Shown one piece after another: positions 1-64,000 of a stretch of DNA of 64,000 bases. The stretch spans positions 248,001-312,000 of the forward strand of contig JADZFU010000004.1 of the NCBI GenBank assembly GCA_020854265.1, given 5' to 3'. The notes under the pieces were generated by a model, which was given only the letters and a program-made list of their open reading frames with translations, did no database searches and had not been told where the DNA came from. The stretch's first letter is position 1. Each line of letters starts with the position of its first letter. Source of the DNA: Candidatus Uhrbacteria bacterium. Its GTDB lineage: Bacteria; Patescibacteriota; Patescibacteriia; 2-12-FULL-60-25. The position numbers and the translations under genes were made by a program.

Positions 1-2
1 GA

Positions 3-1100
3 TATGGATTCCATTCTTATCACGCAAAGAATGCAGAGAAGGCAAAAAACCAATCCGTTGTTTCCGTAACGATTGCCGAATTAAGCGCTTCCGACCAAAT
101 AAAGTTTTCCCGCGGCTGTGCAGATGCGGAAGCCGTATGCAGCGGAGTTTTGATCGCGCGGGATTTGGTGAATACGCCTTCGATGGACATGTTTCCGCTC
201 GCCATGGCCGAGGCGGCTACGCGCGTTGCGGATCGTTCAAAACGGATTTCCATCAAGATACTTGACCGCAGCCGCATGGAGCGGATGAAAATGCAGGCAG
301 CGTTGTCGGTTGCGCGCGGGTCGGAGCACGAGCCTGTCGGCGTGCATATGGTTTATAAACCGGCTGGAAAAGCCAAGAAACGCATCGTGATTGTCGGTAA
401 AGCCGTGACATTTGATTCGGGAGGCCTCTCGATCAAACCGGCCGACGGCATGATGACTATGAAGATGGACATGGCTGGCGGCGCATCCGTCATCGGGTTG
501 TTCCGTGCATTGGCGGATATCGATGTAGATGCCGAAGTCCATGGAATTTTTTTGGCGGTTGAAAATATGCCTTCCGGAAACGCCTATCGTCCGGGCGATG
601 TCGTGCGTGCCATGAACGGGACAACCATCGAAATATTGAATACCGATGCCGAGGGACGCGTTGTTTTGGCGGATGCGCTTTGCTATGCGCAAACGCTGGA
701 ACCAGACGCAATCATCGATTTGGCTACTCTTACGGGCGCTTGTATCGTGGCGCTCGGAGAAGATATTGCCGGGCTCATGACCAATGACCGAAAACTTGCC
801 GACCGGATTTTGGCTGCAGCTGACGAGAGCGGCGAGCCGATTTGGGAGCTGCCCATGTATACCCCGTATGAAGAGCATGTGAAGTCGCGGATTGCTGATA
901 TCAAAAATATCGGCGCACGCGGACAGGCGGGCACCATTGCCGGCGCCATGTTCCTCAAACATTTTGTCGGATCTACGCCGTGGGTTCATCTGGATATTGC
1001 CGGACCGGCCTATACCGAACGCGAATCGCGGCCCGATTTGCCGGCCGGTGCAACCGGCTTCGGAGTCAGAACGCTCGTGAGATATCTACAAGGATTGTAA
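3..1100 (+). CDS. pepA: Leucyl aminopeptidase (M17 family), 5' truncated by window edge
   Basis: Frame is open from base 3 upstream of the listed M150. Motifs GKAVTFDSGGLSIKP, MKMDMAGGA and NTDAEGRVVLADAL are M17 active-site/metal signatures. Confidence 0.95.
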   Translation, partial: YGFHSYHAKNAEKAKNQSVVSVTIAELSASDQIKFSRGCADAEAVCSGVLIARDLVNTPSMDMFPLAMAEAATRVADRSKRISIKILDRSRMERMKMQAALSVARGSEHEPVGVHMVYKPAGKAKKRIVIVGKAVTFDSGGLSIKPADGMMTMKMDMAGGASVIGLFRALADIDVDAEVHGIFLAVENMPSGNAYRPGDVVRAMNGTTIEILNTDAEGRVVLADALCYAQTLEPDAIIDLATLTGACIVALGEDIAGLMTNDRKLADRILAAADESGEPIWELPMYTPYEEHVKSRIADIKNIGARGQAGTIAGAMFLKHFVGSTPWVHLDIAGPAYTERESRPDLPAGATGFGVRTLVRYLQGL

Positions 1101-1157
1101 ACGCGTGGTATACTGTCGACATAACGCGCAGAGCGAAACCAAAAATAAACGAACCTT

Positions 1158-1397
1158 ATGAATGTCAAAGTCTATTCCACACCGACCTGTCCTTATTGCA
1201 AACTCGCGAAAGATTATCTTCGCGAAAAACAAATTGCGTTTGAGGATATAGATGTTTCGGCTGATTCTGCCGCTGCCCAAACCATGGTCAAGCTTTCCGG
1301 ACAAATGGGGGTCCCGGTGCTTGATATTAACGGTTCCGTGATTGTCGGCTGGAACAAAACTGCGATTGAAGAAGCCTTAGCCGCGGTAAAAGCCTAA
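1158..1397 (+). CDS. Glutaredoxin-family protein
   Basis: 79 aa, MNVKVYSTPTCPYCKLAKDYL; CPYC motif and GVPVLDING cis-Pro segment. Confidence 0.93.
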   Translation: MNVKVYSTPTCPYCKLAKDYLREKQIAFEDIDVSADSAAAQTMVKLSGQMGVPVLDINGSVIVGWNKTAIEEALAAVKA

Positions 1398-1451
1398 GCG
1401 ATAGCCCGGGATTTGACGGAATAACGCCGGCGAGAAAAGATAGGCCGGATT

Positions 1452-2189
1452 ATGTCTGCTTCATTGCGTTTTTTGGCTGTTTTTTCGGCCCTTGTTCTTT
1501 TGGGGGCAGGTTGTTTTGGCGCATCTGACACTGGTCCGCAGGATGTCTCATCAAGCGCAATACATTTTATCCCTGGAGACTCATTCGAACTGAAGCCGGC
1601 TTCCGGAAATACTCGGACGGTTACCATCAAACGATTTGCTCCAATGAACCACGCTGAAATCGATTGGTCGATGACGGATAATTCCGCTTCCGTTACAGGA
1701 ACGGTAACAAATATCAATCTTCAAAATTCGCATTCTGCCCAGCTGCCTGCATATTGGTTAAAAGGGAAGCAATCTTTGGCAGATGAAAAAACAGGCATCT
1801 GGCTTTCGGATGATGCGTTTCAGGAGCTATCCCGTACAAAGCAGACGATTTTAAATTACGGCATTTTTGACGAAGATGCCCAAGCGATCGTAAAGTCTGA
1901 CCCAGCATTCAAATCCGCATACGATGCGTTACGCAGCCGCGCCGGCACCGATGGCAAAACGCACGATCTCACTTTGATGAAAGCCGATGCCGAGCCGCTC
2001 GCTTGGAAAATTTCGGTCAACGGTAAAGAACGCGAGGTATCAGCTTGGCGCGCACGCAATTGGTTTGGCGAAATCGTCGTTCTCAATGACCGTCAGAATC
2101 CGCTCATACTGAAAATGACCTTGAACCAAGACGAATACATGGATAAGGTTTTTGCCTACGAAGTTTCGAATATTACCCTGAACCGCTAG
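1452..2189 (+). CDS. Putative lipoprotein, unknown function
   Basis: N-terminal hydrophobic segment followed by LLGAGCFG lipobox-like motif; no recognisable family. Confidence 0.7.
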   Translation: MSASLRFLAVFSALVLLGAGCFGASDTGPQDVSSSAIHFIPGDSFELKPASGNTRTVTIKRFAPMNHAEIDWSMTDNSASVTGTVTNINLQNSHSAQLPAYWLKGKQSLADEKTGIWLSDDAFQELSRTKQTILNYGIFDEDAQAIVKSDPAFKSAYDALRSRAGTDGKTHDLTLMKADAEPLAWKISVNGKEREVSAWRARNWFGEIVVLNDRQNPLILKMTLNQDEYMDKVFAYEVSNITLNR

Positions 2190-3074
2190 TTACTTGCGTT
2201 TCGTCCAAGAAAGTTTGCAGAGCTGGGGATAGAGGCGCTGATAATATATCTGGTCGCGGATTTGACGGATTTTTGAAATCTGCCGGCTTTGCGCTTCTAG
2301 TTTTTGGGGAAGCTGCACGCCCAGGTCCGGCCATGTTTTTTTACCGCCTTCCCATTCCGTTTCGGAGGATTGTTCGAATGCGTTCAGGAATTTGTCCCAT
2401 TCCCGTGCGAGACGTTCTTCTATGTAGGTTACGGCTTTGTCGGTTTGGCTCTCGCAATCTACTTGTTCGATGGTTTTGACGACGTGTTCCATTCCTTCGA
2501 TATCCGGATCCACGATAGCGAGTTCGGTTTGTTTTCCTTTTTCGAGGAATCGCGCATGCTCTTTGTGCTGCGCCTCGTCTTGTTTGAGTATCTCCTGCGC
2601 GACAGTAAGCGCGATGGTTTGGTCGGTTCTCGGGTTTCTCATCCAGCTTGCAGCCCGGATCATTTCGCGCACGCGGTCTGCGTCCTCCGCGCTGCCGTCC
2701 GCCTTTGCCAATTCAAGATCATCCAGCAGGAGCGGCTCGGCATCCCATGTATTGCACAGGAAAATATTTTTACAGATCTCGGCGCGGGTTTTTGGCTGCG
2801 GATGGCGCGACTCGAAATATCCAGGGCGCCGGCTCTGCATTTTTGCGCCAAGATCGCGGATACGCGCGTACTTTTCTATCTCGGCTTCATCGGCATTTCC
2901 GGCATCCGGATGAAAATACACATACAGACTGCGCTCGTCCGGCATGCGTTCGGCTTTGATTTTGTTTTCTTTGGACTCCTTTTCTTTGAAGCCGCGTTCT
3001 TGACGCGCGCTCGCATCGCGGGCTGCTTGGAAACGGTGATACGAGGCCGCACTGCGGCGTTCAAAGGGGTTCAT
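2190..3074 (-). CDS. Hypothetical charged, helical protein
   Basis: Long ORF; start at MNPFERRS overlaps the era stop (ATGA), implying translational coupling. Confidence 0.7.
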   Translation of the reverse strand: MNPFERRSAASYHRFQAARDASARQERGFKEKESKENKIKAERMPDERSLYVYFHPDAGNADEAEIEKYARIRDLGAKMQSRRPGYFESRHPQPKTRAEICKNIFLCNTWDAEPLLLDDLELAKADGSAEDADRVREMIRAASWMRNPRTDQTIALTVAQEILKQDEAQHKEHARFLEKGKQTELAIVDPDIEGMEHVVKTIEQVDCESQTDKAVTYIEERLAREWDKFLNAFEQSSETEWEGGKKTWPDLGVQLPQKLEAQSRQISKIRQIRDQIYYQRLYPQLCKLSWTKRK

Positions 3075-3928
3075 ATGTGAAAACGTTGCGGCCATTTTGG
3101 ATCGACTTTGACGGTGAGTTCGAGATACAGCTTCATGTCGGAAGCGGCTTCAATTTCTTGGCGTGCGTCCATACCGATCTGTTTGATCATGCTGGCGCCT
3201 TCTCCGATAATCATTTTCTTATACCGTTCGTCCGTCGTCCAGACCGTTGCGGAAATACGGCGTCCGTTTTTTCCGCGTTCTTCGATGTCGGTTACCTCGA
3301 CATGGATGCTGTAGGGGAGCTCTTCATCGAGCCGCAAGAAGATTTTTTCGCGGATGACTTCTTCGAGCCAATCCTTGTGGCTCATGTCGGTTAATTGTAG
3401 ATCCGGATAAAACGGTTCGCCTTCTGGCAGAAGCTCGAAAATTTTATCCACGAGCGTGTTCAGGTCTTGTTTGCGCAGGGCCGAAATTTCGAGCGTGGCT
3501 TTTTGTCCGACATCGATGACGCTCATGTTCATCAAAAACGGCTTGCGGTCCGGTGCAAGGTCGCTTTTGTTAATGGCGAGGATTATCGGAACCGGGAGTT
3601 TGCGCAGCATGCGCTGGATGTCGTCTTCCTCCGGGCCAGGTTCTCGTGTGGGATCGGTAACGTAGATTACAAGATCGATGCCCTCGAGCTGTTCTCGGAC
3701 CGAAGCATTCAGTTTTTGCGAGAGTTCGTCTTTTTTTCCCAGAAAGAATCCCGGCGTATCCACAAAGACAATTTGGCCGCGTGCATCGTGTTTGATGCCG
3801 CGGACAGGACGGCGCGTTGTCTGCGCTTTGGGCGTTACAATCGCCACCTTGGAGCCAACCAAGGCGTTCAACAGGGTCGACTTGCCGACATTTGAGCGGC
3901 CAGCCAAAACAACAAAGCCGGATTTCAT
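3071..3928 (-). CDS. era: GTPase Era
   Basis: GRSNVGKSTLLNALVG (G1), DTPGF (G3), NKSD (G4), C-terminal KH-like GEGASMIKQIGMDARQEIE. Confidence 0.95.
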   Translation of the reverse strand: MKSGFVVLAGRSNVGKSTLLNALVGSKVAIVTPKAQTTRRPVRGIKHDARGQIVFVDTPGFFLGKKDELSQKLNASVREQLEGIDLVIYVTDPTREPGPEEDDIQRMLRKLPVPIILAINKSDLAPDRKPFLMNMSVIDVGQKATLEISALRKQDLNTLVDKIFELLPEGEPFYPDLQLTDMSHKDWLEEVIREKIFLRLDEELPYSIHVEVTDIEERGKNGRRISATVWTTDERYKKMIIGEGASMIKQIGMDARQEIEAASDMKLYLELTVKVDPKWPQRFHI

Positions 3929-5217
3929 GTATTTGAGTATACCAGTTTTGCTACGACCTCGACATGCGGCGTATGGGGGAAGAGGTCCAGAGCTTGGAGG
4001 GATTCTACGCGGTATTTTGTCTTGAGCTGTTTCAATTCCTCGGCAAGACGATGGAAATTGCAGGAGACGTAAATGATTTGTGGCGGTTCGTTTTCAAGCA
4101 GGGCCTTGAGCGCTTTTGGATGGAGTCCGGCACGCGGCGGGTCGATGATCACCGCATCCGGTTTTTCGGCCGACCAATCGAGAGCCTCGACCGGGCCTGC
4201 GCCCCAGCGGGTCTTGTCCGCAACGCCATTATCTGCGGCGTTCCGTTTTGCGAGCTCAATTGCCGGAGTATCCAGCTCGTGGCCGTACACCTCATTCCCT
4301 TTTTTCGCAGCGGCAATTCCAAAAAAACCAAGTCCGCAATACAGATCGAGAATTTTTCCGGAGGGCAGGAGATCCAAAACAGCAGTTTGGAGTTTGCCGG
4401 CCATGTCGGAATTTGTTTGAAAAAAAGAATTCGGATGGATGGTATAACGGATACCGTTTACTTCTTCCGTCAGATATTCGTTTCCATGCAAGAGGATAAA
4501 AGATTTTGCATAGGAAACATCGGTGATCTCCGGGTTCTCGCCGAGATACAGCGTGGTGCAGAGCGGAGCGAGGGCGGTTTTGATCTGTTCGTGAAACGGG
4601 GCAAGCCGTGCAAAATCCTTTACAAGGAGGATGATCATCCGCTCAGAGGTATTTTTTCCGAGACGAATGACCGTATAACGCAGATCACCGGTGTATTTTT
4701 TTGCATCCCATGGTTCGAGCTTGAGATCGCGCATCAGGCCACGAATGGTTTCCAAAATGCTTGGCGTTTCTTTGTCCAATAACAGACATTCTTTGATATC
4801 GACGTATCGATTCCATGATCCGTATTCTTTGAGGCCGAGTTCGCCCTTCCATCCAAATACATAATCCATCCTATTTCTAAAAAAGAATTGTTCGGTTGAG
4901 GGCTGGACAATAACGGGCTGTTCGAAGGTTTTTTGCAGCATGTCTTGTTTCAAGCGCAGCTGGGCATCATACGATAGCTGCTGCCAGAGGCAGCCGCCGC
5001 ACACGCCGGCATGCGGACATGGCGCATCGACACGGTCCGAAGAAGGGGAGGTGATTTTCGTCAGCCGTGCGATTTTCATTCCTTTGTCGCGTTTGACAAA
5101 GGCGGCCTCCACTTCGTCTCCGGGGAAGGTGAAAGGGATAACTCGGTCTTCAAACATGCCGCGACCTTTATCGTCGAGACCGGTTATTTTGCCATTCAGG
5201 GTGTCGCCAAATTTCAT
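3925..5217 (-). CDS. rlmD: 23S rRNA (uracil-5-)-methyltransferase, RumA/RlmD type
   Basis: N-terminal TRAM-like domain, CPHAGVCGGCLWQ Fe-S cysteines, LDLYCGLGFFGI SAM site, DPPRAGLHPKAL and SCNFHRLAEEL. Confidence 0.88.
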   Translation of the reverse strand: MKFGDTLNGKITGLDDKGRGMFEDRVIPFTFPGDEVEAAFVKRDKGMKIARLTKITSPSSDRVDAPCPHAGVCGGCLWQQLSYDAQLRLKQDMLQKTFEQPVIVQPSTEQFFFRNRMDYVFGWKGELGLKEYGSWNRYVDIKECLLLDKETPSILETIRGLMRDLKLEPWDAKKYTGDLRYTVIRLGKNTSERMIILLVKDFARLAPFHEQIKTALAPLCTTLYLGENPEITDVSYAKSFILLHGNEYLTEEVNGIRYTIHPNSFFQTNSDMAGKLQTAVLDLLPSGKILDLYCGLGFFGIAAAKKGNEVYGHELDTPAIELAKRNAADNGVADKTRWGAGPVEALDWSAEKPDAVIIDPPRAGLHPKALKALLENEPPQIIYVSCNFHRLAEELKQLKTKYRVESLQALDLFPHTPHVEVVAKLVYSNT

Positions 5218-5234
5218 GGGAGCATGGAAACATG

Positions 5235-5265
5235 AAACGGCCGCCCGGAGAAGGGGCGGCCGTTT
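5235..5265. terminator. Hairpin terminator (AAACGGCCGCCC..GGGGCGGCCGTTT)
   Basis: Near-perfect GC-rich inverted repeat flanked by A/T runs between converging/adjacent units. Confidence 0.75.
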
Positions 5266-5285
5266 GGTTCGGTCAGGTCAGGTTG

Positions 5286-5549
5286 TCAGATCAGGCTGTT
5301 CGCCTTGAGGCGGGCGTATTCGCCGCGCACGTAGGGACCGACGCGGTCGGGCGTGGTGGGTCCCGTGAAGGGACTGCCGAGGAAGCCGTCGATGAACTGC
5401 TCGTTGGCGCCGAAGTACTCGGCGGGCAGGCTGCTCAGGTCGGCCTTGATGCGGCGGGGCTCGTCGAGCGAGGCGCCGTAGAGCACGCCGGCCTTGAGGC
5501 CCGCGAGCTCGAGATAGCCGTCCTTGTTCTCGATGGTGCGCGTCTCCAT
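5286..5549 (-). CDS. Small hypothetical protein (87 aa)
   Basis: GC-rich ORF; start METRTIENKDGY preceded by AAGGAGGTTTC Shine-Dalgarno; upstream promoter TTGACA-17-TATTCT. Confidence 0.75.
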   Translation of the reverse strand: METRTIENKDGYLELAGLKAGVLYGASLDEPRRIKADLSSLPAEYFGANEQFIDGFLGSPFTGPTTPDRVGPYVRGEYARLKANSLI

Positions 5550-5633
5550 GAAACCTCCTTGTGCCAGAGCTGTTGAAATAACAGCTTCATGGACTTGCAA
5601 GAATAGCTTATTTAAGCCATTTTGTCAATCAAT

Positions 5634-6095
5634 ATGCGCGAACTTCATTTAATGGCACACGATATACGCTCGCTCGAGAATGTCGGCGCGCTTTTTCGGA
5701 CATGCGATTCGCTGGGTGTCGCAAAGCTTTGGCTGACCGGATATACCGCAGCGCCTCCTGATCCGCGAATCACAAAAGTTGCTCTGGGAGCGGATAAATC
5801 CGTCGTATTCGAACAGAAAACGGATATTATGGAATTGATCAAACAATTTCGTGCCGAGGGTATCCCTGTTTATGCATTAGAACTCACCAAAGACGCGATT
5901 GATTTGGCTAAATTTGCTGCGCCAGACCGCATGGCATTGATTGTCGGAACGGAAACAACGGGGATTCCGCCGTCGCTTATCGAAGCATGCGATGGCGCGA
6001 TCAAAATCACCCAAAAAGGGATCAAAGAATCGTTAAATGCCGCCGTGGCCGCAGGAATTGCTTGTTGGGCTATTTTGGATGGACAAAAGGGCTAA
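5634..6095 (+). CDS. TrmH/SpoU-family RNA methyltransferase
   Basis: MRELHLMAHDIRSLENVGALFRTCDSLGV, LIVGTETTGIPPSLIEACDGAIKI, SLNAAVAAGIACW: SpoU motifs 1-3. Confidence 0.92.
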   Translation: MRELHLMAHDIRSLENVGALFRTCDSLGVAKLWLTGYTAAPPDPRITKVALGADKSVVFEQKTDIMELIKQFRAEGIPVYALELTKDAIDLAKFAAPDRMALIVGTETTGIPPSLIEACDGAIKITQKGIKESLNAAVAAGIACWAILDGQKG

Positions 6096-6115
6096 AATCT
6101 GCTAGATTAGGGAGC

Positions 6116-6844
6116 ATGAAACTCACGATTGTCATCCCAACAAAGAATGAGGAAACCCTGCTTCCGCGGCTTTTGCAATCCATCCGCGCGCAGGAGTTTC
6201 AGGATTATGAAATCGTAGTCGCCGATGCCCATTCGACCGACCAAACTCGCACCATTGCCGAAGCGCATGGAGCGCGTGTCGTGGACGGCGGAATGCCTGG
6301 CCCAGGGCGCAATCGCGGTGCCGAAGCGGCAAAGGGCGAGATTTTGTTTTTTATGGATTCGGATGTCGTCTTGCCGGAGCCGAGCTTTTTGAAAGATATC
6401 GTGTCCGAGTTTGAAGCGGTATCAGCAGGAGTGGCTACGCTCGCTCTTAAACCGATGACCGATAATGTATTCGATAAATTCGGCCATGAATTTTACAATG
6501 TGTATTTAAAGGCGCTCGAGAGTATCCGTCCGCATGCCGTAGGTACCTGCATCATGGCGCGCAAGGATGTGCACGATGCCATCGGCGGCTTTGACGAAGA
6601 TGTTGTTTTTGCGGAAGACATGGAATACGTCCAACGCGCACACGAAAAGGGACATTTGTTCAAGGTGATGCGTTCGCATCCGATGCTGGTATCGGTCCGC
6701 CGCCTAGAAAAAGATGGCCGTTTAAATGTTGCTGCAAAGTATATTTACGGAGAATGGCACATGATCACCAAGGGTCCATTCAAACGCCTGCCATTCGAGT
6801 ACAAGTTTGCGCATTTTGACGAGGGCGATAAACCAACGGAGTAA
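6116..6844 (+). CDS. Glycosyltransferase family 2
   Basis: MKLTIVIPTKNEETLLPRLLQSIRAQEF..DYEIVVADAHSTDQT..FFMDSDVVLP. Start placed 7 nt after a TAGATT -10-like box. Confidence 0.92.
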   Translation: MKLTIVIPTKNEETLLPRLLQSIRAQEFQDYEIVVADAHSTDQTRTIAEAHGARVVDGGMPGPGRNRGAEAAKGEILFFMDSDVVLPEPSFLKDIVSEFEAVSAGVATLALKPMTDNVFDKFGHEFYNVYLKALESIRPHAVGTCIMARKDVHDAIGGFDEDVVFAEDMEYVQRAHEKGHLFKVMRSHPMLVSVRRLEKDGRLNVAAKYIYGEWHMITKGPFKRLPFEYKFAHFDEGDKPTE

Positions 6845-6846
6845 AC

Positions 6847-7188
6847 ATGCCGCTCAAGCGCCGCATTCCCGTTGCCAAAACGGGAGAGATTCCGGACGGG
6901 CAAACAAAATCGTTCCAATTCGGACCGTTCAAGGGGATTGCTATTCGTAAAAACGGGAAACTGATCGCTTTTGTGAATCGATGCACCCACATGGGCGGAC
7001 CTGTTGAAATGCATGCAAGCGGAAACAAGCTCCGCTGCCGCTGGCATGGAGCAGATTTTCATCCGGAAACGGGGGAGGCGATAGAAGGACAAGCTCCACA
7101 AGGGACGGCGCTCCAAAGGATCGAACTGATCGAACAAGACGGAACCGTGTTTGCTTTGCTAGAATTACCGGACGATCCTTTCGGCTAA
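6847..7188 (+). CDS. Rieske [2Fe-2S] ferredoxin-like protein
   Basis: NRCTHMGGPVEM...KLRCRWHGADFHPETGE: CxH..CxxH Rieske ligands. Confidence 0.92.
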   Translation: MPLKRRIPVAKTGEIPDGQTKSFQFGPFKGIAIRKNGKLIAFVNRCTHMGGPVEMHASGNKLRCRWHGADFHPETGEAIEGQAPQGTALQRIELIEQDGTVFALLELPDDPFG

Positions 7189-7190
7189 CT

Positions 7191-8798
7191 ATGCTCCGCT
7201 GGCTTTCAAGAATTTTTAACGGTCAAACCGACGGTATTACCGCTGCGGCACTTATCGTAGGAGCGTCATCGCTTCTGTCGCGCGTGCTCGGAATCGTCCG
7301 CGACCGCGTTCTTGCCGGGACTTTCGGGGCAGGCGATGCGCTGGATGCTTATTACGCGGCATTCCGTTTGCCGGACACGGTCTACAATCTCGTGATTTTA
7401 GGAGCTATCTCTGCCGGATTCATACCGGTATTTACGGAGTATCTTGAAAAGAAAGGAAAAAGCGAAGCCGCAAAAATCGCAGGACAGATTTTATCGACGG
7501 TCGGGGTTATTCTGGTTGCCGGCAGTATTTTGGTATTCATATTTGCCCCGTGGATTTTACCGTTCATTGTCCCGGGCTTTTCATCCGAAAAATTATCGCT
7601 GACCGTCGAGCTGACCCGTATCATGACGCTTTCGCCGGTATTTCTTGGATTGTCGGCGGTGATTGGGGGCGTGATGCAATCCTTGAAGCGTTATGTCGGA
7701 TTCGCATTGGCTCCAATTATGTATAATGCGGGAATTATCGGAGGAACGTTAATCCTTGGTCCCTCGATTGGCATTCTCGGCGCAGCGTGGGGCGTCGTGG
7801 TCGGAGCATTTCTCCATCTCATTGTGCAGGCAGCGGCTTTCTCGGACTTTTCCATGATGCGGCTGCCGGTTCCGACCTTAAAATCCGAAGCCGTGCGCAA
7901 GATCTTGTCGCTTATGGGTCCGCGGACAGCGGCGCTTGGCGTATCACAGCTCAGTCTTGTGATTTTGCTTGGTATTGCGACAACGCTTCCGGCCGGGTCG
8001 GTGGCCGTCTATAATCTTGCAAATAATTTGCAGAGTTTTCCGTTAGGCGTATTCGGCATTTCATTTGCTATCGCCGCGTTTCCGCTTCTCTCGCAGGCGG
8101 CAAGCAGGTCGGATGATGCGGCGTTCCGCGCCGCTCTCACGGGAGCGGCTCGTAAAATCGCGTTTTTTATTCTCCCGGCAACGGCTGCGTTCATCCTTCT
8201 GCGCGCGCAGATCGTTCGGTTGGTTCTCGGTATGGGCGAATTCGATTGGAGCGACACGATTCGTACTGCCGATGTGGTTGCATTGCTGGCATTGTCATTG
8301 ATCGCACAGTCGATTGTTCCGCTCCTGACGCGTGCATTTTATGCACGGCAAAATACTTGGACGCCATTTTGGATAACGGCAATTGGCGAATCGCTGACTA
8401 TCGTATTAGCGCTTTGGTTCCGTACATCCTTTGGCCTGCTTGGTTTGGCGGCGGCGGTTTCTATCTCCATTACCATCCAATGCCTGCTACTTGTGGCTGC
8501 ACTTAGAAAACAGTTTGGATCATTAGGACGCGGCGAGTTCATGTATTCGGTATATCGGAACGGCGTAGCCACGATTGCGTTTTGCGTTGCGGGTTTTCCG
8601 GTACGCGAATGGCTCGGTACCGTTTTTCCGCTCCGTACATTCTGGCAGGTTGCCCTTCAATTTAGTGCAGCGTTTTTTGCAGGGATGGTGGCCTTTTGTA
8701 TCACGGCGTGGCTCATGAAATCGCCGGAATGGAAGGAGCTGTCGGAGGCTATTCGACAACGGCTATGGAAAAAGGCTAAGCTCATGGAAGTCATATGA
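7191..8798 (+). CDS. murJ: Lipid II flippase MurJ (MviN family)
   Basis: Polytopic, ASSLLSRVLGIVRDRVLAGTFGAGDALDAYYAAFRLPDTVYNL is MurJ N-terminal signature. Confidence 0.95.
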   Translation: MLRWLSRIFNGQTDGITAAALIVGASSLLSRVLGIVRDRVLAGTFGAGDALDAYYAAFRLPDTVYNLVILGAISAGFIPVFTEYLEKKGKSEAAKIAGQILSTVGVILVAGSILVFIFAPWILPFIVPGFSSEKLSLTVELTRIMTLSPVFLGLSAVIGGVMQSLKRYVGFALAPIMYNAGIIGGTLILGPSIGILGAAWGVVVGAFLHLIVQAAAFSDFSMMRLPVPTLKSEAVRKILSLMGPRTAALGVSQLSLVILLGIATTLPAGSVAVYNLANNLQSFPLGVFGISFAIAAFPLLSQAASRSDDAAFRAALTGAARKIAFFILPATAAFILLRAQIVRLVLGMGEFDWSDTIRTADVVALLALSLIAQSIVPLLTRAFYARQNTWTPFWITAIGESLTIVLALWFRTSFGLLGLAAAVSISITIQCLLLVAALRKQFGSLGRGEFMYSVYRNGVATIAFCVAGFPVREWLGTVFPLRTFWQVALQFSAAFFAGMVAFCITAWLMKSPEWKELSEAIRQRLWKKAKLMEVI

Positions 8799-9787
8799 AA
8801 AAACTCCTTATTGTTTTGGGCATTATTTTGCTTGTTTTGGCCGGTTTGGCTGGGGCGGCGTGGTATGCCTTTACCCAGCTCCCGGGCTCTCTAATCGGTA
8901 ATGCTTTGGCTGGCCTTAAAATCGCCGAGCTCCAGCAAGAAGGCGGAGGCTTTCTTTCCGAGGTTAAAGGCGATGTCCAGCTCGAACGGGCGGGAGTTGT
9001 AGCTCAAGCGGTGAACGGCGATAAGCTGGCCGCGGGCGACCAGGTCCGCGTCGGTATTGGCGGTTCGGCGGTGATTATCTGGTCCGGTTATGGCCGTACG
9101 GTTTTGGATGCAGGCACGGATCTGCGCATAGACCAAGCCGAAGGAGAAGACAAAGCAGGAAAACTGAATGTGAAGATGCGCGTCCATGCAGGACGTATCT
9201 GGACGCGCCTCCAGAAGCTTTTGGATGTCGGATCCGGTTTCTCAGTGCAGTCATCCAATGTGGTTGCAACCGTCCGCGGAACATCATTCGGTATGTCGGC
9301 ACAAGGCGGAGCGGCTACGGTCCAAGTCATGGAGTCCAATGTCGGGATGACCATGGAAGGTTCGGCTGATGAAGTTTTGATGAAGCCAGCACAAGCCATG
9401 GTAATGAATCAAGGCGTCCAGCGCTTGCCCAATCCACGACCAATGACGGAAAGCGAATCAAATAACCCATTTGTCGTAGAAGGTAACCGCACGCTTGCCC
9501 AGAATGAAATGCTTGCTCCTGTTACGCTCCGACGCTTATTGGATGCACTTGAATTCCCGTTTTACGGCATGAGCAAGGAAGACCTTGTCGGATTCATTGC
9601 TTCGCTCCCGGATATTTCCGAATTAAAAATGCAGGCACCCGAATACTTCCAAGAAGTTTCCGAATCGGATCTGATTATTTACCAGCGCCTTATTGACGAG
9701 GCTCGCGCATGGGCGCGAGAGCAGGGGGCGGAGCAGCCGGCAACCGAAATCCAAGTTGAGACCAAAACCGAACTCAATATCAATTAA
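8795..9787 (+). CDS. FecR-domain membrane-anchored protein
   Basis: N-terminal TM; GDQVRVGIGGSAVIIWSGYGRTVLDAGTDLRI..VVATVRGTSFGM typical of FecR domain; start overlaps murJ stop. Confidence 0.8.
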   Translation: MKKLLIVLGIILLVLAGLAGAAWYAFTQLPGSLIGNALAGLKIAELQQEGGGFLSEVKGDVQLERAGVVAQAVNGDKLAAGDQVRVGIGGSAVIIWSGYGRTVLDAGTDLRIDQAEGEDKAGKLNVKMRVHAGRIWTRLQKLLDVGSGFSVQSSNVVATVRGTSFGMSAQGGAATVQVMESNVGMTMEGSADEVLMKPAQAMVMNQGVQRLPNPRPMTESESNNPFVVEGNRTLAQNEMLAPVTLRRLLDALEFPFYGMSKEDLVGFIASLPDISELKMQAPEYFQEVSESDLIIYQRLIDEARAWAREQGAEQPATEIQVETKTELNIN

Positions 9788-9795
9788 GATCGAAC

Positions 9796-11601
9796 ATGGA
9801 GCAGTCACGCATCCGGAATTTCTGCATTATTGCGCATATTGACCACGGCAAATCCACGCTGGCGGATCGTCTTTTGGAAATCACGGCCACGGTAGAGAAA
9901 CGGAAAATGAAAGAGCAGCTGCTTGATACCATGGATTTGGAGCGCGAGCGCGGCATTACGATCAAGCTTCAGCCTGCACGCATGCGTTATACGGCGAAAG
10001 ACGGGATCGAGTATGAATTGAATCTGATTGATACGCCGGGACACGTGGATTTCACCTACGAAGTTTCGCGTTCCCTGGCTGCTGTCGAAGGAGCGATTTT
10101 ACTCGTTGATTCTACGCAAGGCGTGCAGGCGCAGACGATTGCAAATTTATATTTGGCCATCGAGCAGAATCTGCATATCATTCCGGTGCTCAATAAAATC
10201 GATTTGCCCAATTCGGATGTCGAGCGGCGTGCGGCCGAGCTTATGCAGCTGATCGGCTGCAAACGCGAAGAAATTTTGAGCGCATCCGGAAAAACCGGCA
10301 TGGGCGTTCCGGAAATCCTCGAGCGTATCGTCAAAGAGGTTCCGCCTCCGCAGGGTTCGCGCGAGAAACCGTTCCGTGCCATGATTTTTGATTCCAAATA
10401 CGACGACTATCAGGGCGTGGTCGCGTATATCCGGTGTATCGACGGCCATATCGAAAAAAATAGCGGCGTTGCCTTTAAAGCGACCGGTGCTGTCGGATCG
10501 GCGCTCGAGATCGGATACATGAATCCGCAACATTTTTCGAGCGGCCACATGGAGGCAGGGGATATCGGGTATTTGGTAACCGGTTTGAAAGATATTGGCG
10601 CCGTACGCGTCGGCGATACCGTCGTGAGCTCTTCGCAGGCGGCAGAAACCGAGGCATTGCCGGGATATAAAGAGGCGCGTCCGATGGTGTATGCCGGAAT
10701 TTTTCCCCAAGAAGGCAATGAGTATGAAAAGCTCCGCGATGCGATTTTGAAATTAAAATTGAATGATGCGGCCTTAACATTTGAACCCGAGCATTCTATT
10801 GCACTCGGATTTGGTTTCCGTGTCGGTTTGCTCGGCATGCTGCATTTGGAAATCGTACAGGAGCGCTTGTCGCGTGAATTTGGCATGGATGTGGTTATCA
10901 CCACGCCTTCGGTCGGATACGAGGTTACATTGACCGATGGAACCGAGACATCCATCAAATCGCCGGGAGGCTTTCCGGATCCGTCGCGTATCGCGGAAAC
11001 ACGCGAGCCGTGGGCTCGTGTCGATATTTTGTGTCCGAAAGAATACCTCGGAAATGTCATGGCCTTGGTGCAGGACCGCCGAGGTATCTACAAAAACACC
11101 GAATACCTCGATGTCACGCGCGCGCTTTTGCATTACGAAATGCCGCTCGCATCCGTGATTGTGGATTTTTATGACAAGCTAAAAGGCGTGACAGCCGGCT
11201 ACGCCTCGCTCAATTATGATTTCATGGAGTTCCGCGATTCGGACGTCGTTAAATTGACCATCCTTGTTGCCGACGAACCCGTGGAGGCATTGGCAACCTT
11301 GCTGCATTCAAGCGAGGCCCAGCGGCGCGGAAAAGAGATTGTCGAGACGCTGAAAGAAGAATTGCCTCGACAGCAATTCGTGATCAAGCTCCAAGCATCG
11401 GTCGGGGCCAAGATCGTGGCGTCGGAGCGCATTTCGGCCTTCCGCAAGGATGTTACCGGCTACTTGTACGGCGGCGACGTAACGCGCAAAATGAAATTGC
11501 TCGAGAAGCAGAAAAAAGGTAAAAAACGCATGCTTGCACACGGAAAGGGTTCGGTTGAGATTCCGCCGGATGCCTTTATCAAGGTCTTGCGCAGAAGCTA
11601 A
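9796..11601 (+). CDS. lepA: Elongation factor 4
   Basis: IRNFCIIAHIDHGKSTLADRLLE, DTPGHVDF, NKIDLPN, C-terminal KLLEKQKKGKKRMLAHGKGSVEIPPDAFIKVL. Confidence 0.98.
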   Translation: MEQSRIRNFCIIAHIDHGKSTLADRLLEITATVEKRKMKEQLLDTMDLERERGITIKLQPARMRYTAKDGIEYELNLIDTPGHVDFTYEVSRSLAAVEGAILLVDSTQGVQAQTIANLYLAIEQNLHIIPVLNKIDLPNSDVERRAAELMQLIGCKREEILSASGKTGMGVPEILERIVKEVPPPQGSREKPFRAMIFDSKYDDYQGVVAYIRCIDGHIEKNSGVAFKATGAVGSALEIGYMNPQHFSSGHMEAGDIGYLVTGLKDIGAVRVGDTVVSSSQAAETEALPGYKEARPMVYAGIFPQEGNEYEKLRDAILKLKLNDAALTFEPEHSIALGFGFRVGLLGMLHLEIVQERLSREFGMDVVITTPSVGYEVTLTDGTETSIKSPGGFPDPSRIAETREPWARVDILCPKEYLGNVMALVQDRRGIYKNTEYLDVTRALLHYEMPLASVIVDFYDKLKGVTAGYASLNYDFMEFRDSDVVKLTILVADEPVEALATLLHSSEAQRRGKEIVETLKEELPRQQFVIKLQASVGAKIVASERISAFRKDVTGYLYGGDVTRKMKLLEKQKKGKKRMLAHGKGSVEIPPDAFIKVLRRS

Positions 11602-11605
11602 TATT

Positions 11606-11707
11606 ATGATATCAACCTCATCACGGCGATTGCTCATGAAAGTCTTTGCAGGCTTCATGGTGTTTGCCACGGTTCTTTTCCTGTTCGGCCCGTTCATCCA
11701 GGCCTAG
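11606..11707 (+). CDS. Putative 33-aa single-TM micropeptide
   Basis: MISTSSRRLLMKVFAGFMVFATVLFLFGPFIQA; sits between lepA and the SD of the next gene. Confidence 0.4.
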   Translation: MISTSSRRLLMKVFAGFMVFATVLFLFGPFIQA

Positions 11708-11715
11708 GAGGTTTC

Positions 11716-11904
11716 ATGGATCAAAAAAAGGATTCCAAGAGCGAAATGCCTTGGGACGAGTCTTCGTGCGATGTCCGCGGCTGCAACTACCCCAATCGTC
11801 CCATCCGGGCCGAGGAGTACACCCGCAGCGAGCTCGCCATAATGGCGAACGCGGATTGCCGTTTCCTCGATCCGGACACGCGCATCCTGCTGGAGCGCGA
11901 ATGA
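11716..11904 (+). CDS. Small hypothetical protein (62 aa)
   Basis: Strong AGGAGG SD immediately upstream; GC-rich codon usage; stop overlaps next start (ATGA). Confidence 0.7.
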   Translation: MDQKKDSKSEMPWDESSCDVRGCNYPNRPIRAEEYTRSELAIMANADCRFLDPDTRILLERE

Positions 11905-12185
11905 TGTCGGCGCATGCGATCGACGAGGATCGCCGGCGGCTGCGCGAGCGCATCGCCTCGTTCGAGGAGGAGCTGCGCCGGGACCAGTGGGATACCGTCC
12001 CGTCGCAGATCGGTATCGTGATGCCGGTTCCGAGCGAGCTCGGGCGGTACACCGATGCCGAGCTCGAGCTGATCAAGACCTTCGAGTCCGAGGCACGCGA
12101 AGCGTGCATCGCCAAAGGCATCGAGCCTGATCCGCGGGACACCCTGTCCAAGGCGCTCGCCCGCTTCAATCTGAAGACTTCCTGA
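11901..12185 (+). CDS. Small hypothetical protein
   Basis: MMSAHAIDEDRRRLRERIASFEEEL...; ATGA overlap with preceding ORF, GC-rich, ends at a hairpin terminator. Confidence 0.7.
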   Translation: MMSAHAIDEDRRRLRERIASFEEELRRDQWDTVPSQIGIVMPVPSELGRYTDAELELIKTFESEAREACIAKGIEPDPRDTLSKALARFNLKTS

Positions 12186-12191
12186 ACCTGA

Positions 12192-12217
12192 ACCCCACGC
12201 TACGGCGTGGGGTTTTC
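12192..12217 (+). terminator. Hairpin terminator AACCCCACG..CGTGGGGTTTT
   Basis: Perfect 9-bp GC-rich inverted repeat plus T run. Confidence 0.8.
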
Positions 12218-13501
12218 AAATAAGATATTTCCTTCTCGATCGACGTAATGCCATTTGTCATCGGTTTTTATTTTTCCGACACCCCATTTGTCAAAATCCC
12301 GGATAGATTGGAACGGGCTGCCTTTCATGACAACGAGATCGCGATTGAGAAAGATCCAATCACTTTCGCCGCGTTTAATCGCGCACATGCCATTATGGAA
12401 TTTACGAGGTTCCCATCCATCATCCAGATCGAATGTTTTTCCCTTCATATTCACAAATTTTTTGCCGCCCCGGCTGGTTTGGTTGGTCAATACGATTCGC
12501 TCGCTATAGTCGTATAATTTTTGGAAGCTTTGCGGATCGTTCACGCGGTTTCCGTTCGTATCGATAAAAATGTGCGTATTGACTTTGTACGTAATGCCTA
12601 TTCCGTCGCTAAAGCTCCTTATCTTATCCATTTCAGCAAATGGCTCTTCGCGCAAAACCTCGCCTTTTTCATTGACAAGAATCCAATTCGTTTCTCCGTC
12701 GCGCTTTGCCCATGAGACTCCGTCATTGAGACCGTTAAAAACGCTGAATGGTCCGGCAATTTTTTTGCCATGAGCGTCGATGAGTTCTATTTTTCTGTCT
12801 CGAGCTACAAAGGCGACTCCATTTCCAAGTTCACGCGCCACTTCATATGACGTTCCGTATAGTTCTTCGCCTTGCGCGTTAATAAATACGTACTCTCTTT
12901 GACTGTTCCTGATTATGGAGCGATTGTATTTAAATTCGGTCGGACTGGAGCCGGATATTTTTGAATGGATTTCTCCATTTTTGTCCAGGATGTGTATTTC
13001 GCCGTCTCCCGTATCGGCAATAGCATATCCATCGTGAAAATCATGCAATGTCTTATATCGAAACGTGCTGTTGATGGATTCTCCGGATTCATCCAATAAC
13101 TGGGCCACGTCATTATTGATGAATGCCCATGCGCGACCATTGGAATAATTCCGCAGTTTCGGGTAGCCGCCGCTGATGATTTCTCCGGAGCGGTCTACAA
13201 AACACCATGCGCCTGCCAGCTCCATCCTTGCACGGTTCTCGACAAATTCGCTGACGTAACTTGCTGAGTGTTTTTTGGCAATCGCGTCCCGTAATTTAAG
13301 CGCGATTTTTTCGTCCGTTTCCAGTCCTTCGTATACCTTGGATGCAAAATATTCCGTCTGCTCCTTGAAAAATACCATTAATTCGCCGGCTTCCACGCCG
13401 CCTGTCCGGTGAAATTCTTGGTAGAACTTTTTGAAACTATCAAAATGCTGGCGCGTCAATTCAAGATTGCTCCGCAGTTTTTTGCAGTCCGGACCATGCA
13501 T
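12200..13501 (-). CDS. WG-repeat protein with N-terminal helical domain
   Basis: Repeated W/Y-x-F/V-x(2)-x-G segments (WAFINNDVAQLLDESG, NWILVNEKGEV, DWIFLNRDLVV, KWHYVDREGNILF). Start chosen at MHGPDCKK. Confidence 0.8.
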   Translation of the reverse strand: MHGPDCKKLRSNLELTRQHFDSFKKFYQEFHRTGGVEAGELMVFFKEQTEYFASKVYEGLETDEKIALKLRDAIAKKHSASYVSEFVENRARMELAGAWCFVDRSGEIISGGYPKLRNYSNGRAWAFINNDVAQLLDESGESINSTFRYKTLHDFHDGYAIADTGDGEIHILDKNGEIHSKISGSSPTEFKYNRSIIRNSQREYVFINAQGEELYGTSYEVARELGNGVAFVARDRKIELIDAHGKKIAGPFSVFNGLNDGVSWAKRDGETNWILVNEKGEVLREEPFAEMDKIRSFSDGIGITYKVNTHIFIDTNGNRVNDPQSFQKLYDYSERIVLTNQTSRGGKKFVNMKGKTFDLDDGWEPRKFHNGMCAIKRGESDWIFLNRDLVVMKGSPFQSIRDFDKWGVGKIKTDDKWHYVDREGNILFENPTP

Positions 13502-13541
13502 GGCTTGATTGTAGCATGCGGGACTGCAAAGATTGAGTCTC

Positions 13542-15230
13542 ATGCAAAAGAGGTGGAAGGTTGCCGAGCCGTGCCCCGAGTCCTTTATGCCGGATACTGG
13601 CAGGCTTTTGGCCCAGGTTTTATGGAACCGCGGTCTCCGTACACGGGAGGAGGCTGAAGCGTTTTTGGCGCCGTCATGGGAGGCGCATATCCATGATGCA
13701 AAGCTCTTTCGAAGAATGGACGGCGCCGTTGCCAAGGTCTTGGATGCGGTCAAAATCGGCGAGAAAATTACCGTGCACGGAGACTATGATGCGGATGGCG
13801 TAACAGGCTCGACCATGATCATTACGGTTTTAAAAAAACTCGGTGCCGATGTCGATTCTTATATTCCGCATCGCGACAAAGAAGGGTACGGACTGAGCAA
13901 AGAGACGGTCGGGAAGCTGAAAACCGGAAATTGCAAGCTGATCATTACAGTTGATTGCGGGATCGCATGCGTTGATGAGATTGCATTGGCAAAAAATGAA
14001 GGCATGGAAACCGTGGTGGTGGATCACCATACATTTGGAGAGAATCTTCCAGACGGACACCTTATCCATCCCGGACTCCCGGATGAAACGTATCCGTTCA
14101 AACATTTGGCAGCCGTTGGCGTTTCTTACAAGTTTTGCTGTTCGTTGATTGAGGGAGCGCGTTTAAACGGAATGGATATTCCTGCCGGATATGAAAAATG
14201 GCTTCTTGATCTTGTCGCGATAGCCACGGTAACCGATATGGTGCCCTTGATTGGGGAGAACCGTGTCTTGGAAACATACGGACTGAAAGTTTTCAATAAA
14301 ACAAAACGCCCAGGTCTTCAGGCGCTTATGGAAATTGCCGGCGTTGCGCCTGGTTCGGTTACGTCCGAGACCATCGGATTCGCAATCGGTCCGAGGATTA
14401 ATGCGGCTGGCAGAATGGACCATGCCTCGCTTGCATTGCGATTGCTTTTGTCCGAATCCATTGATGAAGCAAGAATATTGGCGCAAGAACTGGAGCTCTT
14501 GAACAAGCTGCGCCAAGACACGACGCGCAAGATGATGGCCGAAGCGGAAAAGATGCATGAAGCGTCGGACGACAAAATTATCGTGCTTTGGAAAGAGGCG
14601 TGGTCGCCGTCTTTGGTCGGGCTTATTGCCGGCCGCTACCTCGAACAGTATTCACGACCGGTGGTTGCCATCGGTTCGCATGATGGAAACTGGATCGGAT
14701 CCGGCCGTTCCATCAGTGCGTACAATATTACGGATGCGGTAAAGGCAGCAGGCGAGGGGATTCTTACAAGATCAGGCGGACATGTGCAGGCGTGCGGGTT
14801 TGCGCTGGATGACGGAACAAAACTGGATACGTTCAAAGCGCGTCTTATCGAGCATGCATCGGCAATTCCTGAAAACGAATTGATCCCTCAAATTTTAATC
14901 GATGCCGAGTTACCATTATCTGCCGTTACCTCCGATTCAGCAGATTCGGTTGCAGGACTCGAACCGTTTGGCATGGGCAATCCAAAGCCAATTTTTGCGA
15001 CACGCGGGGTGCGAGTTTTGTCCTGCGATACCATGGGAGCATCCGGTTCGCATTTACGATTATCGCTTGTGGATGAAAACGGCCGAAAAGTAAAAGCCGT
15101 CGGATTCAAAATGGGAAAGCGTTTACTCGATATCCTCCATAAACCCACGATTGATATTGCGTATACAATTGCCATGAATGAATGGCAGGGTATGCGCAAT
15201 GCCGAGTGCCATCTGGTAGACTTCCAATGA
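13542..15230 (+). CDS. recJ: Single-stranded-DNA-specific exonuclease RecJ
   Basis: VHGDYDADGVTGSTMI, VDCGI, VDHH, DLVAIATVTDMVPL, GPRINAAGRMDHASLALRLL (DHH/DHHA1). Upstream in-frame TTG at 13533 possible. Confidence 0.95.
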   Translation: MQKRWKVAEPCPESFMPDTGRLLAQVLWNRGLRTREEAEAFLAPSWEAHIHDAKLFRRMDGAVAKVLDAVKIGEKITVHGDYDADGVTGSTMIITVLKKLGADVDSYIPHRDKEGYGLSKETVGKLKTGNCKLIITVDCGIACVDEIALAKNEGMETVVVDHHTFGENLPDGHLIHPGLPDETYPFKHLAAVGVSYKFCCSLIEGARLNGMDIPAGYEKWLLDLVAIATVTDMVPLIGENRVLETYGLKVFNKTKRPGLQALMEIAGVAPGSVTSETIGFAIGPRINAAGRMDHASLALRLLLSESIDEARILAQELELLNKLRQDTTRKMMAEAEKMHEASDDKIIVLWKEAWSPSLVGLIAGRYLEQYSRPVVAIGSHDGNWIGSGRSISAYNITDAVKAAGEGILTRSGGHVQACGFALDDGTKLDTFKARLIEHASAIPENELIPQILIDAELPLSAVTSDSADSVAGLEPFGMGNPKPIFATRGVRVLSCDTMGASGSHLRLSLVDENGRKVKAVGFKMGKRLLDILHKPTIDIAYTIAMNEWQGMRNAECHLVDFQ

Positions 15231-15231
15231 T

Positions 15232-15639
15232 ATGCATTTGATAATCCGTACAGACGGCGGTGCACGAGGGAATCCGGGGCCGGCAGGGATCGGCGTTGTG
15301 ATCGAAGATGAAAAAGGAAAGGTATTGGAAGAACATGCCAAGTTTTTAGGCGTAAAGACAAATAACCAAGCTGAGTATGAAGCCGTGATTTTGGGATTGG
15401 AACGGGCCAAACATTTGAAAGCGGATTCGGTGGAGGTCGTGGCTGATAGCGAACTCGTGATCAAGCAAGCGAATGGGGAGTATAAAGTGAAGCATGAAAA
15501 TACCAAGCCGCTGTATGCACAGATGCGGGCCCTGGTTTTACAAATCGGAAGCGTGAAATTCCGTCATGTAAAGCGCGCAGAAAATGAGCATGCGGATGCA
15601 CTGTCCAATAAAGCCATGGATGAGGGGATGGGGCGGTAA
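15232..15639 (+). CDS. RNase H-like protein (RNase HI family)
   Basis: IIRTDGGARGNPGPAGIGVVI, NNQAEYEAVILGLERA, ADSELVIKQANGEYKVK, KRAENEHADALSN. Confidence 0.92.
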   Translation: MHLIIRTDGGARGNPGPAGIGVVIEDEKGKVLEEHAKFLGVKTNNQAEYEAVILGLERAKHLKADSVEVVADSELVIKQANGEYKVKHENTKPLYAQMRALVLQIGSVKFRHVKRAENEHADALSNKAMDEGMGR

Positions 15640-15662
15640 AGGTGTGCTATACTAAGGTCATT

Positions 15663-16739
15663 ATGGGCTTGTTCTCATCCGCGCCTCCGTCTGCCAGCTA
15701 TCTCGGTGTAGATATCGGATACGGAGGCATGAAAATGGTCGAATTGAAAAACGAAAAAGGCCGAGCGCGGCTTGTGACGTATGCGTATGCGAATTTGCCG
15801 TCGGACAGCCTCGACAAATCGCTTTTGAACGATATACCGTTTGCGGCCGATCTCTTGAAAAAGATGGTGGCTAAATCAAAAGCGACTGCCAAAAAATCCA
15901 TTTCCGCTTTGCCTATCTCGTCCGTCTTCTCCTCTATCCTCTCGGTTCCGACGGTGAATGACAAAGAGTTGAAGGACGCCGTTGCCATGCAGGCAAAAAA
16001 GCTGATTCCGCTTCCGCTTGAAGAGGTTTCATTGGATACCAAGATTATCGACAAAATCGAAAAACCAACCGATGGCGCCAAACCGGCAACGCGCGTGCTT
16101 GTGACGGCTGCGCCTAAAACCCTTGTGACAAAGTATCTCGAGATTTTCAAGCAGGCGGGTCTTGAGCTTGTGTCGCTGGAGACCGAGGCATTCGCGGAAA
16201 TCCGCGCTCTCATCGGCAAAGACCGTTCGACAATCATGGTAGTTGATATCGGATCATTACGTACAAATATTCTCGTAGTTGAAAACGGCATTCCGTTTAT
16301 CACGCGTTCCATTGCGACAGGCGGTACCGCAATTACGCAAACAATCGCCAAAACGCTGGGTATTCCGCTTGAGCAGGCAGAGTCCATGAAACGCGATATC
16401 AAATCCATGCAGGCGTTTGCACCTACGGGGGATTTGAGCCCGATTTTAACCGTGCTCGTAAAGCCGATACTCGACGAGATCAAATACTCGTTCAATCAGT
16501 ACCAGCAGCAAGCAAATGGAAGCGGCAAGCGCATCGAGAAAATTATTCTGACCGGCGGTTCGGCTTTGCTGCCTCGCTTGTCGGAATTTTTAACCCAGCA
16601 GATGAACGTCAATACTTATCTCGGAAATCCTTGGGCACGAGTCGTGTTCCCGCCAGATCTCCGTCCGGTATTGGAAGAGCTTGGTCCGCGTTTTGCAGTA
16701 CCGATCGGATGCGCAATGCGTGACATCGACAATGCTTAG
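15663..16739 (+). CDS. pilM: Type IV pilus assembly ATPase-like PilM
   Basis: SYLGVDIGYGGMKMVELKN..., actin-like fold motifs (VVDIGSLRTNILVVENG, IILTGGSALLPRL). Confidence 0.9.
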   Translation: MGLFSSAPPSASYLGVDIGYGGMKMVELKNEKGRARLVTYAYANLPSDSLDKSLLNDIPFAADLLKKMVAKSKATAKKSISALPISSVFSSILSVPTVNDKELKDAVAMQAKKLIPLPLEEVSLDTKIIDKIEKPTDGAKPATRVLVTAAPKTLVTKYLEIFKQAGLELVSLETEAFAEIRALIGKDRSTIMVVDIGSLRTNILVVENGIPFITRSIATGGTAITQTIAKTLGIPLEQAESMKRDIKSMQAFAPTGDLSPILTVLVKPILDEIKYSFNQYQQQANGSGKRIEKIILTGGSALLPRLSEFLTQQMNVNTYLGNPWARVVFPPDLRPVLEELGPRFAVPIGCAMRDIDNA

Positions 16740-17766
16740 TACGTTTTTCCGCCGCGTTCTTGATGCGGCCGTAGAAGACGGGGCCATTGGCCGCGGCGAT
16801 TTGGATGTTGTCCGTTCGCTTACGGAGCAGGGAGTTACGCTCGAGCAGTCCCTTGTGGGAACGGGCTTGGTTGATGCAAAAACGTATGGTAGCTGGCTTT
16901 CGCGCGTGAGCGGTTTTCCTGTCGCGGATGTTCTCCCAGACGAGATCACGGATCGTTCTGGACTTGATGATGAAATTATCAATCAGGGCGTGCTTCCGAT
17001 CCTGATCACAAAAAAAGCCGCAGAAATTGCTTTCATACAACCCGACCCCGCGCTCGTTGATATGGTTGAAAAGTCAGTCTTGCACGGCTCAAAAGAGTTT
17101 CGGCCGTCGGTGATGCTGATTGCTGAATTCCGCAAGCGCCGACCTATTTCTGATACGGTCATGCACCCGATCCGTACAATCAAGCGTTTGTTCCGCGAGG
17201 CGGATCAGCGGGGAGCACATCATATCCGCCTACTGCCTTCCGAGAAGGGATTCCACGCTTTTTTTGACAGCAAATCGGATTCGGACGAGGCGTTTTCTAT
17301 CCCCATGAACCATGTTTCCGCAATCCGCATGCGGCTTTCGCGGCTCGGATCAAAAAGCGGATGGCATGCCGAGCCATCCCGTTCCGGAGTTGAGCCGGTG
17401 ATTAGACTTGTACGAAGAAGCGGATCAGGATCGCATCCGCTTGAATGGCTCTCGGATGCGGATGACCGCAGCGGGCTTACCGTTTTTGTTGCACCTGATG
17501 CATTTACTGTGCGCCATTTGATTGGGCGTATCCGTGCGTATGAGCCGGAGGGACATTGGACCGACGGTACGACGCAGGCCTATGACGCCGACGATCAGGA
17601 TGGACAGGAACTCGCGGTGCATGCCGCGCTTTCCGGCAGATCAGCTGTCGCGGTCGCGTCAAAGGATGGCGATTGGTATCAGCCGGCTCGCGAATCAGGC
17701 ATTCCGGTCCGTATTATCCGCGGGTATAAAACCGCTCACGGGATTGCGTGGGAGGTAGTCCGTTGA
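16732..17766 (+). CDS. Degenerate GspE/PilB-like protein (no Walker A)
   Basis: N-terminal GspE-N-like region (LVGTGLVDAKTYGSWLSRVSGFPVADV), then FREADQRGAHHIRLLPSEKGFHAFFDSK resembling GspE 'A..GASDIHIEP...VRYRIDG'; no GxxGxGKT follows. Confidence 0.6.
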   Translation: MLSTFFRRVLDAAVEDGAIGRGDLDVVRSLTEQGVTLEQSLVGTGLVDAKTYGSWLSRVSGFPVADVLPDEITDRSGLDDEIINQGVLPILITKKAAEIAFIQPDPALVDMVEKSVLHGSKEFRPSVMLIAEFRKRRPISDTVMHPIRTIKRLFREADQRGAHHIRLLPSEKGFHAFFDSKSDSDEAFSIPMNHVSAIRMRLSRLGSKSGWHAEPSRSGVEPVIRLVRRSGSGSHPLEWLSDADDRSGLTVFVAPDAFTVRHLIGRIRAYEPEGHWTDGTTQAYDADDQDGQELAVHAALSGRSAVAVASKDGDWYQPARESGIPVRIIRGYKTAHGIAWEVVR

Positions 17767-17767
17767 T

Positions 17768-18235
17768 ATGGCAAAGATTTTTTGGATGGAGGATGATGCT
17801 GCCTATGCGGCCATTCTTAAAAAAGCCCTGCATTCAGCCGGCCATGAAGTGGTACACGCATCAAACGGCGAAGACGGTCTCCGCAGGGTGACGGCAGAAG
17901 GCGCGGATCTTATTTTGCTTGATATCGGCTTGCCAGCCAAAGACGGATTTGAAGTATTAGAAGCTTTGAAATCCGGGGAGTCCACCAAGCGGATTCCGGT
18001 GGTCATGCTTTCGCGGCTTTGTTCACGCGAGGATTTGGACCGCTGTTTCGGGCTCGGGTGCGATGAGTATCTGATAAAAACACAACACGGATCTGACGAT
18101 ATCGTGCGGCATATCAACCGCAGACTCGGAGCGGCGGGATTCAGTATCCCGGAGGGACTTGCCGTCGGTGCATTTGTGTCGGTCGGGCTATTGGGTTTTA
18201 TCCTTTTGCTCAGCGTGGCAAATCAGCTACAATAA
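17768..18235 (+). CDS. Response-regulator receiver domain with C-terminal TM helix
   Basis: FWMEDDAAYAAILKKAL, LILLDIGLPAKDGFEVL, VVMLSRL, EYLIKT; then GLAVGAFVSVGLLGFILLLSVANQ. Confidence 0.85.
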   Translation: MAKIFWMEDDAAYAAILKKALHSAGHEVVHASNGEDGLRRVTAEGADLILLDIGLPAKDGFEVLEALKSGESTKRIPVVMLSRLCSREDLDRCFGLGCDEYLIKTQHGSDDIVRHINRRLGAAGFSIPEGLAVGAFVSVGLLGFILLLSVANQLQ

Positions 18236-18240
18236 TCCAT

Positions 18241-18699
18241 ATGACGTTTCGACGCGCTTTCACCATTCTCGAGATCCTTATCGTGCTCGCCGTTTTTGCC
18301 CTGCTCGCGACGCTCGCGGTTATTTCACTGAATAGCGCCCGTGCCAGCATGCGCGATGCGCAGCGTTTATCGGATATTAGCGTGATGCGGGCGGCGCTAA
18401 GCCAATACTGGCTCGACAAGGCAACGTATCCAGAATCCGACGGAGTCGAGCTTGGCATGCCCGGGACAAATACCGATGTTTTTGGGTCGGCAGGATTTGC
18501 CGGTTCAGCGGATTCAAGCCAAACCCTCTATCTTCAGCGCGTGCCGACAGGACCGCGTAGCGGCGAGTATTATCGTTACAAAGGAAGCTCAAGCGGCTAT
18601 TCGATCCGTTTCAAGACGGAAACACGAACCGATCTTGGTCCCGCGAATGTATATTACGCGCATCAAAGCGGAATAGACGGCGAAGACGTCGAGAAATGA
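18241..18699 (+). CDS. Type IV pilin / pseudopilin-like protein
   Basis: MTFRRAFTILEILIVLAVFALLATLAVISLNSARASMRDAQR: class III signal peptide with E5; TACAAT box 7 nt upstream of ATG. Confidence 0.88.
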   Translation: MTFRRAFTILEILIVLAVFALLATLAVISLNSARASMRDAQRLSDISVMRAALSQYWLDKATYPESDGVELGMPGTNTDVFGSAGFAGSADSSQTLYLQRVPTGPRSGEYYRYKGSSSGYSIRFKTETRTDLGPANVYYAHQSGIDGEDVEK

Positions 18700-19166
18700 A
18701 CTGGCTTGAATTGATTGCGTTGTTTGCGTTTTTTTCATATCTTTTTGCGCTCTCATGGTTTGATTGGAAAAAGAAGCTTTTACCGCTTGAACCAATGTAC
18801 GTGGCGATTGTTTTGTTTTTTTTGCTGCGCGTATTTCAGGGACAAGCGCTTTCATCCTTCATCGGGATACTTGTCGGTGCGGGATTTATCGGGGCTCAAG
18901 TCTGGCTTTCAAAAGGCAAATGGATGGGGAAGGGAGATATTTGGTTTGCGGCGAGTACCGGGGCTTTTTTAGGATGGCCAGGCGAAGGAGTCGCCTTGTA
19001 CCTGACCTATATCGTGGGCGGGAGCATAGCGGTATTGCTGCTCATTACCGGTATCTATAAGCGCGGCATGCGCATCCCATTTGCTCCGTTTTTGACTTTG
19101 GGAGCTGTTTTGTCGGTGTTGTGGGGATCCAAAATCAGCCAGTGGTTTGCGGAGCGTTTGTCGTAG
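18696..19166 (+). CDS. Prepilin peptidase (A24 catalytic domain only)
   Basis: Polytopic 156 aa with SWFDWKKKLLP and GKGDIWFAASTGAFLG, matching the two Asp sites of A24 peptidases; N-terminal methylase domain absent. Confidence 0.8.
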   Translation: MNWLELIALFAFFSYLFALSWFDWKKKLLPLEPMYVAIVLFFLLRVFQGQALSSFIGILVGAGFIGAQVWLSKGKWMGKGDIWFAASTGAFLGWPGEGVALYLTYIVGGSIAVLLLITGIYKRGMRIPFAPFLTLGAVLSVLWGSKISQWFAERLS

Positions 19167-19182
19167 GGTAGGATATACAGCG

Positions 19183-21162
19183 ATGAATAAAACGGAAGCG
19201 AAGGAGCGTATACGCAAATTACGCGAACAAATCGCCAAATATCGATACGAATACCACGTGCTCGACAGGCTTTCGATTTCTGAAGCGGCTTTGGACTCGC
19301 TCAAACACGAGCTTTACAAACTGGAGCAGGAACATCCGGAATTGATAACCAAGGACTCGCCCACGCAGCGTGTAGCTGGTAAGGCGCTTGAAGGCTTCAA
19401 AAAGGTGACGCACCGCATCCCGATGCTTTCGATTGAAGATGTCTTTTCCCGCGAAGAAGCAGATGAGTGGCTGGTCCGCATCCAAAAACTCGAGCCGCGC
19501 AGCCATTTCGATTTTTTTGCAGAAATTAAAATGGACGGTTTGGCTGTTTCACTCGTGTATGAAGACGGGCAATTTGTCGAGGGCTCTACTCGCGGGGACG
19601 GACGAGTTGGCGAAGATGTGACACAGAATCTACGAACAATAGAAGCTATCCCGCTTTCGCTCCGGAAGCCGGTCCGTGGCCGTATTGAGATCCGCGGCGA
19701 GGTTTACATGACAAAATCCCAGCTGAAAAAGCTGAATGCCTCGTTGAAAAAGCGAGGGGAGAGCGAGCTCGCCAATCCGCGCAATGCGGCAGCCGGATCT
19801 ATCCGCCAGCTTGATGCAAATTTAGTTGCCGAGCGCGGATTGTCGTTTTATGGATATGCCCTGATTGCAGATCTCGGAACATCTACGCATGCAGAGGCGC
19901 ATCGGATGCTTGCCGAGCTTGGCATTCCGCAAAATCCGCTCAATCGACACTGCAAATCATTGGATGAGGTCGAGAAATTCCATGCCGAGATCTACAAGAA
20001 ACGCGACAAGCTTGATTATTGGTGCGATGGCATTGTCGTAAACGTGAATGACGATCGATTGTTCGAGCGGCTCGGCGTGGTCGGAAAAACACCGCGCGCC
20101 ATGATTGCGTGGAAGTTTCCGGCAGAACAAGCAACAACTATCGTCCGCGATATTCAAGTGAATGTCGGCCGGACAGGCGTGTTGACTCCCGTAGCTGTCA
20201 TGGACCCGGTTCTTGTCCAAGGCACGACGGTGACGCATGCATCGCTTCACAACGAGGACGAGATACGCCGGCTGGGTTTGAAAATCGGCGATACCGTGAT
20301 CATCGAAAAAGCAGGGGACATTATTCCGAAAGTCATCCAGGTTTTACCGAAATTCAGATCGGGAAAAGAAAAGGAATTCCACATGCCCAAAAAATGTCCG
20401 ATGTGCGGATCTCCGGTCGAACGCAAACACGGAGAGGTTGCAGTCATGTGTACCAATCGCGGATGTTTTGCCCAGCAGCTCGCGCATCTGCTCCACCTTG
20501 TTTATGCGTTTGATATGCGCGGACTAGGCGAAAAAATCGCAGAGCAGCTGATCCAAAAAGGATTGGTCCATGAGCCGGCCGATATATTCAAGCTCGAGCC
20601 TGGCGACTTTTTACAGCTAGAAGGGTTTGCCGAAGTTTCAGCAAATAAGCTGCACAAAGAAATTCAGGCACATACCGAGATCGGACTCGGCCGTTTCATC
20701 AACGGCCTCGGTATCCGACATGTGGGAGAAGAAACTGCCGAAGATTTGGCGGCAGCATTCGGATCAATTGAAAAACTCAGACAAGCCACACTTGATGAGC
20801 TGTTGGCAATCGACGGGATCGGGCAAGTAGTGGCAGAATCCATTGTTGAGCATTTTAAAGACCATAAATATACAAAAGAGCTTGATCATCTGCTTGAAGT
20901 CGTGCGTGTAAAGCATGCAACCAAACCAAAAAAAGGTCCGCTCACGGGTACATCCTGGGTCATCACGGGAACGCTCGATTCATTGTCTCGAGAAGAAGCA
21001 AAAACCCGCATCAAATCCCTGGGCGGCGAAGTTGGCGAATCTGTTTCGAAGAACACGACATATCTCGTTGTAGGAGCCGAACCGGGATCAAAATACGACA
21101 AAGCAAAAAAACTCGGGGTAGAAATCCTCGATGAAAAACAGTTTTTAAAAAAGCTCTCCTGA
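19183..21162 (+). CDS. ligA: NAD-dependent DNA ligase LigA
   Basis: EIKMDGLAVSLVYEDG adenylation site, CPMCGSPVERKHGEVAVMCTNRGC zinc finger, HhH and BRCT domains. Confidence 0.98.
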   Translation: MNKTEAKERIRKLREQIAKYRYEYHVLDRLSISEAALDSLKHELYKLEQEHPELITKDSPTQRVAGKALEGFKKVTHRIPMLSIEDVFSREEADEWLVRIQKLEPRSHFDFFAEIKMDGLAVSLVYEDGQFVEGSTRGDGRVGEDVTQNLRTIEAIPLSLRKPVRGRIEIRGEVYMTKSQLKKLNASLKKRGESELANPRNAAAGSIRQLDANLVAERGLSFYGYALIADLGTSTHAEAHRMLAELGIPQNPLNRHCKSLDEVEKFHAEIYKKRDKLDYWCDGIVVNVNDDRLFERLGVVGKTPRAMIAWKFPAEQATTIVRDIQVNVGRTGVLTPVAVMDPVLVQGTTVTHASLHNEDEIRRLGLKIGDTVIIEKAGDIIPKVIQVLPKFRSGKEKEFHMPKKCPMCGSPVERKHGEVAVMCTNRGCFAQQLAHLLHLVYAFDMRGLGEKIAEQLIQKGLVHEPADIFKLEPGDFLQLEGFAEVSANKLHKEIQAHTEIGLGRFINGLGIRHVGEETAEDLAAAFGSIEKLRQATLDELLAIDGIGQVVAESIVEHFKDHKYTKELDHLLEVVRVKHATKPKKGPLTGTSWVITGTLDSLSREEAKTRIKSLGGEVGESVSKNTTYLVVGAEPGSKYDKAKKLGVEILDEKQFLKKLS

Positions 21163-21180
21163 CGGAGAGCTTTGTTTTTT
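21147..21180 (+). terminator. Hairpin terminator AAAAAGCTCTCC..GGAGAGCTTT
   Basis: Inverted repeat with T run, between convergent ligA and 21180 gene. Confidence 0.75.
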
Positions 21181-22568
21181 TACCTTACGTAGATGACGGG
21201 GCTTAGGCTGCTCAAGACACGTTCGCCATTTCGGTCATAGAGGACAACTTCATATTGTATGGCGCTGTTCAAACTGGTTACAGGGAAGGCTGCCGTACAT
21301 GTGCCGCTATTTTGACACATGAACTCGAGTTTGTTTGTGCCGGCTTCGATAATGTGAATTTGATTTCCGTAATAGTCCCAGTTTCCGACATGATTGGCAT
21401 TAATGGTCAGGGTGACGTTTTCGCCACGGTTGACGAGGATTTTATCGCTTTCCGCAACCAGACCCGTAACACGGTTTTCGCCGTATTCCGACGAAACCGG
21501 CCGTGTACCTGTTTCTGCCAATTTCATGAATTCATCCGGCGTGAGGAATGGAGTCGGCGGGATGACGGGTGCGCCGTCATCTACAAGGAAGCTCATGCCT
21601 CCGTTTACACGCATGGTCATTGTTGATGAAACTTTACAGTCATATTTGCTCGTACGCGTATTCCATGTGCAGTCATTTTTTTGCTGTTCGACCATGCTGC
21701 CGCCAAATTCGATACGTTCAACGCGTACTTTTGGCACATTCACATTCGCGACCATGGCGAAACGGTTTAACTGGGTCCGCAATGTTGCATAACGCGTATT
21801 TATGTCGCGAATGGCTTGCGTGCGATAGCTGTCGCGGGGGAGTCTGCGGATTTCCAAATTTTGAACGGCATTGATAAATGCAGGGTTGATACGGAAGCGC
21901 AGGCGGCGGATTTCTTCACCCGAGGCGTTTCTCCAGGTTTTTTCTACGCGCGTGACCGAGAGGATGGGCGTGCGTTCAAGCTGTTTCCATTCAGCCGTGC
22001 TGACTCCGGTAAGTTCTTCAAGGGTTTTGGTGTCGGGAAGGGTGCGGATTTCACTCAAGCCCTGAGTCAGGTCATCCAATTCGAGAGAGGTGCCGACCCA
22101 TACGCCAATAAGCGGCGTTGGATCAAAGCCTGCCTCCTTTTTTGCATATTCGATGATACCGGACGGAATGTTTACGACACGGATATAGGCCATTTTATCT
22201 ACGATTTTCCATTCAGCCGTAATTGGTCCGTTCCATGCGATCGGAGCCACGCTCAGAAAAGATCCTCCGGTGAGTTCGATCGAGAGTCGGCCTTCGTTTT
22301 GTGAAAGCTTCGGATCGGTATTGGGTATGGAGCGTACGCGGAAGCCGATTTTTGAATTCATTGACAATGCTTCGTCTGCGCCGCTTTTGCCGACAGGCTT
22401 TATCTCGACATCGTAGCGGAACTCGCCTTCGACGCGGCTCGGTGCGCGTTCGTTGATGTTTAGGAATGCCTTATTTAGAAGCTGGGTATTGGTGAGCGGT
22501 GCGGCAATCGCTCCGATCGGGAATGCGATAAGCGTCAAGGCGCCAAGTACGGTTTTGCGTAGATTCAT
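21180..22568 (-). CDS. Secreted hypothetical protein
   Basis: 462 aa with signal peptide MNLRKTVLGALTLIAFPIGAIAAP. Confidence 0.8.
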   Translation of the reverse strand: MNLRKTVLGALTLIAFPIGAIAAPLTNTQLLNKAFLNINERAPSRVEGEFRYDVEIKPVGKSGADEALSMNSKIGFRVRSIPNTDPKLSQNEGRLSIELTGGSFLSVAPIAWNGPITAEWKIVDKMAYIRVVNIPSGIIEYAKKEAGFDPTPLIGVWVGTSLELDDLTQGLSEIRTLPDTKTLEELTGVSTAEWKQLERTPILSVTRVEKTWRNASGEEIRRLRFRINPAFINAVQNLEIRRLPRDSYRTQAIRDINTRYATLRTQLNRFAMVANVNVPKVRVERIEFGGSMVEQQKNDCTWNTRTSKYDCKVSSTMTMRVNGGMSFLVDDGAPVIPPTPFLTPDEFMKLAETGTRPVSSEYGENRVTGLVAESDKILVNRGENVTLTINANHVGNWDYYGNQIHIIEAGTNKLEFMCQNSGTCTAAFPVTSLNSAIQYEVVLYDRNGERVLSSLSPVIYVR

Positions 22569-22626
22569 ATGGACATAGGCTATCAGGATTGATCAAATAC
22601 TCAAATAGGCTTATTCTAGCCTCGAT

Positions 22627-22932
22627 ATGGCACTCTCACGCGAAGATGTGAAACGGTTGGCCGAACTATCCCGTTTGGCACTCACCGAAGAAGAAATGGA
22701 GCGCATGGAACAGACGCTGGATCCTGTTCTTGAATACGTCGGCCGCTTGGCAAAGCTCGATACGAGCGGAGTCCCGGAGGCCGAGGAATGGTCGGATGCG
22801 CTGCCTCCGCTCCGTGCCGACGAAGCGCACCGTGCAAGTCCGGAAACAAGAAAAGCCATTCTCTCAAATTTCCCGGACAAAGCCGGAGACGCCCTGCGCG
22901 TGCCGGGGGTATTTGAAAAACCAAAAGGCTGA
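22627..22932 (+). CDS. gatC: Asp/Glu-tRNA amidotransferase subunit C
   Basis: MALSREDVKRLAELSRLALTEEEMERMEQTLDPVLEYVGRLAKLDT. Confidence 0.93.
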   Translation: MALSREDVKRLAELSRLALTEEEMERMEQTLDPVLEYVGRLAKLDTSGVPEAEEWSDALPPLRADEAHRASPETRKAILSNFPDKAGDALRVPGVFEKPKG

Positions 22933-22933
22933 T

Positions 22934-24358
22934 ATGACCGATTTTTTGAAATTGAATTTGAAACAGCTTTCGGACGGGCTGGCCGCCGGACAATTTTCGT
23001 CCACGGAGATCACCAAAGCCTTTCTCCAACAAATCCGCGGACGCGATATCTCCGTGCATGCATTTTTGGACGTATTTGAGGGCACGGCACTCGATGATGC
23101 GCATGCTTCGGACGAGCGGCGTGCGGCTGGAAAGAGCTTGGGAGCTTTGGACGGTATCCCGCTCGCGATCAAAGATAATATTTTGATTCAGGACCAGCGT
23201 GCTACTGCCGGCTCCAAGATCCTGGCAAATTATCGCGCGGCTTATGATGCGACCGTCATCTCTTCACTAAAAAAACAAGGGAGCGTATTCCTCGGAAAAA
23301 CAAACATGGACGAATTTGCCATGGGATCTTCCACGGAGCGGTCTGCATACGGCCCGACAAAAAACCCGTATGATCTTGCGCGTGTTCCCGGCGGATCATC
23401 GGGCGGAAGCGCCGCGGCTGTTGCGGCAGAAATGGCGCCAGCTGCACTCGGGTCGGATACGGGCGGATCAATCCGGCAACCGGCAAGTTTTTGCGGCATT
23501 GTCGGTTTCAAGCCGAGTTATGGTGCCGTTTCCCGATCCGGTCTCATGGCCATGGCTTCATCGCTCGATCAAATCGGACCAATGACCAAGACCGTAGAGG
23601 ATGCTGCGATGCTGTTTGACGCGATCCGCGGAACGGATGTGCTGGACCAGACGACGCAAGAAATCCCGTTTTCATTCGAAGCAAAACAAAGCATGGCAGG
23701 GATACGTATCGGTGTACCAAAACAGGCATGGGGCGAGGGGATGACGCCCGGCGTTCGTGCCCAGTCGGAAGCGGCCTTGGCTGTAGCCGAGCGCATGGGT
23801 GCGAAGCTCGTTGATATCGATTTGCCATATGCAGCCGAGGCCTTGGCCGTGTACTACGTATTGATGCCATGCGAGGTTTCGGCCAATCTTTCGCGTTTTG
23901 ACGGCATGCGGTATGGCGTACGGGATGCAGGACTCCCGCTCATCGAAACCTATATGCAGTCGCGCGAACACGGACTTGGCGAAGAAGTACGTCGACGCAT
24001 CATGCTCGGGACGTACGCATTATCGAAAGGATATTACGATGCGTACTATCGCCAAGCGAGACGCGTGCAGACCTTGATCCGCCGTGCGTACCGCGATGCG
24101 TTCAAGAATGTGGATTTGATCGCTACGCCCACGGCGCCATCCATCGCTTTTAGACTGGGAGAAAAATTATCCGATCCGCTCGCAATGTATCTTGAGGACG
24201 TGTATACCGTCGGTGTTAACGTCGCAGGACTGCCGGCCATTTCCATTCCATGCGGATTGGATGATGGTTTGCCGGTGGGCTTCCAACTTATCGGCGCAAT
24301 GGGAGGAGATGGCGCGGTGCTTTCCAATGCCCACGTCCTTGAACAGGCGCTCGCATAA
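22934..24358 (+). CDS. gatA: Asp/Glu-tRNA amidotransferase subunit A
   Basis: GIPLAIKDNILIQ, GKTNMDEFAMGSSTE, RVPGGSSGGSAAAVAAEMAPAALGSDTGGSIRQPASFCG amidase signature. Confidence 0.97.
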   Translation: MTDFLKLNLKQLSDGLAAGQFSSTEITKAFLQQIRGRDISVHAFLDVFEGTALDDAHASDERRAAGKSLGALDGIPLAIKDNILIQDQRATAGSKILANYRAAYDATVISSLKKQGSVFLGKTNMDEFAMGSSTERSAYGPTKNPYDLARVPGGSSGGSAAAVAAEMAPAALGSDTGGSIRQPASFCGIVGFKPSYGAVSRSGLMAMASSLDQIGPMTKTVEDAAMLFDAIRGTDVLDQTTQEIPFSFEAKQSMAGIRIGVPKQAWGEGMTPGVRAQSEAALAVAERMGAKLVDIDLPYAAEALAVYYVLMPCEVSANLSRFDGMRYGVRDAGLPLIETYMQSREHGLGEEVRRRIMLGTYALSKGYYDAYYRQARRVQTLIRRAYRDAFKNVDLIATPTAPSIAFRLGEKLSDPLAMYLEDVYTVGVNVAGLPAISIPCGLDDGLPVGFQLIGAMGGDGAVLSNAHVLEQALA

Positions 24359-24363
24359 TCACC

Positions 24364-24852
24364 ATGCTGCAATTTATTCCCATCTCGAATACAGCTGTAA
24401 CCGAACCGGTTTCGAGCGGGATTGGCGTTCCCTCCATGATTGTCTTCATTGCTGTTCTCGCGGCCTTCGTGATTGCCGGGTTTGTATTTGCTGCCATTCT
24501 CCGTTCGGTTCGTGTGCGGGAAACCGACGGATTGAATCGAAAAAAAATCCGCGAGACTTGGATGGAGATCGAAAAAACATCCGGCATGGGTCTTATGGGC
24601 GCAAAGCTATCCGTTATCGAAGCCGATAAATTACTGGATACGGTTTTGCGGGACATGCATATCCCTGGAGAGACCATGGGAGAACGTCTCAAAATGGCTG
24701 CGTATCGTTACCGATCCATTAGCGATGTCTGGCCGGCGCACAAGCTTCGCAACCAGCTGGTGCATGATTCGACTTTGGAGTTATCCACCGGGCAGGCAAA
24801 GCGCGCTGTCAAAGATTTTGAACGTGCGTTAAAGCATTTGGGAGCACTATGA
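24364..24852 (+). CDS. Membrane-anchored hypothetical protein, HEPN-like C-terminus
   Basis: N-terminal TM; C-terminal helix has RNQLVHD (R-N-x3-H). Confidence 0.65.
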   Translation: MLQFIPISNTAVTEPVSSGIGVPSMIVFIAVLAAFVIAGFVFAAILRSVRVRETDGLNRKKIRETWMEIEKTSGMGLMGAKLSVIEADKLLDTVLRDMHIPGETMGERLKMAAYRYRSISDVWPAHKLRNQLVHDSTLELSTGQAKRAVKDFERALKHLGAL

Positions 24853-25577
24853 TTCCGTGGATCGAATCCCATATGATAGGCCCGTTTCAGACATGGGGCC
24901 TGTTTGTTGCCGCAGGATACGCATTAGGTACTTATATCGCATATCGCAGGGCTATTCAGAAAAAACAGGATCCGCAGAAGGTATTGGATTTGGCATTTTG
25001 GATGTTTATCGGAGCATTTTTAGGCGCGAGGATTTTTCATGTCTTGTTTTATGATTTTGATCATTACCTTCAATTTCCTTTGGATGCGATTGATCCGCGC
25101 AAACCGGGATTTTCCATGTTTGGCGGACTGCTTGGGGGCGCGGCGGTTTTTACATGGATCGTGAAGCGGCACGCGCTGGACTGGATTTCGTATGCGGACA
25201 CCATCATGTGGGGAGTTCCATGGGGCTGCGGTGTTGGCCGTATCGGCTGTTTTTTGATCCATGACCATCCCGGGACGCTTACGAATTTTATTTTGGGAGT
25301 GAAATATCCTGACGGAGAAACGCGGCATGACCATGGCTTGTATTTGTCTTTGATAGGATTCGCAACCGGTTTATGGTTTTTGTGGCTGAACCGCAAGCAG
25401 CGTCATCCTGGTTTTTGGCTCGGTGCGTATATGATCGTAGAGGGATTCTCCCGTTTCGGTTTGGATTTCTTACGTTCGGTTGATGCTACGTATTTTGGAC
25501 TTACCCCTACGCAGTATTTGGCTATGCCGATGCTCGCTATCGGTATTTGGCTAGTCATGAAAGTAAAAAAATCGTAG
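24849..25577 (+). CDS. lgt: Prolipoprotein diacylglyceryl transferase
   Basis: Polytopic; GARIFHVLFY, GFSMFGGLLGGAAVF, WGCGVGRIGCFLIHDHPG, GFSRFGLDFLRS. Confidence 0.93.
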   Translation: MIPWIESHMIGPFQTWGLFVAAGYALGTYIAYRRAIQKKQDPQKVLDLAFWMFIGAFLGARIFHVLFYDFDHYLQFPLDAIDPRKPGFSMFGGLLGGAAVFTWIVKRHALDWISYADTIMWGVPWGCGVGRIGCFLIHDHPGTLTNFILGVKYPDGETRHDHGLYLSLIGFATGLWFLWLNRKQRHPGFWLGAYMIVEGFSRFGLDFLRSVDATYFGLTPTQYLAMPMLAIGIWLVMKVKKS

Positions 25578-25586
25578 AATCTACCC

Positions 25587-26498
25587 ATGTTCGATGTCGT
25601 GATTGTAGGCGGAGGGCCGGCGGGAATGGCTGCTGCCGTTTATTTGGCGCGTCAAAAATTATCCTTTGCCATGTTCTCCGGTGTTTTAGGAGGGCAGGCT
25701 ATTTGGTCATCGGATGTCGAGAATTACCTTGGCGTTCATCATGTCAGCGGTATCCAGCTCGTCGAGTTATTCCAAAAGCATCTTGATGATTATAAAAAAG
25801 CGATGGACTTGCACGAGGACGAGCTTGTCACGAGTATTACGCGCGGCCAAGGGAGTTTTATTATTGAAACCGCCAAAGGGGCATATCATTCCAAAACCGT
25901 ATTGATTACGACTGGTTCGGATCATAGAAAATTGAATATCCCGGGCGAAGATACGTATTTCATGAAAGGCGTGACGTATTGTGCAACGTGTGATGCGCCG
26001 TTATTTGCCGGTAAGAGGGTGTTTGTGATCGGAGGAGGAAACTCCGCAATGGATGCCGCGCTTTTTTTGGAAAAATATACGAAGGACGTGCATCTCGTAA
26101 CCGTGAATGCCGAATTGAGCGGCGATGCCGTATTAAAACGAAAATGCGAGACGAGCCCGTCAATCAAGGTGCTTCCAAATACCAAAACCGTTCGTTTTGA
26201 GGGGAAGGATATGCTAGAGAATATCGTGTTGATGAAAGACGGAAAAGAATTTATTGAACCAGCGGACGGTGTTTTTATTGAAATCGGGCTGATTCCGCAA
26301 TCCGGCTTTATCGACTTTGTCCAAAAAGACAAACGGGAACAAATTATTATCGACAAACATGGCAGAACATCGGTCGAAGGTATTTGGTCGGCTGGAGATG
26401 TGACCGATGTTACCGAAAAGCAGATTTCCGTCGCGGTCGGCGAGGGGAGCAAGGCGGCGATCGATATTATCAGGTATCTCCAATCAAGCCAGAAATGA
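25587..26498 (+). CDS. trxB: Thioredoxin reductase-like FAD/NAD(P) oxidoreductase
   Basis: VVIVGGGPAGMAAAVYLAR, CATCDAPLFAGKRVFVIGGGNSAMDAA, IWSAGDVTDV. Confidence 0.93.
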   Translation: MFDVVIVGGGPAGMAAAVYLARQKLSFAMFSGVLGGQAIWSSDVENYLGVHHVSGIQLVELFQKHLDDYKKAMDLHEDELVTSITRGQGSFIIETAKGAYHSKTVLITTGSDHRKLNIPGEDTYFMKGVTYCATCDAPLFAGKRVFVIGGGNSAMDAALFLEKYTKDVHLVTVNAELSGDAVLKRKCETSPSIKVLPNTKTVRFEGKDMLENIVLMKDGKEFIEPADGVFIEIGLIPQSGFIDFVQKDKREQIIIDKHGRTSVEGIWSAGDVTDVTEKQISVAVGEGSKAAIDIIRYLQSSQK

Positions 26499-26553
26499 AA
26501 GATGAGTCGGATTTTTGCGTATTACGTGACGGCATGCCATTCTTTCGCTACCT

Positions 26554-27207
26554 ATGCAGGAAACTTCAAATAAGGGTTTGCTATTCGGAACCGTCGGGAT
26601 CGCCATCCTGATTTTTGCCGGATTAGCTTGGGCGATCTTGTCCGCGCCATCAGATTCCGGAAGTATCGGAGGCACAACGCCTGCCGAGCTTACGGATACG
26701 GACTCGCCGTTTGTCGGGCCTCCTTTGGCCGGAGTTACGGTCCATTTATTCAGTGACCTTCAGTGTCCAGCCTGCCGTTCAGCCGAACCGGCCGTCCGGT
26801 ACGCCATGGAAAAATACAAAGACCGCGTAAAATTTGTCTGGAAAGATTTTCCGCTCATGAGCATTCATCCGAATGCGCGGAGTGCGGCAAATGCTGCTCG
26901 TTGCGCCGAGGAGTTTGGAAAATTTTGGGAGTACAAGGATATCCTGTTCTCGTCACAAGACAGCTGGAAGTCCGGAAATCCAAAAGACAGCTTTATCGCG
27001 TATGCCAAGCAGCTCAATCTTGATGAAGAATCTTTTACAAAATGCTATGACGACCGCCGGTATGACGGCAAGGTCATGAGCGCGGTAGCCGAAGGAAATC
27101 GTAATGGCGTAAACTCAACTCCAACGGTCTTTATCAACGGCCAAAAGTACAATGGCTTGTCACAGACCGAGTGGGATACGCTATTGACGGCGGCACTCGC
27201 ACAATAA
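26554..27207 (+). CDS. DsbA-family thioredoxin-fold protein, membrane-anchored
   Basis: N-terminal TM; LFSDLQCPACRSAEPAVRYAM; NSTPTVFINGQKY. Confidence 0.9.
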   Translation: MQETSNKGLLFGTVGIAILIFAGLAWAILSAPSDSGSIGGTTPAELTDTDSPFVGPPLAGVTVHLFSDLQCPACRSAEPAVRYAMEKYKDRVKFVWKDFPLMSIHPNARSAANAARCAEEFGKFWEYKDILFSSQDSWKSGNPKDSFIAYAKQLNLDEESFTKCYDDRRYDGKVMSAVAEGNRNGVNSTPTVFINGQKYNGLSQTEWDTLLTAALAQ

Positions 27208-27235
27208 TCACAAATCCATTATCCTTAGCAACCAT

Positions 27236-27979
27236 ATGAGCCAAAGCTTCTTTGATGGGGGGAATAAAACCATGTTTTTCAGCGGATTGTTTCTCGGCGT
27301 AGCCGCATCCGCCTTAGTCGGGTTTGGTCTGGTCTTTAGCCTGGTTTGGAACGGTAGCGCCTTGGGAGCCGGATTAGCTGCCGGAGGAAACGGCGGATAT
27401 GTTGCTCCGAGTGTTCCGAGCCAGCCGGTTGCGCCAGCGGCGCCTGCCGGTCCGGTAAAACCCTATGATTCCAAGACGGATTGGGCGATCGGTGCGTCCA
27501 ATGCCAAGGTTACCTTGATCGAATACTCCGATTTCCAGTGTCCGTTCTGTCAGCGTCATCTCCCTTCGGTTAAACAAGCGCTCGCGGACTACCCGAATGA
27601 TGTGCGCTTGGTCTACCGCCATTACCCGTTATCCTTCCACCCGGAAGCCCAAAAGTCGGGTGAAGCATCCGAGTGTGCCGGTAAACTTGGCGGGAATGAA
27701 AAATTCTGGGCCATGCATGACGAGCTTTTTGCCAACCAGTCCCTGCTTGGCCGCCAAATGTATATCGATACGGCCAAGAAGATCGGTTTGAACGAAGCAA
27801 ACTTCACCAAGTGTCTGGATAGCGGTGAAACCGCAAATCAAGTTTCCGAAGATGCCGCTTCGGGTAATGCAGCCGGAGTTGAGGGAACGCCTGCAACCTA
27901 CGTGAACGGTGCTTTGATCAGCGGAGCTGTCCCGTACGCGGAGCTCAAAGCCGCGATTGACGCTGCTCTCAAAAATTAA
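27236..27979 (+). CDS. DsbA-family thioredoxin-fold protein, membrane-anchored
   Basis: N-terminal TM; IEYSDFQCPFCQRHLPSVKQAL; GVEGTPATYVNG. Confidence 0.92.
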   Translation: MSQSFFDGGNKTMFFSGLFLGVAASALVGFGLVFSLVWNGSALGAGLAAGGNGGYVAPSVPSQPVAPAAPAGPVKPYDSKTDWAIGASNAKVTLIEYSDFQCPFCQRHLPSVKQALADYPNDVRLVYRHYPLSFHPEAQKSGEASECAGKLGGNEKFWAMHDELFANQSLLGRQMYIDTAKKIGLNEANFTKCLDSGETANQVSEDAASGNAAGVEGTPATYVNGALISGAVPYAELKAAIDAALKN

Positions 27980-27984
27980 GGATT

Positions 27985-28020
27985 AAAAAAACTCCTCCGA
28001 CATGTCGGAGGAGTTTTTTA
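27985..28020. terminator. Bidirectional hairpin terminator AAAAAACTCCTCCGACATGTCGGAGGAGTTTTTT
   Basis: Perfect long inverted repeat between convergent genes. Confidence 0.9.
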
Positions 28021-28782
28021 TTCCATTCCTGCGCTTAGCCACATGATAGCGATACCGATGATCATGGCCAGCGATTGCCATGCCCGCGTTTTTAATTGGG
28101 ATTCTTCTTTGATTTCGGAAAACAAATTGGTACAGGCCATATAGATCATAAATCCGGCAGCCAAGGGAATAGTCCAATTTGTGAGCTGGGAGACAAAGCC
28201 AAAAGCGATCCATGTCCCGACCACGCCTGCGATCATGGCGCTGGAGACAAGAAGGTTCAGCCAAAGCGCTTTGCGTTTTGAAAAACCTGATGAAAGAAGG
28301 ATGCCGAAATCGCCAAGTTCCTGCGGGACTTCGTGCAGGGCAATCGCGAATGCGGTATTCCAGCCGAGCGCCGGATTGACCAAGAACGAGGACATGACCG
28401 CGATTCCGTCGGTAAAGTTATGTAAGGCGTCTCCGATGAGATTGAGATACCCGACCGGCTTGGTCGGACAAGAGCCGCCATGATCATGGGCATCATGGAG
28501 GCGGTGTCCAGCATGGCAGTGGTAAATCCAGAGCAAAGAATCGAGAAGGAAGAAGATGAGGATTCCGCCCAAAGCCCATGTCAGTGCGTCAGGAGAGGCT
28601 TCAACGGATTCCGGAAGAAGATGGAAGAATGCGTTTCCAAGCAAAGAGCCTGCGGCAAAAGCCACAATTGTTTTTTGGATCATGGCTACATTCTTGTGGC
28701 TCCAGGCGAGGCTTGCATATCCGATCATCGAGAGAAGGCTGATGGCGACGGCGGCACCTAAAGCGGGCAAAAGTGTTGTCAT
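28018..28782 (-). CDS. ZIP-family divalent metal transporter
   Basis: Polytopic; DALHNFTDGIAVMSSFL and ALHEVPQELGDFGILLSSG match ZIP TM4/TM5 metal motifs. Start at MTTLLPALG. Confidence 0.93.
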   Translation of the reverse strand: MTTLLPALGAAVAISLLSMIGYASLAWSHKNVAMIQKTIVAFAAGSLLGNAFFHLLPESVEASPDALTWALGGILIFFLLDSLLWIYHCHAGHRLHDAHDHGGSCPTKPVGYLNLIGDALHNFTDGIAVMSSFLVNPALGWNTAFAIALHEVPQELGDFGILLSSGFSKRKALWLNLLVSSAMIAGVVGTWIAFGFVSQLTNWTIPLAAGFMIYMACTNLFSEIKEESQLKTRAWQSLAMIIGIAIMWLSAGME

Positions 28783-28811
28783 ATGCAGGTAGCATACATG
28801 GAATATTGACA

Positions 28812-28830
28812 AATGCAACTCTGTTGCATT
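28812..28830. promoter_or_regulatory. Candidate Fur/Zur-family operator (AATGCAAC-TCT-GTTGCATT)
   Basis: Perfect 8-3-8 palindrome in the divergent ZIP/Fur-family intergenic region, located between TTGACA (28806) and TTAACT (28829) of the Fur-side promoter. Confidence 0.75.
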
Positions 28831-28841
28831 AACTTGTCTCT

Positions 28842-29210
28842 ATGACCGGACGAAATACAAAAACGAAACGCGCATTACTCGCTGCGTTAAACTCATCCAA
28901 TATACCGATGAGCGTTTCGGAGTTGGTAAAAAAATTGCATGTAAATAAGACAACGATCTATCGCGAACTCGCCAGCTTTATCGAAGAGGGAAGCATATCC
29001 GAGGTGGATTTTTCCGACGGGCAGAAACGGTACGAGTTGACGCCAGACGGACATCACCATCATGCCGTCTGTATGGATTGCAAGGCTGTCGTTGAACTTG
29101 AAATCGAACCAATTATCAAAAAATTAGAACAAAACGTTATTAAACAGAGCGGATTCATGCTGCGTAAACATCAAATTGAGTTTTTTGGAGTGTGCCGGGA
29201 TTGCGCTTGA
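28842..29210 (+). CDS. Fur-family transcriptional regulator
   Basis: N-terminal winged helix (VNKTTIYRELASFIEEGSI), DGHHHHAVCMDC and C-terminal CRDC zinc-site motifs. Confidence 0.93.
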   Translation: MTGRNTKTKRALLAALNSSNIPMSVSELVKKLHVNKTTIYRELASFIEEGSISEVDFSDGQKRYELTPDGHHHHAVCMDCKAVVELEIEPIIKKLEQNVIKQSGFMLRKHQIEFFGVCRDCA

Positions 29211-29264
29211 CGCTAACCTATTTCTGGCGTAATGTTTTATCCCGTTCTTTCCCTCGGAGGGAAA

Positions 29265-29534
29265 ATGGCGATCACTCCAAAGATGGTCAAACAGCGCTTG
29301 CCGTTCGTTTGGAAGCTGTTCGAACAGCTCAGTACCCACATCGCCCAGTGCGATCCGGCTGTCATCTTCCTGCCATCGCATCTCGAAGCGCATGAGCTGG
29401 AGCAGATCAAGAGCGCGTTTTCCTGTCAGGAGACGCGTCTCGCGCTCGAATCCGCATTCGGCTTTCGTGCCGAGCTTTTTCCTGGCCACCGCGTGGCCGC
29501 GTATCACACGGAGCTTTTTCCGTGCGGGTGCTGA
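29265..29534 (+). CDS. Small hypothetical protein carrying one copy of a repeated ~80-aa module
   Basis: GGAGG SD; promoter TTGACG-17-TAATGT; ELEQIKSAFSCQETRLALESAFGFRAEL shared with downstream gene. Confidence 0.7.
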   Translation: MAITPKMVKQRLPFVWKLFEQLSTHIAQCDPAVIFLPSHLEAHELEQIKSAFSCQETRLALESAFGFRAELFPGHRVAAYHTELFPCGC

Positions 29535-29547
29535 TGCGCCTGAAATG

Positions 29548-29577
29548 AACCCCTTGTCCTACTCGGCAAGGGGTTTT
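29548..29577 (+). terminator. Hairpin terminator AACCCCTTG..CAAGGGGTTTT
   Basis: Inverted repeat plus T run. Confidence 0.8.
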
Positions 29578-29609
29578 AGTATGTATCGGCGTTCTTTGGA
29601 GGTCGAAAC

Positions 29610-30296
29610 ATGCATCCGTTGACGATTAGTCCGGTTGTTGCGCACGAAGTCATCCAGCGAGGAGAGATCGAGCCGGAGGAGTTTCGCCGCAATGTGCGGC
29701 ATTGGTTCCCCGCAGGCTGGTCCATCTGCAATGAGCTCAAGCGGCGCCATACGTCATTCCCGGCGCGGCTTCACATCGAGGTTTCCGTCGGCAAGAAGGC
29801 CGTACGCGAGGTCCGCAAGCTCATGAGCGCCGAGGCGATGCGTACCTGCGTCGAGGCCGCATTCGGACTCCGGTTCACCCTCGAGTCCGAGGACGTGATC
29901 GTGGCGTACGAGCCGTCGGATACGCCGACGCGCAATCTCCGGCGCATCAAGTCGGCGAAGGCGCTCGAGGCCGCCGAGGCCAAGGCCGCGGAGTGGCGCA
30001 AGGCGTATCCGAAAGGGTATGCACAGATCGAGCGCGCCGTGGACCAGCTCGGCGCCAAGAACGCGTTCGCCATCGATGATAGCGAGATCTCGGACGAGAT
30101 CCGCAAAGAAGTCGAGCTTCTGATGGCGATCGAATCCGCGCGTAGCGCGATCGAATCTATTTTCCGAGTGCGTTTCGTATTCCTGCTCCCGTGCCGCATC
30201 TGTATGGCGCGCGACGGATACGAAGACCGCATTCTCAAGTACACGCGGCCGGTGGAGCAGATCGAAACGATCAGCATCCATCCGTCCACTGACTGA
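29610..30296 (+). CDS. Hypothetical protein with two copies of the ~80-aa module
   Basis: GGAGGTCG SD; EVRKLMSAEAMRTCVEAAFGLRFTL and EVELLMAIESARSAIESIFRVRFVF repeats. Confidence 0.75.
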   Translation: MHPLTISPVVAHEVIQRGEIEPEEFRRNVRHWFPAGWSICNELKRRHTSFPARLHIEVSVGKKAVREVRKLMSAEAMRTCVEAAFGLRFTLESEDVIVAYEPSDTPTRNLRRIKSAKALEAAEAKAAEWRKAYPKGYAQIERAVDQLGAKNAFAIDDSEISDEIRKEVELLMAIESARSAIESIFRVRFVFLLPCRICMARDGYEDRILKYTRPVEQIETISIHPSTD

Positions 30297-30301
30297 CCTG
30301 A

Positions 30302-30329
30302 ACCCCTCTGCGTTCCGCAGAGGGGTTTC
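30302..30329 (+). terminator. Hairpin terminator AACCCCTCTGCG..CGCAGAGGGGTTT
   Basis: Perfect inverted repeat. Confidence 0.85.
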
Positions 30330-32727
30330 ATGTTTCTCGTTTGGCTGCGCGTACGGCAAACAGTTTTATCGTTTCCGTCATAATAAAATAACAAGCAACA
30401 ACCAAGAGAATGATACGCAGGTGGCTGCCTGAAGGCTGGACAAAACCGAGCGTGGTTGAAATGGAAGAGATCGGTATCAGAACGCATGCGACCGCGGCGA
30501 TGAGAGTGAGCCAGAACAAGAGGGGAGAGAGGGTGCGCGCTTTCCAAAATGGTAAACGCGTTCGAATAGAGAGAATAAGGACGAGCTCGGTCAAGACCGA
30601 ACCGATGAACCAGTTCGTGCGGAGGATTTCGATCGGCCCATTGCGGAATAAGGCAAAGAAGATGAAGTCGAATACGGTTGAAACGAGCCCGAGCATGATG
30701 GCGAGCAGAACAATTTCTCGGACATCGTATTTTTTCGGTTTGCGCAGCTCTTCCGGATCCACAGCATCAGTCGAGATGGCAATCATTGGAGCATCGGTAA
30801 GCAGGTTTACCAAAAGGATTTGCGCCGGCAAGAGCGGGATTTGTTCGATGAACAAAGTGGAGATGGCAATGGCGTAGAAATTTCCGAAATTGGAAGTGAG
30901 GGTCGCTTTTATGTAGGTGGCGGTATTTGCAAAGGTTTCGCGACCGAGACGGATACCGTTCATGATCACGGACAAGCTTTTATCGAGCAAAATAATATCC
31001 GCGGACTCGCGGGCAATATCCGAGGCATGCTGGACGACGAAGCCGACATTGGCTGCTGCCAGAGCAGGCGCATCATTGATTCCTTCGCCTAAAAATCCGA
31101 CATCATGGGTTTTTTGCAGACGTCGAATGATATCGTGTTTTTGTTCCGGTTTTACGCGGGCAAATACCGAACCGATTTTTACCGCCTCGTTTTTTTCATC
31201 CTGGTCCATAGCCTCGTATTCGGTGCCGGTATAGACGTGCCCATGCCCCTTGAGCAAACCGACCTCATGCCCGACTGCAGCGGCAACATCGGGTGCATCG
31301 CCGGTGAGCATGATGACGCGTACGCCGAGTCTTTCTGCCGTGCGGACGGCCTCGGCTGCATCGGCTTTGACCGGATCCTTATAGGCAATCAGTCCGACGA
31401 TTTCCAAACCGTTTTTTTCTAGTTCGTTGGTTATAACCGTTTCATTTGCGAGTGTTTTTGCGGCAATTGCCAAAATACGGCAGCCCTCGGCACCGCGTGC
31501 TTCGATCCATTCTTTATGGCTTTCATTTGTTCCCACAGCCTCCGGTGCTCCGCGTACTATTAAGATTCGCGTTCCATTCAGCTCGACGATAGCGCTATTG
31601 AGACGCCGCTCTGGATCAAAGGGACGTTCGGCAAGCAGTTTTGATTTGCGCACCGCGCGACGCTCAGGTGAGGATTGTGCATGATAGAGGGCTGAATCAA
31701 ATGGATTTTCCGGAAGCTCATCGCTCTCGATGAGGTCGCGGGATCCGAGCGAAGCATGCTGGATGACGGTGCGACGGTCGCCAAAGATATCGGCTACCGT
31801 CATTTTGTTCTCGGTCAAGGTGCCGGTTTTATCCGTGCACAAGACGTCGATGCTGCCCGCTGCCTCTACCGCCGACAATCGTCTGACAACGACATTTTGA
31901 CGTGCAAGCTTGAGCGCTCCATTGGACATCGAGAGAGACATGACGAGCGGCAGGGCTTCTGGAATGACGCTTACTGCAAGCGCGATGCTAAAAACAATTA
32001 ATTCGCCGAGATCGGCCCTTTCGCCTTTGATAGCAAGATTGGCAAGCAGAACTACAACCAGAGTTACTCCTACCATTTTTAAAATAAAGGTTGCGAAATT
32101 GCTGATACCTCGCTCAAACTCGCTTGGCCGCGGACTCTCGGTGGCGAGCGTTGCGGTTTTGCCGAGCGAAGTTTTTGCACCGGTGTCGGTGATCTCGGCC
32201 GTTGCTTGGCCTTGGACGATATGGGTTCCGGAAAATAGAGCATCATTGACCGATTTGGAAGCGGGCGCAGATTCGCCCGTCAAGATGCTTTCATCGACTT
32301 CAAGCGAATGCGTGATGCGGATCTCCGCATCTGCAGGGACGATGTCTCCAGATCCGAGCCGGATGATATCGCCAGCGACAAGCTCGCGGCTTGAGACTTT
32401 GCGCCATTCGCCGTCCCTCAGAACATGCGAGTAAGGACGCGTATACGCTTGAAGCATGTCGAGTGCTTTTTGCGAGCGCGCCTCTTGGACAAAACCAATG
32501 CCAATATTGATTACGACAAAGGCAAGTATCAAGCCGGCCTCGATGCTATTTCCAAGACCGAGAGAAAGAATGGCCGCGGCGACTAATAGCAGAACAAACG
32601 GATCCTTGACTTGGCGCAGTGCCAAGGCGAACCAGCGATTTCTGTGGCGCGGCAGTTCGTTGGCGCCATTTGCACGCAAGCGTTTTTCGGCTTCGGCTTG
32701 CGATAATCCGCGCGGAGCACTGTCCAT
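30328..32727 (-). CDS. Cation-transporting P-type ATPase (P2/Ca2+-Mg2+ type)
   Basis: TGESAPASKS, VLCTDKTGTLTENKMTV, MLTGDAPDVAAAVGHEVG, GEGINDAPALAAANVGF. Confidence 0.95.
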   Translation of the reverse strand: MDSAPRGLSQAEAEKRLRANGANELPRHRNRWFALALRQVKDPFVLLLVAAAILSLGLGNSIEAGLILAFVVINIGIGFVQEARSQKALDMLQAYTRPYSHVLRDGEWRKVSSRELVAGDIIRLGSGDIVPADAEIRITHSLEVDESILTGESAPASKSVNDALFSGTHIVQGQATAEITDTGAKTSLGKTATLATESPRPSEFERGISNFATFILKMVGVTLVVVLLANLAIKGERADLGELIVFSIALAVSVIPEALPLVMSLSMSNGALKLARQNVVVRRLSAVEAAGSIDVLCTDKTGTLTENKMTVADIFGDRRTVIQHASLGSRDLIESDELPENPFDSALYHAQSSPERRAVRKSKLLAERPFDPERRLNSAIVELNGTRILIVRGAPEAVGTNESHKEWIEARGAEGCRILAIAAKTLANETVITNELEKNGLEIVGLIAYKDPVKADAAEAVRTAERLGVRVIMLTGDAPDVAAAVGHEVGLLKGHGHVYTGTEYEAMDQDEKNEAVKIGSVFARVKPEQKHDIIRRLQKTHDVGFLGEGINDAPALAAANVGFVVQHASDIARESADIILLDKSLSVIMNGIRLGRETFANTATYIKATLTSNFGNFYAIAISTLFIEQIPLLPAQILLVNLLTDAPMIAISTDAVDPEELRKPKKYDVREIVLLAIMLGLVSTVFDFIFFALFRNGPIEILRTNWFIGSVLTELVLILSIRTRLPFWKARTLSPLLFWLTLIAAVACVLIPISSISTTLGFVQPSGSHLRIILLVVACYFIMTETIKLFAVRAAKRET

Positions 32728-32765
32728 ATTGGCTACAGGATAGCATGGTAGAATGGAAAAATCGT

Positions 32766-33611
32766 ATGAAGCGGTTTACTTGCGAACAAGCACGGGATTA
32801 TCTCGACTCCGCCAAAGCGGAATTGGATTTATTTAAACAGAGAGTCGAACAATTCCGACAGACCGGAGATATCGATGTTCAAGGATTATGCGAGATCCGA
32901 AAAGAATTTTTACAAGAAGCGGTAGACGAATTGATGGAGGGAATGCGGATCTGCAAATTGGAACGTGCGAAAGAGATTTTGGGAGAAGAATATGTGCTTG
33001 GCTTACCGCCTCTCAAGAATCAGTTTGTTCCGTTTTCAGAATCGCAATTAAAAATTTTCCATGAAGAGAATGAAACAGATGCTAGACGCAAAACAGTTTT
33101 GGTTGAGTTTGAATCGTTTACCGATGAAGCGATCGAGGAGATCAATAAGATGTTGAACCCAAAGACGGAGCTCCCTCCGCTCAAGTCCGGCTGGCGATTG
33201 ATGCAGACTGACGTATTGCCTCAAAGCGCCGGTTCGGCGGGAGACGGATTAGAGCTGTATACGCATCAGATAGAGATCATGCGCAGATACGAGAAAGAAA
33301 AAAAATTGACGGAGTTCTCCATCCGCCACGCTAGCCCGCATGAAGTGCTCTTTCTACAATATGCCAAAAAGGATAATGAAGGACGGCAACCGATTTTGAA
33401 TCAGCGGGGCTATAATTTGCTGACCGATATCCAGGGCGATGACGGAGGGGTGGTCGTCATGAGAGTCGCTGATTCCGCTGCGCAGAGCGATCTGGTACTA
33501 GACTATATTCCGAGACATAGCCGGTTTTCGAGGATCGGCTGTTTGGCCGTGATCGAGCCGGATGCTGAAGCAAAACCTCCGAAAAGGATGATTGATGTAG
33601 CCGGTATTTAA
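32766..33611 (+). CDS. Hypothetical protein with N-terminal helical domain
   Basis: MKRFTCEQARDYLDSAKAELDLFKQRVEQFRQTGDIDVQ...; TAGAAT box upstream; immediately precedes the VWA/protease gene. Confidence 0.7.
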   Translation: MKRFTCEQARDYLDSAKAELDLFKQRVEQFRQTGDIDVQGLCEIRKEFLQEAVDELMEGMRICKLERAKEILGEEYVLGLPPLKNQFVPFSESQLKIFHEENETDARRKTVLVEFESFTDEAIEEINKMLNPKTELPPLKSGWRLMQTDVLPQSAGSAGDGLELYTHQIEIMRRYEKEKKLTEFSIRHASPHEVLFLQYAKKDNEGRQPILNQRGYNLLTDIQGDDGGVVVMRVADSAAQSDLVLDYIPRHSRFSRIGCLAVIEPDAEAKPPKRMIDVAGI

Positions 33612-33630
33612 TCTATGTTAGAATAGGGAC

Positions 33631-35781
33631 ATGCCGCCAAAGTTGGGGGAGCGTTTATTGATGACGTCGCACAATGTCGGTGCGGGCGACAAGGATATTG
33701 TCGTTCCAGAAAAAAAAGAAAAAACCCCGATCACGAAAGAGCTGTTCGAAGAGTATAAAAACTCCCTCCAAAAGATGCTCGATAAAAATCGGGGACTGCT
33801 TGAAGCGTTTTCCGGCGACGTTTCGCTCGAGTTTATCGTTGCAGACAAGTACGCCATCGATTTTGAGAGTGGCAAAGTCTATCTTGATGCCACAACTTTG
33901 CATGAGCGCAAAGAAACCGAGGAGCAGGCGCTCTGGTCGGTCCTGCACGAGCTTTCGCATTTTTTGGATTATGTAGAAGACAAGAAAGGAATATTGGACA
34001 ATTTCAAGCATATCCAGCGCAAGGCAAAAAAAATCGCGCCGAAAATAGAAAGGAAGGTAGTGGAAGCATTCGGCGAGTCGCATCCGGAGCTTGTCGAATC
34101 CATCAAAAAGAAGCAGCCGAGCGGCAGCAAAACATTAGAGCCGATGAGTTGGGCAGAGCAGGCCGGCTACAAGATGTACCACACATTTTATAATTGTCTC
34201 GACGATATCCACGTAAATGCACGCCTGACTTGGAAAGCCCAGCGTTATCGTCCGGAGGCAGAAGGCGGACAGGCAGTAAAAACGCTGTATCGCGACACGC
34301 TGTTTCCCGGCAATGATTATGCGGAGCATCCCAAGCATATGCAGATGCCGTACAAGCTGCTGCGCGAATCAATGGTGCCGGACCAAAACGTTATTTTAAC
34401 CGAGCGCGTATTTCAGGAATTTGAAAACAAGATTCCGCTCATGGGCAAATCGCTTACCCCGAAAGAATGGGCGAACGAGATTTTGATTCCGGGAGTTAAA
34501 AAAGACAAGCGCACCGGCAAGAGCCAAATCAAACAAGTATCCGCCTCGGCGCGTAATGCCGTGATTCGTCAAACATTGGAACCGGTGTTTGACCGGCTTT
34601 TGTTGGAGGATTTGGAAGAGTGGGAGCCAAAATTGCCCGCCCCTCCAAATGAAGGAATGGAGCAGGGAGCGTCCGGGATGCCGCAGATGCCATGGGAAAA
34701 AGAATACAAAGAGTTTACGAACATGTCGCCCGATCAGGCGCCGGAAGGTTTTTATGAAGATTTGGCCGAGCAGGTAATCGAGATGAAAGAAGAACAAAAA
34801 AACGAGGAAGAAAAGAAGAATGAATCCCAAGGCAAAACGCCGGTGCAGCGCGCACAGGAGCTCAAAGACGCGGCAGACCGCGAATGGTGCAGGAAAAACG
34901 ATTTAACACTTGAACAGTTCCGCGAATACGAACAGCTCGAGAAAAAGATAGAACCGTATCTAGATGAGCTCTCCAATTTATGGACCAAGATTTTACGCGG
35001 ACTGCGGATTGAGCAGGGGAGACGCATGGAAGGCTATTTCCAAACAGGAGAGCTGGACGTCGAAAAAGTCGTAGAAGAATGGCCGAAAATCGAACAGGCG
35101 AAATTTGACGAAGTGCGGGTAATGGAGCGGCAATTGCCGAAAGAAATTCTCATCCGTAAACCCGAAGAAATCCGGATCAGGCTTTTGGGCGACAATTCCG
35201 GCTCAATGAATGGAGAGCGTATCGAGATGTTAAAACAGGTTGCCACGCTCATTTTGTCTTCGGTGCGCGAGTTTAATGCGCGTATGGCATGGCAGTCGAG
35301 CGAAGGGGATGTGGTGACAGCTAAATCACAAGTCGTGCTTTACGGCCATGACCATGTGGTTGCCAAACCGCTCGAGGCCGCAAACGGCGATCAAGAAAGC
35401 GTGGATATGCGCAAAGCCGTAACCGCCTGCAATGCCTCCGGAAATGACACGCTCGACGCGCTTGCCTTACATGAGGTTTGGAAAACCATTAATACTCCGG
35501 AAGAGCAGGAGCGTATCAAATCGGGCAAAGTGATTGATATCATGTTCGAGATTACTGATGGAGGCACAGGAACGCTCCATCAGAGTATGCAAATAATTAA
35601 AAAGCTTAAAGAAGCCGGTGTTATTACGAAAGCATTCCAGGTCGGGACGGCGCACGAAGGAGAGAAGAAAGTTTTTAATACAGAATGGAAAGAAGATGGA
35701 AAAATCGTTGGAAAGGACTTGTCCAAAGTCGTGCCTGCGATTGCCGAAATGCTTGAAAAAATTATTGGTGAAAAGTTTTGA
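33631..35781 (+). CDS. HExxH metallopeptidase-like + VWA domain protein
   Basis: WSVLHELSHFLDYVED (HExxH, 33946-33960) with downstream NCLDDIHVNARL; C-terminal VWA with MIDAS GDNSGSMNGERIEML, T in ASGNDTLDAL, and EITDGG. Confidence 0.85.
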   Translation: MPPKLGERLLMTSHNVGAGDKDIVVPEKKEKTPITKELFEEYKNSLQKMLDKNRGLLEAFSGDVSLEFIVADKYAIDFESGKVYLDATTLHERKETEEQALWSVLHELSHFLDYVEDKKGILDNFKHIQRKAKKIAPKIERKVVEAFGESHPELVESIKKKQPSGSKTLEPMSWAEQAGYKMYHTFYNCLDDIHVNARLTWKAQRYRPEAEGGQAVKTLYRDTLFPGNDYAEHPKHMQMPYKLLRESMVPDQNVILTERVFQEFENKIPLMGKSLTPKEWANEILIPGVKKDKRTGKSQIKQVSASARNAVIRQTLEPVFDRLLLEDLEEWEPKLPAPPNEGMEQGASGMPQMPWEKEYKEFTNMSPDQAPEGFYEDLAEQVIEMKEEQKNEEEKKNESQGKTPVQRAQELKDAADREWCRKNDLTLEQFREYEQLEKKIEPYLDELSNLWTKILRGLRIEQGRRMEGYFQTGELDVEKVVEEWPKIEQAKFDEVRVMERQLPKEILIRKPEEIRIRLLGDNSGSMNGERIEMLKQVATLILSSVREFNARMAWQSSEGDVVTAKSQVVLYGHDHVVAKPLEAANGDQESVDMRKAVTACNASGNDTLDALALHEVWKTINTPEEQERIKSGKVIDIMFEITDGGTGTLHQSMQIIKKLKEAGVITKAFQVGTAHEGEKKVFNTEWKEDGKIVGKDLSKVVPAIAEMLEKIIGEKF

Positions 35782-35786
35782 GGAAT

Positions 35787-36066
35787 AAAAAAACCCCCTC
35801 GACATCACACCCGCGAATTGGAGATACCTATTGTTGAACTTTTCGAGATATTGCTATCTCTATCCGAGTGGGTACGGAAGGCTTCGAACAACGGTTGTCT
35901 CAAATTCTTTCAGATGTTTATCAAGGGGGATATCACGCCCAGTGAAGAGCGTGGCCGGCACAGCCTGGCCGACTTAGGTGCCATCCCCATTGCTGGATCA
36001 GGCGATTCAGAGCAGGTTTTTGTCAATGAGTGCAATCGTTATCGGAATTTCACCTCCGACACGATG
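35787..36066 (-). ncRNA. Candidate structured non-coding RNA
   Basis: Minus-strand promoter TTGACA(36100-36095)-17-TATACT(36077-36072); three-way-junction-like helices; GAGATA-GCAA-TATCTC hairpin; ends in CCCCC/A7 (T-run on minus strand). Confidence 0.55.
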
Positions 36067-36071
36067 ATTGA

Positions 36072-36100
36072 AGTATAGCATAAAATGACCTTTTTGTCAA
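36072..36100 (-). promoter_or_regulatory. Near-consensus sigma70-type promoter TTGACA-N17-TATACT with TGC extended -10
   Basis: Direct match on minus strand in the 411-bp gap. Confidence 0.7.
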
Positions 36101-36192
36101 TAAAATATTGCTTTTATATTAGCCAAAATTATCAACACCTGTTCTGCTAGGTTGCGAGGTTTTTATGTGGTATTATTCGGACATATTTTCCT

Positions 36193-38697
36193 ATGCCTTC
36201 CCAAAGACCTCCTGCGCCGGAATCAATGCCGCCGCAGCGCGTCAAAGCAGAAATTGGCGATACGCTTCACTCCATCGTATTCGAGATGAGAAATGGCCAA
36301 CTTCGGGCCTCTAGTACGAATTTTAAAGCGATGGAATTAGAAGATGCGAAATCCGCGGAGACCATCCAAGAAGGGCAAGCGTATGATGTGGTCGTGGTTC
36401 GCGATACAAGGCCGGAAGATCCGAATAAAGGAAAATTGGTCGTGCGTGTGATCGGACTTTCATCGTCCGGAGCGAATGTCCCGCAGGAACGCTGGGAGGG
36501 GGTACAAGAAACCGTATACGCAGCAGAAAAACAAAAACGAAAAGCTGCAAAACGCTCGACCGAAATCGGGCTGCTGTCCGAGTTAGCCACCGGAAAGCCC
36601 ATGACCTTGGCCGAACGTCTCGGGCTGACGACCGAAGAGGCGATTGCGCGGTTTAAAGCCGATGTCGAAGCGCGCGAAGCTGCTGCAGGCAAAAGCGTAC
36701 GCGAGGCAAGACGTACAGCAGAAACAAGCGGTGAAACTCGACGCGTCCAGGCGGCTATGGTTGAAGAGCGCGAAGCACGAAATGCCGTAACCGAAGCCTT
36801 GGGTCCAGAAGGCACGGCTACGCTTGAAAATGCTTTCGTCTCGTTCCAATGGACGGAGCTATCGAATGCTTTACGAAAAGACCGCGCCTTAGACCGCGAG
36901 CGCGAAGCCTTGGTCAACCCGCCGTCATTATCCCAATCACGCGAAGAAGAGGCTGAGCTTAAAATGCGTTCGATCAAGCGCAAACTTAAAGGCATGGGGC
37001 CAACTGCGGCATCAGCCGAGGTTGCGGCCGAGATCGGTCCGGCATTGGAGCAGATCGACGAAAAACGCGAGCAGATCTTGCAGGAGAGTCCGGAAGCGTT
37101 TTTCGGACTCCATCTCAAGGATTTGAAAAAATATCGCGAGCAGCTTGATTCCGGAAAAATCGTCGAGACGCCGTATGTCGAGAGGCAGGCGCTCGAGCTT
37201 GAGGCCAATGTCCGCCGAGGACAACCGGTGTTTATCTATGGTCATCTTGGCTCGGGTAAAACGGAGCTGGCTTTACATGTGGCCGAGAAAGTCCTGCAAA
37301 AACGGGAGGACTTGGTCGAGCGTGATGCAAAAGGCAAGATCGTTCGCGATAATCGTCATGCCTTGGTTATTTCCGGTTCAAAATACATGGCCCAGTCCGA
37401 GCTTTACGGACACCAGGTGCTCGCAGTAGACAAAATGGACAAAGAGGCTATCCGCGAGACGGTGCGCGAGGTTGAAGAAGAGTTTAATGCATGGAAAAAA
37501 GAGAACGACGATAAGAAAAAAAATCTTTCAGAAGATGAACGTATCGCAAGCGAACAGCTTGCGCATGACCGTATTTTACAGACCTACCTTACGGCCAAAA
37601 AAGGCGGCACCATCTCCGATTTTTATCTCGGCCCGGTTTATCAGGCCATGGAGGACGGACGTCCGATCATTATCGACGAAGTCAATGCTATCCCGCACGA
37701 GGTTCTTATCAGCTTGAACCATGCGCTGACGCGCCGGCCGGGGGACGTGATCAATGTCCAGCAGGATAGCGGCAAGCAGATTACGGTTCGGGACGGATTC
37801 AGCGTTGTGATGACAGGCAACTTGAATGTCGGGACAGGCGAAACCGTCCAAAAATACGTGAACCGCGAAAAGATGGATCCGGCATTCATCAGCCGTTTGA
37901 AATTGATGGAACATGACTACCTTCCGCAGGAAACAGCCAAGCCATTCCGCGACCAGAACGGCGAGGTGACTCCGGCTGCAGAAGGGGTTGATAAAGAATT
38001 ATTTACCGTCATGCTTGCCGGATTGATGGATTCATCGGGAAATGTCGAGGCGCCCAAGGATGCGTTGCCAGAATTATGGAATTTGGCCATGGTCGCACGC
38101 AGTACGCAGGATGCCTTTGCCGGAAAACGCAAGGCGGAGTTTGCGCAAGCCGGACAAAAAGCGTTTCCCGTGCCGGTACAGTACGCTGTCATCTCCATCC
38201 GCGGAATTAAAACCGTAATGGATGCATGGCAGTCCGAGTCTTATCAAAAACCGCTGGAGCGGGTAATTTTCGACACTTTGATCAAAGACCAGCCTTTGCC
38301 TCAAGAGCGCGCATGGCTGTATCAACAATTCCAATCAGCCGGATTCTTTAACCAAACAGACGGATGGAAAAATGCCTCCGAGCTGACCAATGTCCAGACT
38401 TCTTTCGAAGTAAAGCCTCCAAAACGCAAGGCAGAAAAAATCGAATTGGAATTCAATACTCCACGAGATTTAATCAAGGTTTTGTATGGAGACGGTCCGG
38501 AGCGCGAGCGCTGGCCGGTTCTTAAAAGCCAAGAAGAAACGGAAAAAGAATCCGGATCATTTAATCCCGAACAGGCAGAACAATTGGCCGAGTATCAAGA
38601 ATTCCTCGAGAAAATGGAAAAGGAAATTGCGGATCTCTCCGATTTGGTAGACAAGCACTGCGCAGTTGAACAGCGTGCAGCAGAGGTAGCGGTTTAA
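36193..38697 (+). CDS. MoxR/midasin-like AAA+ ATPase with long N-terminal extension
   Basis: Walker A FIYGHLGSGKTEL (about 37240), Walker B PIIIDEVNAIP, FSVVMTGNLNVG, DPAFISRLKLME. Confidence 0.88.
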   Translation: MPSQRPPAPESMPPQRVKAEIGDTLHSIVFEMRNGQLRASSTNFKAMELEDAKSAETIQEGQAYDVVVVRDTRPEDPNKGKLVVRVIGLSSSGANVPQERWEGVQETVYAAEKQKRKAAKRSTEIGLLSELATGKPMTLAERLGLTTEEAIARFKADVEAREAAAGKSVREARRTAETSGETRRVQAAMVEEREARNAVTEALGPEGTATLENAFVSFQWTELSNALRKDRALDREREALVNPPSLSQSREEEAELKMRSIKRKLKGMGPTAASAEVAAEIGPALEQIDEKREQILQESPEAFFGLHLKDLKKYREQLDSGKIVETPYVERQALELEANVRRGQPVFIYGHLGSGKTELALHVAEKVLQKREDLVERDAKGKIVRDNRHALVISGSKYMAQSELYGHQVLAVDKMDKEAIRETVREVEEEFNAWKKENDDKKKNLSEDERIASEQLAHDRILQTYLTAKKGGTISDFYLGPVYQAMEDGRPIIIDEVNAIPHEVLISLNHALTRRPGDVINVQQDSGKQITVRDGFSVVMTGNLNVGTGETVQKYVNREKMDPAFISRLKLMEHDYLPQETAKPFRDQNGEVTPAAEGVDKELFTVMLAGLMDSSGNVEAPKDALPELWNLAMVARSTQDAFAGKRKAEFAQAGQKAFPVPVQYAVISIRGIKTVMDAWQSESYQKPLERVIFDTLIKDQPLPQERAWLYQQFQSAGFFNQTDGWKNASELTNVQTSFEVKPPKRKAEKIELEFNTPRDLIKVLYGDGPERERWPVLKSQEETEKESGSFNPEQAEQLAEYQEFLEKMEKEIADLSDLVDKHCAVEQRAAEVAV

Positions 38698-38698
38698 A

Positions 38699-39730
38699 TC
38701 AGGCTAAGAGTTTTTTGAGAGCCGAAACATTCGGAACGGGCACCGGATCGATCCGGTGCCTTTCTGCAATATAGTAACTCGTAAACGCGCCAAATTGTAC
38801 GGCGTTCATGGCTTGGATGAAGCGGTTCGATCCCATCACGTCTATCACGGCGGAAGGAATGCCGTTTTTATCCAAAATCCCCGAGGTAAGCTCGATGCGT
38901 TTACGGTTGCGCGGATGGTACAGATCGGATTGCAAGAAAATTGCCATGACATGGCGTTTTGCCCCGTACGGGAAACCCAAGCCTTCAAGGAAATGGTGGT
39001 CGAGTTCCGGAATCGGCTGTGAAACGCTGAGATGTTTTGCGTTTTCGTTGAGCTGGTTATTGAAGACGTGTGCCGATCCTAGCAGGTGCTCGGCGGACAT
39101 GAGCAAGAGAAAACGGTTTTCGGAGTAGCCGGCGAGTTCGGATGCGGGATTCTCCAATGCTTTGAGAGTCGTGTTTTGTTTTTTGAGTTCATTTGAAGCA
39201 AGCAAGATCATCCGTTTTGTCAGAGGAATGAGTCCGAGCCGCGAAAGGAGGCATCCAAGACCGGCGACCATATATCCAATGGCCATGCGCGGCTGGTTTG
39301 AGGGGTTTTGATCGGCTTCGATTTTCCAATACGGCCAATCCAGCGCATGCGCACCATCAAGCAAGGTGCCGCCAGCCGCCATTACAAAAACGTGTGAACC
39401 GGATTCTTTTGCCTGCTCGGCGCAAGCGAGAGTCTCCTCGGTTGTTCCCGAATAGGAGGACAAAATAACAAGAGTGTGTTCTCCTACCCATGGCGGCAAG
39501 GAGTAATCGTTAACGATATGAATCGGGATTTCCAGCTTGCGTGCGAATGCATATCTCAGAAGATCGGCGCCTAGCGTTGAACCGCCCATGCCGGCGATTA
39601 CGATATCCGAATATCGAGTATCGATGAACGATGCAGGGAGATGTATTTCAGAAACTTGGCCCCAAGCATCCGTGAGCTGGGCCGGAAGTTTCAATATTGA
39701 ATCCAAAAGATCGGGCGCGAATCTCGCCAT
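38699..39730 (-). CDS. SIS-domain bifunctional phosphoglucose/phosphomannose isomerase-like
   Basis: DIVIAGMGGSTLGADLLR, LVILSSYSGTTEETLAC, C-terminal DHHFLEGLGFP. Start MARFAP lies 7 nt after TATAAT. Confidence 0.88.
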   Translation of the reverse strand: MARFAPDLLDSILKLPAQLTDAWGQVSEIHLPASFIDTRYSDIVIAGMGGSTLGADLLRYAFARKLEIPIHIVNDYSLPPWVGEHTLVILSSYSGTTEETLACAEQAKESGSHVFVMAAGGTLLDGAHALDWPYWKIEADQNPSNQPRMAIGYMVAGLGCLLSRLGLIPLTKRMILLASNELKKQNTTLKALENPASELAGYSENRFLLLMSAEHLLGSAHVFNNQLNENAKHLSVSQPIPELDHHFLEGLGFPYGAKRHVMAIFLQSDLYHPRNRKRIELTSGILDKNGIPSAVIDVMGSNRFIQAMNAVQFGAFTSYYIAERHRIDPVPVPNVSALKKLLA

Positions 39731-39745
39731 GTGTATCATTATATC

Positions 39746-39779
39746 AAAAAAGACTCCCCGAATCGAGGAGTCTTTTTTA
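39746..39779. terminator. Hairpin terminator AAAAAAGACTCC..GGAGTCTTTTTT
   Basis: Inverted repeat with A/T runs downstream of the 39786 minus-strand gene. Confidence 0.8.
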
Positions 39780-39785
39780 TGTTGG

Positions 39786-40214
39786 CTACATTGCCGGCCA
39801 AAGGGAGATGATAACCCCCATCAGGCAGAGCGAAACAAGATAGTATCCGGCGGTAATCGGGAAGAGCTTCCATGGTTTTCCGCCCCAGAGCTGATCGCCC
39901 ATAATTACGGGAGCCATAAAACCGAGCCAGTTCCAGAGTCCGCCCTGCAGACCCGCGGAAACACCCGAGATATTCAGGTAGGTCGTGGCAAATACCATGC
40001 TGTGAGCCATGACATACGCCATAACCAAAGTACCTACGGCATTGAGAGCCATGGTTTTACCCATGCCTTCCTTCTTTGATTTCTCAATATCGGAGGCGGA
40101 AATGCCCATGGCTTTCATCCAGGGTTTACCGAAGAGCGGACCGAACCAGACCCAACCAAGTACGAATGACGCGGCAGCGGCGGCAAGTACCGCAAGAAAA
40201 TTTACAGGGACCAT
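39786..40214 (-). CDS. DUF1761-type small membrane protein
   Basis: VNFLAVLAAAAASFVLGWVWFGPLFGKPWMKAMG matches the DUF1761 N-terminal pattern. Confidence 0.8.
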   Translation of the reverse strand: MVPVNFLAVLAAAAASFVLGWVWFGPLFGKPWMKAMGISASDIEKSKKEGMGKTMALNAVGTLVMAYVMAHSMVFATTYLNISGVSAGLQGGLWNWLGFMAPVIMGDQLWGGKPWKLFPITAGYYLVSLCLMGVIISLWPAM

Positions 40215-40260
40215 ATGAAAGAGAGTGAATTATAAATATTAATATATCATCAAACAAAAT

Positions 40261-40284
40261 ACCGCGCCATTCGCGCGGTTTTTT
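40261..40284 (-). terminator. Hairpin terminator downstream of tRNA-Ser
   Basis: ACCGCGC-caTTC-GCGCGGT inverted repeat flanked by A/T. Confidence 0.7.
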
Positions 40285-40287
40285 GTG

Positions 40288-40375
40288 TGGCGGAGGAGGG
40301 GAGATTCGAACTCCCGATACCTTGCGGTATGCTTGCTTTCCAAGCAAGTGCACTAGGCCACTATGCGACCCCTCC
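40288..40375 (-). tRNA. tRNA-Ser(GGA), CCA encoded
   Basis: Minus strand GGAGGGG...CTTGC-TTGGAAA-GCAAG anticodon arm, long variable arm CATACCGCAAGGTATC, GGGAGTTCGAATCTCCC T-arm, CTCCTCCG-CCA end. Confidence 0.96.
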
Positions 40376-40436
40376 GTGGCTCTGATAATGTGGCCAGAGA
40401 ATAGCGGATTTTAGGTGCGATTGCAAGCCTCTTGAT

Positions 40437-40802
40437 ATGCCCTCGAAACATGCCGATTACGTGCGTTATATCGCCGAAGATCTTTTAGCGGGTCTGCCTC
40501 ATATAACGGTGAAGAGGATGTTTGGCGGGCATGGCTTTTATTTTGAAGGCAGGATGTTTGGCCTCGAGGCGGATGGACGCATCTATTTCAAAGTTGATGA
40601 ACAGTCGCAGCCGGATTATGAGCTAGCTGGGAGCGAGCCGTTTCGATATTCGTCAAAAGACCGTACATCAGTGACCATGTCTTACTGGACGCTTCCCGAT
40701 GACGTGCTGGAGGATCATGAGAAGGCGGTCATGTGGGCCGAGAAAGCTATTCAAGCGGCGCGCCGATCATCAATGAAAAAGAAAAAACCCCGACACACGT
40801 AA
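40437..40802 (+). CDS. TfoX N-terminal domain protein
   Basis: ITVKRMFGGHGFYFEGRMFGLEADGRIYFKVDE..FRYSSKDRTSVTMSYWTLPDDVLED. Confidence 0.88.
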   Translation: MPSKHADYVRYIAEDLLAGLPHITVKRMFGGHGFYFEGRMFGLEADGRIYFKVDEQSQPDYELAGSEPFRYSSKDRTSVTMSYWTLPDDVLEDHEKAVMWAEKAIQAARRSSMKKKKPRHT

Positions 40803-40818
40803 GAGGTCGGGGTTTTTT
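40782..40818. terminator. Bidirectional hairpin terminator AAAAAACCCCGAC..GTCGGGGTTTTTT
   Basis: Perfect inverted repeat between convergent genes. Confidence 0.85.
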
Positions 40819-40819
40819 G

Positions 40820-41392
40820 TTAGCGCCTTGTCAGGATTCGGCTGCGGGCAAAGTCCAGCTTCTCGTCCAGATTATCATGGTCCCGCATGAATTCGAGGCG
40901 GGCCGCCGTAGTATGAAGCGCTTCGGTGTCCCATGAAGCGCATGCGGCGAGCCGCGCTTCGATCTGGGTATCGCTGTCGCCGCGCTTACGCATGCGACGT
41001 CGGAGCGTTTCGGTCTGCGGGCTCAGAATGTAGATCGATCGGACAGCCGTCATGAGTCCGTGCTGACGAGCGGCTGTCTGCAAAGTCCGTACGCCTGACA
41101 AGTCAAGCGCGGCAAAATGCCATACATCGCTCCGAAGGACATCGAGCACGAGCTGCGCACGCGTACCGTAGCGCTTTTGTGCGACATCGGTTTTCCAGGC
41201 GAATGCATTGTCAGCGGACAGGCGATCGAATTCTTCGTCGGTGACGAACTCGTATTCGCCTTGCGCATCGCTGGCACGCGGCTGACGCGTGGTAGTGGAT
41301 CGTAGATAGCCGCTCTGCGGCGTTTCGGCGATCAACCGTGAGATCATCGTCGATTTACCGACGCCGGAGGCTCCGCTTATGGATAAGATCAT
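40820..41392 (-). CDS. Guanylate kinase-like P-loop protein
   Basis: MILSISGASGVGKSTMISRL, YLRSTTTRQPRASDAQGEYEFVTDEEFDRL; start overlaps the upstream stop (ATGA). Confidence 0.8.
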   Translation of the reverse strand: MILSISGASGVGKSTMISRLIAETPQSGYLRSTTTRQPRASDAQGEYEFVTDEEFDRLSADNAFAWKTDVAQKRYGTRAQLVLDVLRSDVWHFAALDLSGVRTLQTAARQHGLMTAVRSIYILSPQTETLRRRMRKRGDSDTQIEARLAACASWDTEALHTTAARLEFMRDHDNLDEKLDFARSRILTRR

Positions 41393-41922
41393 GACCGCGA
41401 CCAGATCCGGTACTTGCACCAAGCGGCGACCGAGCCGACCGTTGTCTGGGATGACTTCATGACGACCTCCTCCCAATGCGATCGCGAGATCCAGCGCGGC
41501 TGAAGACTGTCTTCTGCCATGCCGATCCGATGGCCTTGGTTGTGTTCCGGGTTCGCCGCGACGAATACGTATTGATACGACGTACCCGTATACCAGTATG
41601 AGCCGAGGGGGATGAGCGTTTCCGCTTCGTACCCTGTCTCCTCGTACAGCTCACGGCGGGCGGCATCTTCCGGCTTCTCGTTTTCCTCGATCTTTCCACC
41701 GGGGAATTCCATGAGCTCGGAGCCGGCCTGATGCCGGTAATTCGAGATGACGAGAATCTCGTTTCCGCCGCGGCGTATGGCTACCACGATGGCAACGTGC
41801 GGCTTCTCTTCTACGACGACTTCGTAGGATTTTCCTACCGCGTTTTTGAGCTTGTCGATGCGGACTTTTACTCCGCGCTCATCAAAGATCGTGGTACTTG
41901 AAATGGGCTTTTTGGGGCGCAT
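41389..41922 (-). CDS. NUDIX hydrolase (ADP-ribose pyrophosphatase-like)
   Basis: GGKIEENEKPEDAARRELYEETGYEAE Nudix box; GGAGGTGCGG SD before MRPKKP. Confidence 0.92.
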   Translation of the reverse strand: MRPKKPISSTTIFDERGVKVRIDKLKNAVGKSYEVVVEEKPHVAIVVAIRRGGNEILVISNYRHQAGSELMEFPGGKIEENEKPEDAARRELYEETGYEAETLIPLGSYWYTGTSYQYVFVAANPEHNQGHRIGMAEDSLQPRWISRSHWEEVVMKSSQTTVGSVAAWCKYRIWSRS

Positions 41923-42027
41923 CCGCACCTCCGAAAAGGACATTAACAGGTATGGCTAACTCGACAAGGGCGAGGGAAGACGATAGGCTAGGGGTCAAGC
42001 CTGTTTATCGGGCCGATTTCTGTATTT

Positions 42028-44577
42028 ATGCAAGACAAGATCGTCATCCGCGGTGCGCGCGAACACAATCTCAAAAATATCTCTTTGGAGCTGCCGCGCA
42101 ATAAAATGATCGTTTTTACGGGCTTGTCCGGATCGGGCAAGTCGTCTTTGGCATTTGATACGATTTTTGCCGAGGGTCAGCGCCGTTATGTCGAGTCTCT
42201 GTCGGCTTATGCACGACAATTTCTTGGGCAGATGGATAAACCGGATGTCGATGAGATCGAAGGGCTTTCGCCGGCCATCTCCATCGATCAAAAAGCGCAT
42301 TCGGCAAATCCGCGCTCCACGGTGGCCACGATCACGGAGATCTACGATTATCTGCGTGTTCTGTATGCGCGCGTCGGACGTCCGCATTGTCCCATTTGCC
42401 GCAAGCCAATCCGCAAGATGACCGTGGATGAAATGGTGGACCGAGTATTGAAACGTACGGACGAGATCCATCGCACGACGCATGTGAACGGGAAGAAACA
42501 AAAGTTCACAAATGAAGTGACCGTGCTTGCACCGGTGGTGCGCGGGCGCAAAGGGGAGTATCACCAGCTTCTTCAAGATTTGTTTGAAAGCGGATTTATC
42601 GATGTACGCGTGAATGGACGCATGTACAGTTTGCGCGACCGGATCCCTTTGGATCGATACAAGCAGCATACAATCGAGGTTGTGGTAGACCGCGTGCCGC
42701 TTGCGTGGCCGATCGAAGGCAATAAGCCATTGCAGACCCGTTTGAATGAAGCCATAGAGATGGCGTTGGACCGTGCCGAAGACAATGTCATGGCCATCCT
42801 TGATGATGGGAGCGAGCTGCTTATGTCCGCGCGCTTTTCTTGTCCGGATGACGGATTTGCCTTTCCGGAAATCGAGCCCCGTCTTTTTTCTTTCAATTCG
42901 CCTTACGGCGCATGTCCGACGTGTAATGGGTTGGGCACCAAAGAAATTTTTTCCGAGGAGGAGTGCGAAGCCTGTCACGGGAATCGTCTGCGTACGGAAG
43001 CGATGTACGTATGGCTGGGCGATAATAAAAATATCGTGGACGTGGCATCCATGCCGATCAATGCGGCGGCGGATTTTTTTCTCGCGCTTGATCTCAATAA
43101 AAACGAAGCATCGATTGCCGAGCCAATCATGCGCGAAATCCTTGCACGTCTCACCTTCTTATTGGATGTCGGCTTGGAGTATCTGACCTTGAACCGTAAA
43201 GCCGGATCTTTGTCCGGCGGAGAAGCCCAACGTATCCGTTTGGCATCGCAGATCGGTTCGCGTTTGGTAGGAGCCTTGTATGTCTTGGATGAACCCACGA
43301 TCGGCCTCCATCAGCGCGATAACCAGCGTTTGGTTGATACGCTGACCAAACTCCGCGATATCGGAAATACGATTATTGTCGTCGAACACGATGAAGACAC
43401 GATACGCGCATCGGATTGGCTGGTGGATATTGGTCCCGGAGCAGGCAAGCATGGCGGACATATCGTTGCCGAGGGCCCGATGCCGAAAGTCCTCCAAAAC
43501 AAAGACAGCCTGACATGCGCATATTTGCGCGGGGATAAACGCATCCCCATGCCGGCAAAACGCCGCGAAACAGCCAAAGAGCATATTACGATCCATGGGG
43601 CTTCAGAAAACAATCTAAAAAATATTACGGCCAAGATTCCGCTCAAGCGCTTTGTCTGCGTTACGGGCGTTTCTGGTTCGGGTAAATCGACTCTCACAAT
43701 CGACGTGCTGTATCGCGAATTGGCGCGCAAATTGAACGGATCAACCGTCAAAGCCGGCAAGCACGAGGGGATTGATGGTATCGATTGGCTGGATAAAGTC
43801 GTGGATGTCGATCAAAGCCCGATCGGACGCACGCCGCGTTCCAATCCCGCAACGTACACCGGTATTTGGAATCATGTGCGCGAATTGTATGCGCTCACGC
43901 CGGAAGCGCGCGTACGCGGATATAAAGTCGGACGGTTTTCATTCAATGTACCGGGCGGGCGATGCGAGCACTGCGAAGGCAATGGCCAGCTCGCTATCGA
44001 GATGCATTTTTTGCCGACCGTGTATGTGCCGTGCGATGTCTGCAAAGGACGCCGCTTCAACCGCGAAACGCTTGAAGTGAAATATCGCGACAAAAATATC
44101 CACGAGGTTTTGTCGATGACGGTAGAGGAAGGCGCGAAGTTTTTCCGAGACATTCCGCCGATTCATGACCGTTTGAAAATCATGTCGGAAGTGGGCCTCT
44201 CGTACATCACGCTCGGACAATCAGCCACGACGTTGTCCGGCGGCGAGGCGCAGCGCATCAAATTGTCGACGGAGCTTGCCAAGCGGGACACGGGGCGCAC
44301 GTTTTATCTTTTGGATGAACCGACAACCGGCTTGCACTTTGATGATATCCGCCGTTTATTGGAAGTGCTCCACCGTCTTGTTGCGCGCGGGAATACGGTT
44401 CTCGTTATCGAGCATAATCTCGACGTGATCAAGAATGCAGACTGGATTATTGATATGGGACCGGAAGGAGGAGATAAAGGTGGTAAAATCGTGGCACAAG
44501 GCACGCCGGAGGACGTCGCCAAGAGTCCAAAGAGCTTCACGGGAAAGTATTTGAAGGACGTATTGAAAAAACGATGA
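42028..44577 (+). CDS. uvrA: Excinuclease ABC subunit A (internally shortened)
   Basis: [40 protein letters not shown], two ABC signatures [17 protein letters not shown]...CDVCKGRRF zinc finger. Confidence 0.97.
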
Positions 44578-45836
44578 TTCCATCCCACATCAAAATTAAG
44601 AATGGCGAATTGCCGGCGAGCCCGGGCGTGTACATCATGAAAAACGCCAAGGGAACGGTTTTGTATGTGGGCAAAGCCGTATCGCTCAAATCCCGCGTAC
44701 GCCAGCATTTTGACCGTCCGCATGGTCCGCATATCCCGGAAATGACCAAGCAGGTGACCGAGATTGATTACATTACCAAGCCGACGGCACTTGAAGCGCT
44801 GGTACTTGAAGCGAATCTCATCAAGCATTTTTGGCCAAAATATAACGTACTGCAGAAAGACAATACGTCTTTCATGTATTTGGCAATTACGGACGAGGAT
44901 TATCCGCGGCCGCTCCTGGTCCGCGGGACCGATCTCGATGATGAGTCAGCGAAAAAATATAAAGTCGTATTTGGACCATATACATCATCACGCGCATTGA
45001 AAGCGGCGCTTGATTTGGTGCGCAAGGCGTTTCCTTGGTCCAATTGTAAACCGGGACAAAAACGAGCCTGCTTTAACGTGCATCTTAAATTATGTCCGGG
45101 CGTGTGTATTGATGCGGTTGATAAAAAAACATACCAGAAAACTATTCGGGATTTGATCCGTTTTTTTGAAGGCAAGAAAGAAGATATTCTGAAGGACTTC
45201 AAGAAACAAATGAATAAGCTGTCGAAGGAGAAAAAGTACGAAGAGGCGGCAATCATCCGCAATAAAGTATATTTTTTGGAGCATATTCAGGATGTGGCCG
45301 TGTTAAAACGTGACGATGAAATGGTGGACCGCATCAAACCGGGCGAGGGGATGGCGGTAAATTTGTTCGGCCGTATCGAGGGATACGATATTTCGAATAT
45401 TTCCGGCACATCACAGGTTGCTTCAATGGTTGTTTTTGAGAACGGAGCGCCGGCAAAAGCGGAGTATCGCAAATTCAAGATCAAAACAGTCGAGGGCTCG
45501 AATGATGTTGCATCGATGCGGGAGACTCTCATGCGCCGATTGAAGCACCGCGAATGGAGCAAGCCTGATTTGATTTTGATTGATGGCGGACTACCGCAAG
45601 TGCATGCGGCCGAAGAGGTACTGCATCATTTAAATGTACAGATTCCCGTAGTCGGAATTGCAAAAGGGAGGGAACGTAAGCGCAATGACATTATTTGTTC
45701 GCGTGTCTCGGTTGAGCTCTGCGAGCTTTGCAATACATATGTAGACCTTCTTGCGCAGGTGCGCGATGAAGCCCACCGATTTGCGATTACCTATCATAAA
45801 AAAGTGCGATCCCGGACTTTTTTACCAAAGTCGTGA
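44574..45836 (+). CDS. uvrC: Excinuclease ABC subunit C, short form
   Basis: GIY-YIG domain ([33 protein letters not shown]), UVR-like motif, UvrC RNase H domain ([33 protein letters not shown]). Confidence 0.95.
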
Positions 45837-45846
45837 TACAATAAAC

Positions 45847-45875
45847 TTGCAGGATCAAAATGGTTCTGCTACAAT
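45847..45875 (+). promoter_or_regulatory. Promoter TTGCAG-N17-TACAAT
   Basis: Spacing places the start of transcription at the base of the structured leader. Confidence 0.6.
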
Positions 45876-45879
45876 TTCC

Positions 45880-45974
45880 GTCCCTGGATGATTCATCTCA
45901 AGATAAACGTTTTGTCGAAAGACGAGGCCTAGAATCTTGAGGAGAGTGTTCCAGGGCTAACATTAGCCATTATT
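45880..45974 (+). promoter_or_regulatory. Structured 5' leader RNA of NUDIX/IDI-like gene (candidate cis-regulatory RNA)
   Basis: Nested inverted repeats CCCTGGA/TCCAGGG, CTCAAGAT/ATCTTGAG, GTTTTGTC-GAAA-GACGAGGC, then GGCTAA-CA-TTAGCC just before ATG. Confidence 0.65.
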
Positions 45975-46574
45975 ATGGAACATCTTGAAATCGTAAATGA
46001 AAATACAGGCAAACCAACAGGCGTTGTTCTCCCGCGTCACGAGGTAATTGCCAAAGAAGCTTGGTGCCGCTCTACCAATGTCTTTGTGCTGAATCACAAC
46101 GGCGAAATTTTGTGCCACCAGCGCTCGCTTATCAAAGACAGCAAGCCGGGTTGGTGGATGACACATTTAGGCGGACGTGTCGGAGTCGGGGAGACGTATG
46201 AAATCAATGCGTTGAAAGAATTGGAGGAAGAGGCGGGGATTATTGTCCCGGCCAAACGGCTGATTCCGTGGCGTACAACGCGCGTCGAGGCTTCGCGCTT
46301 TTGGTCGCGCGAGTTTGTCACGGTGTATGACGTTCCGGCCGAGCAGCTGGTTCCGCAACCGGGTGAAGTCGAGCAGTTCAAATGGATGTCTATCGACGAA
46401 ATTGTTGCGGCCGCAAAATCAGGTCAGGAAAATTGGAAAGCGGGCACGCACGATATCATGTCGGAGTATTCCTGCATGCTGTCCGTGATCGGATCCGCAC
46501 ATCACCTCGGAGTGCATGAAGTTCCGGATTCGCTCCACACTTGGACGCCGGTGTGGATGGGAGCAGGAGTATAA
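45975..46574 (+). CDS. NUDIX hydrolase, isopentenyl-diphosphate isomerase-like
   Basis: MEHLEIVNENTGKPTGVVLPRHEV..., GGRVGVGETYEINALKELEEEAGI (Nudix box). Confidence 0.88.
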   Translation: MEHLEIVNENTGKPTGVVLPRHEVIAKEAWCRSTNVFVLNHNGEILCHQRSLIKDSKPGWWMTHLGGRVGVGETYEINALKELEEEAGIIVPAKRLIPWRTTRVEASRFWSREFVTVYDVPAEQLVPQPGEVEQFKWMSIDEIVAAAKSGQENWKAGTHDIMSEYSCMLSVIGSAHHLGVHEVPDSLHTWTPVWMGAGV

Positions 46575-46618
46575 AATAATTCGCCACCAGGCGGATTATT
46601 TTATATACTGTGGTTATT

Positions 46619-47176
46619 ATGAATCAAAAATCGAATATACACGCAATCATTATCGGTTTGCTGGTGTTGTGTCTATTGCTTACGGGTGGAGGAATTTTCC
46701 TTTTAAATGAACAAATCAATGATTTGAGAATGGTTATCGCCCCGACTACGTCTGCACCGGTCGGTGGAAAGATTGCTGTTGAAAGGTTCTGCGACAACGA
46801 AGCAGGAGGAACGGGTCTATGTTTTGATTATCCAAAGTCTTGGTCGGTTTCGCATTACAGCGATTCATTTACGAGCGGACAAAAAAATCTCGAGATTTCT
46901 GCGAACGCCGCTGGTGGAAAAGTCACCATCGAGCGTTTACATAAAGGCCAGAAGGGTATGAAAGGACAAAGAATTCCTGAGTATCCTGGTTTGTACGAGT
47001 TAGGAGAGCTTTGCTCGGATGATGATGGGCTTACGTGTCCCCAGTATCCTTACTATCTAACGCTCGACGGCGATCAGACGGCTTTCGCAGTGCGCGTCTA
47101 CTATCGCTGGGAGGATCGTACGGAGGTGCAACCGTTGGTGAATACGATTCTTTATAGTCTAGAGATTGGACCGTAG
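46619..47176 (+). CDS. Membrane-anchored/secreted hypothetical protein
   Basis: N-terminal TM; TATACT box 9 nt upstream of ATG. Confidence 0.7.
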   Translation: MNQKSNIHAIIIGLLVLCLLLTGGGIFLLNEQINDLRMVIAPTTSAPVGGKIAVERFCDNEAGGTGLCFDYPKSWSVSHYSDSFTSGQKNLEISANAAGGKVTIERLHKGQKGMKGQRIPEYPGLYELGELCSDDDGLTCPQYPYYLTLDGDQTAFAVRVYYRWEDRTEVQPLVNTILYSLEIGP

Positions 47177-47267
47177 ATTTTCTACAAATAAAGATTAAGG
47201 TTTGTAGGTACGATTGACATTTTTCGTTTTTTGTCCTTAGATTCGAGCACCGTATAGGAGGTTCGAC

Positions 47268-47633
47268 ATGTTCTTTTTCATCGTCACGGCACATCACGCG
47301 ACCGGTCATGGAGACGCGGCAACGCCCTTTCTCATCACCAAGTACTTCGAGTCGGCCGTGGAAGCCGTTGATCAGGCGAAGGATTTAGGGTACGAGTTCC
47401 GTGGCATGGACCACGGCATCTCCATCTCCCACATGGAAGCGGAGCGGAGCTACTCCAAGAACGATTTCAAGAGTCAGGACGGGCGACCGGTCCCGGTCGA
47501 TTTCCCGAACATTCTCTTCTTCCGCAAGGCGCAGGATGGTTTCCGCGTCGAGTATCACGTGTCGCTGCTCGCGCGGCTGGATCTTCAGCTTCCGGCCAAG
47601 TGGCTGGAGCGAGCGATGCCCATTCCGGAGTGA
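47268..47633 (+). CDS. Small hypothetical protein (121 aa)
   Basis: Promoter TTGACA-17-TTAGAT, SD AGGAGGT, GC-rich codon usage, own terminator. Confidence 0.75.
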   Translation: MFFFIVTAHHATGHGDAATPFLITKYFESAVEAVDQAKDLGYEFRGMDHGISISHMEAERSYSKNDFKSQDGRPVPVDFPNILFFRKAQDGFRVEYHVSLLARLDLQLPAKWLERAMPIPE

Positions 47634-47642
47634 TGCTTCATC

Positions 47643-47673
47643 ACGCCCGCTATCAGATCAGATGGCGGGCGTT
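47643..47673 (+). terminator. Hairpin terminator ACGCCCGC..GCGGGCGTTTG
   Basis: Inverted repeat after the 47268 gene stop. Confidence 0.75.
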
Positions 47674-47691
47674 TGTGTTATAATACTAGTC

Positions 47692-48687
47692 ATGGACCAA
47701 GAATTGAAAGAAAATCTGCCTCTTTTTAGTGTCTTGGTTTTGGGCGGAGCACTCATTCTCCTATTATCCGGCGTGATTTTGTATCAGCAATACAGGGGCG
47801 TGGGAAATGAGATTGCCATCATGGAAGAGAGAGTACCGGAACGTTCTTCGACAAACACTCAGACGAATAGCGGCAAGGACATGAAAATGGAAGTCCAGGA
47901 AGTTTCTATCATGGGTGCGTGGCAGGATCCTGATCCAAAAGACGGGGACCGTGCATATATTTTTCAATCTAACGGTTTATATACGGAACAGTATTTCCAT
48001 AAGGGTTCTATCTGGCCAAAGGCTCGGGGTACTTTTTCGTACTATCCCAAAACCCGATTTCTTACATTCATTCAAACGGATAGCTACGAATTTGCAACAT
48101 TTGGTCCGCCGATTCCGGATGGTGCCGAAATAAGTGTCGAGGTCAGCAAGTTAACAGATACCGAATTATGCCTGAAAGGTATGACCGAAGTTTGCATGGT
48201 GCGTTTGGGAGCTAATATCCCGACAAGTCCTTCCAATGATCCCAGTTTTACCGAGCGCATGCCTAATCCGATTGCCGGTACATGGGAAACCGGACATCAA
48301 GTCGCAAGCGGAGAAGGGGCGGAGTTTTGGGGCGGCGAAGGGGCCGAGCTCTATGGGAAATGGGTATTTAACGCCGATGGCACATTCCAGCATTCTCTCG
48401 TGAATACCTCGAGGCCGCCAATCGAACCCATGATAGAGGGTAAATATCGTGTGGGCACATACAAGGTCTCGTCCGGAAACAAAATAGATGTGATCGGATT
48501 TACCGAATTCCGCGCAGGGGAGACGGATTTTAGGGATCAGATCGGGAAAGAGCAGGCTGAGTTTGTGGTGATTAACAATCTTCGTATCGATAGCGCGAAT
48601 CGAATCTGTTTGTATGGAGGGGACATCTGGACGGACGAGCCTTCCAAGTTACGCGAAGATCAATGGCAATGTCTTGATAGAAAATAA
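47692..48687 (+). CDS. Membrane-anchored hypothetical protein
   Basis: N-terminal TM (LFSVLVLGGALILLLSGVILY); TATAAT box 7 nt upstream of ATG. Confidence 0.75.
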   Translation: MDQELKENLPLFSVLVLGGALILLLSGVILYQQYRGVGNEIAIMEERVPERSSTNTQTNSGKDMKMEVQEVSIMGAWQDPDPKDGDRAYIFQSNGLYTEQYFHKGSIWPKARGTFSYYPKTRFLTFIQTDSYEFATFGPPIPDGAEISVEVSKLTDTELCLKGMTEVCMVRLGANIPTSPSNDPSFTERMPNPIAGTWETGHQVASGEGAEFWGGEGAELYGKWVFNADGTFQHSLVNTSRPPIEPMIEGKYRVGTYKVSSGNKIDVIGFTEFRAGETDFRDQIGKEQAEFVVINNLRIDSANRICLYGGDIWTDEPSKLREDQWQCLDRK

Positions 48688-48790
48688 AGTGGGAAATTAG
48701 TTATCAACATTGGAACAGAAAAAGAACGAAAAATACGCTGTAATAAGCGGATTTTTTGATTGATCAAGATGTTTGCGCAAAGGTGAGAAG

Positions 48791-48830
48791 TGGCATAAAA
48801 TGGAATGCAGTGGGAATACGTGGGAAATCT
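48791..48830 (+). promoter_or_regulatory. MraZ-binding repeat array (4 x 10 bp)
   Basis: TGGCATAAAA TGGAATGCAG TGGGAATACG TGGGAAATCT directly upstream of mraZ; known MraZ boxes are TGGG-type repeats at ~10 bp period. Confidence 0.75.
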
Positions 48831-48845
48831 CACTCGACTACTGCC

Positions 48846-49277
48846 ATGTTCATCGGGGAATACCATCACACTCTTGATGAAAAAGGCCGGATGTCGGTTC
48901 CGGTCAAATTTCGTGCAACCTTGGCGACCGGCGCCGTGGTTACGCGCGGACTAGACCGTTCCCTGTTCCTTTACCCAAAAGACGAATGGCAGAAGCTTGC
49001 CGAGAAGCTCGCCGCCTTGCCGTTTGGCCAAAGCGATACGCGCGCCTTTGCGCGTTTGATGCTGGCCGGCGCCATGGAGGTTGAGGTCGACAAGTCCGGA
49101 CGCGTGCTGCTCCCGGAGTATCTCCGGAGCTATGCGGGTCTTTCCAAGGACGTCGTGGTTGCGGGTCTCTATAACAGACTCGAAATCTGGGACGAAACCG
49201 TTTGGAAGGAATACGCCGCCAAAACCGAGGATCAAGGCAATGAAATTGCCGAACGTCTCGGATCCATCGGCGTATGA
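48846..49277 (+). CDS. mraZ: Transcriptional regulator MraZ
   Basis: MFIGEYHHTLDEKGRMSVPVKFR, GAMEVEVDKSGRVLLPEYLR. Confidence 0.97.
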   Translation: MFIGEYHHTLDEKGRMSVPVKFRATLATGAVVTRGLDRSLFLYPKDEWQKLAEKLAALPFGQSDTRAFARLMLAGAMEVEVDKSGRVLLPEYLRSYAGLSKDVVVAGLYNRLEIWDETVWKEYAAKTEDQGNEIAERLGSIGV

Positions 49278-50167
49278 GCACTATCCACCTGGCTGTAATG
49301 CTCGAGGAAACCATGCTTGCCCTCGATGTTCAGCCCGGAGGGTCGTATGTCGACGCCACCCTTGGCGGAGCCACCCACACCGAAGCGTTGCTCAAGCGCT
49401 CGGAGCCCGACGGACATGTCTATTCCTTCGATGTAAATCCCAAAGCCTTGCTCGCCGCTGCACAGCGGCTGACGGCATCGGGAGATCGATGGGCCGGTAT
49501 TGAAGCCAATTTCCGATTTCTCGATCGAGAGCTCGAAGCGGCGGGTGTCATGCCCGGTTCCATTGACGGCATCTTGTGCGATCTCGGCTTCTCCTCCGAC
49601 GAGATGGCAGATCCGTCCACGGGATTGTCTTTCCAGCTCGAAGGGCCGCTCGATATGCGTCTCGGTCCAAAGTCCAACGATGACGGGCTTACGGCATCGG
49701 ACATCGTGAATACCTGGAAACCGAACGAAATCGAAACGATGATCCGTAACTTCGGCGAAGAGAAATTCGCCTCGCGGATTGTCGACGAGATCGTCAAGGC
49801 GAGAAAGATTGCGCGCATTACGCGCACGACCGAACTCGCGAGCCTGATCAAACAGGCCGTGCCCCAATCGTACGAGCAAGGCCGCATTCATCCGGCGACA
49901 AGAACCTTCCAAGCCCTACGCATCGCGGTAAATGACGAGCTAGAAGCCTTAAAGGATTTCATGAATGCCAGTCATCGCATGCTCAAGCCCGGCGGAAGGC
50001 TGGCCATCATCAGCTTTCACTCGCTGGAAGATCGTATCGTCAAACACGCATTTCTCACGGATGAGTGGGAGGCTCTCACCAAAAGACCTGCCGAAGCCAG
50101 TCCGTTCGAAGTACAAGCCAATCCGCGCGCCAGAAGCGCAAAACTAAGAGTCGCAATCAAAAAATAA
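49274..50167 (+). CDS. rsmH: 16S rRNA (cytosine1402-N4)-methyltransferase
   Basis: HLAVMLEETMLAL, VDATLGGATHT, LCDLGFSSDEM, LAIISFHSLEDRIVKHAF. Confidence 0.97.
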   Translation: MSTIHLAVMLEETMLALDVQPGGSYVDATLGGATHTEALLKRSEPDGHVYSFDVNPKALLAAAQRLTASGDRWAGIEANFRFLDRELEAAGVMPGSIDGILCDLGFSSDEMADPSTGLSFQLEGPLDMRLGPKSNDDGLTASDIVNTWKPNEIETMIRNFGEEKFASRIVDEIVKARKIARITRTTELASLIKQAVPQSYEQGRIHPATRTFQALRIAVNDELEALKDFMNASHRMLKPGGRLAIISFHSLEDRIVKHAFLTDEWEALTKRPAEASPFEVQANPRARSAKLRVAIKK

Positions 50168-50174
50168 ATCCAAT

Positions 50175-50546
50175 ATGGCACGAGCCCACGCCGCAATCGC
50201 ATACCGCCAGCCGCATGTCGCGCTGGGTTTGTCGATGCCGGCCGGCCGTAAGATGGCAAAAGCAGCAAAAGGTTCTTGGGCGGTTTTACTGCTCATTATT
50301 ACCGCAGTTTGTGCGGGCGCGTATGTTTATCAAATGAACCGTGCGGCGACGAAAGGCTATTCCTTGCGCGAACTTGATCGGAAATTGGAAGTGTTGCAGG
50401 ACCAAGTCATGGTTTTGGAGGATGAAGCGGCAAAAAAACAGGCGCTTCGTACCATTGAAGAGCAGGTAAAAGGCATGGGATACGTTCCGGTTGACCGTGT
50501 CGATTTTGTAGACGTTGGAAGCAATGCATACGCCATCGCCGAGTGA
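50175..50546 (+). CDS. FtsL/DivIC-like small bitopic protein (positional)
   Basis: Directly follows rsmH; single TM then coiled coil (YSLRELDRKLEVLQDQVMVLEDEAAKKQALR). Confidence 0.55.
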   Translation: MARAHAAIAYRQPHVALGLSMPAGRKMAKAAKGSWAVLLLIITAVCAGAYVYQMNRAATKGYSLRELDRKLEVLQDQVMVLEDEAAKKQALRTIEEQVKGMGYVPVDRVDFVDVGSNAYAIAE

Positions 50547-50631
50547 TCACGGTCCAATCCGCCTATGTCACGCAGACCAAATGTGACGTTGGCAGACTGG
50601 TCCGGGATTCGTCCCGAGCCGGAATCCGGTT

Positions 50632-50667
50632 CCTCCCTGATTCGCGTGCAGGGGGGAATCGTTTTTG
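50632..50667 (+). terminator. Hairpin terminator CCTCCCTG..CAGGGGGG + T run
   Basis: 8-bp stem followed by AATCGTTTTTG. Confidence 0.6.
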
Positions 50668-50680
50668 TTACAATTACCTT

Positions 50681-51055
50681 ATGGCCTTCTCGGTTTCCTT
50701 ATTGAAGCTTGCCGTTTCCGAAACCGCCGGCAGTCTGCTGCGTTTTCCATATTGGTGGTATACGGAAGGCCTTTCGAGGATGGTCCGCGTATTGCGCGAC
50801 GGACTTGTATTTCGATATCGCTCGTATGCCATCGGGTTGTGGGCAAAAAATATACTAGTTCCAATGTATGGTCAGTATGATATTACCGGCAGACTGGTAA
50901 GTTTTTTCATGCGGTTTGTCATTCTTGTTTGGCGATGTGCCGCTTTTGCCGTGGAAGCCTTGTTTAATGTCGTATTGGTTGTGCTTTGGATCGCAATGCC
51001 GGTTTTATCGCTCGTGATGCTGCTTGAACCGCTCACCCGTCCTTTCATCGGATAA
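50681..51055 (+). CDS. Small polytopic membrane protein
   Basis: FPYWWYTEGLSRMVRVL... with two C-terminal TM segments; TACAAT box 6 nt before ATG. Confidence 0.75.
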   Translation: MAFSVSLLKLAVSETAGSLLRFPYWWYTEGLSRMVRVLRDGLVFRYRSYAIGLWAKNILVPMYGQYDITGRLVSFFMRFVILVWRCAAFAVEALFNVVLVVLWIAMPVLSLVMLLEPLTRPFIG

Positions 51056-51056
51056 T

Positions 51057-53708
51057 ATGGCCACTCTTTTAGAACGATGTCCTACATGCCAAGGCGATGG
51101 CCGCGCATCGGTGCGCTGTGATACGTGCAAAGGCGCGGGTGTCATTTTACGGACTGATGTCGGGTCATTGGTATGGAGGCAGCCGTTTACCGCCGAGTTA
51201 TTCGCCATGCGGAAGGTGCGACAATTTGTCGATGGGATTTTACATGCGGTAATCGGGATTGTGATTGCAGGATGTCTTGCCCTCTTTTTGTTCCCGTTTT
51301 TTACGGGAATGCAGGACGACTGGCTGTTTTCGCCATGGTTGTGGTGGGCTGTTTTGTTTGCCTGTTTTCTTATTTATCGCCTTCAAACATCGGGCCGCCG
51401 TACCGAAGACTTGCCTGGTTTCACCATGACCGAGCATGAACGAGACGAACGGCTTCATCCGGATATAGAACGGGAGACCTCGGCTTCATTTAACGAGGCG
51501 GCTTGGCTCGTGCTCGAACGCGCTTATGAGCTCGCCACGAATTCCGGTTCGGCCGAGATCGGTCCGGCCCATTTGTTTGCCTCGGCGCTGACTGCTCCTG
51601 CCGGAGGGATTTTTTTGACACGGCTCGGTATTGATTTTGAACGGCTAAAACCCGGATTAGCCGAGCTCCTTCGCCGAGGAGCGACCGGCATGCCAACCAC
51701 GCTTTCTGCAGCAGGAAAAGAAGTAATTTTGCGTGCGTATTTGGATGCCGTACAGAATCGGCGCCGTCATGTAGGTACTATCGAAATTTTTATTGCCGCA
51801 TTCCAGGCAGATGAGGGGCTTCGCGATTTGTTTGATGCCTCAGGTTATCCTCCTGCCGATGTGCTGCATGTGGCAGAGTGGATCCGTATCCAAGAGCGGC
51901 TTATTGAGGAGCATGATCGGTTTGTGCATTTGGCTTCGCTCAAGCCGAATAGCGCCATGAACCGTTCCATGACCGCACAGGCAACGCCGTTTCTTGACCG
52001 GTTTAGCGAAGATCTTACCAGGCTAGCCCGCGACGGATACCTTCCGCCCTTGATTGGGCGAGACCGTGAAATGGAAGAGCTTCTTCGCGCGCTTGAAAGC
52101 GGACGCAGGTCCGTGGCGTTGGTAGGAGAGCCGGGAGTAGGAAAAACCGCCTTGATAGAAGGGTTGGCAAGAAAAATGGTAGAAGAGGACGTTCCGGCTG
52201 TCCTGTTCGACAAGCGGCTGGTTTCGGTAAATGTGGCGCAAGTGATTGCCGCAGGCGAGCCTGCTATGGCGCCAAACCGTCTCATGTCGCTCCTTCGCGA
52301 GGCGGGCGCGAGCGGAAATATTATTTTGGTCATGCATGGCATCGAATCGCTGGTCGGTACGGGTACGGGAGGACTTGATCTTGCCGAAACGCTTTCATCC
52401 GAGCTCGATAAGGGGTATTTGCTTGTGATCGCGAGCTGTACACCGGAGGCGTGGACATCGACGCTCGAGCGCCGCTCGCTCGGGACAAAATTGGCCAAGG
52501 TCCAGGTCGGCGAAATGTCCGGAGAGGAAGCTATCCGTGTCGCCTTGGCAAAAAGCGGTTCTATCGAATATCAAAATAAAGTTTATTTTACCTTTCAAGC
52601 GGTCGATAAAGCCGTTGGTTTGGCTGGCAGGTATTTGCGCGATTTGCGTCTGCCGGAAAGCGCGCTCGATCTCTTAAAAGAAGCGGCGACCGGAGCAAGG
52701 CGTACCAAGGGCGACGGGAGTTTGGTTACCGCGGAGGATGTGGCGGCCGTGGTCCATGACAAGACCAATGTCCCTGTAGAGGCTGTTACAAAAAACGAGA
52801 GCGATAAATTGCTCTCACTGGAAGAAAAACTACATGGCCGCGTGATCGGACAAAATGAAGCGGTCAAAGCCGTTGCGCAAGCCATGCGCCGGGCACGGGC
52901 GGATATGCGGTCAGGCAACCGTCCTATCGCAAACTTTTTATTCATGGGACCGACGGGTGTCGGAAAAACGGAGCTGGCGAAAGCATTGGCTTCCGAGTAT
53001 TTCGGCAGCGAGGAAATGATGATTCGTTTGGACATGTCCGAGTACCAGCAGCCGTCATCGGTGACGCGGATGATTGGCGCGCCTGGGGACGACCGCGGAG
53101 GACTTTTGACCGAGGCCGTTCGGAAGCGCCCGTTTGCCATCGTACTTTTGGATGAATTGGAAAAAGCGCATCCTGATATTCTTACGCTGTTCTTGCAGGT
53201 GATGGATGATGGCCGTTTAACCGACGGGGTTGGCCGGACCATCGACTTTACGAATGTTGTGCTGATTGCAACATCCAATGCCGGCACTTCTTATATCCAA
53301 GATCAGGTAAAGGCAGGAGCGTCAATGGAGCGTATCAAGACGGGATTGCTCGAGCAGGAGCTGAAAGGAATATTCCGACCCGAGTTTTTGAACCGATTTG
53401 ACGGCGTCATTGTGTTCAAGCCGCTCGAACTGGACGATGTGACACAAATAGCCTGGCTTCTTTTGCAAGGCGTTACCAAGCGCTTGGCGGAGAAAGGTAT
53501 CAATTTTCGAGCCGAGGACGAAGCTGTGGAGGAATTGGCTGCTGCCGGATTTGATCCGCTCTATGGTGCGAGACCTCTGCGCCGGGTGATTCAAGAACGC
53601 GTCGAGAACGGACTTGCGGATTTGCTGCTGACCAACTCGGTAAAACGGAAAGACACGGTCGTATTAAAAGCAGGAGGAAGTTTGCAAGTCGAGGCTTGGA
53701 GTGCATAA
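51057..53708 (+). CDS. Membrane-anchored Clp (ClpA/B/C-like) AAA+ ATPase with N-terminal zinc-finger
   Basis: CPTCQGDG...CDTCKGAG; two TMs; Clp-N repeats; AAA-1 GEPGVGKTALIEG; AAA-2 GPTGVGKTELAKALA, LLDELEKAHPDIL, NAGTSYI. Confidence 0.93.
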   Translation: MATLLERCPTCQGDGRASVRCDTCKGAGVILRTDVGSLVWRQPFTAELFAMRKVRQFVDGILHAVIGIVIAGCLALFLFPFFTGMQDDWLFSPWLWWAVLFACFLIYRLQTSGRRTEDLPGFTMTEHERDERLHPDIERETSASFNEAAWLVLERAYELATNSGSAEIGPAHLFASALTAPAGGIFLTRLGIDFERLKPGLAELLRRGATGMPTTLSAAGKEVILRAYLDAVQNRRRHVGTIEIFIAAFQADEGLRDLFDASGYPPADVLHVAEWIRIQERLIEEHDRFVHLASLKPNSAMNRSMTAQATPFLDRFSEDLTRLARDGYLPPLIGRDREMEELLRALESGRRSVALVGEPGVGKTALIEGLARKMVEEDVPAVLFDKRLVSVNVAQVIAAGEPAMAPNRLMSLLREAGASGNIILVMHGIESLVGTGTGGLDLAETLSSELDKGYLLVIASCTPEAWTSTLERRSLGTKLAKVQVGEMSGEEAIRVALAKSGSIEYQNKVYFTFQAVDKAVGLAGRYLRDLRLPESALDLLKEAATGARRTKGDGSLVTAEDVAAVVHDKTNVPVEAVTKNESDKLLSLEEKLHGRVIGQNEAVKAVAQAMRRARADMRSGNRPIANFLFMGPTGVGKTELAKALASEYFGSEEMMIRLDMSEYQQPSSVTRMIGAPGDDRGGLLTEAVRKRPFAIVLLDELEKAHPDILTLFLQVMDDGRLTDGVGRTIDFTNVVLIATSNAGTSYIQDQVKAGASMERIKTGLLEQELKGIFRPEFLNRFDGVIVFKPLELDDVTQIAWLLLQGVTKRLAEKGINFRAEDEAVEELAAAGFDPLYGARPLRRVIQERVENGLADLLLTNSVKRKDTVVLKAGGSLQVEAWSA

Positions 53709-53736
53709 AAACCCCTGCAAGAGAAGCAGGGGTTTT
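53707..53736. terminator. Bidirectional hairpin terminator AAAACCCCTGC..GCAGGGGTTTT
   Basis: Perfect inverted repeat between convergent genes. Confidence 0.85.
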
Positions 53737-54196
53737 ACTTGGTATACGGTTCGAGAGCGGCTACGTCCTGTACGAGCGAGCGCAGACGATCGAATTCGTA
53801 GCCTATGCATAGGCCGCGCGCATCGGAGTCGGCGATTGCCGACTCGATGAGATCGTTCGGGTACTCGGTGTGGAAAATGAATTCCGTCCGGTCGCCGTAG
53901 ACGAGCTTCAGAGCCTCGATGGTCCAGTCAATGTCGGTGAATTCATCGACACTGATGATTGCGAGATCGATATCGAGCTGCTGCTTGATATCGCCGGGCA
54001 TTGCGCCAAGCGATTGGATGAGCGGAGTGCGGCCCGAGTACGTGCACGTCTCCAGATAGAGCTTCATGCTCTTTGCGAGTTCGGGCTGATGCTCGTTGAT
54101 GATGTGGATTCGAATGAACGCGTTGGGATCGGGAGGAACGGTTGCCCGATCCTCCGGACGGGCCGTGATGACCTCGTCTTCTTCGGAATCAGACAT
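53735..54196 (-). CDS. Hypothetical protein, receiver-like fold without conserved phospho-site
   Basis: IRIHIINEHQPELAKSMKLYL...DLAIISVDEF...FIFHTEYPN...GLCIGYEFDRL follows receiver-domain periodicity. Confidence 0.65.
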   Translation of the reverse strand: MSDSEEDEVITARPEDRATVPPDPNAFIRIHIINEHQPELAKSMKLYLETCTYSGRTPLIQSLGAMPGDIKQQLDIDLAIISVDEFTDIDWTIEALKLVYGDRTEFIFHTEYPNDLIESAIADSDARGLCIGYEFDRLRSLVQDVAALEPYTK

Positions 54197-54272
54197 AGTT
54201 ACCCCCGCGACAATTGATCATGCAAAAACCGATTTGTCAATCCGACGGATGTCTGGGAGAATCAAAAAAGTC

Positions 54273-55322
54273 ATGAATCAACCGTTATTTTGGATGATGG
54301 CAGCCGCATTGCCTGCGGGAGCGGTTTTCCTTTTTGCCTATATTGTTCAGCGTTTTGCCTATGGCGCAAAGATTGTTGACGAACCATCAGGAGGCAGAAA
54401 AATCCACCAAAAAACAACGGCATTACTTGGAGGCTGGGCCGTCGGAATACCACTGCTCATTCTGATAGCGGGACTCGATTGGTTCGGCATATTTTTTGAA
54501 TTATCCAATGGCAGGCTTCAGCCTTTGCAGATCAGCGGGATTTTAGGGGGAGTATGTCTGCTGCTTTTGGGCGGCGGATTGGATGATCGGTATAATCTTA
54601 AGCCGCTTGTCCAGATCTGTTTTCCCCTTAGCGCCAGTATTTTAGTAGCGTTGACAGGCACGAGGATTAGCCATGTAACGAATCCGCTGGATGGCACGCC
54701 GTTTATTTTGCCGTTTCAAACGCTTCTTACCATTGCATGGCTGCTGGGAGTGACCTATGCAACAAAATTGATGGATGGCATCGATGGTCTCGTAGCCGGA
54801 CAGACCGTCATTGGATCGTCCGTGATTGCGGCTTTGGCCTTATCCGCCGCGTACTTTCAGCCCGCGGTCGCGCTCATTGCGCTCATGACTGCATCGGCTT
54901 TTGCGGGATTCTTGCCGCACAATGTCCATCCGGCAAAGCAATTTTTAGGGGAGTCGGGGAGTACGCTCGCTGGATTTTTACTCGGGACGCTGTCTATCCT
55001 TGGCAGCACCAAGCTTGCGACCGGACTCATGGCACTCGCGTTGCCGCTTACGGATGCGGCGATTGTCATCAGCGGACGGGTCATGCGCGGATCATCCCCG
55101 TTTAAAGGAGACGATACCCATCTCCATTTCAAGCTTTTGAAAGCCGGATTTTCCCAGCGGCAAGTCGTTTCATTGATGTGGGGTCTTTCCTTGGCATGCG
55201 GAATCGCTGCCTTATCCCTGCAGACCAGAGGCAAGCTTTTTCTGATTGTTTTTCTCCTGCTCGTGACGGCGGGACTCTCGTTTATGGCGGGTAAAAAATC
55301 ATTTACAAAAACATCCCTATGA
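54273..55322 (+). CDS. Glycosyl-1-phosphate transferase (MraY/WecA family)
   Basis: Polytopic; DEPSGGRKIHQKTTALLGG, GGGLDDRYNLKPLVQ, KLMDGIDGLVAG. Confidence 0.9.
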   Translation: MNQPLFWMMAAALPAGAVFLFAYIVQRFAYGAKIVDEPSGGRKIHQKTTALLGGWAVGIPLLILIAGLDWFGIFFELSNGRLQPLQISGILGGVCLLLLGGGLDDRYNLKPLVQICFPLSASILVALTGTRISHVTNPLDGTPFILPFQTLLTIAWLLGVTYATKLMDGIDGLVAGQTVIGSSVIAALALSAAYFQPAVALIALMTASAFAGFLPHNVHPAKQFLGESGSTLAGFLLGTLSILGSTKLATGLMALALPLTDAAIVISGRVMRGSSPFKGDDTHLHFKLLKAGFSQRQVVSLMWGLSLACGIAALSLQTRGKLFLIVFLLLVTAGLSFMAGKKSFTKTSL

Positions 55323-55876
55323 ACCCCGGATCAAGTTTTGGTTGCTGGAAGGTTATCATTATTTTGTTCTGTATCTTGATGTTTGTTGCATCGATATTTT
55401 CATTCAGCGCGTTCAAATGGCTCGAATCGCTTCCTATCAATAGCGAGACGATCGGTTTTGATTTCAAATTTAACAGCGAAACAGGAGAGCAGATTTTCAA
55501 ACAGACGTTCAATACGACCTTGAACGGAAAGGAAATCGAATTAGAAATTGCCGATGAGCCGGCAGAAATCCGCCAAGGGCTTTCCGATCGGAAAGAGATG
55601 GGAGATGCGGAGGGTATGCTGTTTCTATTGGAACGCGGACATCATCCATTCTGGATGAACCGGATGCATTTTTCTCTCGATATGATTTGGATAGACCAAG
55701 GTATTGTGGTTGATATCGCAAGGGATGTGCCGCCGCCGAGCGAGACTGGCGGAGTTCCGGTGACGCGAGATCCCGGGGTGGAGGCAGATATGGTTTTGGA
55801 GCTAACCGCAGGCGGTGCGGAGCGTTATGAAGTGCGGGTAGGGCAGCCGCTCGATATCGAGGGATTGGCAAGATAA
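55319..55876 (+). CDS. DUF192 family protein, membrane-anchored
   Basis: GLSDRKEMGDAEGMLFLLERGHHPFWMNRMHFSLDMIWIDQGIVVDI. Confidence 0.9.
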   Translation: MNPGSSFGCWKVIIILFCILMFVASIFSFSAFKWLESLPINSETIGFDFKFNSETGEQIFKQTFNTTLNGKEIELEIADEPAEIRQGLSDRKEMGDAEGMLFLLERGHHPFWMNRMHFSLDMIWIDQGIVVDIARDVPPPSETGGVPVTRDPGVEADMVLELTAGGAERYEVRVGQPLDIEGLAR

Positions 55877-55927
55877 AGGGGTTGACTTTTATTATAATTT
55901 CTGCTAGGTTGTGGGGCGGAGGAATTC

Positions 55928-56677
55928 ATGAACGATCCGTTCTTTTCGCGGTTCGCAGAGACCATGCTCGCAAGCGCCAAGTTTCCGTTTCCGGAGGGCG
56001 TGGATCCGGTCGAGCTGATCACATCACACTTCGAGATCGTGCCGGGGCGGGTGGGGACCGTCCACCACCAGCGCGCGATGCTCAAGGCCGTGATGGCCCG
56101 AATCCTGCAAGCGCAGGGCGGGCGCGGTTATCCCGCGCGTCACGAACGCCTTCTCAAGTCCGCTGCGGACTGGACCAAGGTCGATCCCGCTGCCTACGCC
56201 GAGATCCTGCTCGAGGCCTGTGCCGCCGACCACTTGCTCGGAATTCCGAACAAGGAGGAGTGGGCCAAGGACAATGCCTTGGGCAAGTCGCTGTCGGTGG
56301 CCTTCGTGGAAACAGCGGTCTATCTCTTCACGGTCAAGGACATCGATTGGGTCGTGAACATGCGCTGCTGTCATCACGCCAGCCGTGAGATGGAGGAGGT
56401 GATGTTGGGCGAGGTGCTGAACATTCTCGTCGGCAAGCGGACCGATGTGCTGGCTTGGATCCTCCCGGGAGCACATCGCAAGACCAAGACCCTCGAACAC
56501 GTCTTGCAGCTGTTTCTCGGCGACGATCTCGAAACCAAGGACAAGCCGCTCGACACGGCGGGGTACGAGATCGTCACGCTGTGCATGCGTGACGAGAGCC
56601 GCGACATCCCGGACGAGCAGATGAGCGAGATGCTCAACAAGCTGGCCAAGCCGAAGCAGGAAGCGGCCCGAAGCTGA
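55928..56677 (+). CDS. Hypothetical protein (249 aa)
   Basis: GC-rich ORF; promoter TTGACT-17-TAGGTT; CGGAGGAATTC SD; own terminator. Confidence 0.75.
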   Translation: MNDPFFSRFAETMLASAKFPFPEGVDPVELITSHFEIVPGRVGTVHHQRAMLKAVMARILQAQGGRGYPARHERLLKSAADWTKVDPAAYAEILLEACAADHLLGIPNKEEWAKDNALGKSLSVAFVETAVYLFTVKDIDWVVNMRCCHHASREMEEVMLGEVLNILVGKRTDVLAWILPGAHRKTKTLEHVLQLFLGDDLETKDKPLDTAGYEIVTLCMRDESRDIPDEQMSEMLNKLAKPKQEAARS

Positions 56678-56682
56678 ACCCG

Positions 56683-56716
56683 AACCCCTCTCTTTTTGGC
56701 TAAAGAGAGGGGTTTT
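56683..56716 (+). terminator. Hairpin terminator AACCCCTCTCTTT..AAAGAGAGGGGTTTT
   Basis: Long perfect inverted repeat. Confidence 0.85.
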
Positions 56717-56778
56717 CTATTGGAATAGCGGGGTTTGACATTCTCATCGTTTTCAGATAGGGTATGCGAATCAAAAAT

Positions 56779-57081
56779 ATGTTTGCTGTCATCAAAACCG
56801 GCGGAAAGCAGTACCTCGTCAAAGAGGGAGACGTCCTGTCCGTAGAAAAATTGGTTGCCGAGCCGGGTTCGAGCGTGTCTTTTGATGTGCTCATGACCGG
56901 AGAAGGCGACAAGATTAATGTCGGTACGCCGCTGCTTCCGGGCAAGGCGACGGGCGAAATCATGGCGCATGGCCGCGAAGCAAAGATTTCGGTCGTAAAG
57001 TACAAAGCCAAGAGCCGTTACACGCGCCGCACCGGACACCGCCAACATTTCACCAAGGTAAAGATCACAAAAATCGCCTAA
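56779..57081 (+). CDS. rplU: 50S ribosomal protein L21
   Basis: MFAVIKTGGKQYLVKEGDVLSVEKL...KAKSRYTRRTGHRQHFTKVKITKI. Confidence 0.96.
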   Translation: MFAVIKTGGKQYLVKEGDVLSVEKLVAEPGSSVSFDVLMTGEGDKINVGTPLLPGKATGEIMAHGREAKISVVKYKAKSRYTRRTGHRQHFTKVKITKIA

Positions 57082-57671
57082 CGGCGATTTTTTAGTGCAT
57101 CGGAAAGCGTATTGGCATCCGCATACTCGAGCGCGGCTCCGGTCGGTAATCCGCGGGCGAGCCGTGTGACCGTTACCGGAAAATCGGTTAATCGTTTGCG
57201 GATGAATAGCGCAGTCACATCGCCGGGGAGATCGGCATCGAGTGCCAAAATTACTTCTTTGATTTTTGATCCGCTGATTCTGGAAGCGAGTTTTTCGATC
57301 GAAAGCGTTTCGGGCGTGCGGCCTTCGATCGGATCTATGGTGCCGCCGAGAACATGGTAAAGGCCTTTATAGGCAGCCGTGTCTTCTACGGCGCGTATAT
57401 CCGGCGACGTTGCAACTACGCATAGGATAGAGCCGTCGCGGCTCGGATCGCTGCAATATGCGCATGGCGACCGATCCGACCATTGACCGCAGGTATCACA
57501 GTGCCGAACTTGTTCGGCGAGACGCTGGATATTTCGGGCAAAACGTTCGATGGATTCTTTGGGTTGGGTGACAAGCCAATAGGCGTAACGCAATGCCGCC
57601 CGCGGCCCGACTCCGGGTAGCGAGTCGAACGCGCTGGCGGCGTTCTGGATTGGTTCCGGGAGTTGGGACAT
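57078..57671 (-). CDS. recR: Recombination protein RecR
   Basis: LPGVGPRAALRYAYWL, zinc finger CDTCGQWSDRSPCAYC, TOPRIM VVATSPDIRAVEDTAAYKGLYHVLGG. Confidence 0.96.
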   Translation of the reverse strand: MSQLPEPIQNAASAFDSLPGVGPRAALRYAYWLVTQPKESIERFARNIQRLAEQVRHCDTCGQWSDRSPCAYCSDPSRDGSILCVVATSPDIRAVEDTAAYKGLYHVLGGTIDPIEGRTPETLSIEKLASRISGSKIKEVILALDADLPGDVTALFIRKRLTDFPVTVTRLARGLPTGAALEYADANTLSDALKNRR

Positions 57672-57980
57672 TTATTTGATCAGATCGCCGAATTCTTTGG
57701 CGAGGTCCGGTCCGCCCATTTCCTGCAGCTTTTTTGCCATCTTGGTTTTGATTTTCTTCATGGCATCGTTTACGGCATCTTTGACGAGGCCTTCCAGCTT
57801 TTCGCGGTTATCCATGGCGCTTTGGTCGATGCTGACGGACTGGATGTCTTGGTTGCCATTGACCGTGACTTTTACCTTGCCCCAGCCGGCCGAGCCTTCG
57901 TCAGTAATGGTGGCAAGTTCGCTCTGCAGACCCTTGGCTTTATCGCGCAAATCTTTGAATTGTTTGAGTTTGTTGAACAT
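57672..57980 (-). CDS. YbaB/EbfC nucleoid-associated protein
   Basis: 102 aa, MFNKLKQFKDLRDKAKGLQSELA..GWGKVKVTVNGNQDIQSVSID; adjacent to recR. Confidence 0.88.
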   Translation of the reverse strand: MFNKLKQFKDLRDKAKGLQSELATITDEGSAGWGKVKVTVNGNQDIQSVSIDQSAMDNREKLEGLVKDAVNDAMKKIKTKMAKKLQEMGGPDLAKEFGDLIK

Positions 57981-58001
57981 AGTCAGCGAGACGTTAGCAT
58001 A

Positions 58002-59486
58002 TTAAAACGGAACATTCGAGCCGGGGATAGGAGCCGAAACACCTGGGGGGAGATTGCCGCCGGCCATTGCAGGAGATGGGGCCGAGGGCGGCGGGAGCGG
58101 AGGACGGTTTCCGCCGCCCGGGAGCATGTCGTTTTTGGAGATGTTTTTGAAGCTTGCGCGAGCAGCGTCGAAGAATAGCTTTACGAGACCCGTCGGTCCA
58201 TTACGATGTTTGGCGATGTGGATTTCGGCTAAGTTGAGTTCTTCGGGCGATAAATCCTCCGGACGGTAATTACGATCCGCGGCTTTGCGGTAGATAAACA
58301 AAACGACATCGGCGTCCTGTTCGATCGAACCTGATTCGCGCAAGTGGGCGAGGCGGGGGATGGCGGGCTTTTGCAATTCTACGGAACGGGACAGCTGGGA
58401 GAGCGCGATCACAGGCACGTTCAATTCACGGGCAATGGATTTGAGACCGCGCGTGATCTCGGCGACTTCTTGAACGCGGTTTTCGGAATTCTTTCCGCGG
58501 CTTTCCATGAGCTGCAAGTAGTCGATGACAATCATGCCTAGGCCGCGTTCCATTTGGAGCCGGCGCGCCTTGGTGCGGATTTCCATGATGTTTGCGGAGG
58601 CTGAGTCATCAATAAAAATCGGAGCTTCTGACAGGACGCCCATGGCATGGCCGATGCGGGCGAATTCGTCGTTCTCTCCATTATCATGAAGTTTACCGGT
58701 GCGCATGCGCCACAAATCGACATTTGCTTCGGAACAAATCATACGATCTACCAGCTGCTCCTTGGACATTTCGAGCGAGAATATACCGACGGGGATTTTG
58801 TGTTTCGCGGCGGCAAAACGCGCCAAGTCGAGAGCAAATGCGGTTTTTCCGCAGGACGGACGAGCGGCGAGTACGATCAAGTCGGACTTTTGAAGGCCTC
58901 CGAGAAGACTGTCGAGATCGGCATAACCGGAGGGGATGCCACGCAACTTGCCTTTCTCACGGTGGATTTCGTCGATGCGGTCAAAGGCATCAGCCAAGAC
59001 GTCGCCGATTGGCGTAAAAGAACGTTTGAGAAATTTTTGGGAGACATTAAATAATTTTGATTCGGCCTGATCAAGCAAAACTTCTACGTCTTCGGCCTGT
59101 TCATATCCAAGCGCGGTGATTTCGCCGGCGGCTTGAAGCATGCGGCGGAGCGTGGCTTTCTTTTGGATGATTTCTCCGTAGTGGACAACGTGGCTTGCTG
59201 TTGGAACGGCATTGGCCAAACTTATGAGCTCGGCTCGTCCTCCGATAGCTTCCAACTCGTTTTTATCCTGAAGACGACCAGATAACGACAAAATATCAAT
59301 CGGGATGGATCGGCGGTACAGATCAAGCATGGCTTCGTAGATGCGGCGGTGCTTGTCCAAGTAAAAATCTTCAAGGCCGAGCATGTCGGCAACTTTGATG
59401 ATGGCGTCTTTATCAATCAAAAGAGAGCCTAAAAACGATCGTTCGGCTTCAAGGTTTTGGGGCGTGATTCTTTCGAGCTGAGACAT
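58002..59486 (-). CDS. dnaB: Replicative DNA helicase DnaB
   Basis: PQNLEAERSFLGSLL, LAARPSCGKTAFALDLARFAA, VIDYLQLMESR, SQLSRSVE; P/G-rich C-terminal tail. Confidence 0.96.
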   Translation of the reverse strand: MSQLERITPQNLEAERSFLGSLLIDKDAIIKVADMLGLEDFYLDKHRRIYEAMLDLYRRSIPIDILSLSGRLQDKNELEAIGGRAELISLANAVPTASHVVHYGEIIQKKATLRRMLQAAGEITALGYEQAEDVEVLLDQAESKLFNVSQKFLKRSFTPIGDVLADAFDRIDEIHREKGKLRGIPSGYADLDSLLGGLQKSDLIVLAARPSCGKTAFALDLARFAAAKHKIPVGIFSLEMSKEQLVDRMICSEANVDLWRMRTGKLHDNGENDEFARIGHAMGVLSEAPIFIDDSASANIMEIRTKARRLQMERGLGMIVIDYLQLMESRGKNSENRVQEVAEITRGLKSIARELNVPVIALSQLSRSVELQKPAIPRLAHLRESGSIEQDADVVLFIYRKAADRNYRPEDLSPEELNLAEIHIAKHRNGPTGLVKLFFDAARASFKNISKNDMLPGGGNRPPLPPPSAPSPAMAGGNLPPGVSAPIPGSNVPF

Positions 59487-59580
59487 GGATGGAGATTGCC
59501 ACGCCGATACACTCCTCGCAATGATGATTGTCAAGCGTTTTGCGACGCAAGACGAGGGGGGATTTGCTATACTACCTTCC

Positions 59581-60723
59581 ATGAGCGAAAAAGCTCTTTC
59601 CACATTGAAGGCAAGCCTGGCAATGATCGGCGCGATCGTGGGTGCCGGTATTTTTGGTTTGCCGGCGGCGTTCGTGCATGTCGGATTTTGGCCGGCAACG
59701 ATTTTATTTTTTGTCTTGGCCGTGGCAGTGACGATTACGCATTTGTTCTTTGCGGAACAGCTCCTGTCTATACGTGAAAAACATAGATTGACCTGGCTTG
59801 CCAAGCATTCGCTTGGGACATGGGGCGAATGGCTGGCGCAGCTTACATATCCATTACAAATTATCGCGGCAAATTACGCGTATCTTTTGCTTGGCGGCGA
59901 GTTTTTGGATGTTATTGCCCGTTCGGCAGGCATTGCAATTCCCGTGGGGATTTGGCAAATCTTGTTTTGGTTCGTATGTGCAACGACCGTATATTTCGGT
60001 TTGAAAATGATGGCGCGCGTCAATGCGTATGCGACAGCTGCTTTGATCGTAGCTCTTATTTGGTCGGTTATTGTTCTTTTGCCTCACGTTGATATACGTG
60101 CGGTTGCACGGGCGGATTGGTCGGACTGGTACCTGCCATTTGGCGTCTTTTTGTTTACCCTTTCGGGACTTTCCTCAATCGGTGAAGTTGTCGAGATTGC
60201 AAATAGAAAACGTAAACAGGCATACATCGCGGTCGCATCAGGGACGCTTGTTTCCGCAGCCGTATCATGGGTATTTGGATGTATTATCTATTTATCTGCC
60301 GGCGGCTATCCAGTTCGTACCGTCTCGGAAATCGCTTCCGTATTTCCGGAACAGTACGCGCTTCTTATCCCAATCGTTGGTCTGCTTGCGGTCGCAACAT
60401 CGTATTTTACGAGTGCAGAAGATCTGAAAGTTTCATTCACGCATGACTATAAATTAGGAAAGGTGCTTGCGCCGGCTTTGGCTCTGGGTACGCCCTTAGT
60501 CATGCTTGCGATATTCCCGCGGGATTTTTTGGCTACGATCAGTTTTGTCGGGGCAGTATTCATCGGGATCAATTCGATGATTGTTTCCATGATTGCAGTG
60601 AACGGGTTCGGACGTCACAAGACGCGTTGGATCCGGGTCGGGGGCGCGCTTGTTTCGTCCGGGATATTTTTCATTTTCTTATTCGGCGTACTCCAGCGCC
60701 TACTTAGCAGAGAGCTTCTATGA
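59581..60723 (+). CDS. Amino-acid permease (HAAAP/APC-like)
   Basis: Polytopic; LAMIGAIVGAGIFGLPAAFVHVGFWPATILF. TATACT 7 nt before ATG. Confidence 0.85.
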   Translation: MSEKALSTLKASLAMIGAIVGAGIFGLPAAFVHVGFWPATILFFVLAVAVTITHLFFAEQLLSIREKHRLTWLAKHSLGTWGEWLAQLTYPLQIIAANYAYLLLGGEFLDVIARSAGIAIPVGIWQILFWFVCATTVYFGLKMMARVNAYATAALIVALIWSVIVLLPHVDIRAVARADWSDWYLPFGVFLFTLSGLSSIGEVVEIANRKRKQAYIAVASGTLVSAAVSWVFGCIIYLSAGGYPVRTVSEIASVFPEQYALLIPIVGLLAVATSYFTSAEDLKVSFTHDYKLGKVLAPALALGTPLVMLAIFPRDFLATISFVGAVFIGINSMIVSMIAVNGFGRHKTRWIRVGGALVSSGIFFIFLFGVLQRLLSRELL

Positions 60724-61145
60724 ATTGGCATATATCTATTCGCGGGTTATTTCTTTCCATCCCGCGCTTCCTCGTTCTGACTGTTTTGATGACGTCGTAT
60801 CTATGGATCGATTGGTCGCCCTTGCCCGAGCGTCCGGCGCTTTTGATTTTGGTGTACATTACGCATTTTGTGGTTACGTACTTTTTTGCACGATGGACAT
60901 TTGGCAAATATCGGCCTCATTGGAAAGACATCATGGTTCTATTTTTGATGTGGATGCTTATCCAGATTTCGCTTGAGGCTTGGTACCAATCTATTCGAAC
61001 CGGCGGAGAGTTTCTAAAAATTGCCACAACATATAATTGGTGGAGCCTGCTTAATATTGTCGTGTATGCGGCTGCCATTTTATTGGCAGCAGAACGCGTC
61101 ATCTCCAAACATCATTCGGATGCACCAGAAGGACTCGAGGTATAA
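60720..61145 (+). CDS. Small membrane protein, unknown
   Basis: Start overlaps permease stop (ATGA); several TM segments. Confidence 0.7.
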   Translation: MNWHISIRGLFLSIPRFLVLTVLMTSYLWIDWSPLPERPALLILVYITHFVVTYFFARWTFGKYRPHWKDIMVLFLMWMLIQISLEAWYQSIRTGGEFLKIATTYNWWSLLNIVVYAAAILLAAERVISKHHSDAPEGLEV

Positions 61146-61939
61146 GCCAAATCAACCAGGTTTCTCATCAATAAGGCGACGGTCATGGGGCCAACGCCTC
61201 CCGGTACGGGCGTAATCCAGGTATCCGTATCTTTGAACGACTCAAAATCGGCATCGCCTTTTACTTTGCCTTCAATATGCGTGGTCCCAATATCGATGAG
61301 TACGACATCGTCCCGGAGCATGGAGGCGTGGACAAAGCCTGGACGGCCTATAGCAGTAATCAGGAGATCGATCTCTTCTTTCAACCGATCCTTGTCCGAT
61401 GTGCCGATATCGTCAGGATTCCAGATATCTACCGAAACACCACCGGCGGCGAGGAGATGGGCAAGCGGATCGGCAAAGGTTTTTGAGTTGGCGAGGATGA
61501 CCGCCTGCGATCCCGATAATTTCATCGGAGTTTCGTTGAGCAAGCGCAGGACCGCTTCATGTGTCGGCGAGATGACGGGCGAGCCTTGGCGGAATCCATC
61601 GACGTCTTTGTGTAACGCGATTTTCTCGATGACGGTTTTTGTGTCGATTTCTTTCGGGAGCGGAAGCTGGACAAGGATGCCGTTGATATCGCTGTCTTCA
61701 TTCCAATGCTCAATGACAGAAACAAGTTCGGCGGTGCTTGCCGTTTGTATTTTTTTTACGATCAGTTCGGCGCCGATGGCTGCTGCTGCGTCTTGCTTGC
61801 GTTTTACATACAGCTCGGATGCCGAATCTTGTCCGACCAATAAAACGGCCAAACGCGGTTTTTTTGCGGATTGGGAGATGCGTAATTTTTGTTCATCCAA
61901 AATTTTTGCGGCCAACGATTTACCGTCGATGATGTGCAT
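61112..61939 (-). CDS. folD: Methylene-THF dehydrogenase/cyclohydrolase FolD
   Basis: LAVLLVGQDSASELYVKRKQDAAAAIG, GILVQLPLPKEID, VLIDIGTTHIEGKVKGDADF, TPVPGGVGPMTVALLMRN. Confidence 0.96.
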   Translation of the reverse strand: MHIIDGKSLAAKILDEQKLRISQSAKKPRLAVLLVGQDSASELYVKRKQDAAAAIGAELIVKKIQTASTAELVSVIEHWNEDSDINGILVQLPLPKEIDTKTVIEKIALHKDVDGFRQGSPVISPTHEAVLRLLNETPMKLSGSQAVILANSKTFADPLAHLLAAGGVSVDIWNPDDIGTSDKDRLKEEIDLLITAIGRPGFVHASMLRDDVVLIDIGTTHIEGKVKGDADFESFKDTDTWITPVPGGVGPMTVALLMRNLVDLAYTSSPSGASE

Positions 61940-61958
61940 GTGCCGAGGGTAAAAGAAA

Positions 61959-61986
61959 GCCCCGACTCGCGCAAGCGGTCGGGGTC
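61959..61986 (-). terminator. Hairpin terminator (AGCCCCGAC..GTCGGGGTCT), T-rich on minus strand
   Basis: Inverted repeat downstream of the 61991 minus-strand gene. Confidence 0.75.
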
Positions 61987-61990
61987 TATA

Positions 61991-62461
61991 TCAGGTAATG
62001 GCGGTGAAGCCATTGTATGGCGGCTCGATGACGACCGCATGCAGGCCGCGGACGGCGGCCAGCTTGCCTGAGCGGGTAAACCGCAGGCCTCCTACCCGGA
62101 CGCAGATGAGGATGTATCCGATCTCGGATGTTTCAGCCAAGGCGAGCAAGCTTCGGATGGTTTGTCCGGGATCGCGGTTCCAGGTGGTATGCGCCAAGAC
62201 GTTCTCTTGGCGCGAGACCAGATAGACAATTTCTTTGCGGAAATTGCCGGTTCGGCTGTACATGCGTGCGGGCTCGGGCAGGCTCCAGAGGAGCTGGTAG
62301 AGCGGCATGCAGAGCAAGGATCGGTCTGCTTGCCATGCGTGGATGCGCATGAAGAGCGAGATGTCCGGTTCATGCTTGAAGGTTTTTTCGATCCGTTTCA
62401 GCTCGCGGCTGAGAAACGGGTACCTGCTTCGCAGAGGATGATGCGGCAAACGTTGCGGCAT
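61991..62461 (-). CDS. Hypothetical protein (156 aa)
   Basis: Start MPQRLPHH preceded by AAGGAGGTAAGT SD; GC-rich codon usage. Confidence 0.7.
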   Translation of the reverse strand: MPQRLPHHPLRSRYPFLSRELKRIEKTFKHEPDISLFMRIHAWQADRSLLCMPLYQLLWSLPEPARMYSRTGNFRKEIVYLVSRQENVLAHTTWNRDPGQTIRSLLALAETSEIGYILICVRVGGLRFTRSGKLAAVRGLHAVVIEPPYNGFTAIT

Positions 62462-62533
62462 ACTTACCTCCTTGCCAGTATCCACCTTGCCTTGTCTTGC
62501 GGAAAACGTCTACCTCCGCTAATCTACGCTATT

Positions 62534-63226
62534 ATGTCCGATTCCGGAGCCGTCAGGCACCTGGCGATGATTATGGACGGCAATCGCCGCTGGGCCAAGG
62601 CTCAGGGCATGCCTGCGGTAGAGGGCCATCGCGCCGGCTACAACAAAATGAAGCAGGTGGGCGATTGGTGTTTGGCGCGAGGGATCGAAATCGTCACGGT
62701 GTATGCGTTTTCTACCGAAAACTGGAAACGAAGCGAAACCGAAGTCGGATTCCTCATGAGCCTGCTCGAGCACGCATTAGAAAAAGAATTGAATTATTTT
62801 ACCGACCGCCAAATCCGTCTGCGGATACTCGGCCGCCGGGACGGATTTTCATCGACCATTCTTTCGCTTATCGACAAAGCAGAGGAGGCTACCAAGCATT
62901 TTGAAAAAATGACATTTGCCATTTGTCTCGGATATGGCGGACGAGCCGAAATCGTGGATGCGGTAAAAGAGATTGTGGCGGAAGGCATGCAGAGCGAGAT
63001 GATCGACGAACAATCGATTGCCAAGCGGCTCTATTGGCCCAATATGCCGGATCCGGATTTGATCGTCCGGACTTCGGGAGAGCAGCGGTTGTCCGGATTT
63101 CTCCTTTGGCAAAGTGCGTATAGCGAGCTGTATTGGATCGATAAAAACTGGCCGGCTTTGGAAGAAGCGGATCTGCAAGCGGCCCTTGACGAGTTTTCCA
63201 CAAGACAAAGACGATACGGAGCCTGA
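62534..63226 (+). CDS. uppS: Undecaprenyl diphosphate synthase (cis-prenyltransferase)
   Basis: LAMIMDGNRRWAKAQGM, VTVYAFSTENWKR, DPDLIVRTSGEQRLSGFLLWQSAYSELYW. Confidence 0.97.
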   Translation: MSDSGAVRHLAMIMDGNRRWAKAQGMPAVEGHRAGYNKMKQVGDWCLARGIEIVTVYAFSTENWKRSETEVGFLMSLLEHALEKELNYFTDRQIRLRILGRRDGFSSTILSLIDKAEEATKHFEKMTFAICLGYGGRAEIVDAVKEIVAEGMQSEMIDEQSIAKRLYWPNMPDPDLIVRTSGEQRLSGFLLWQSAYSELYWIDKNWPALEEADLQAALDEFSTRQRRYGA

Positions 63227-63244
63227 AGTGTATACTTGGGCTTT

Positions 63245-64000
63245 ATGGGAAAACGCCGCACGTATATTTTCATTACCGGTGGAGTCATGTCGGGGGTCGG
63301 CAAGGGAGTCGCGTCCGCAAGCTTGGGCGCGATTTTGAAATCAAGGGGATTACGTGTAACCGCAGTCAAAATCGATCCGTATATAAATGTGGATGCAGGA
63401 ACGATGAATCCGGTCGAGCATGGCGAGGTATTTGTGACACGCGACGGCGACGAGACGGACCAGGATATTGGAAATTACGAGCGCTTTTTGGATGAAGACA
63501 TTCTCAAGGTGAATTACATGACGACGGGGCGCGTATACTTGTCCGTTATCCAACGGGAACGGACATTGGGGTATGGCGGAAAAACGGTCGAAGTCGTCCC
63601 GCACGTACCGCAGGAGGTCATCAGCCGGATCAAGCTTGCGGCCAAGCACCATGATGCTGACGTGACTATTATTGAAATTGGCGGAACAGTCGGGGAATAT
63701 CAAAATGTTTTGTTTTTGGAAGCGGCCCGCATGATGCGGATCGAGACGCCGGATGACGTATTAGTGGGCCTTGTCAGCTATTTGCCTGTCCCTGGCGCAC
63801 TTGGAGAGATGAAGACCAAACCGACGCAGTATGCGGTCCGGACCTTGAATAGCGCGGGGATTCAGCCCGATTTTGTCATTGGACGCTCGACGCACCGCAT
63901 TGATGATCTGCGTAAAAAGAAAATGGCCGTACATTGCAGCGTGCAAGCCGAGGACATTTTTAGCGCGCCCGATGTTTCGAGCGTGTACGAGGTGCCGCGC
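63245..64000 (+). CDS. pyrG: CTP synthase, 3' truncated by window edge
   Basis: MGKRRTYIFITGGVMSGVGKGVASASLGAILKSRGLRVTAVKIDPYINVDAGTMNPVEHGEVFVTRDGDETD; absent from ORF track because no stop is reached. Confidence 0.96.
   Translation, partial: MGKRRTYIFITGGVMSGVGKGVASASLGAILKSRGLRVTAVKIDPYINVDAGTMNPVEHGEVFVTRDGDETDQDIGNYERFLDEDILKVNYMTTGRVYLSVIQRERTLGYGGKTVEVVPHVPQEVISRIKLAAKHHDADVTIIEIGGTVGEYQNVLFLEAARMMRIETPDDVLVGLVSYLPVPGALGEMKTKPTQYAVRTLNSAGIQPDFVIGRSTHRIDDLRKKKMAVHCSVQAEDIFSAPDVSSVYEVPR

Follow-up and report, generated by a model that had tools for sequence, protein, structure and literature searches.

What does a strongly structured leader do in front of a NUDIX gene, and what, if anything, does it sense? 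The question arises from one locus in the 64,000-nucleotide stretch of DNA analysed here (the window), where a first-pass annotation had proposed a candidate riboswitch or cis-regulatory RNA. Three outcomes had been set beforehand as counting against the proposal, namely a match in Rfam, no covariation in the orthologous leaders, and homologues lacking the leader, and none of the three occurred. We find that the leader belongs to a family of structured leader RNAs that is new, narrow in distribution and tied to one NUDIX clade. Its description as a cis-regulatory RNA is well supported, and the leader is very probably a real cis-regulatory element; that it is a riboswitch is possible only. The features of the locus are as follows.

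45847-45875, plus strand: promoter, with -35 TTGCAG, a 17-nt spacer and extended -10 TGC-TACAAT, from the sequence and promoter-like sites at orthologous loci
45882-45888, plus strand: P0 5' strand CCCUGGA, an outer extension specific to the window, pairing with 45950-45956
45891-45894, plus strand: P1 5' strand AUUC, pairing with GAGU at 45944-45947; from the fold and the family helix
45897-45904, plus strand: P2 5' strand CUCAAGAU, pairing with AUCUUGAG at 45934-45941; a conserved, covarying family helix
45905-45908, plus strand: 5' side of the purine-rich internal loop, AAAC here, about UnGAA in the family
45909-45928, plus strand: P3 hairpin GUUUUGUC-GAAA-GACGAGGC, varying in length and sequence across the family
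45929-45933, plus strand: 3' side of the internal loop, CUAGA here, about CGGGAA in the family
45934-45941, plus strand: P2 3' strand AUCUUGAG, from the fold and the family alignment
45943, plus strand: on the 3' strand, the mismatched A that separates P2 from P1, read from the alignment
45944-45956, plus strand: P1 and P0 3' strands, with G45955-G45956 common to the downstream hairpin
45955-45974, plus strand: terminator-like hairpin GGCUA-ACAU-UAGCC followed by AUUAUU, ending at the start codon; a candidate, weak expression platform
45886-45952, plus strand: stretch that the covariance models match as the core of the element (coordinates from R2)
45975-46574, plus strand: putatively regulated NUDIX gene, 199 aa, with a YfcD/IDI-like fold and a Pfam NUDIX match

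The promoter consists of TTGCAG at 45847-45852 and TACAAT at 45870-45875, separated by 17 nucleotides, with the extended -10 TGC at 45867-45869. It agrees with the consensus at 8 of 12 positions, below the 9-of-12 threshold of the promoter scan, and orthologous leaders carry promoter-like sites in the same place. An independent promoter with a transcript start at about 45880 had been proposed; the promoter stands, and the start would lie nearer 45882. The proposed helices were likewise all found where they had been placed, and P0, P1, P2 and P3 are present in both the MFE and the centroid structure. The MFE of the leader was -41.5 kcal/mol, compared with -22.3 ± 3.6 kcal/mol for 200 dinucleotide shuffles (z = -5.37), none of which folded as well. 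A second hairpin at 45955-45968, described as sharing two G residues with the long stem, does so and scored as terminator-like. The NUDIX gene has no SD, as had been noted, and this is usual here, an SD-like 4-mer being present in just 9 of the 48 long ORFs in the window. Upstream lie uvrA (42028-44577) and then UvrC (44574-45836), which has 420 aa against 574 positions in the TIGR00194 uvrC model. Downstream lies a gene (46619-47176) that adjoins the NUDIX gene in this genome only; its 185-aa product matches nothing in Pfam or NCBIfam and likely carries a membrane or signal segment at its N terminus. A minus-strand tRNA gene at 40291-40375 is the sole Rfam match in the window. Within the leader there is a 14-codon ORF, MIHLKINVLSKDEA, at 45888-45932, for which the orthologous leaders have no counterpart.

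To what extent is this leader conserved? Among 381 genomes sampled in the class, orthologues of the NUDIX protein (47-60% identity) were present in 11 other genomes, and in 10 of these the same architecture lies upstream of the gene. Fourteen Patescibacteria NUDIX leaders, including that of the window, combine helices P1 and P2, set apart by a mismatched A, with a purine-rich internal loop and then a variable P3, following the pattern ...UUG-Y-CUCAAGA-(nnGAA)-GC-P3-GC-(GGGAAn)-UCUUGAG-A-CAAG.... In the window the mismatch is A45895.A45943; the corresponding A of the orthologues stands opposite C, as a mismatch, or U, as a pair. The 14-member alignment shows the internal loop to be purine-rich and partly conserved, with conservation residing mainly in the helices and the one A and the loops being variable. 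The element accompanies homologues of the gene, in 14 orthologues and probably a fifteenth.

Compensatory changes were found in the orthologous leaders. A MAFFT alignment made without structural information gave a consensus fold of 18 pairs, of which 13 showed compensatory changes; our alignment fitted to the covariance model is biased towards the structure, but the unguided alignment agrees with it. Across the 14 sequences pairing was kept in 90.1% of cells, compared with 71.6% after shuffling and 29.8-49.2% when partners were slid, and both sides changed in 14 of the 18 pairs (46 cells), a level that no shuffle reached. The covariation score was 0.540 versus 0.204. In a tree-aware test written for this analysis and run in given-structure mode, 6 of the 18 proposed pairs reached E < 0.05; with all column pairs competing none did so, this test being underpowered at 14 sequences.

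Covariance model searches gave a consistent picture. Model R1, built from the leaders first aligned, found three members outside its training set (L069, L070 and L071; E = 2e-9 to 2e-8). Model R2 was built from the 13 other members and contains no letter of the window, the placement of its rows having come from R1, which did include the window; on the 64-kb window it gave a sole match at 45886-45952 on the plus strand (27.9 bits, E = 3e-6). The window leader is a genuine but divergent member of the family. An R2 scan of 362 genomes under stricter filters missed the window, so such scans are not exhaustive. Searching 57 relatives for DNA similar to the leader returned the window alone, which indicates that the element keeps its structure more than its sequence. 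These data also bear on whether the hairpin has any regulatory role at all; it could otherwise be a chance fold, a mobile inverted repeat or the terminator of the gene upstream. Because the element is an inverted repeat, R1 also gives its opposite strand a weak score; the coding strand scores much higher, however, the element occurs once in its genome of 1.0 Mb, the other loci have different upstream genes, and the RNA has covariation and its own promoter. We regard the absence of a role as very improbable.

The probable fifteenth member, a Peregrinibacteria leader (L067:2085-2240), gave no score with the covariance models. Read from its sequence, P1 would be formed by CUUUCUG/CAGAAGG and P2 by GUUAUCUU/AAGAUAAC, with a bulged A between them; in its predicted fold, that 3' strand is instead taken up by a strand further downstream whose end is UUAUUUUUU. 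It probably has the same switch architecture in unrelated sequence.

The distribution of the element is narrow. In the class-wide scan, 12 of the 381 genomes have the NUDIX gene and 11 have the motif, and all 11 strong matches lie directly upstream of this gene. Weak R1 or R2 matches (L044, L045, L054-L061 and L084) were rejected, having no NUDIX orthologue downstream and mostly falling in other coding sequence. A tree of 23 NUDIX proteins groups seven that lack the element in a single clade with full support; the remaining 16 are 14 with the element, L067 and L078, the last of which has an unstructured leader lacking the element though its protein belongs to the element-bearing clade. Flanking genes are hardly shared across loci while leader and gene stay together, so the two travel as a unit. 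A comparison of neighbours and operons for clues to the substrate found no notable genes in common. A pattern scan of viral contigs gave no match, nor did a contig scan with the single window protein; with a protein alignment as query the latter search succeeded. Elsewhere in our genome samples, which covered the class and the phylum, the matches are weak and unrelated, so that within them the element is confined to this NUDIX clade; the sister clade lacks it.

We next consider the protein. The first-pass annotation had likened it to an IPP isomerase or related NUDIX hydrolase, and of these a hydrolase is the more likely. The gene product matches Pfam NUDIX (E = 8.8e-19), and the NUDIX box GX5EX7(K)EUXEEXGU can be read from its sequence, with Lys in place of Arg. 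The structure was predicted with a pLDDT of 93, and its structural matches ranked E. coli YfcD first (2fkb; Foldseek E = 4.5e-14, TM-score 0.83 by target length), followed by DR_0079 (2o5f) and type I IPP isomerase (1nfs). The protein is like all three in fold and unlike them in sequence, with just 16-27% identity. The catalytic Cys67 of IDI aligns with Gly66, which is invariant in the 23 relatives, and type I IPP isomerase was rejected as an assignment for want of the catalytic Cys; because a Gly stands there, sequence and model suggest that the protein is probably a hydrolase rather than an isomerase. W30-C31, C47-H48, W154, H159 and C167 are invariant or nearly so in this NUDIX group, which suggests an extra metal or structural site atypical of YfcD and IDI.

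Could the NUDIX protein, or another RNA-binding protein, bind the hairpin and so control the gene, without the RNA sensing any small molecule? Such autogenous or protein-mediated control would fit the strict one-to-one link of the RNA with a single gene family, and conserved helices with one A and variable loops are what a protein-bound hairpin might look like. Against this, no leader element accompanies the sister NUDIX clade, and the modelled protein consists of a plain NUDIX domain, with no added RNA-binding domain evident. We consider protein binding unlikely, with the caution that loops as weakly conserved as these seem to be argue against presuming a metabolite aptamer.

The regions flanking the motif point to how the leader might act. 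Promoter-like sites, many of the extended -10 form TGnTAnnnT, lie 3-24 nt upstream of most motifs, with a summed promoter score of 123 compared with 89 ± 5.5 in shuffles (maximum 101), and the leader is therefore probably transcribed independently. Between the motif and the start codon, most members also contain a hairpin that resembles a terminator and is followed by a U-rich tail, and in seven (L062, L065, L069, L070, L071, L074 and L076) this hairpin starts inside the P1/P2 3' strand. The cleanest terminator is that of L071, ACAAGAG-GUUAUAA-CUCUUGU followed by UUUUUAUUUU, in which the 5' arm is the P1 3' strand. Elsewhere the P1 3' strand has a separate partner: GAGACAAGC/GCUUGUCUC in L066, CAAGCGG/CCGCUUG in L064, and one spanning 13 bp in L075. 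In the fold of L066 the partner, once freed by P1, can pair with the 5' arm of the terminator (GUCUCGC/GCGGGAC). The L071 arm and the L066 partner together indicate that the folded element favours expression. Summed over the 14 members, alternative pairing of the P1/P2 3' strand amounted to -153.4 kcal/mol, compared with -112.6 ± 7.3 kcal/mol in shuffles, the best of 300 shuffled sums being -136.2 kcal/mol. Half of the members have the C.A mismatch, which may lessen the stability of P1/P2 compared with the alternative, in which the A pairs with U. No clear re-pairing of the P1/P2 3' strand was seen in L063 or L068. The switching half of the arrangement is weakest in the window itself, where direct P1 re-pairing was not significant. 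Its alternative hairpin has 5 bp and an interrupted U-run (tail AUUAUU) and ends at the AUG; a fold forced to contain it has -38.9 kcal/mol compared with -41.0 kcal/mol, at a cost of just two P0 pairs. This hairpin may act through weak termination or by controlling access to the start codon.

A balance of this kind need not involve a ligand. The competition of P1/P2 with the hairpin could make the leader an attenuator or an RNA thermometer, sensing temperature, transcription speed or ribosome loading, and in 5 of the 14 members (L062, L064, L065, L076 and the window hairpin) the two folds differ by no more than about 2.5 kcal/mol. Several members, though, prefer the folded form by 8-18 kcal/mol, and the sequence conservation of P1/P2 and the constant position of the internal loop exceed what a plain thermometer would need, which makes a ligand-free device distinctly improbable. 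Leader-peptide attenuation is also unlikely, upstream ORFs in the orthologous leaders being conserved in neither place nor frame.

On balance we favour a self-promoted, cis-regulatory ON-type switch in the leader of a NUDIX hydrolase gene. In this switch the leader would be transcribed from its own promoter ahead of the gene. When P1, P2 and P3 are folded, the P1/P2 3' strand would be sequestered and expression would be ON; when the element is unfolded, that strand would pair downstream, the terminator-like hairpin would form at or near the start codon, and transcription would stop. We infer both the control of transcription by re-pairing and the ON state of the folded form, and competition between the folded element and the terminator seems quite probable. 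That a small molecule is the trigger we put at almost an even chance. It would be a metabolite connected with the enzyme, in the simplest case the substrate or a diphosphate resembling it, and induction by the substrate would result. A new class of metabolite riboswitch confined to Patescibacteria, turning on the NUDIX hydrolase as its substrate accumulates, is a tentative proposal that we hold at rather less than even.

Patescibacteria are ultrasmall bacteria that are hard to culture, and little is known of their regulation. The leader RNA offers a handle on the substrate of the NUDIX enzyme, as the sensed molecule is likely to be related to the enzyme's target; if the riboswitch reading is true, identifying the ligand would also disclose the substrate. 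An inducible switch is a missing tool for Patescibacteria genetics (PMC11665869), and the element could serve as a natural one.

How does the leader compare with known systems? The first-pass annotation could match its architecture to no riboswitch consensus, and a scan against all families of Rfam 15 (ykkC/guanidine/PRPP/ppGpp, T-box and the catalogued riboswitches) bore this out, giving no gathering-score match for the window or orthologue leaders and only chance snoRNA scores at permissive E-values. The open-access papers searched described no Patescibacteria-specific riboswitch or leader RNA and no similar motif, and an earlier description outside Rfam is possible. The ykkC subtype 2c riboswitch senses (d)ADP and (d)CDP and controls NUDIX and HAD hydrolase genes (PMC7266159). 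Like it, our leader RNA precedes NUDIX hydrolase genes and expression would be expected to rise with ligand. Unlike it, the leader consists of one long hairpin interrupted by a single mismatch and an internal loop, matches none of the ykkC models, and has so far been found in Patescibacteria alone. With terminator-controlling ON riboswitches it shares an aptamer-like domain whose P1 3' strand, in most members, is also part of a terminator-like hairpin or its partner, whereas its loops are weakly conserved. As in the orphan riboswitch candidates (PMC7266159), a conserved leader RNA lies beside a gene of uncertain function, although here the distribution is very narrow, with one gene family and about 15 members. 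The leader is plausibly an orphan riboswitch with ON logic, and its nearest functional analogue is the ykkC-2c (d)NDP riboswitch.
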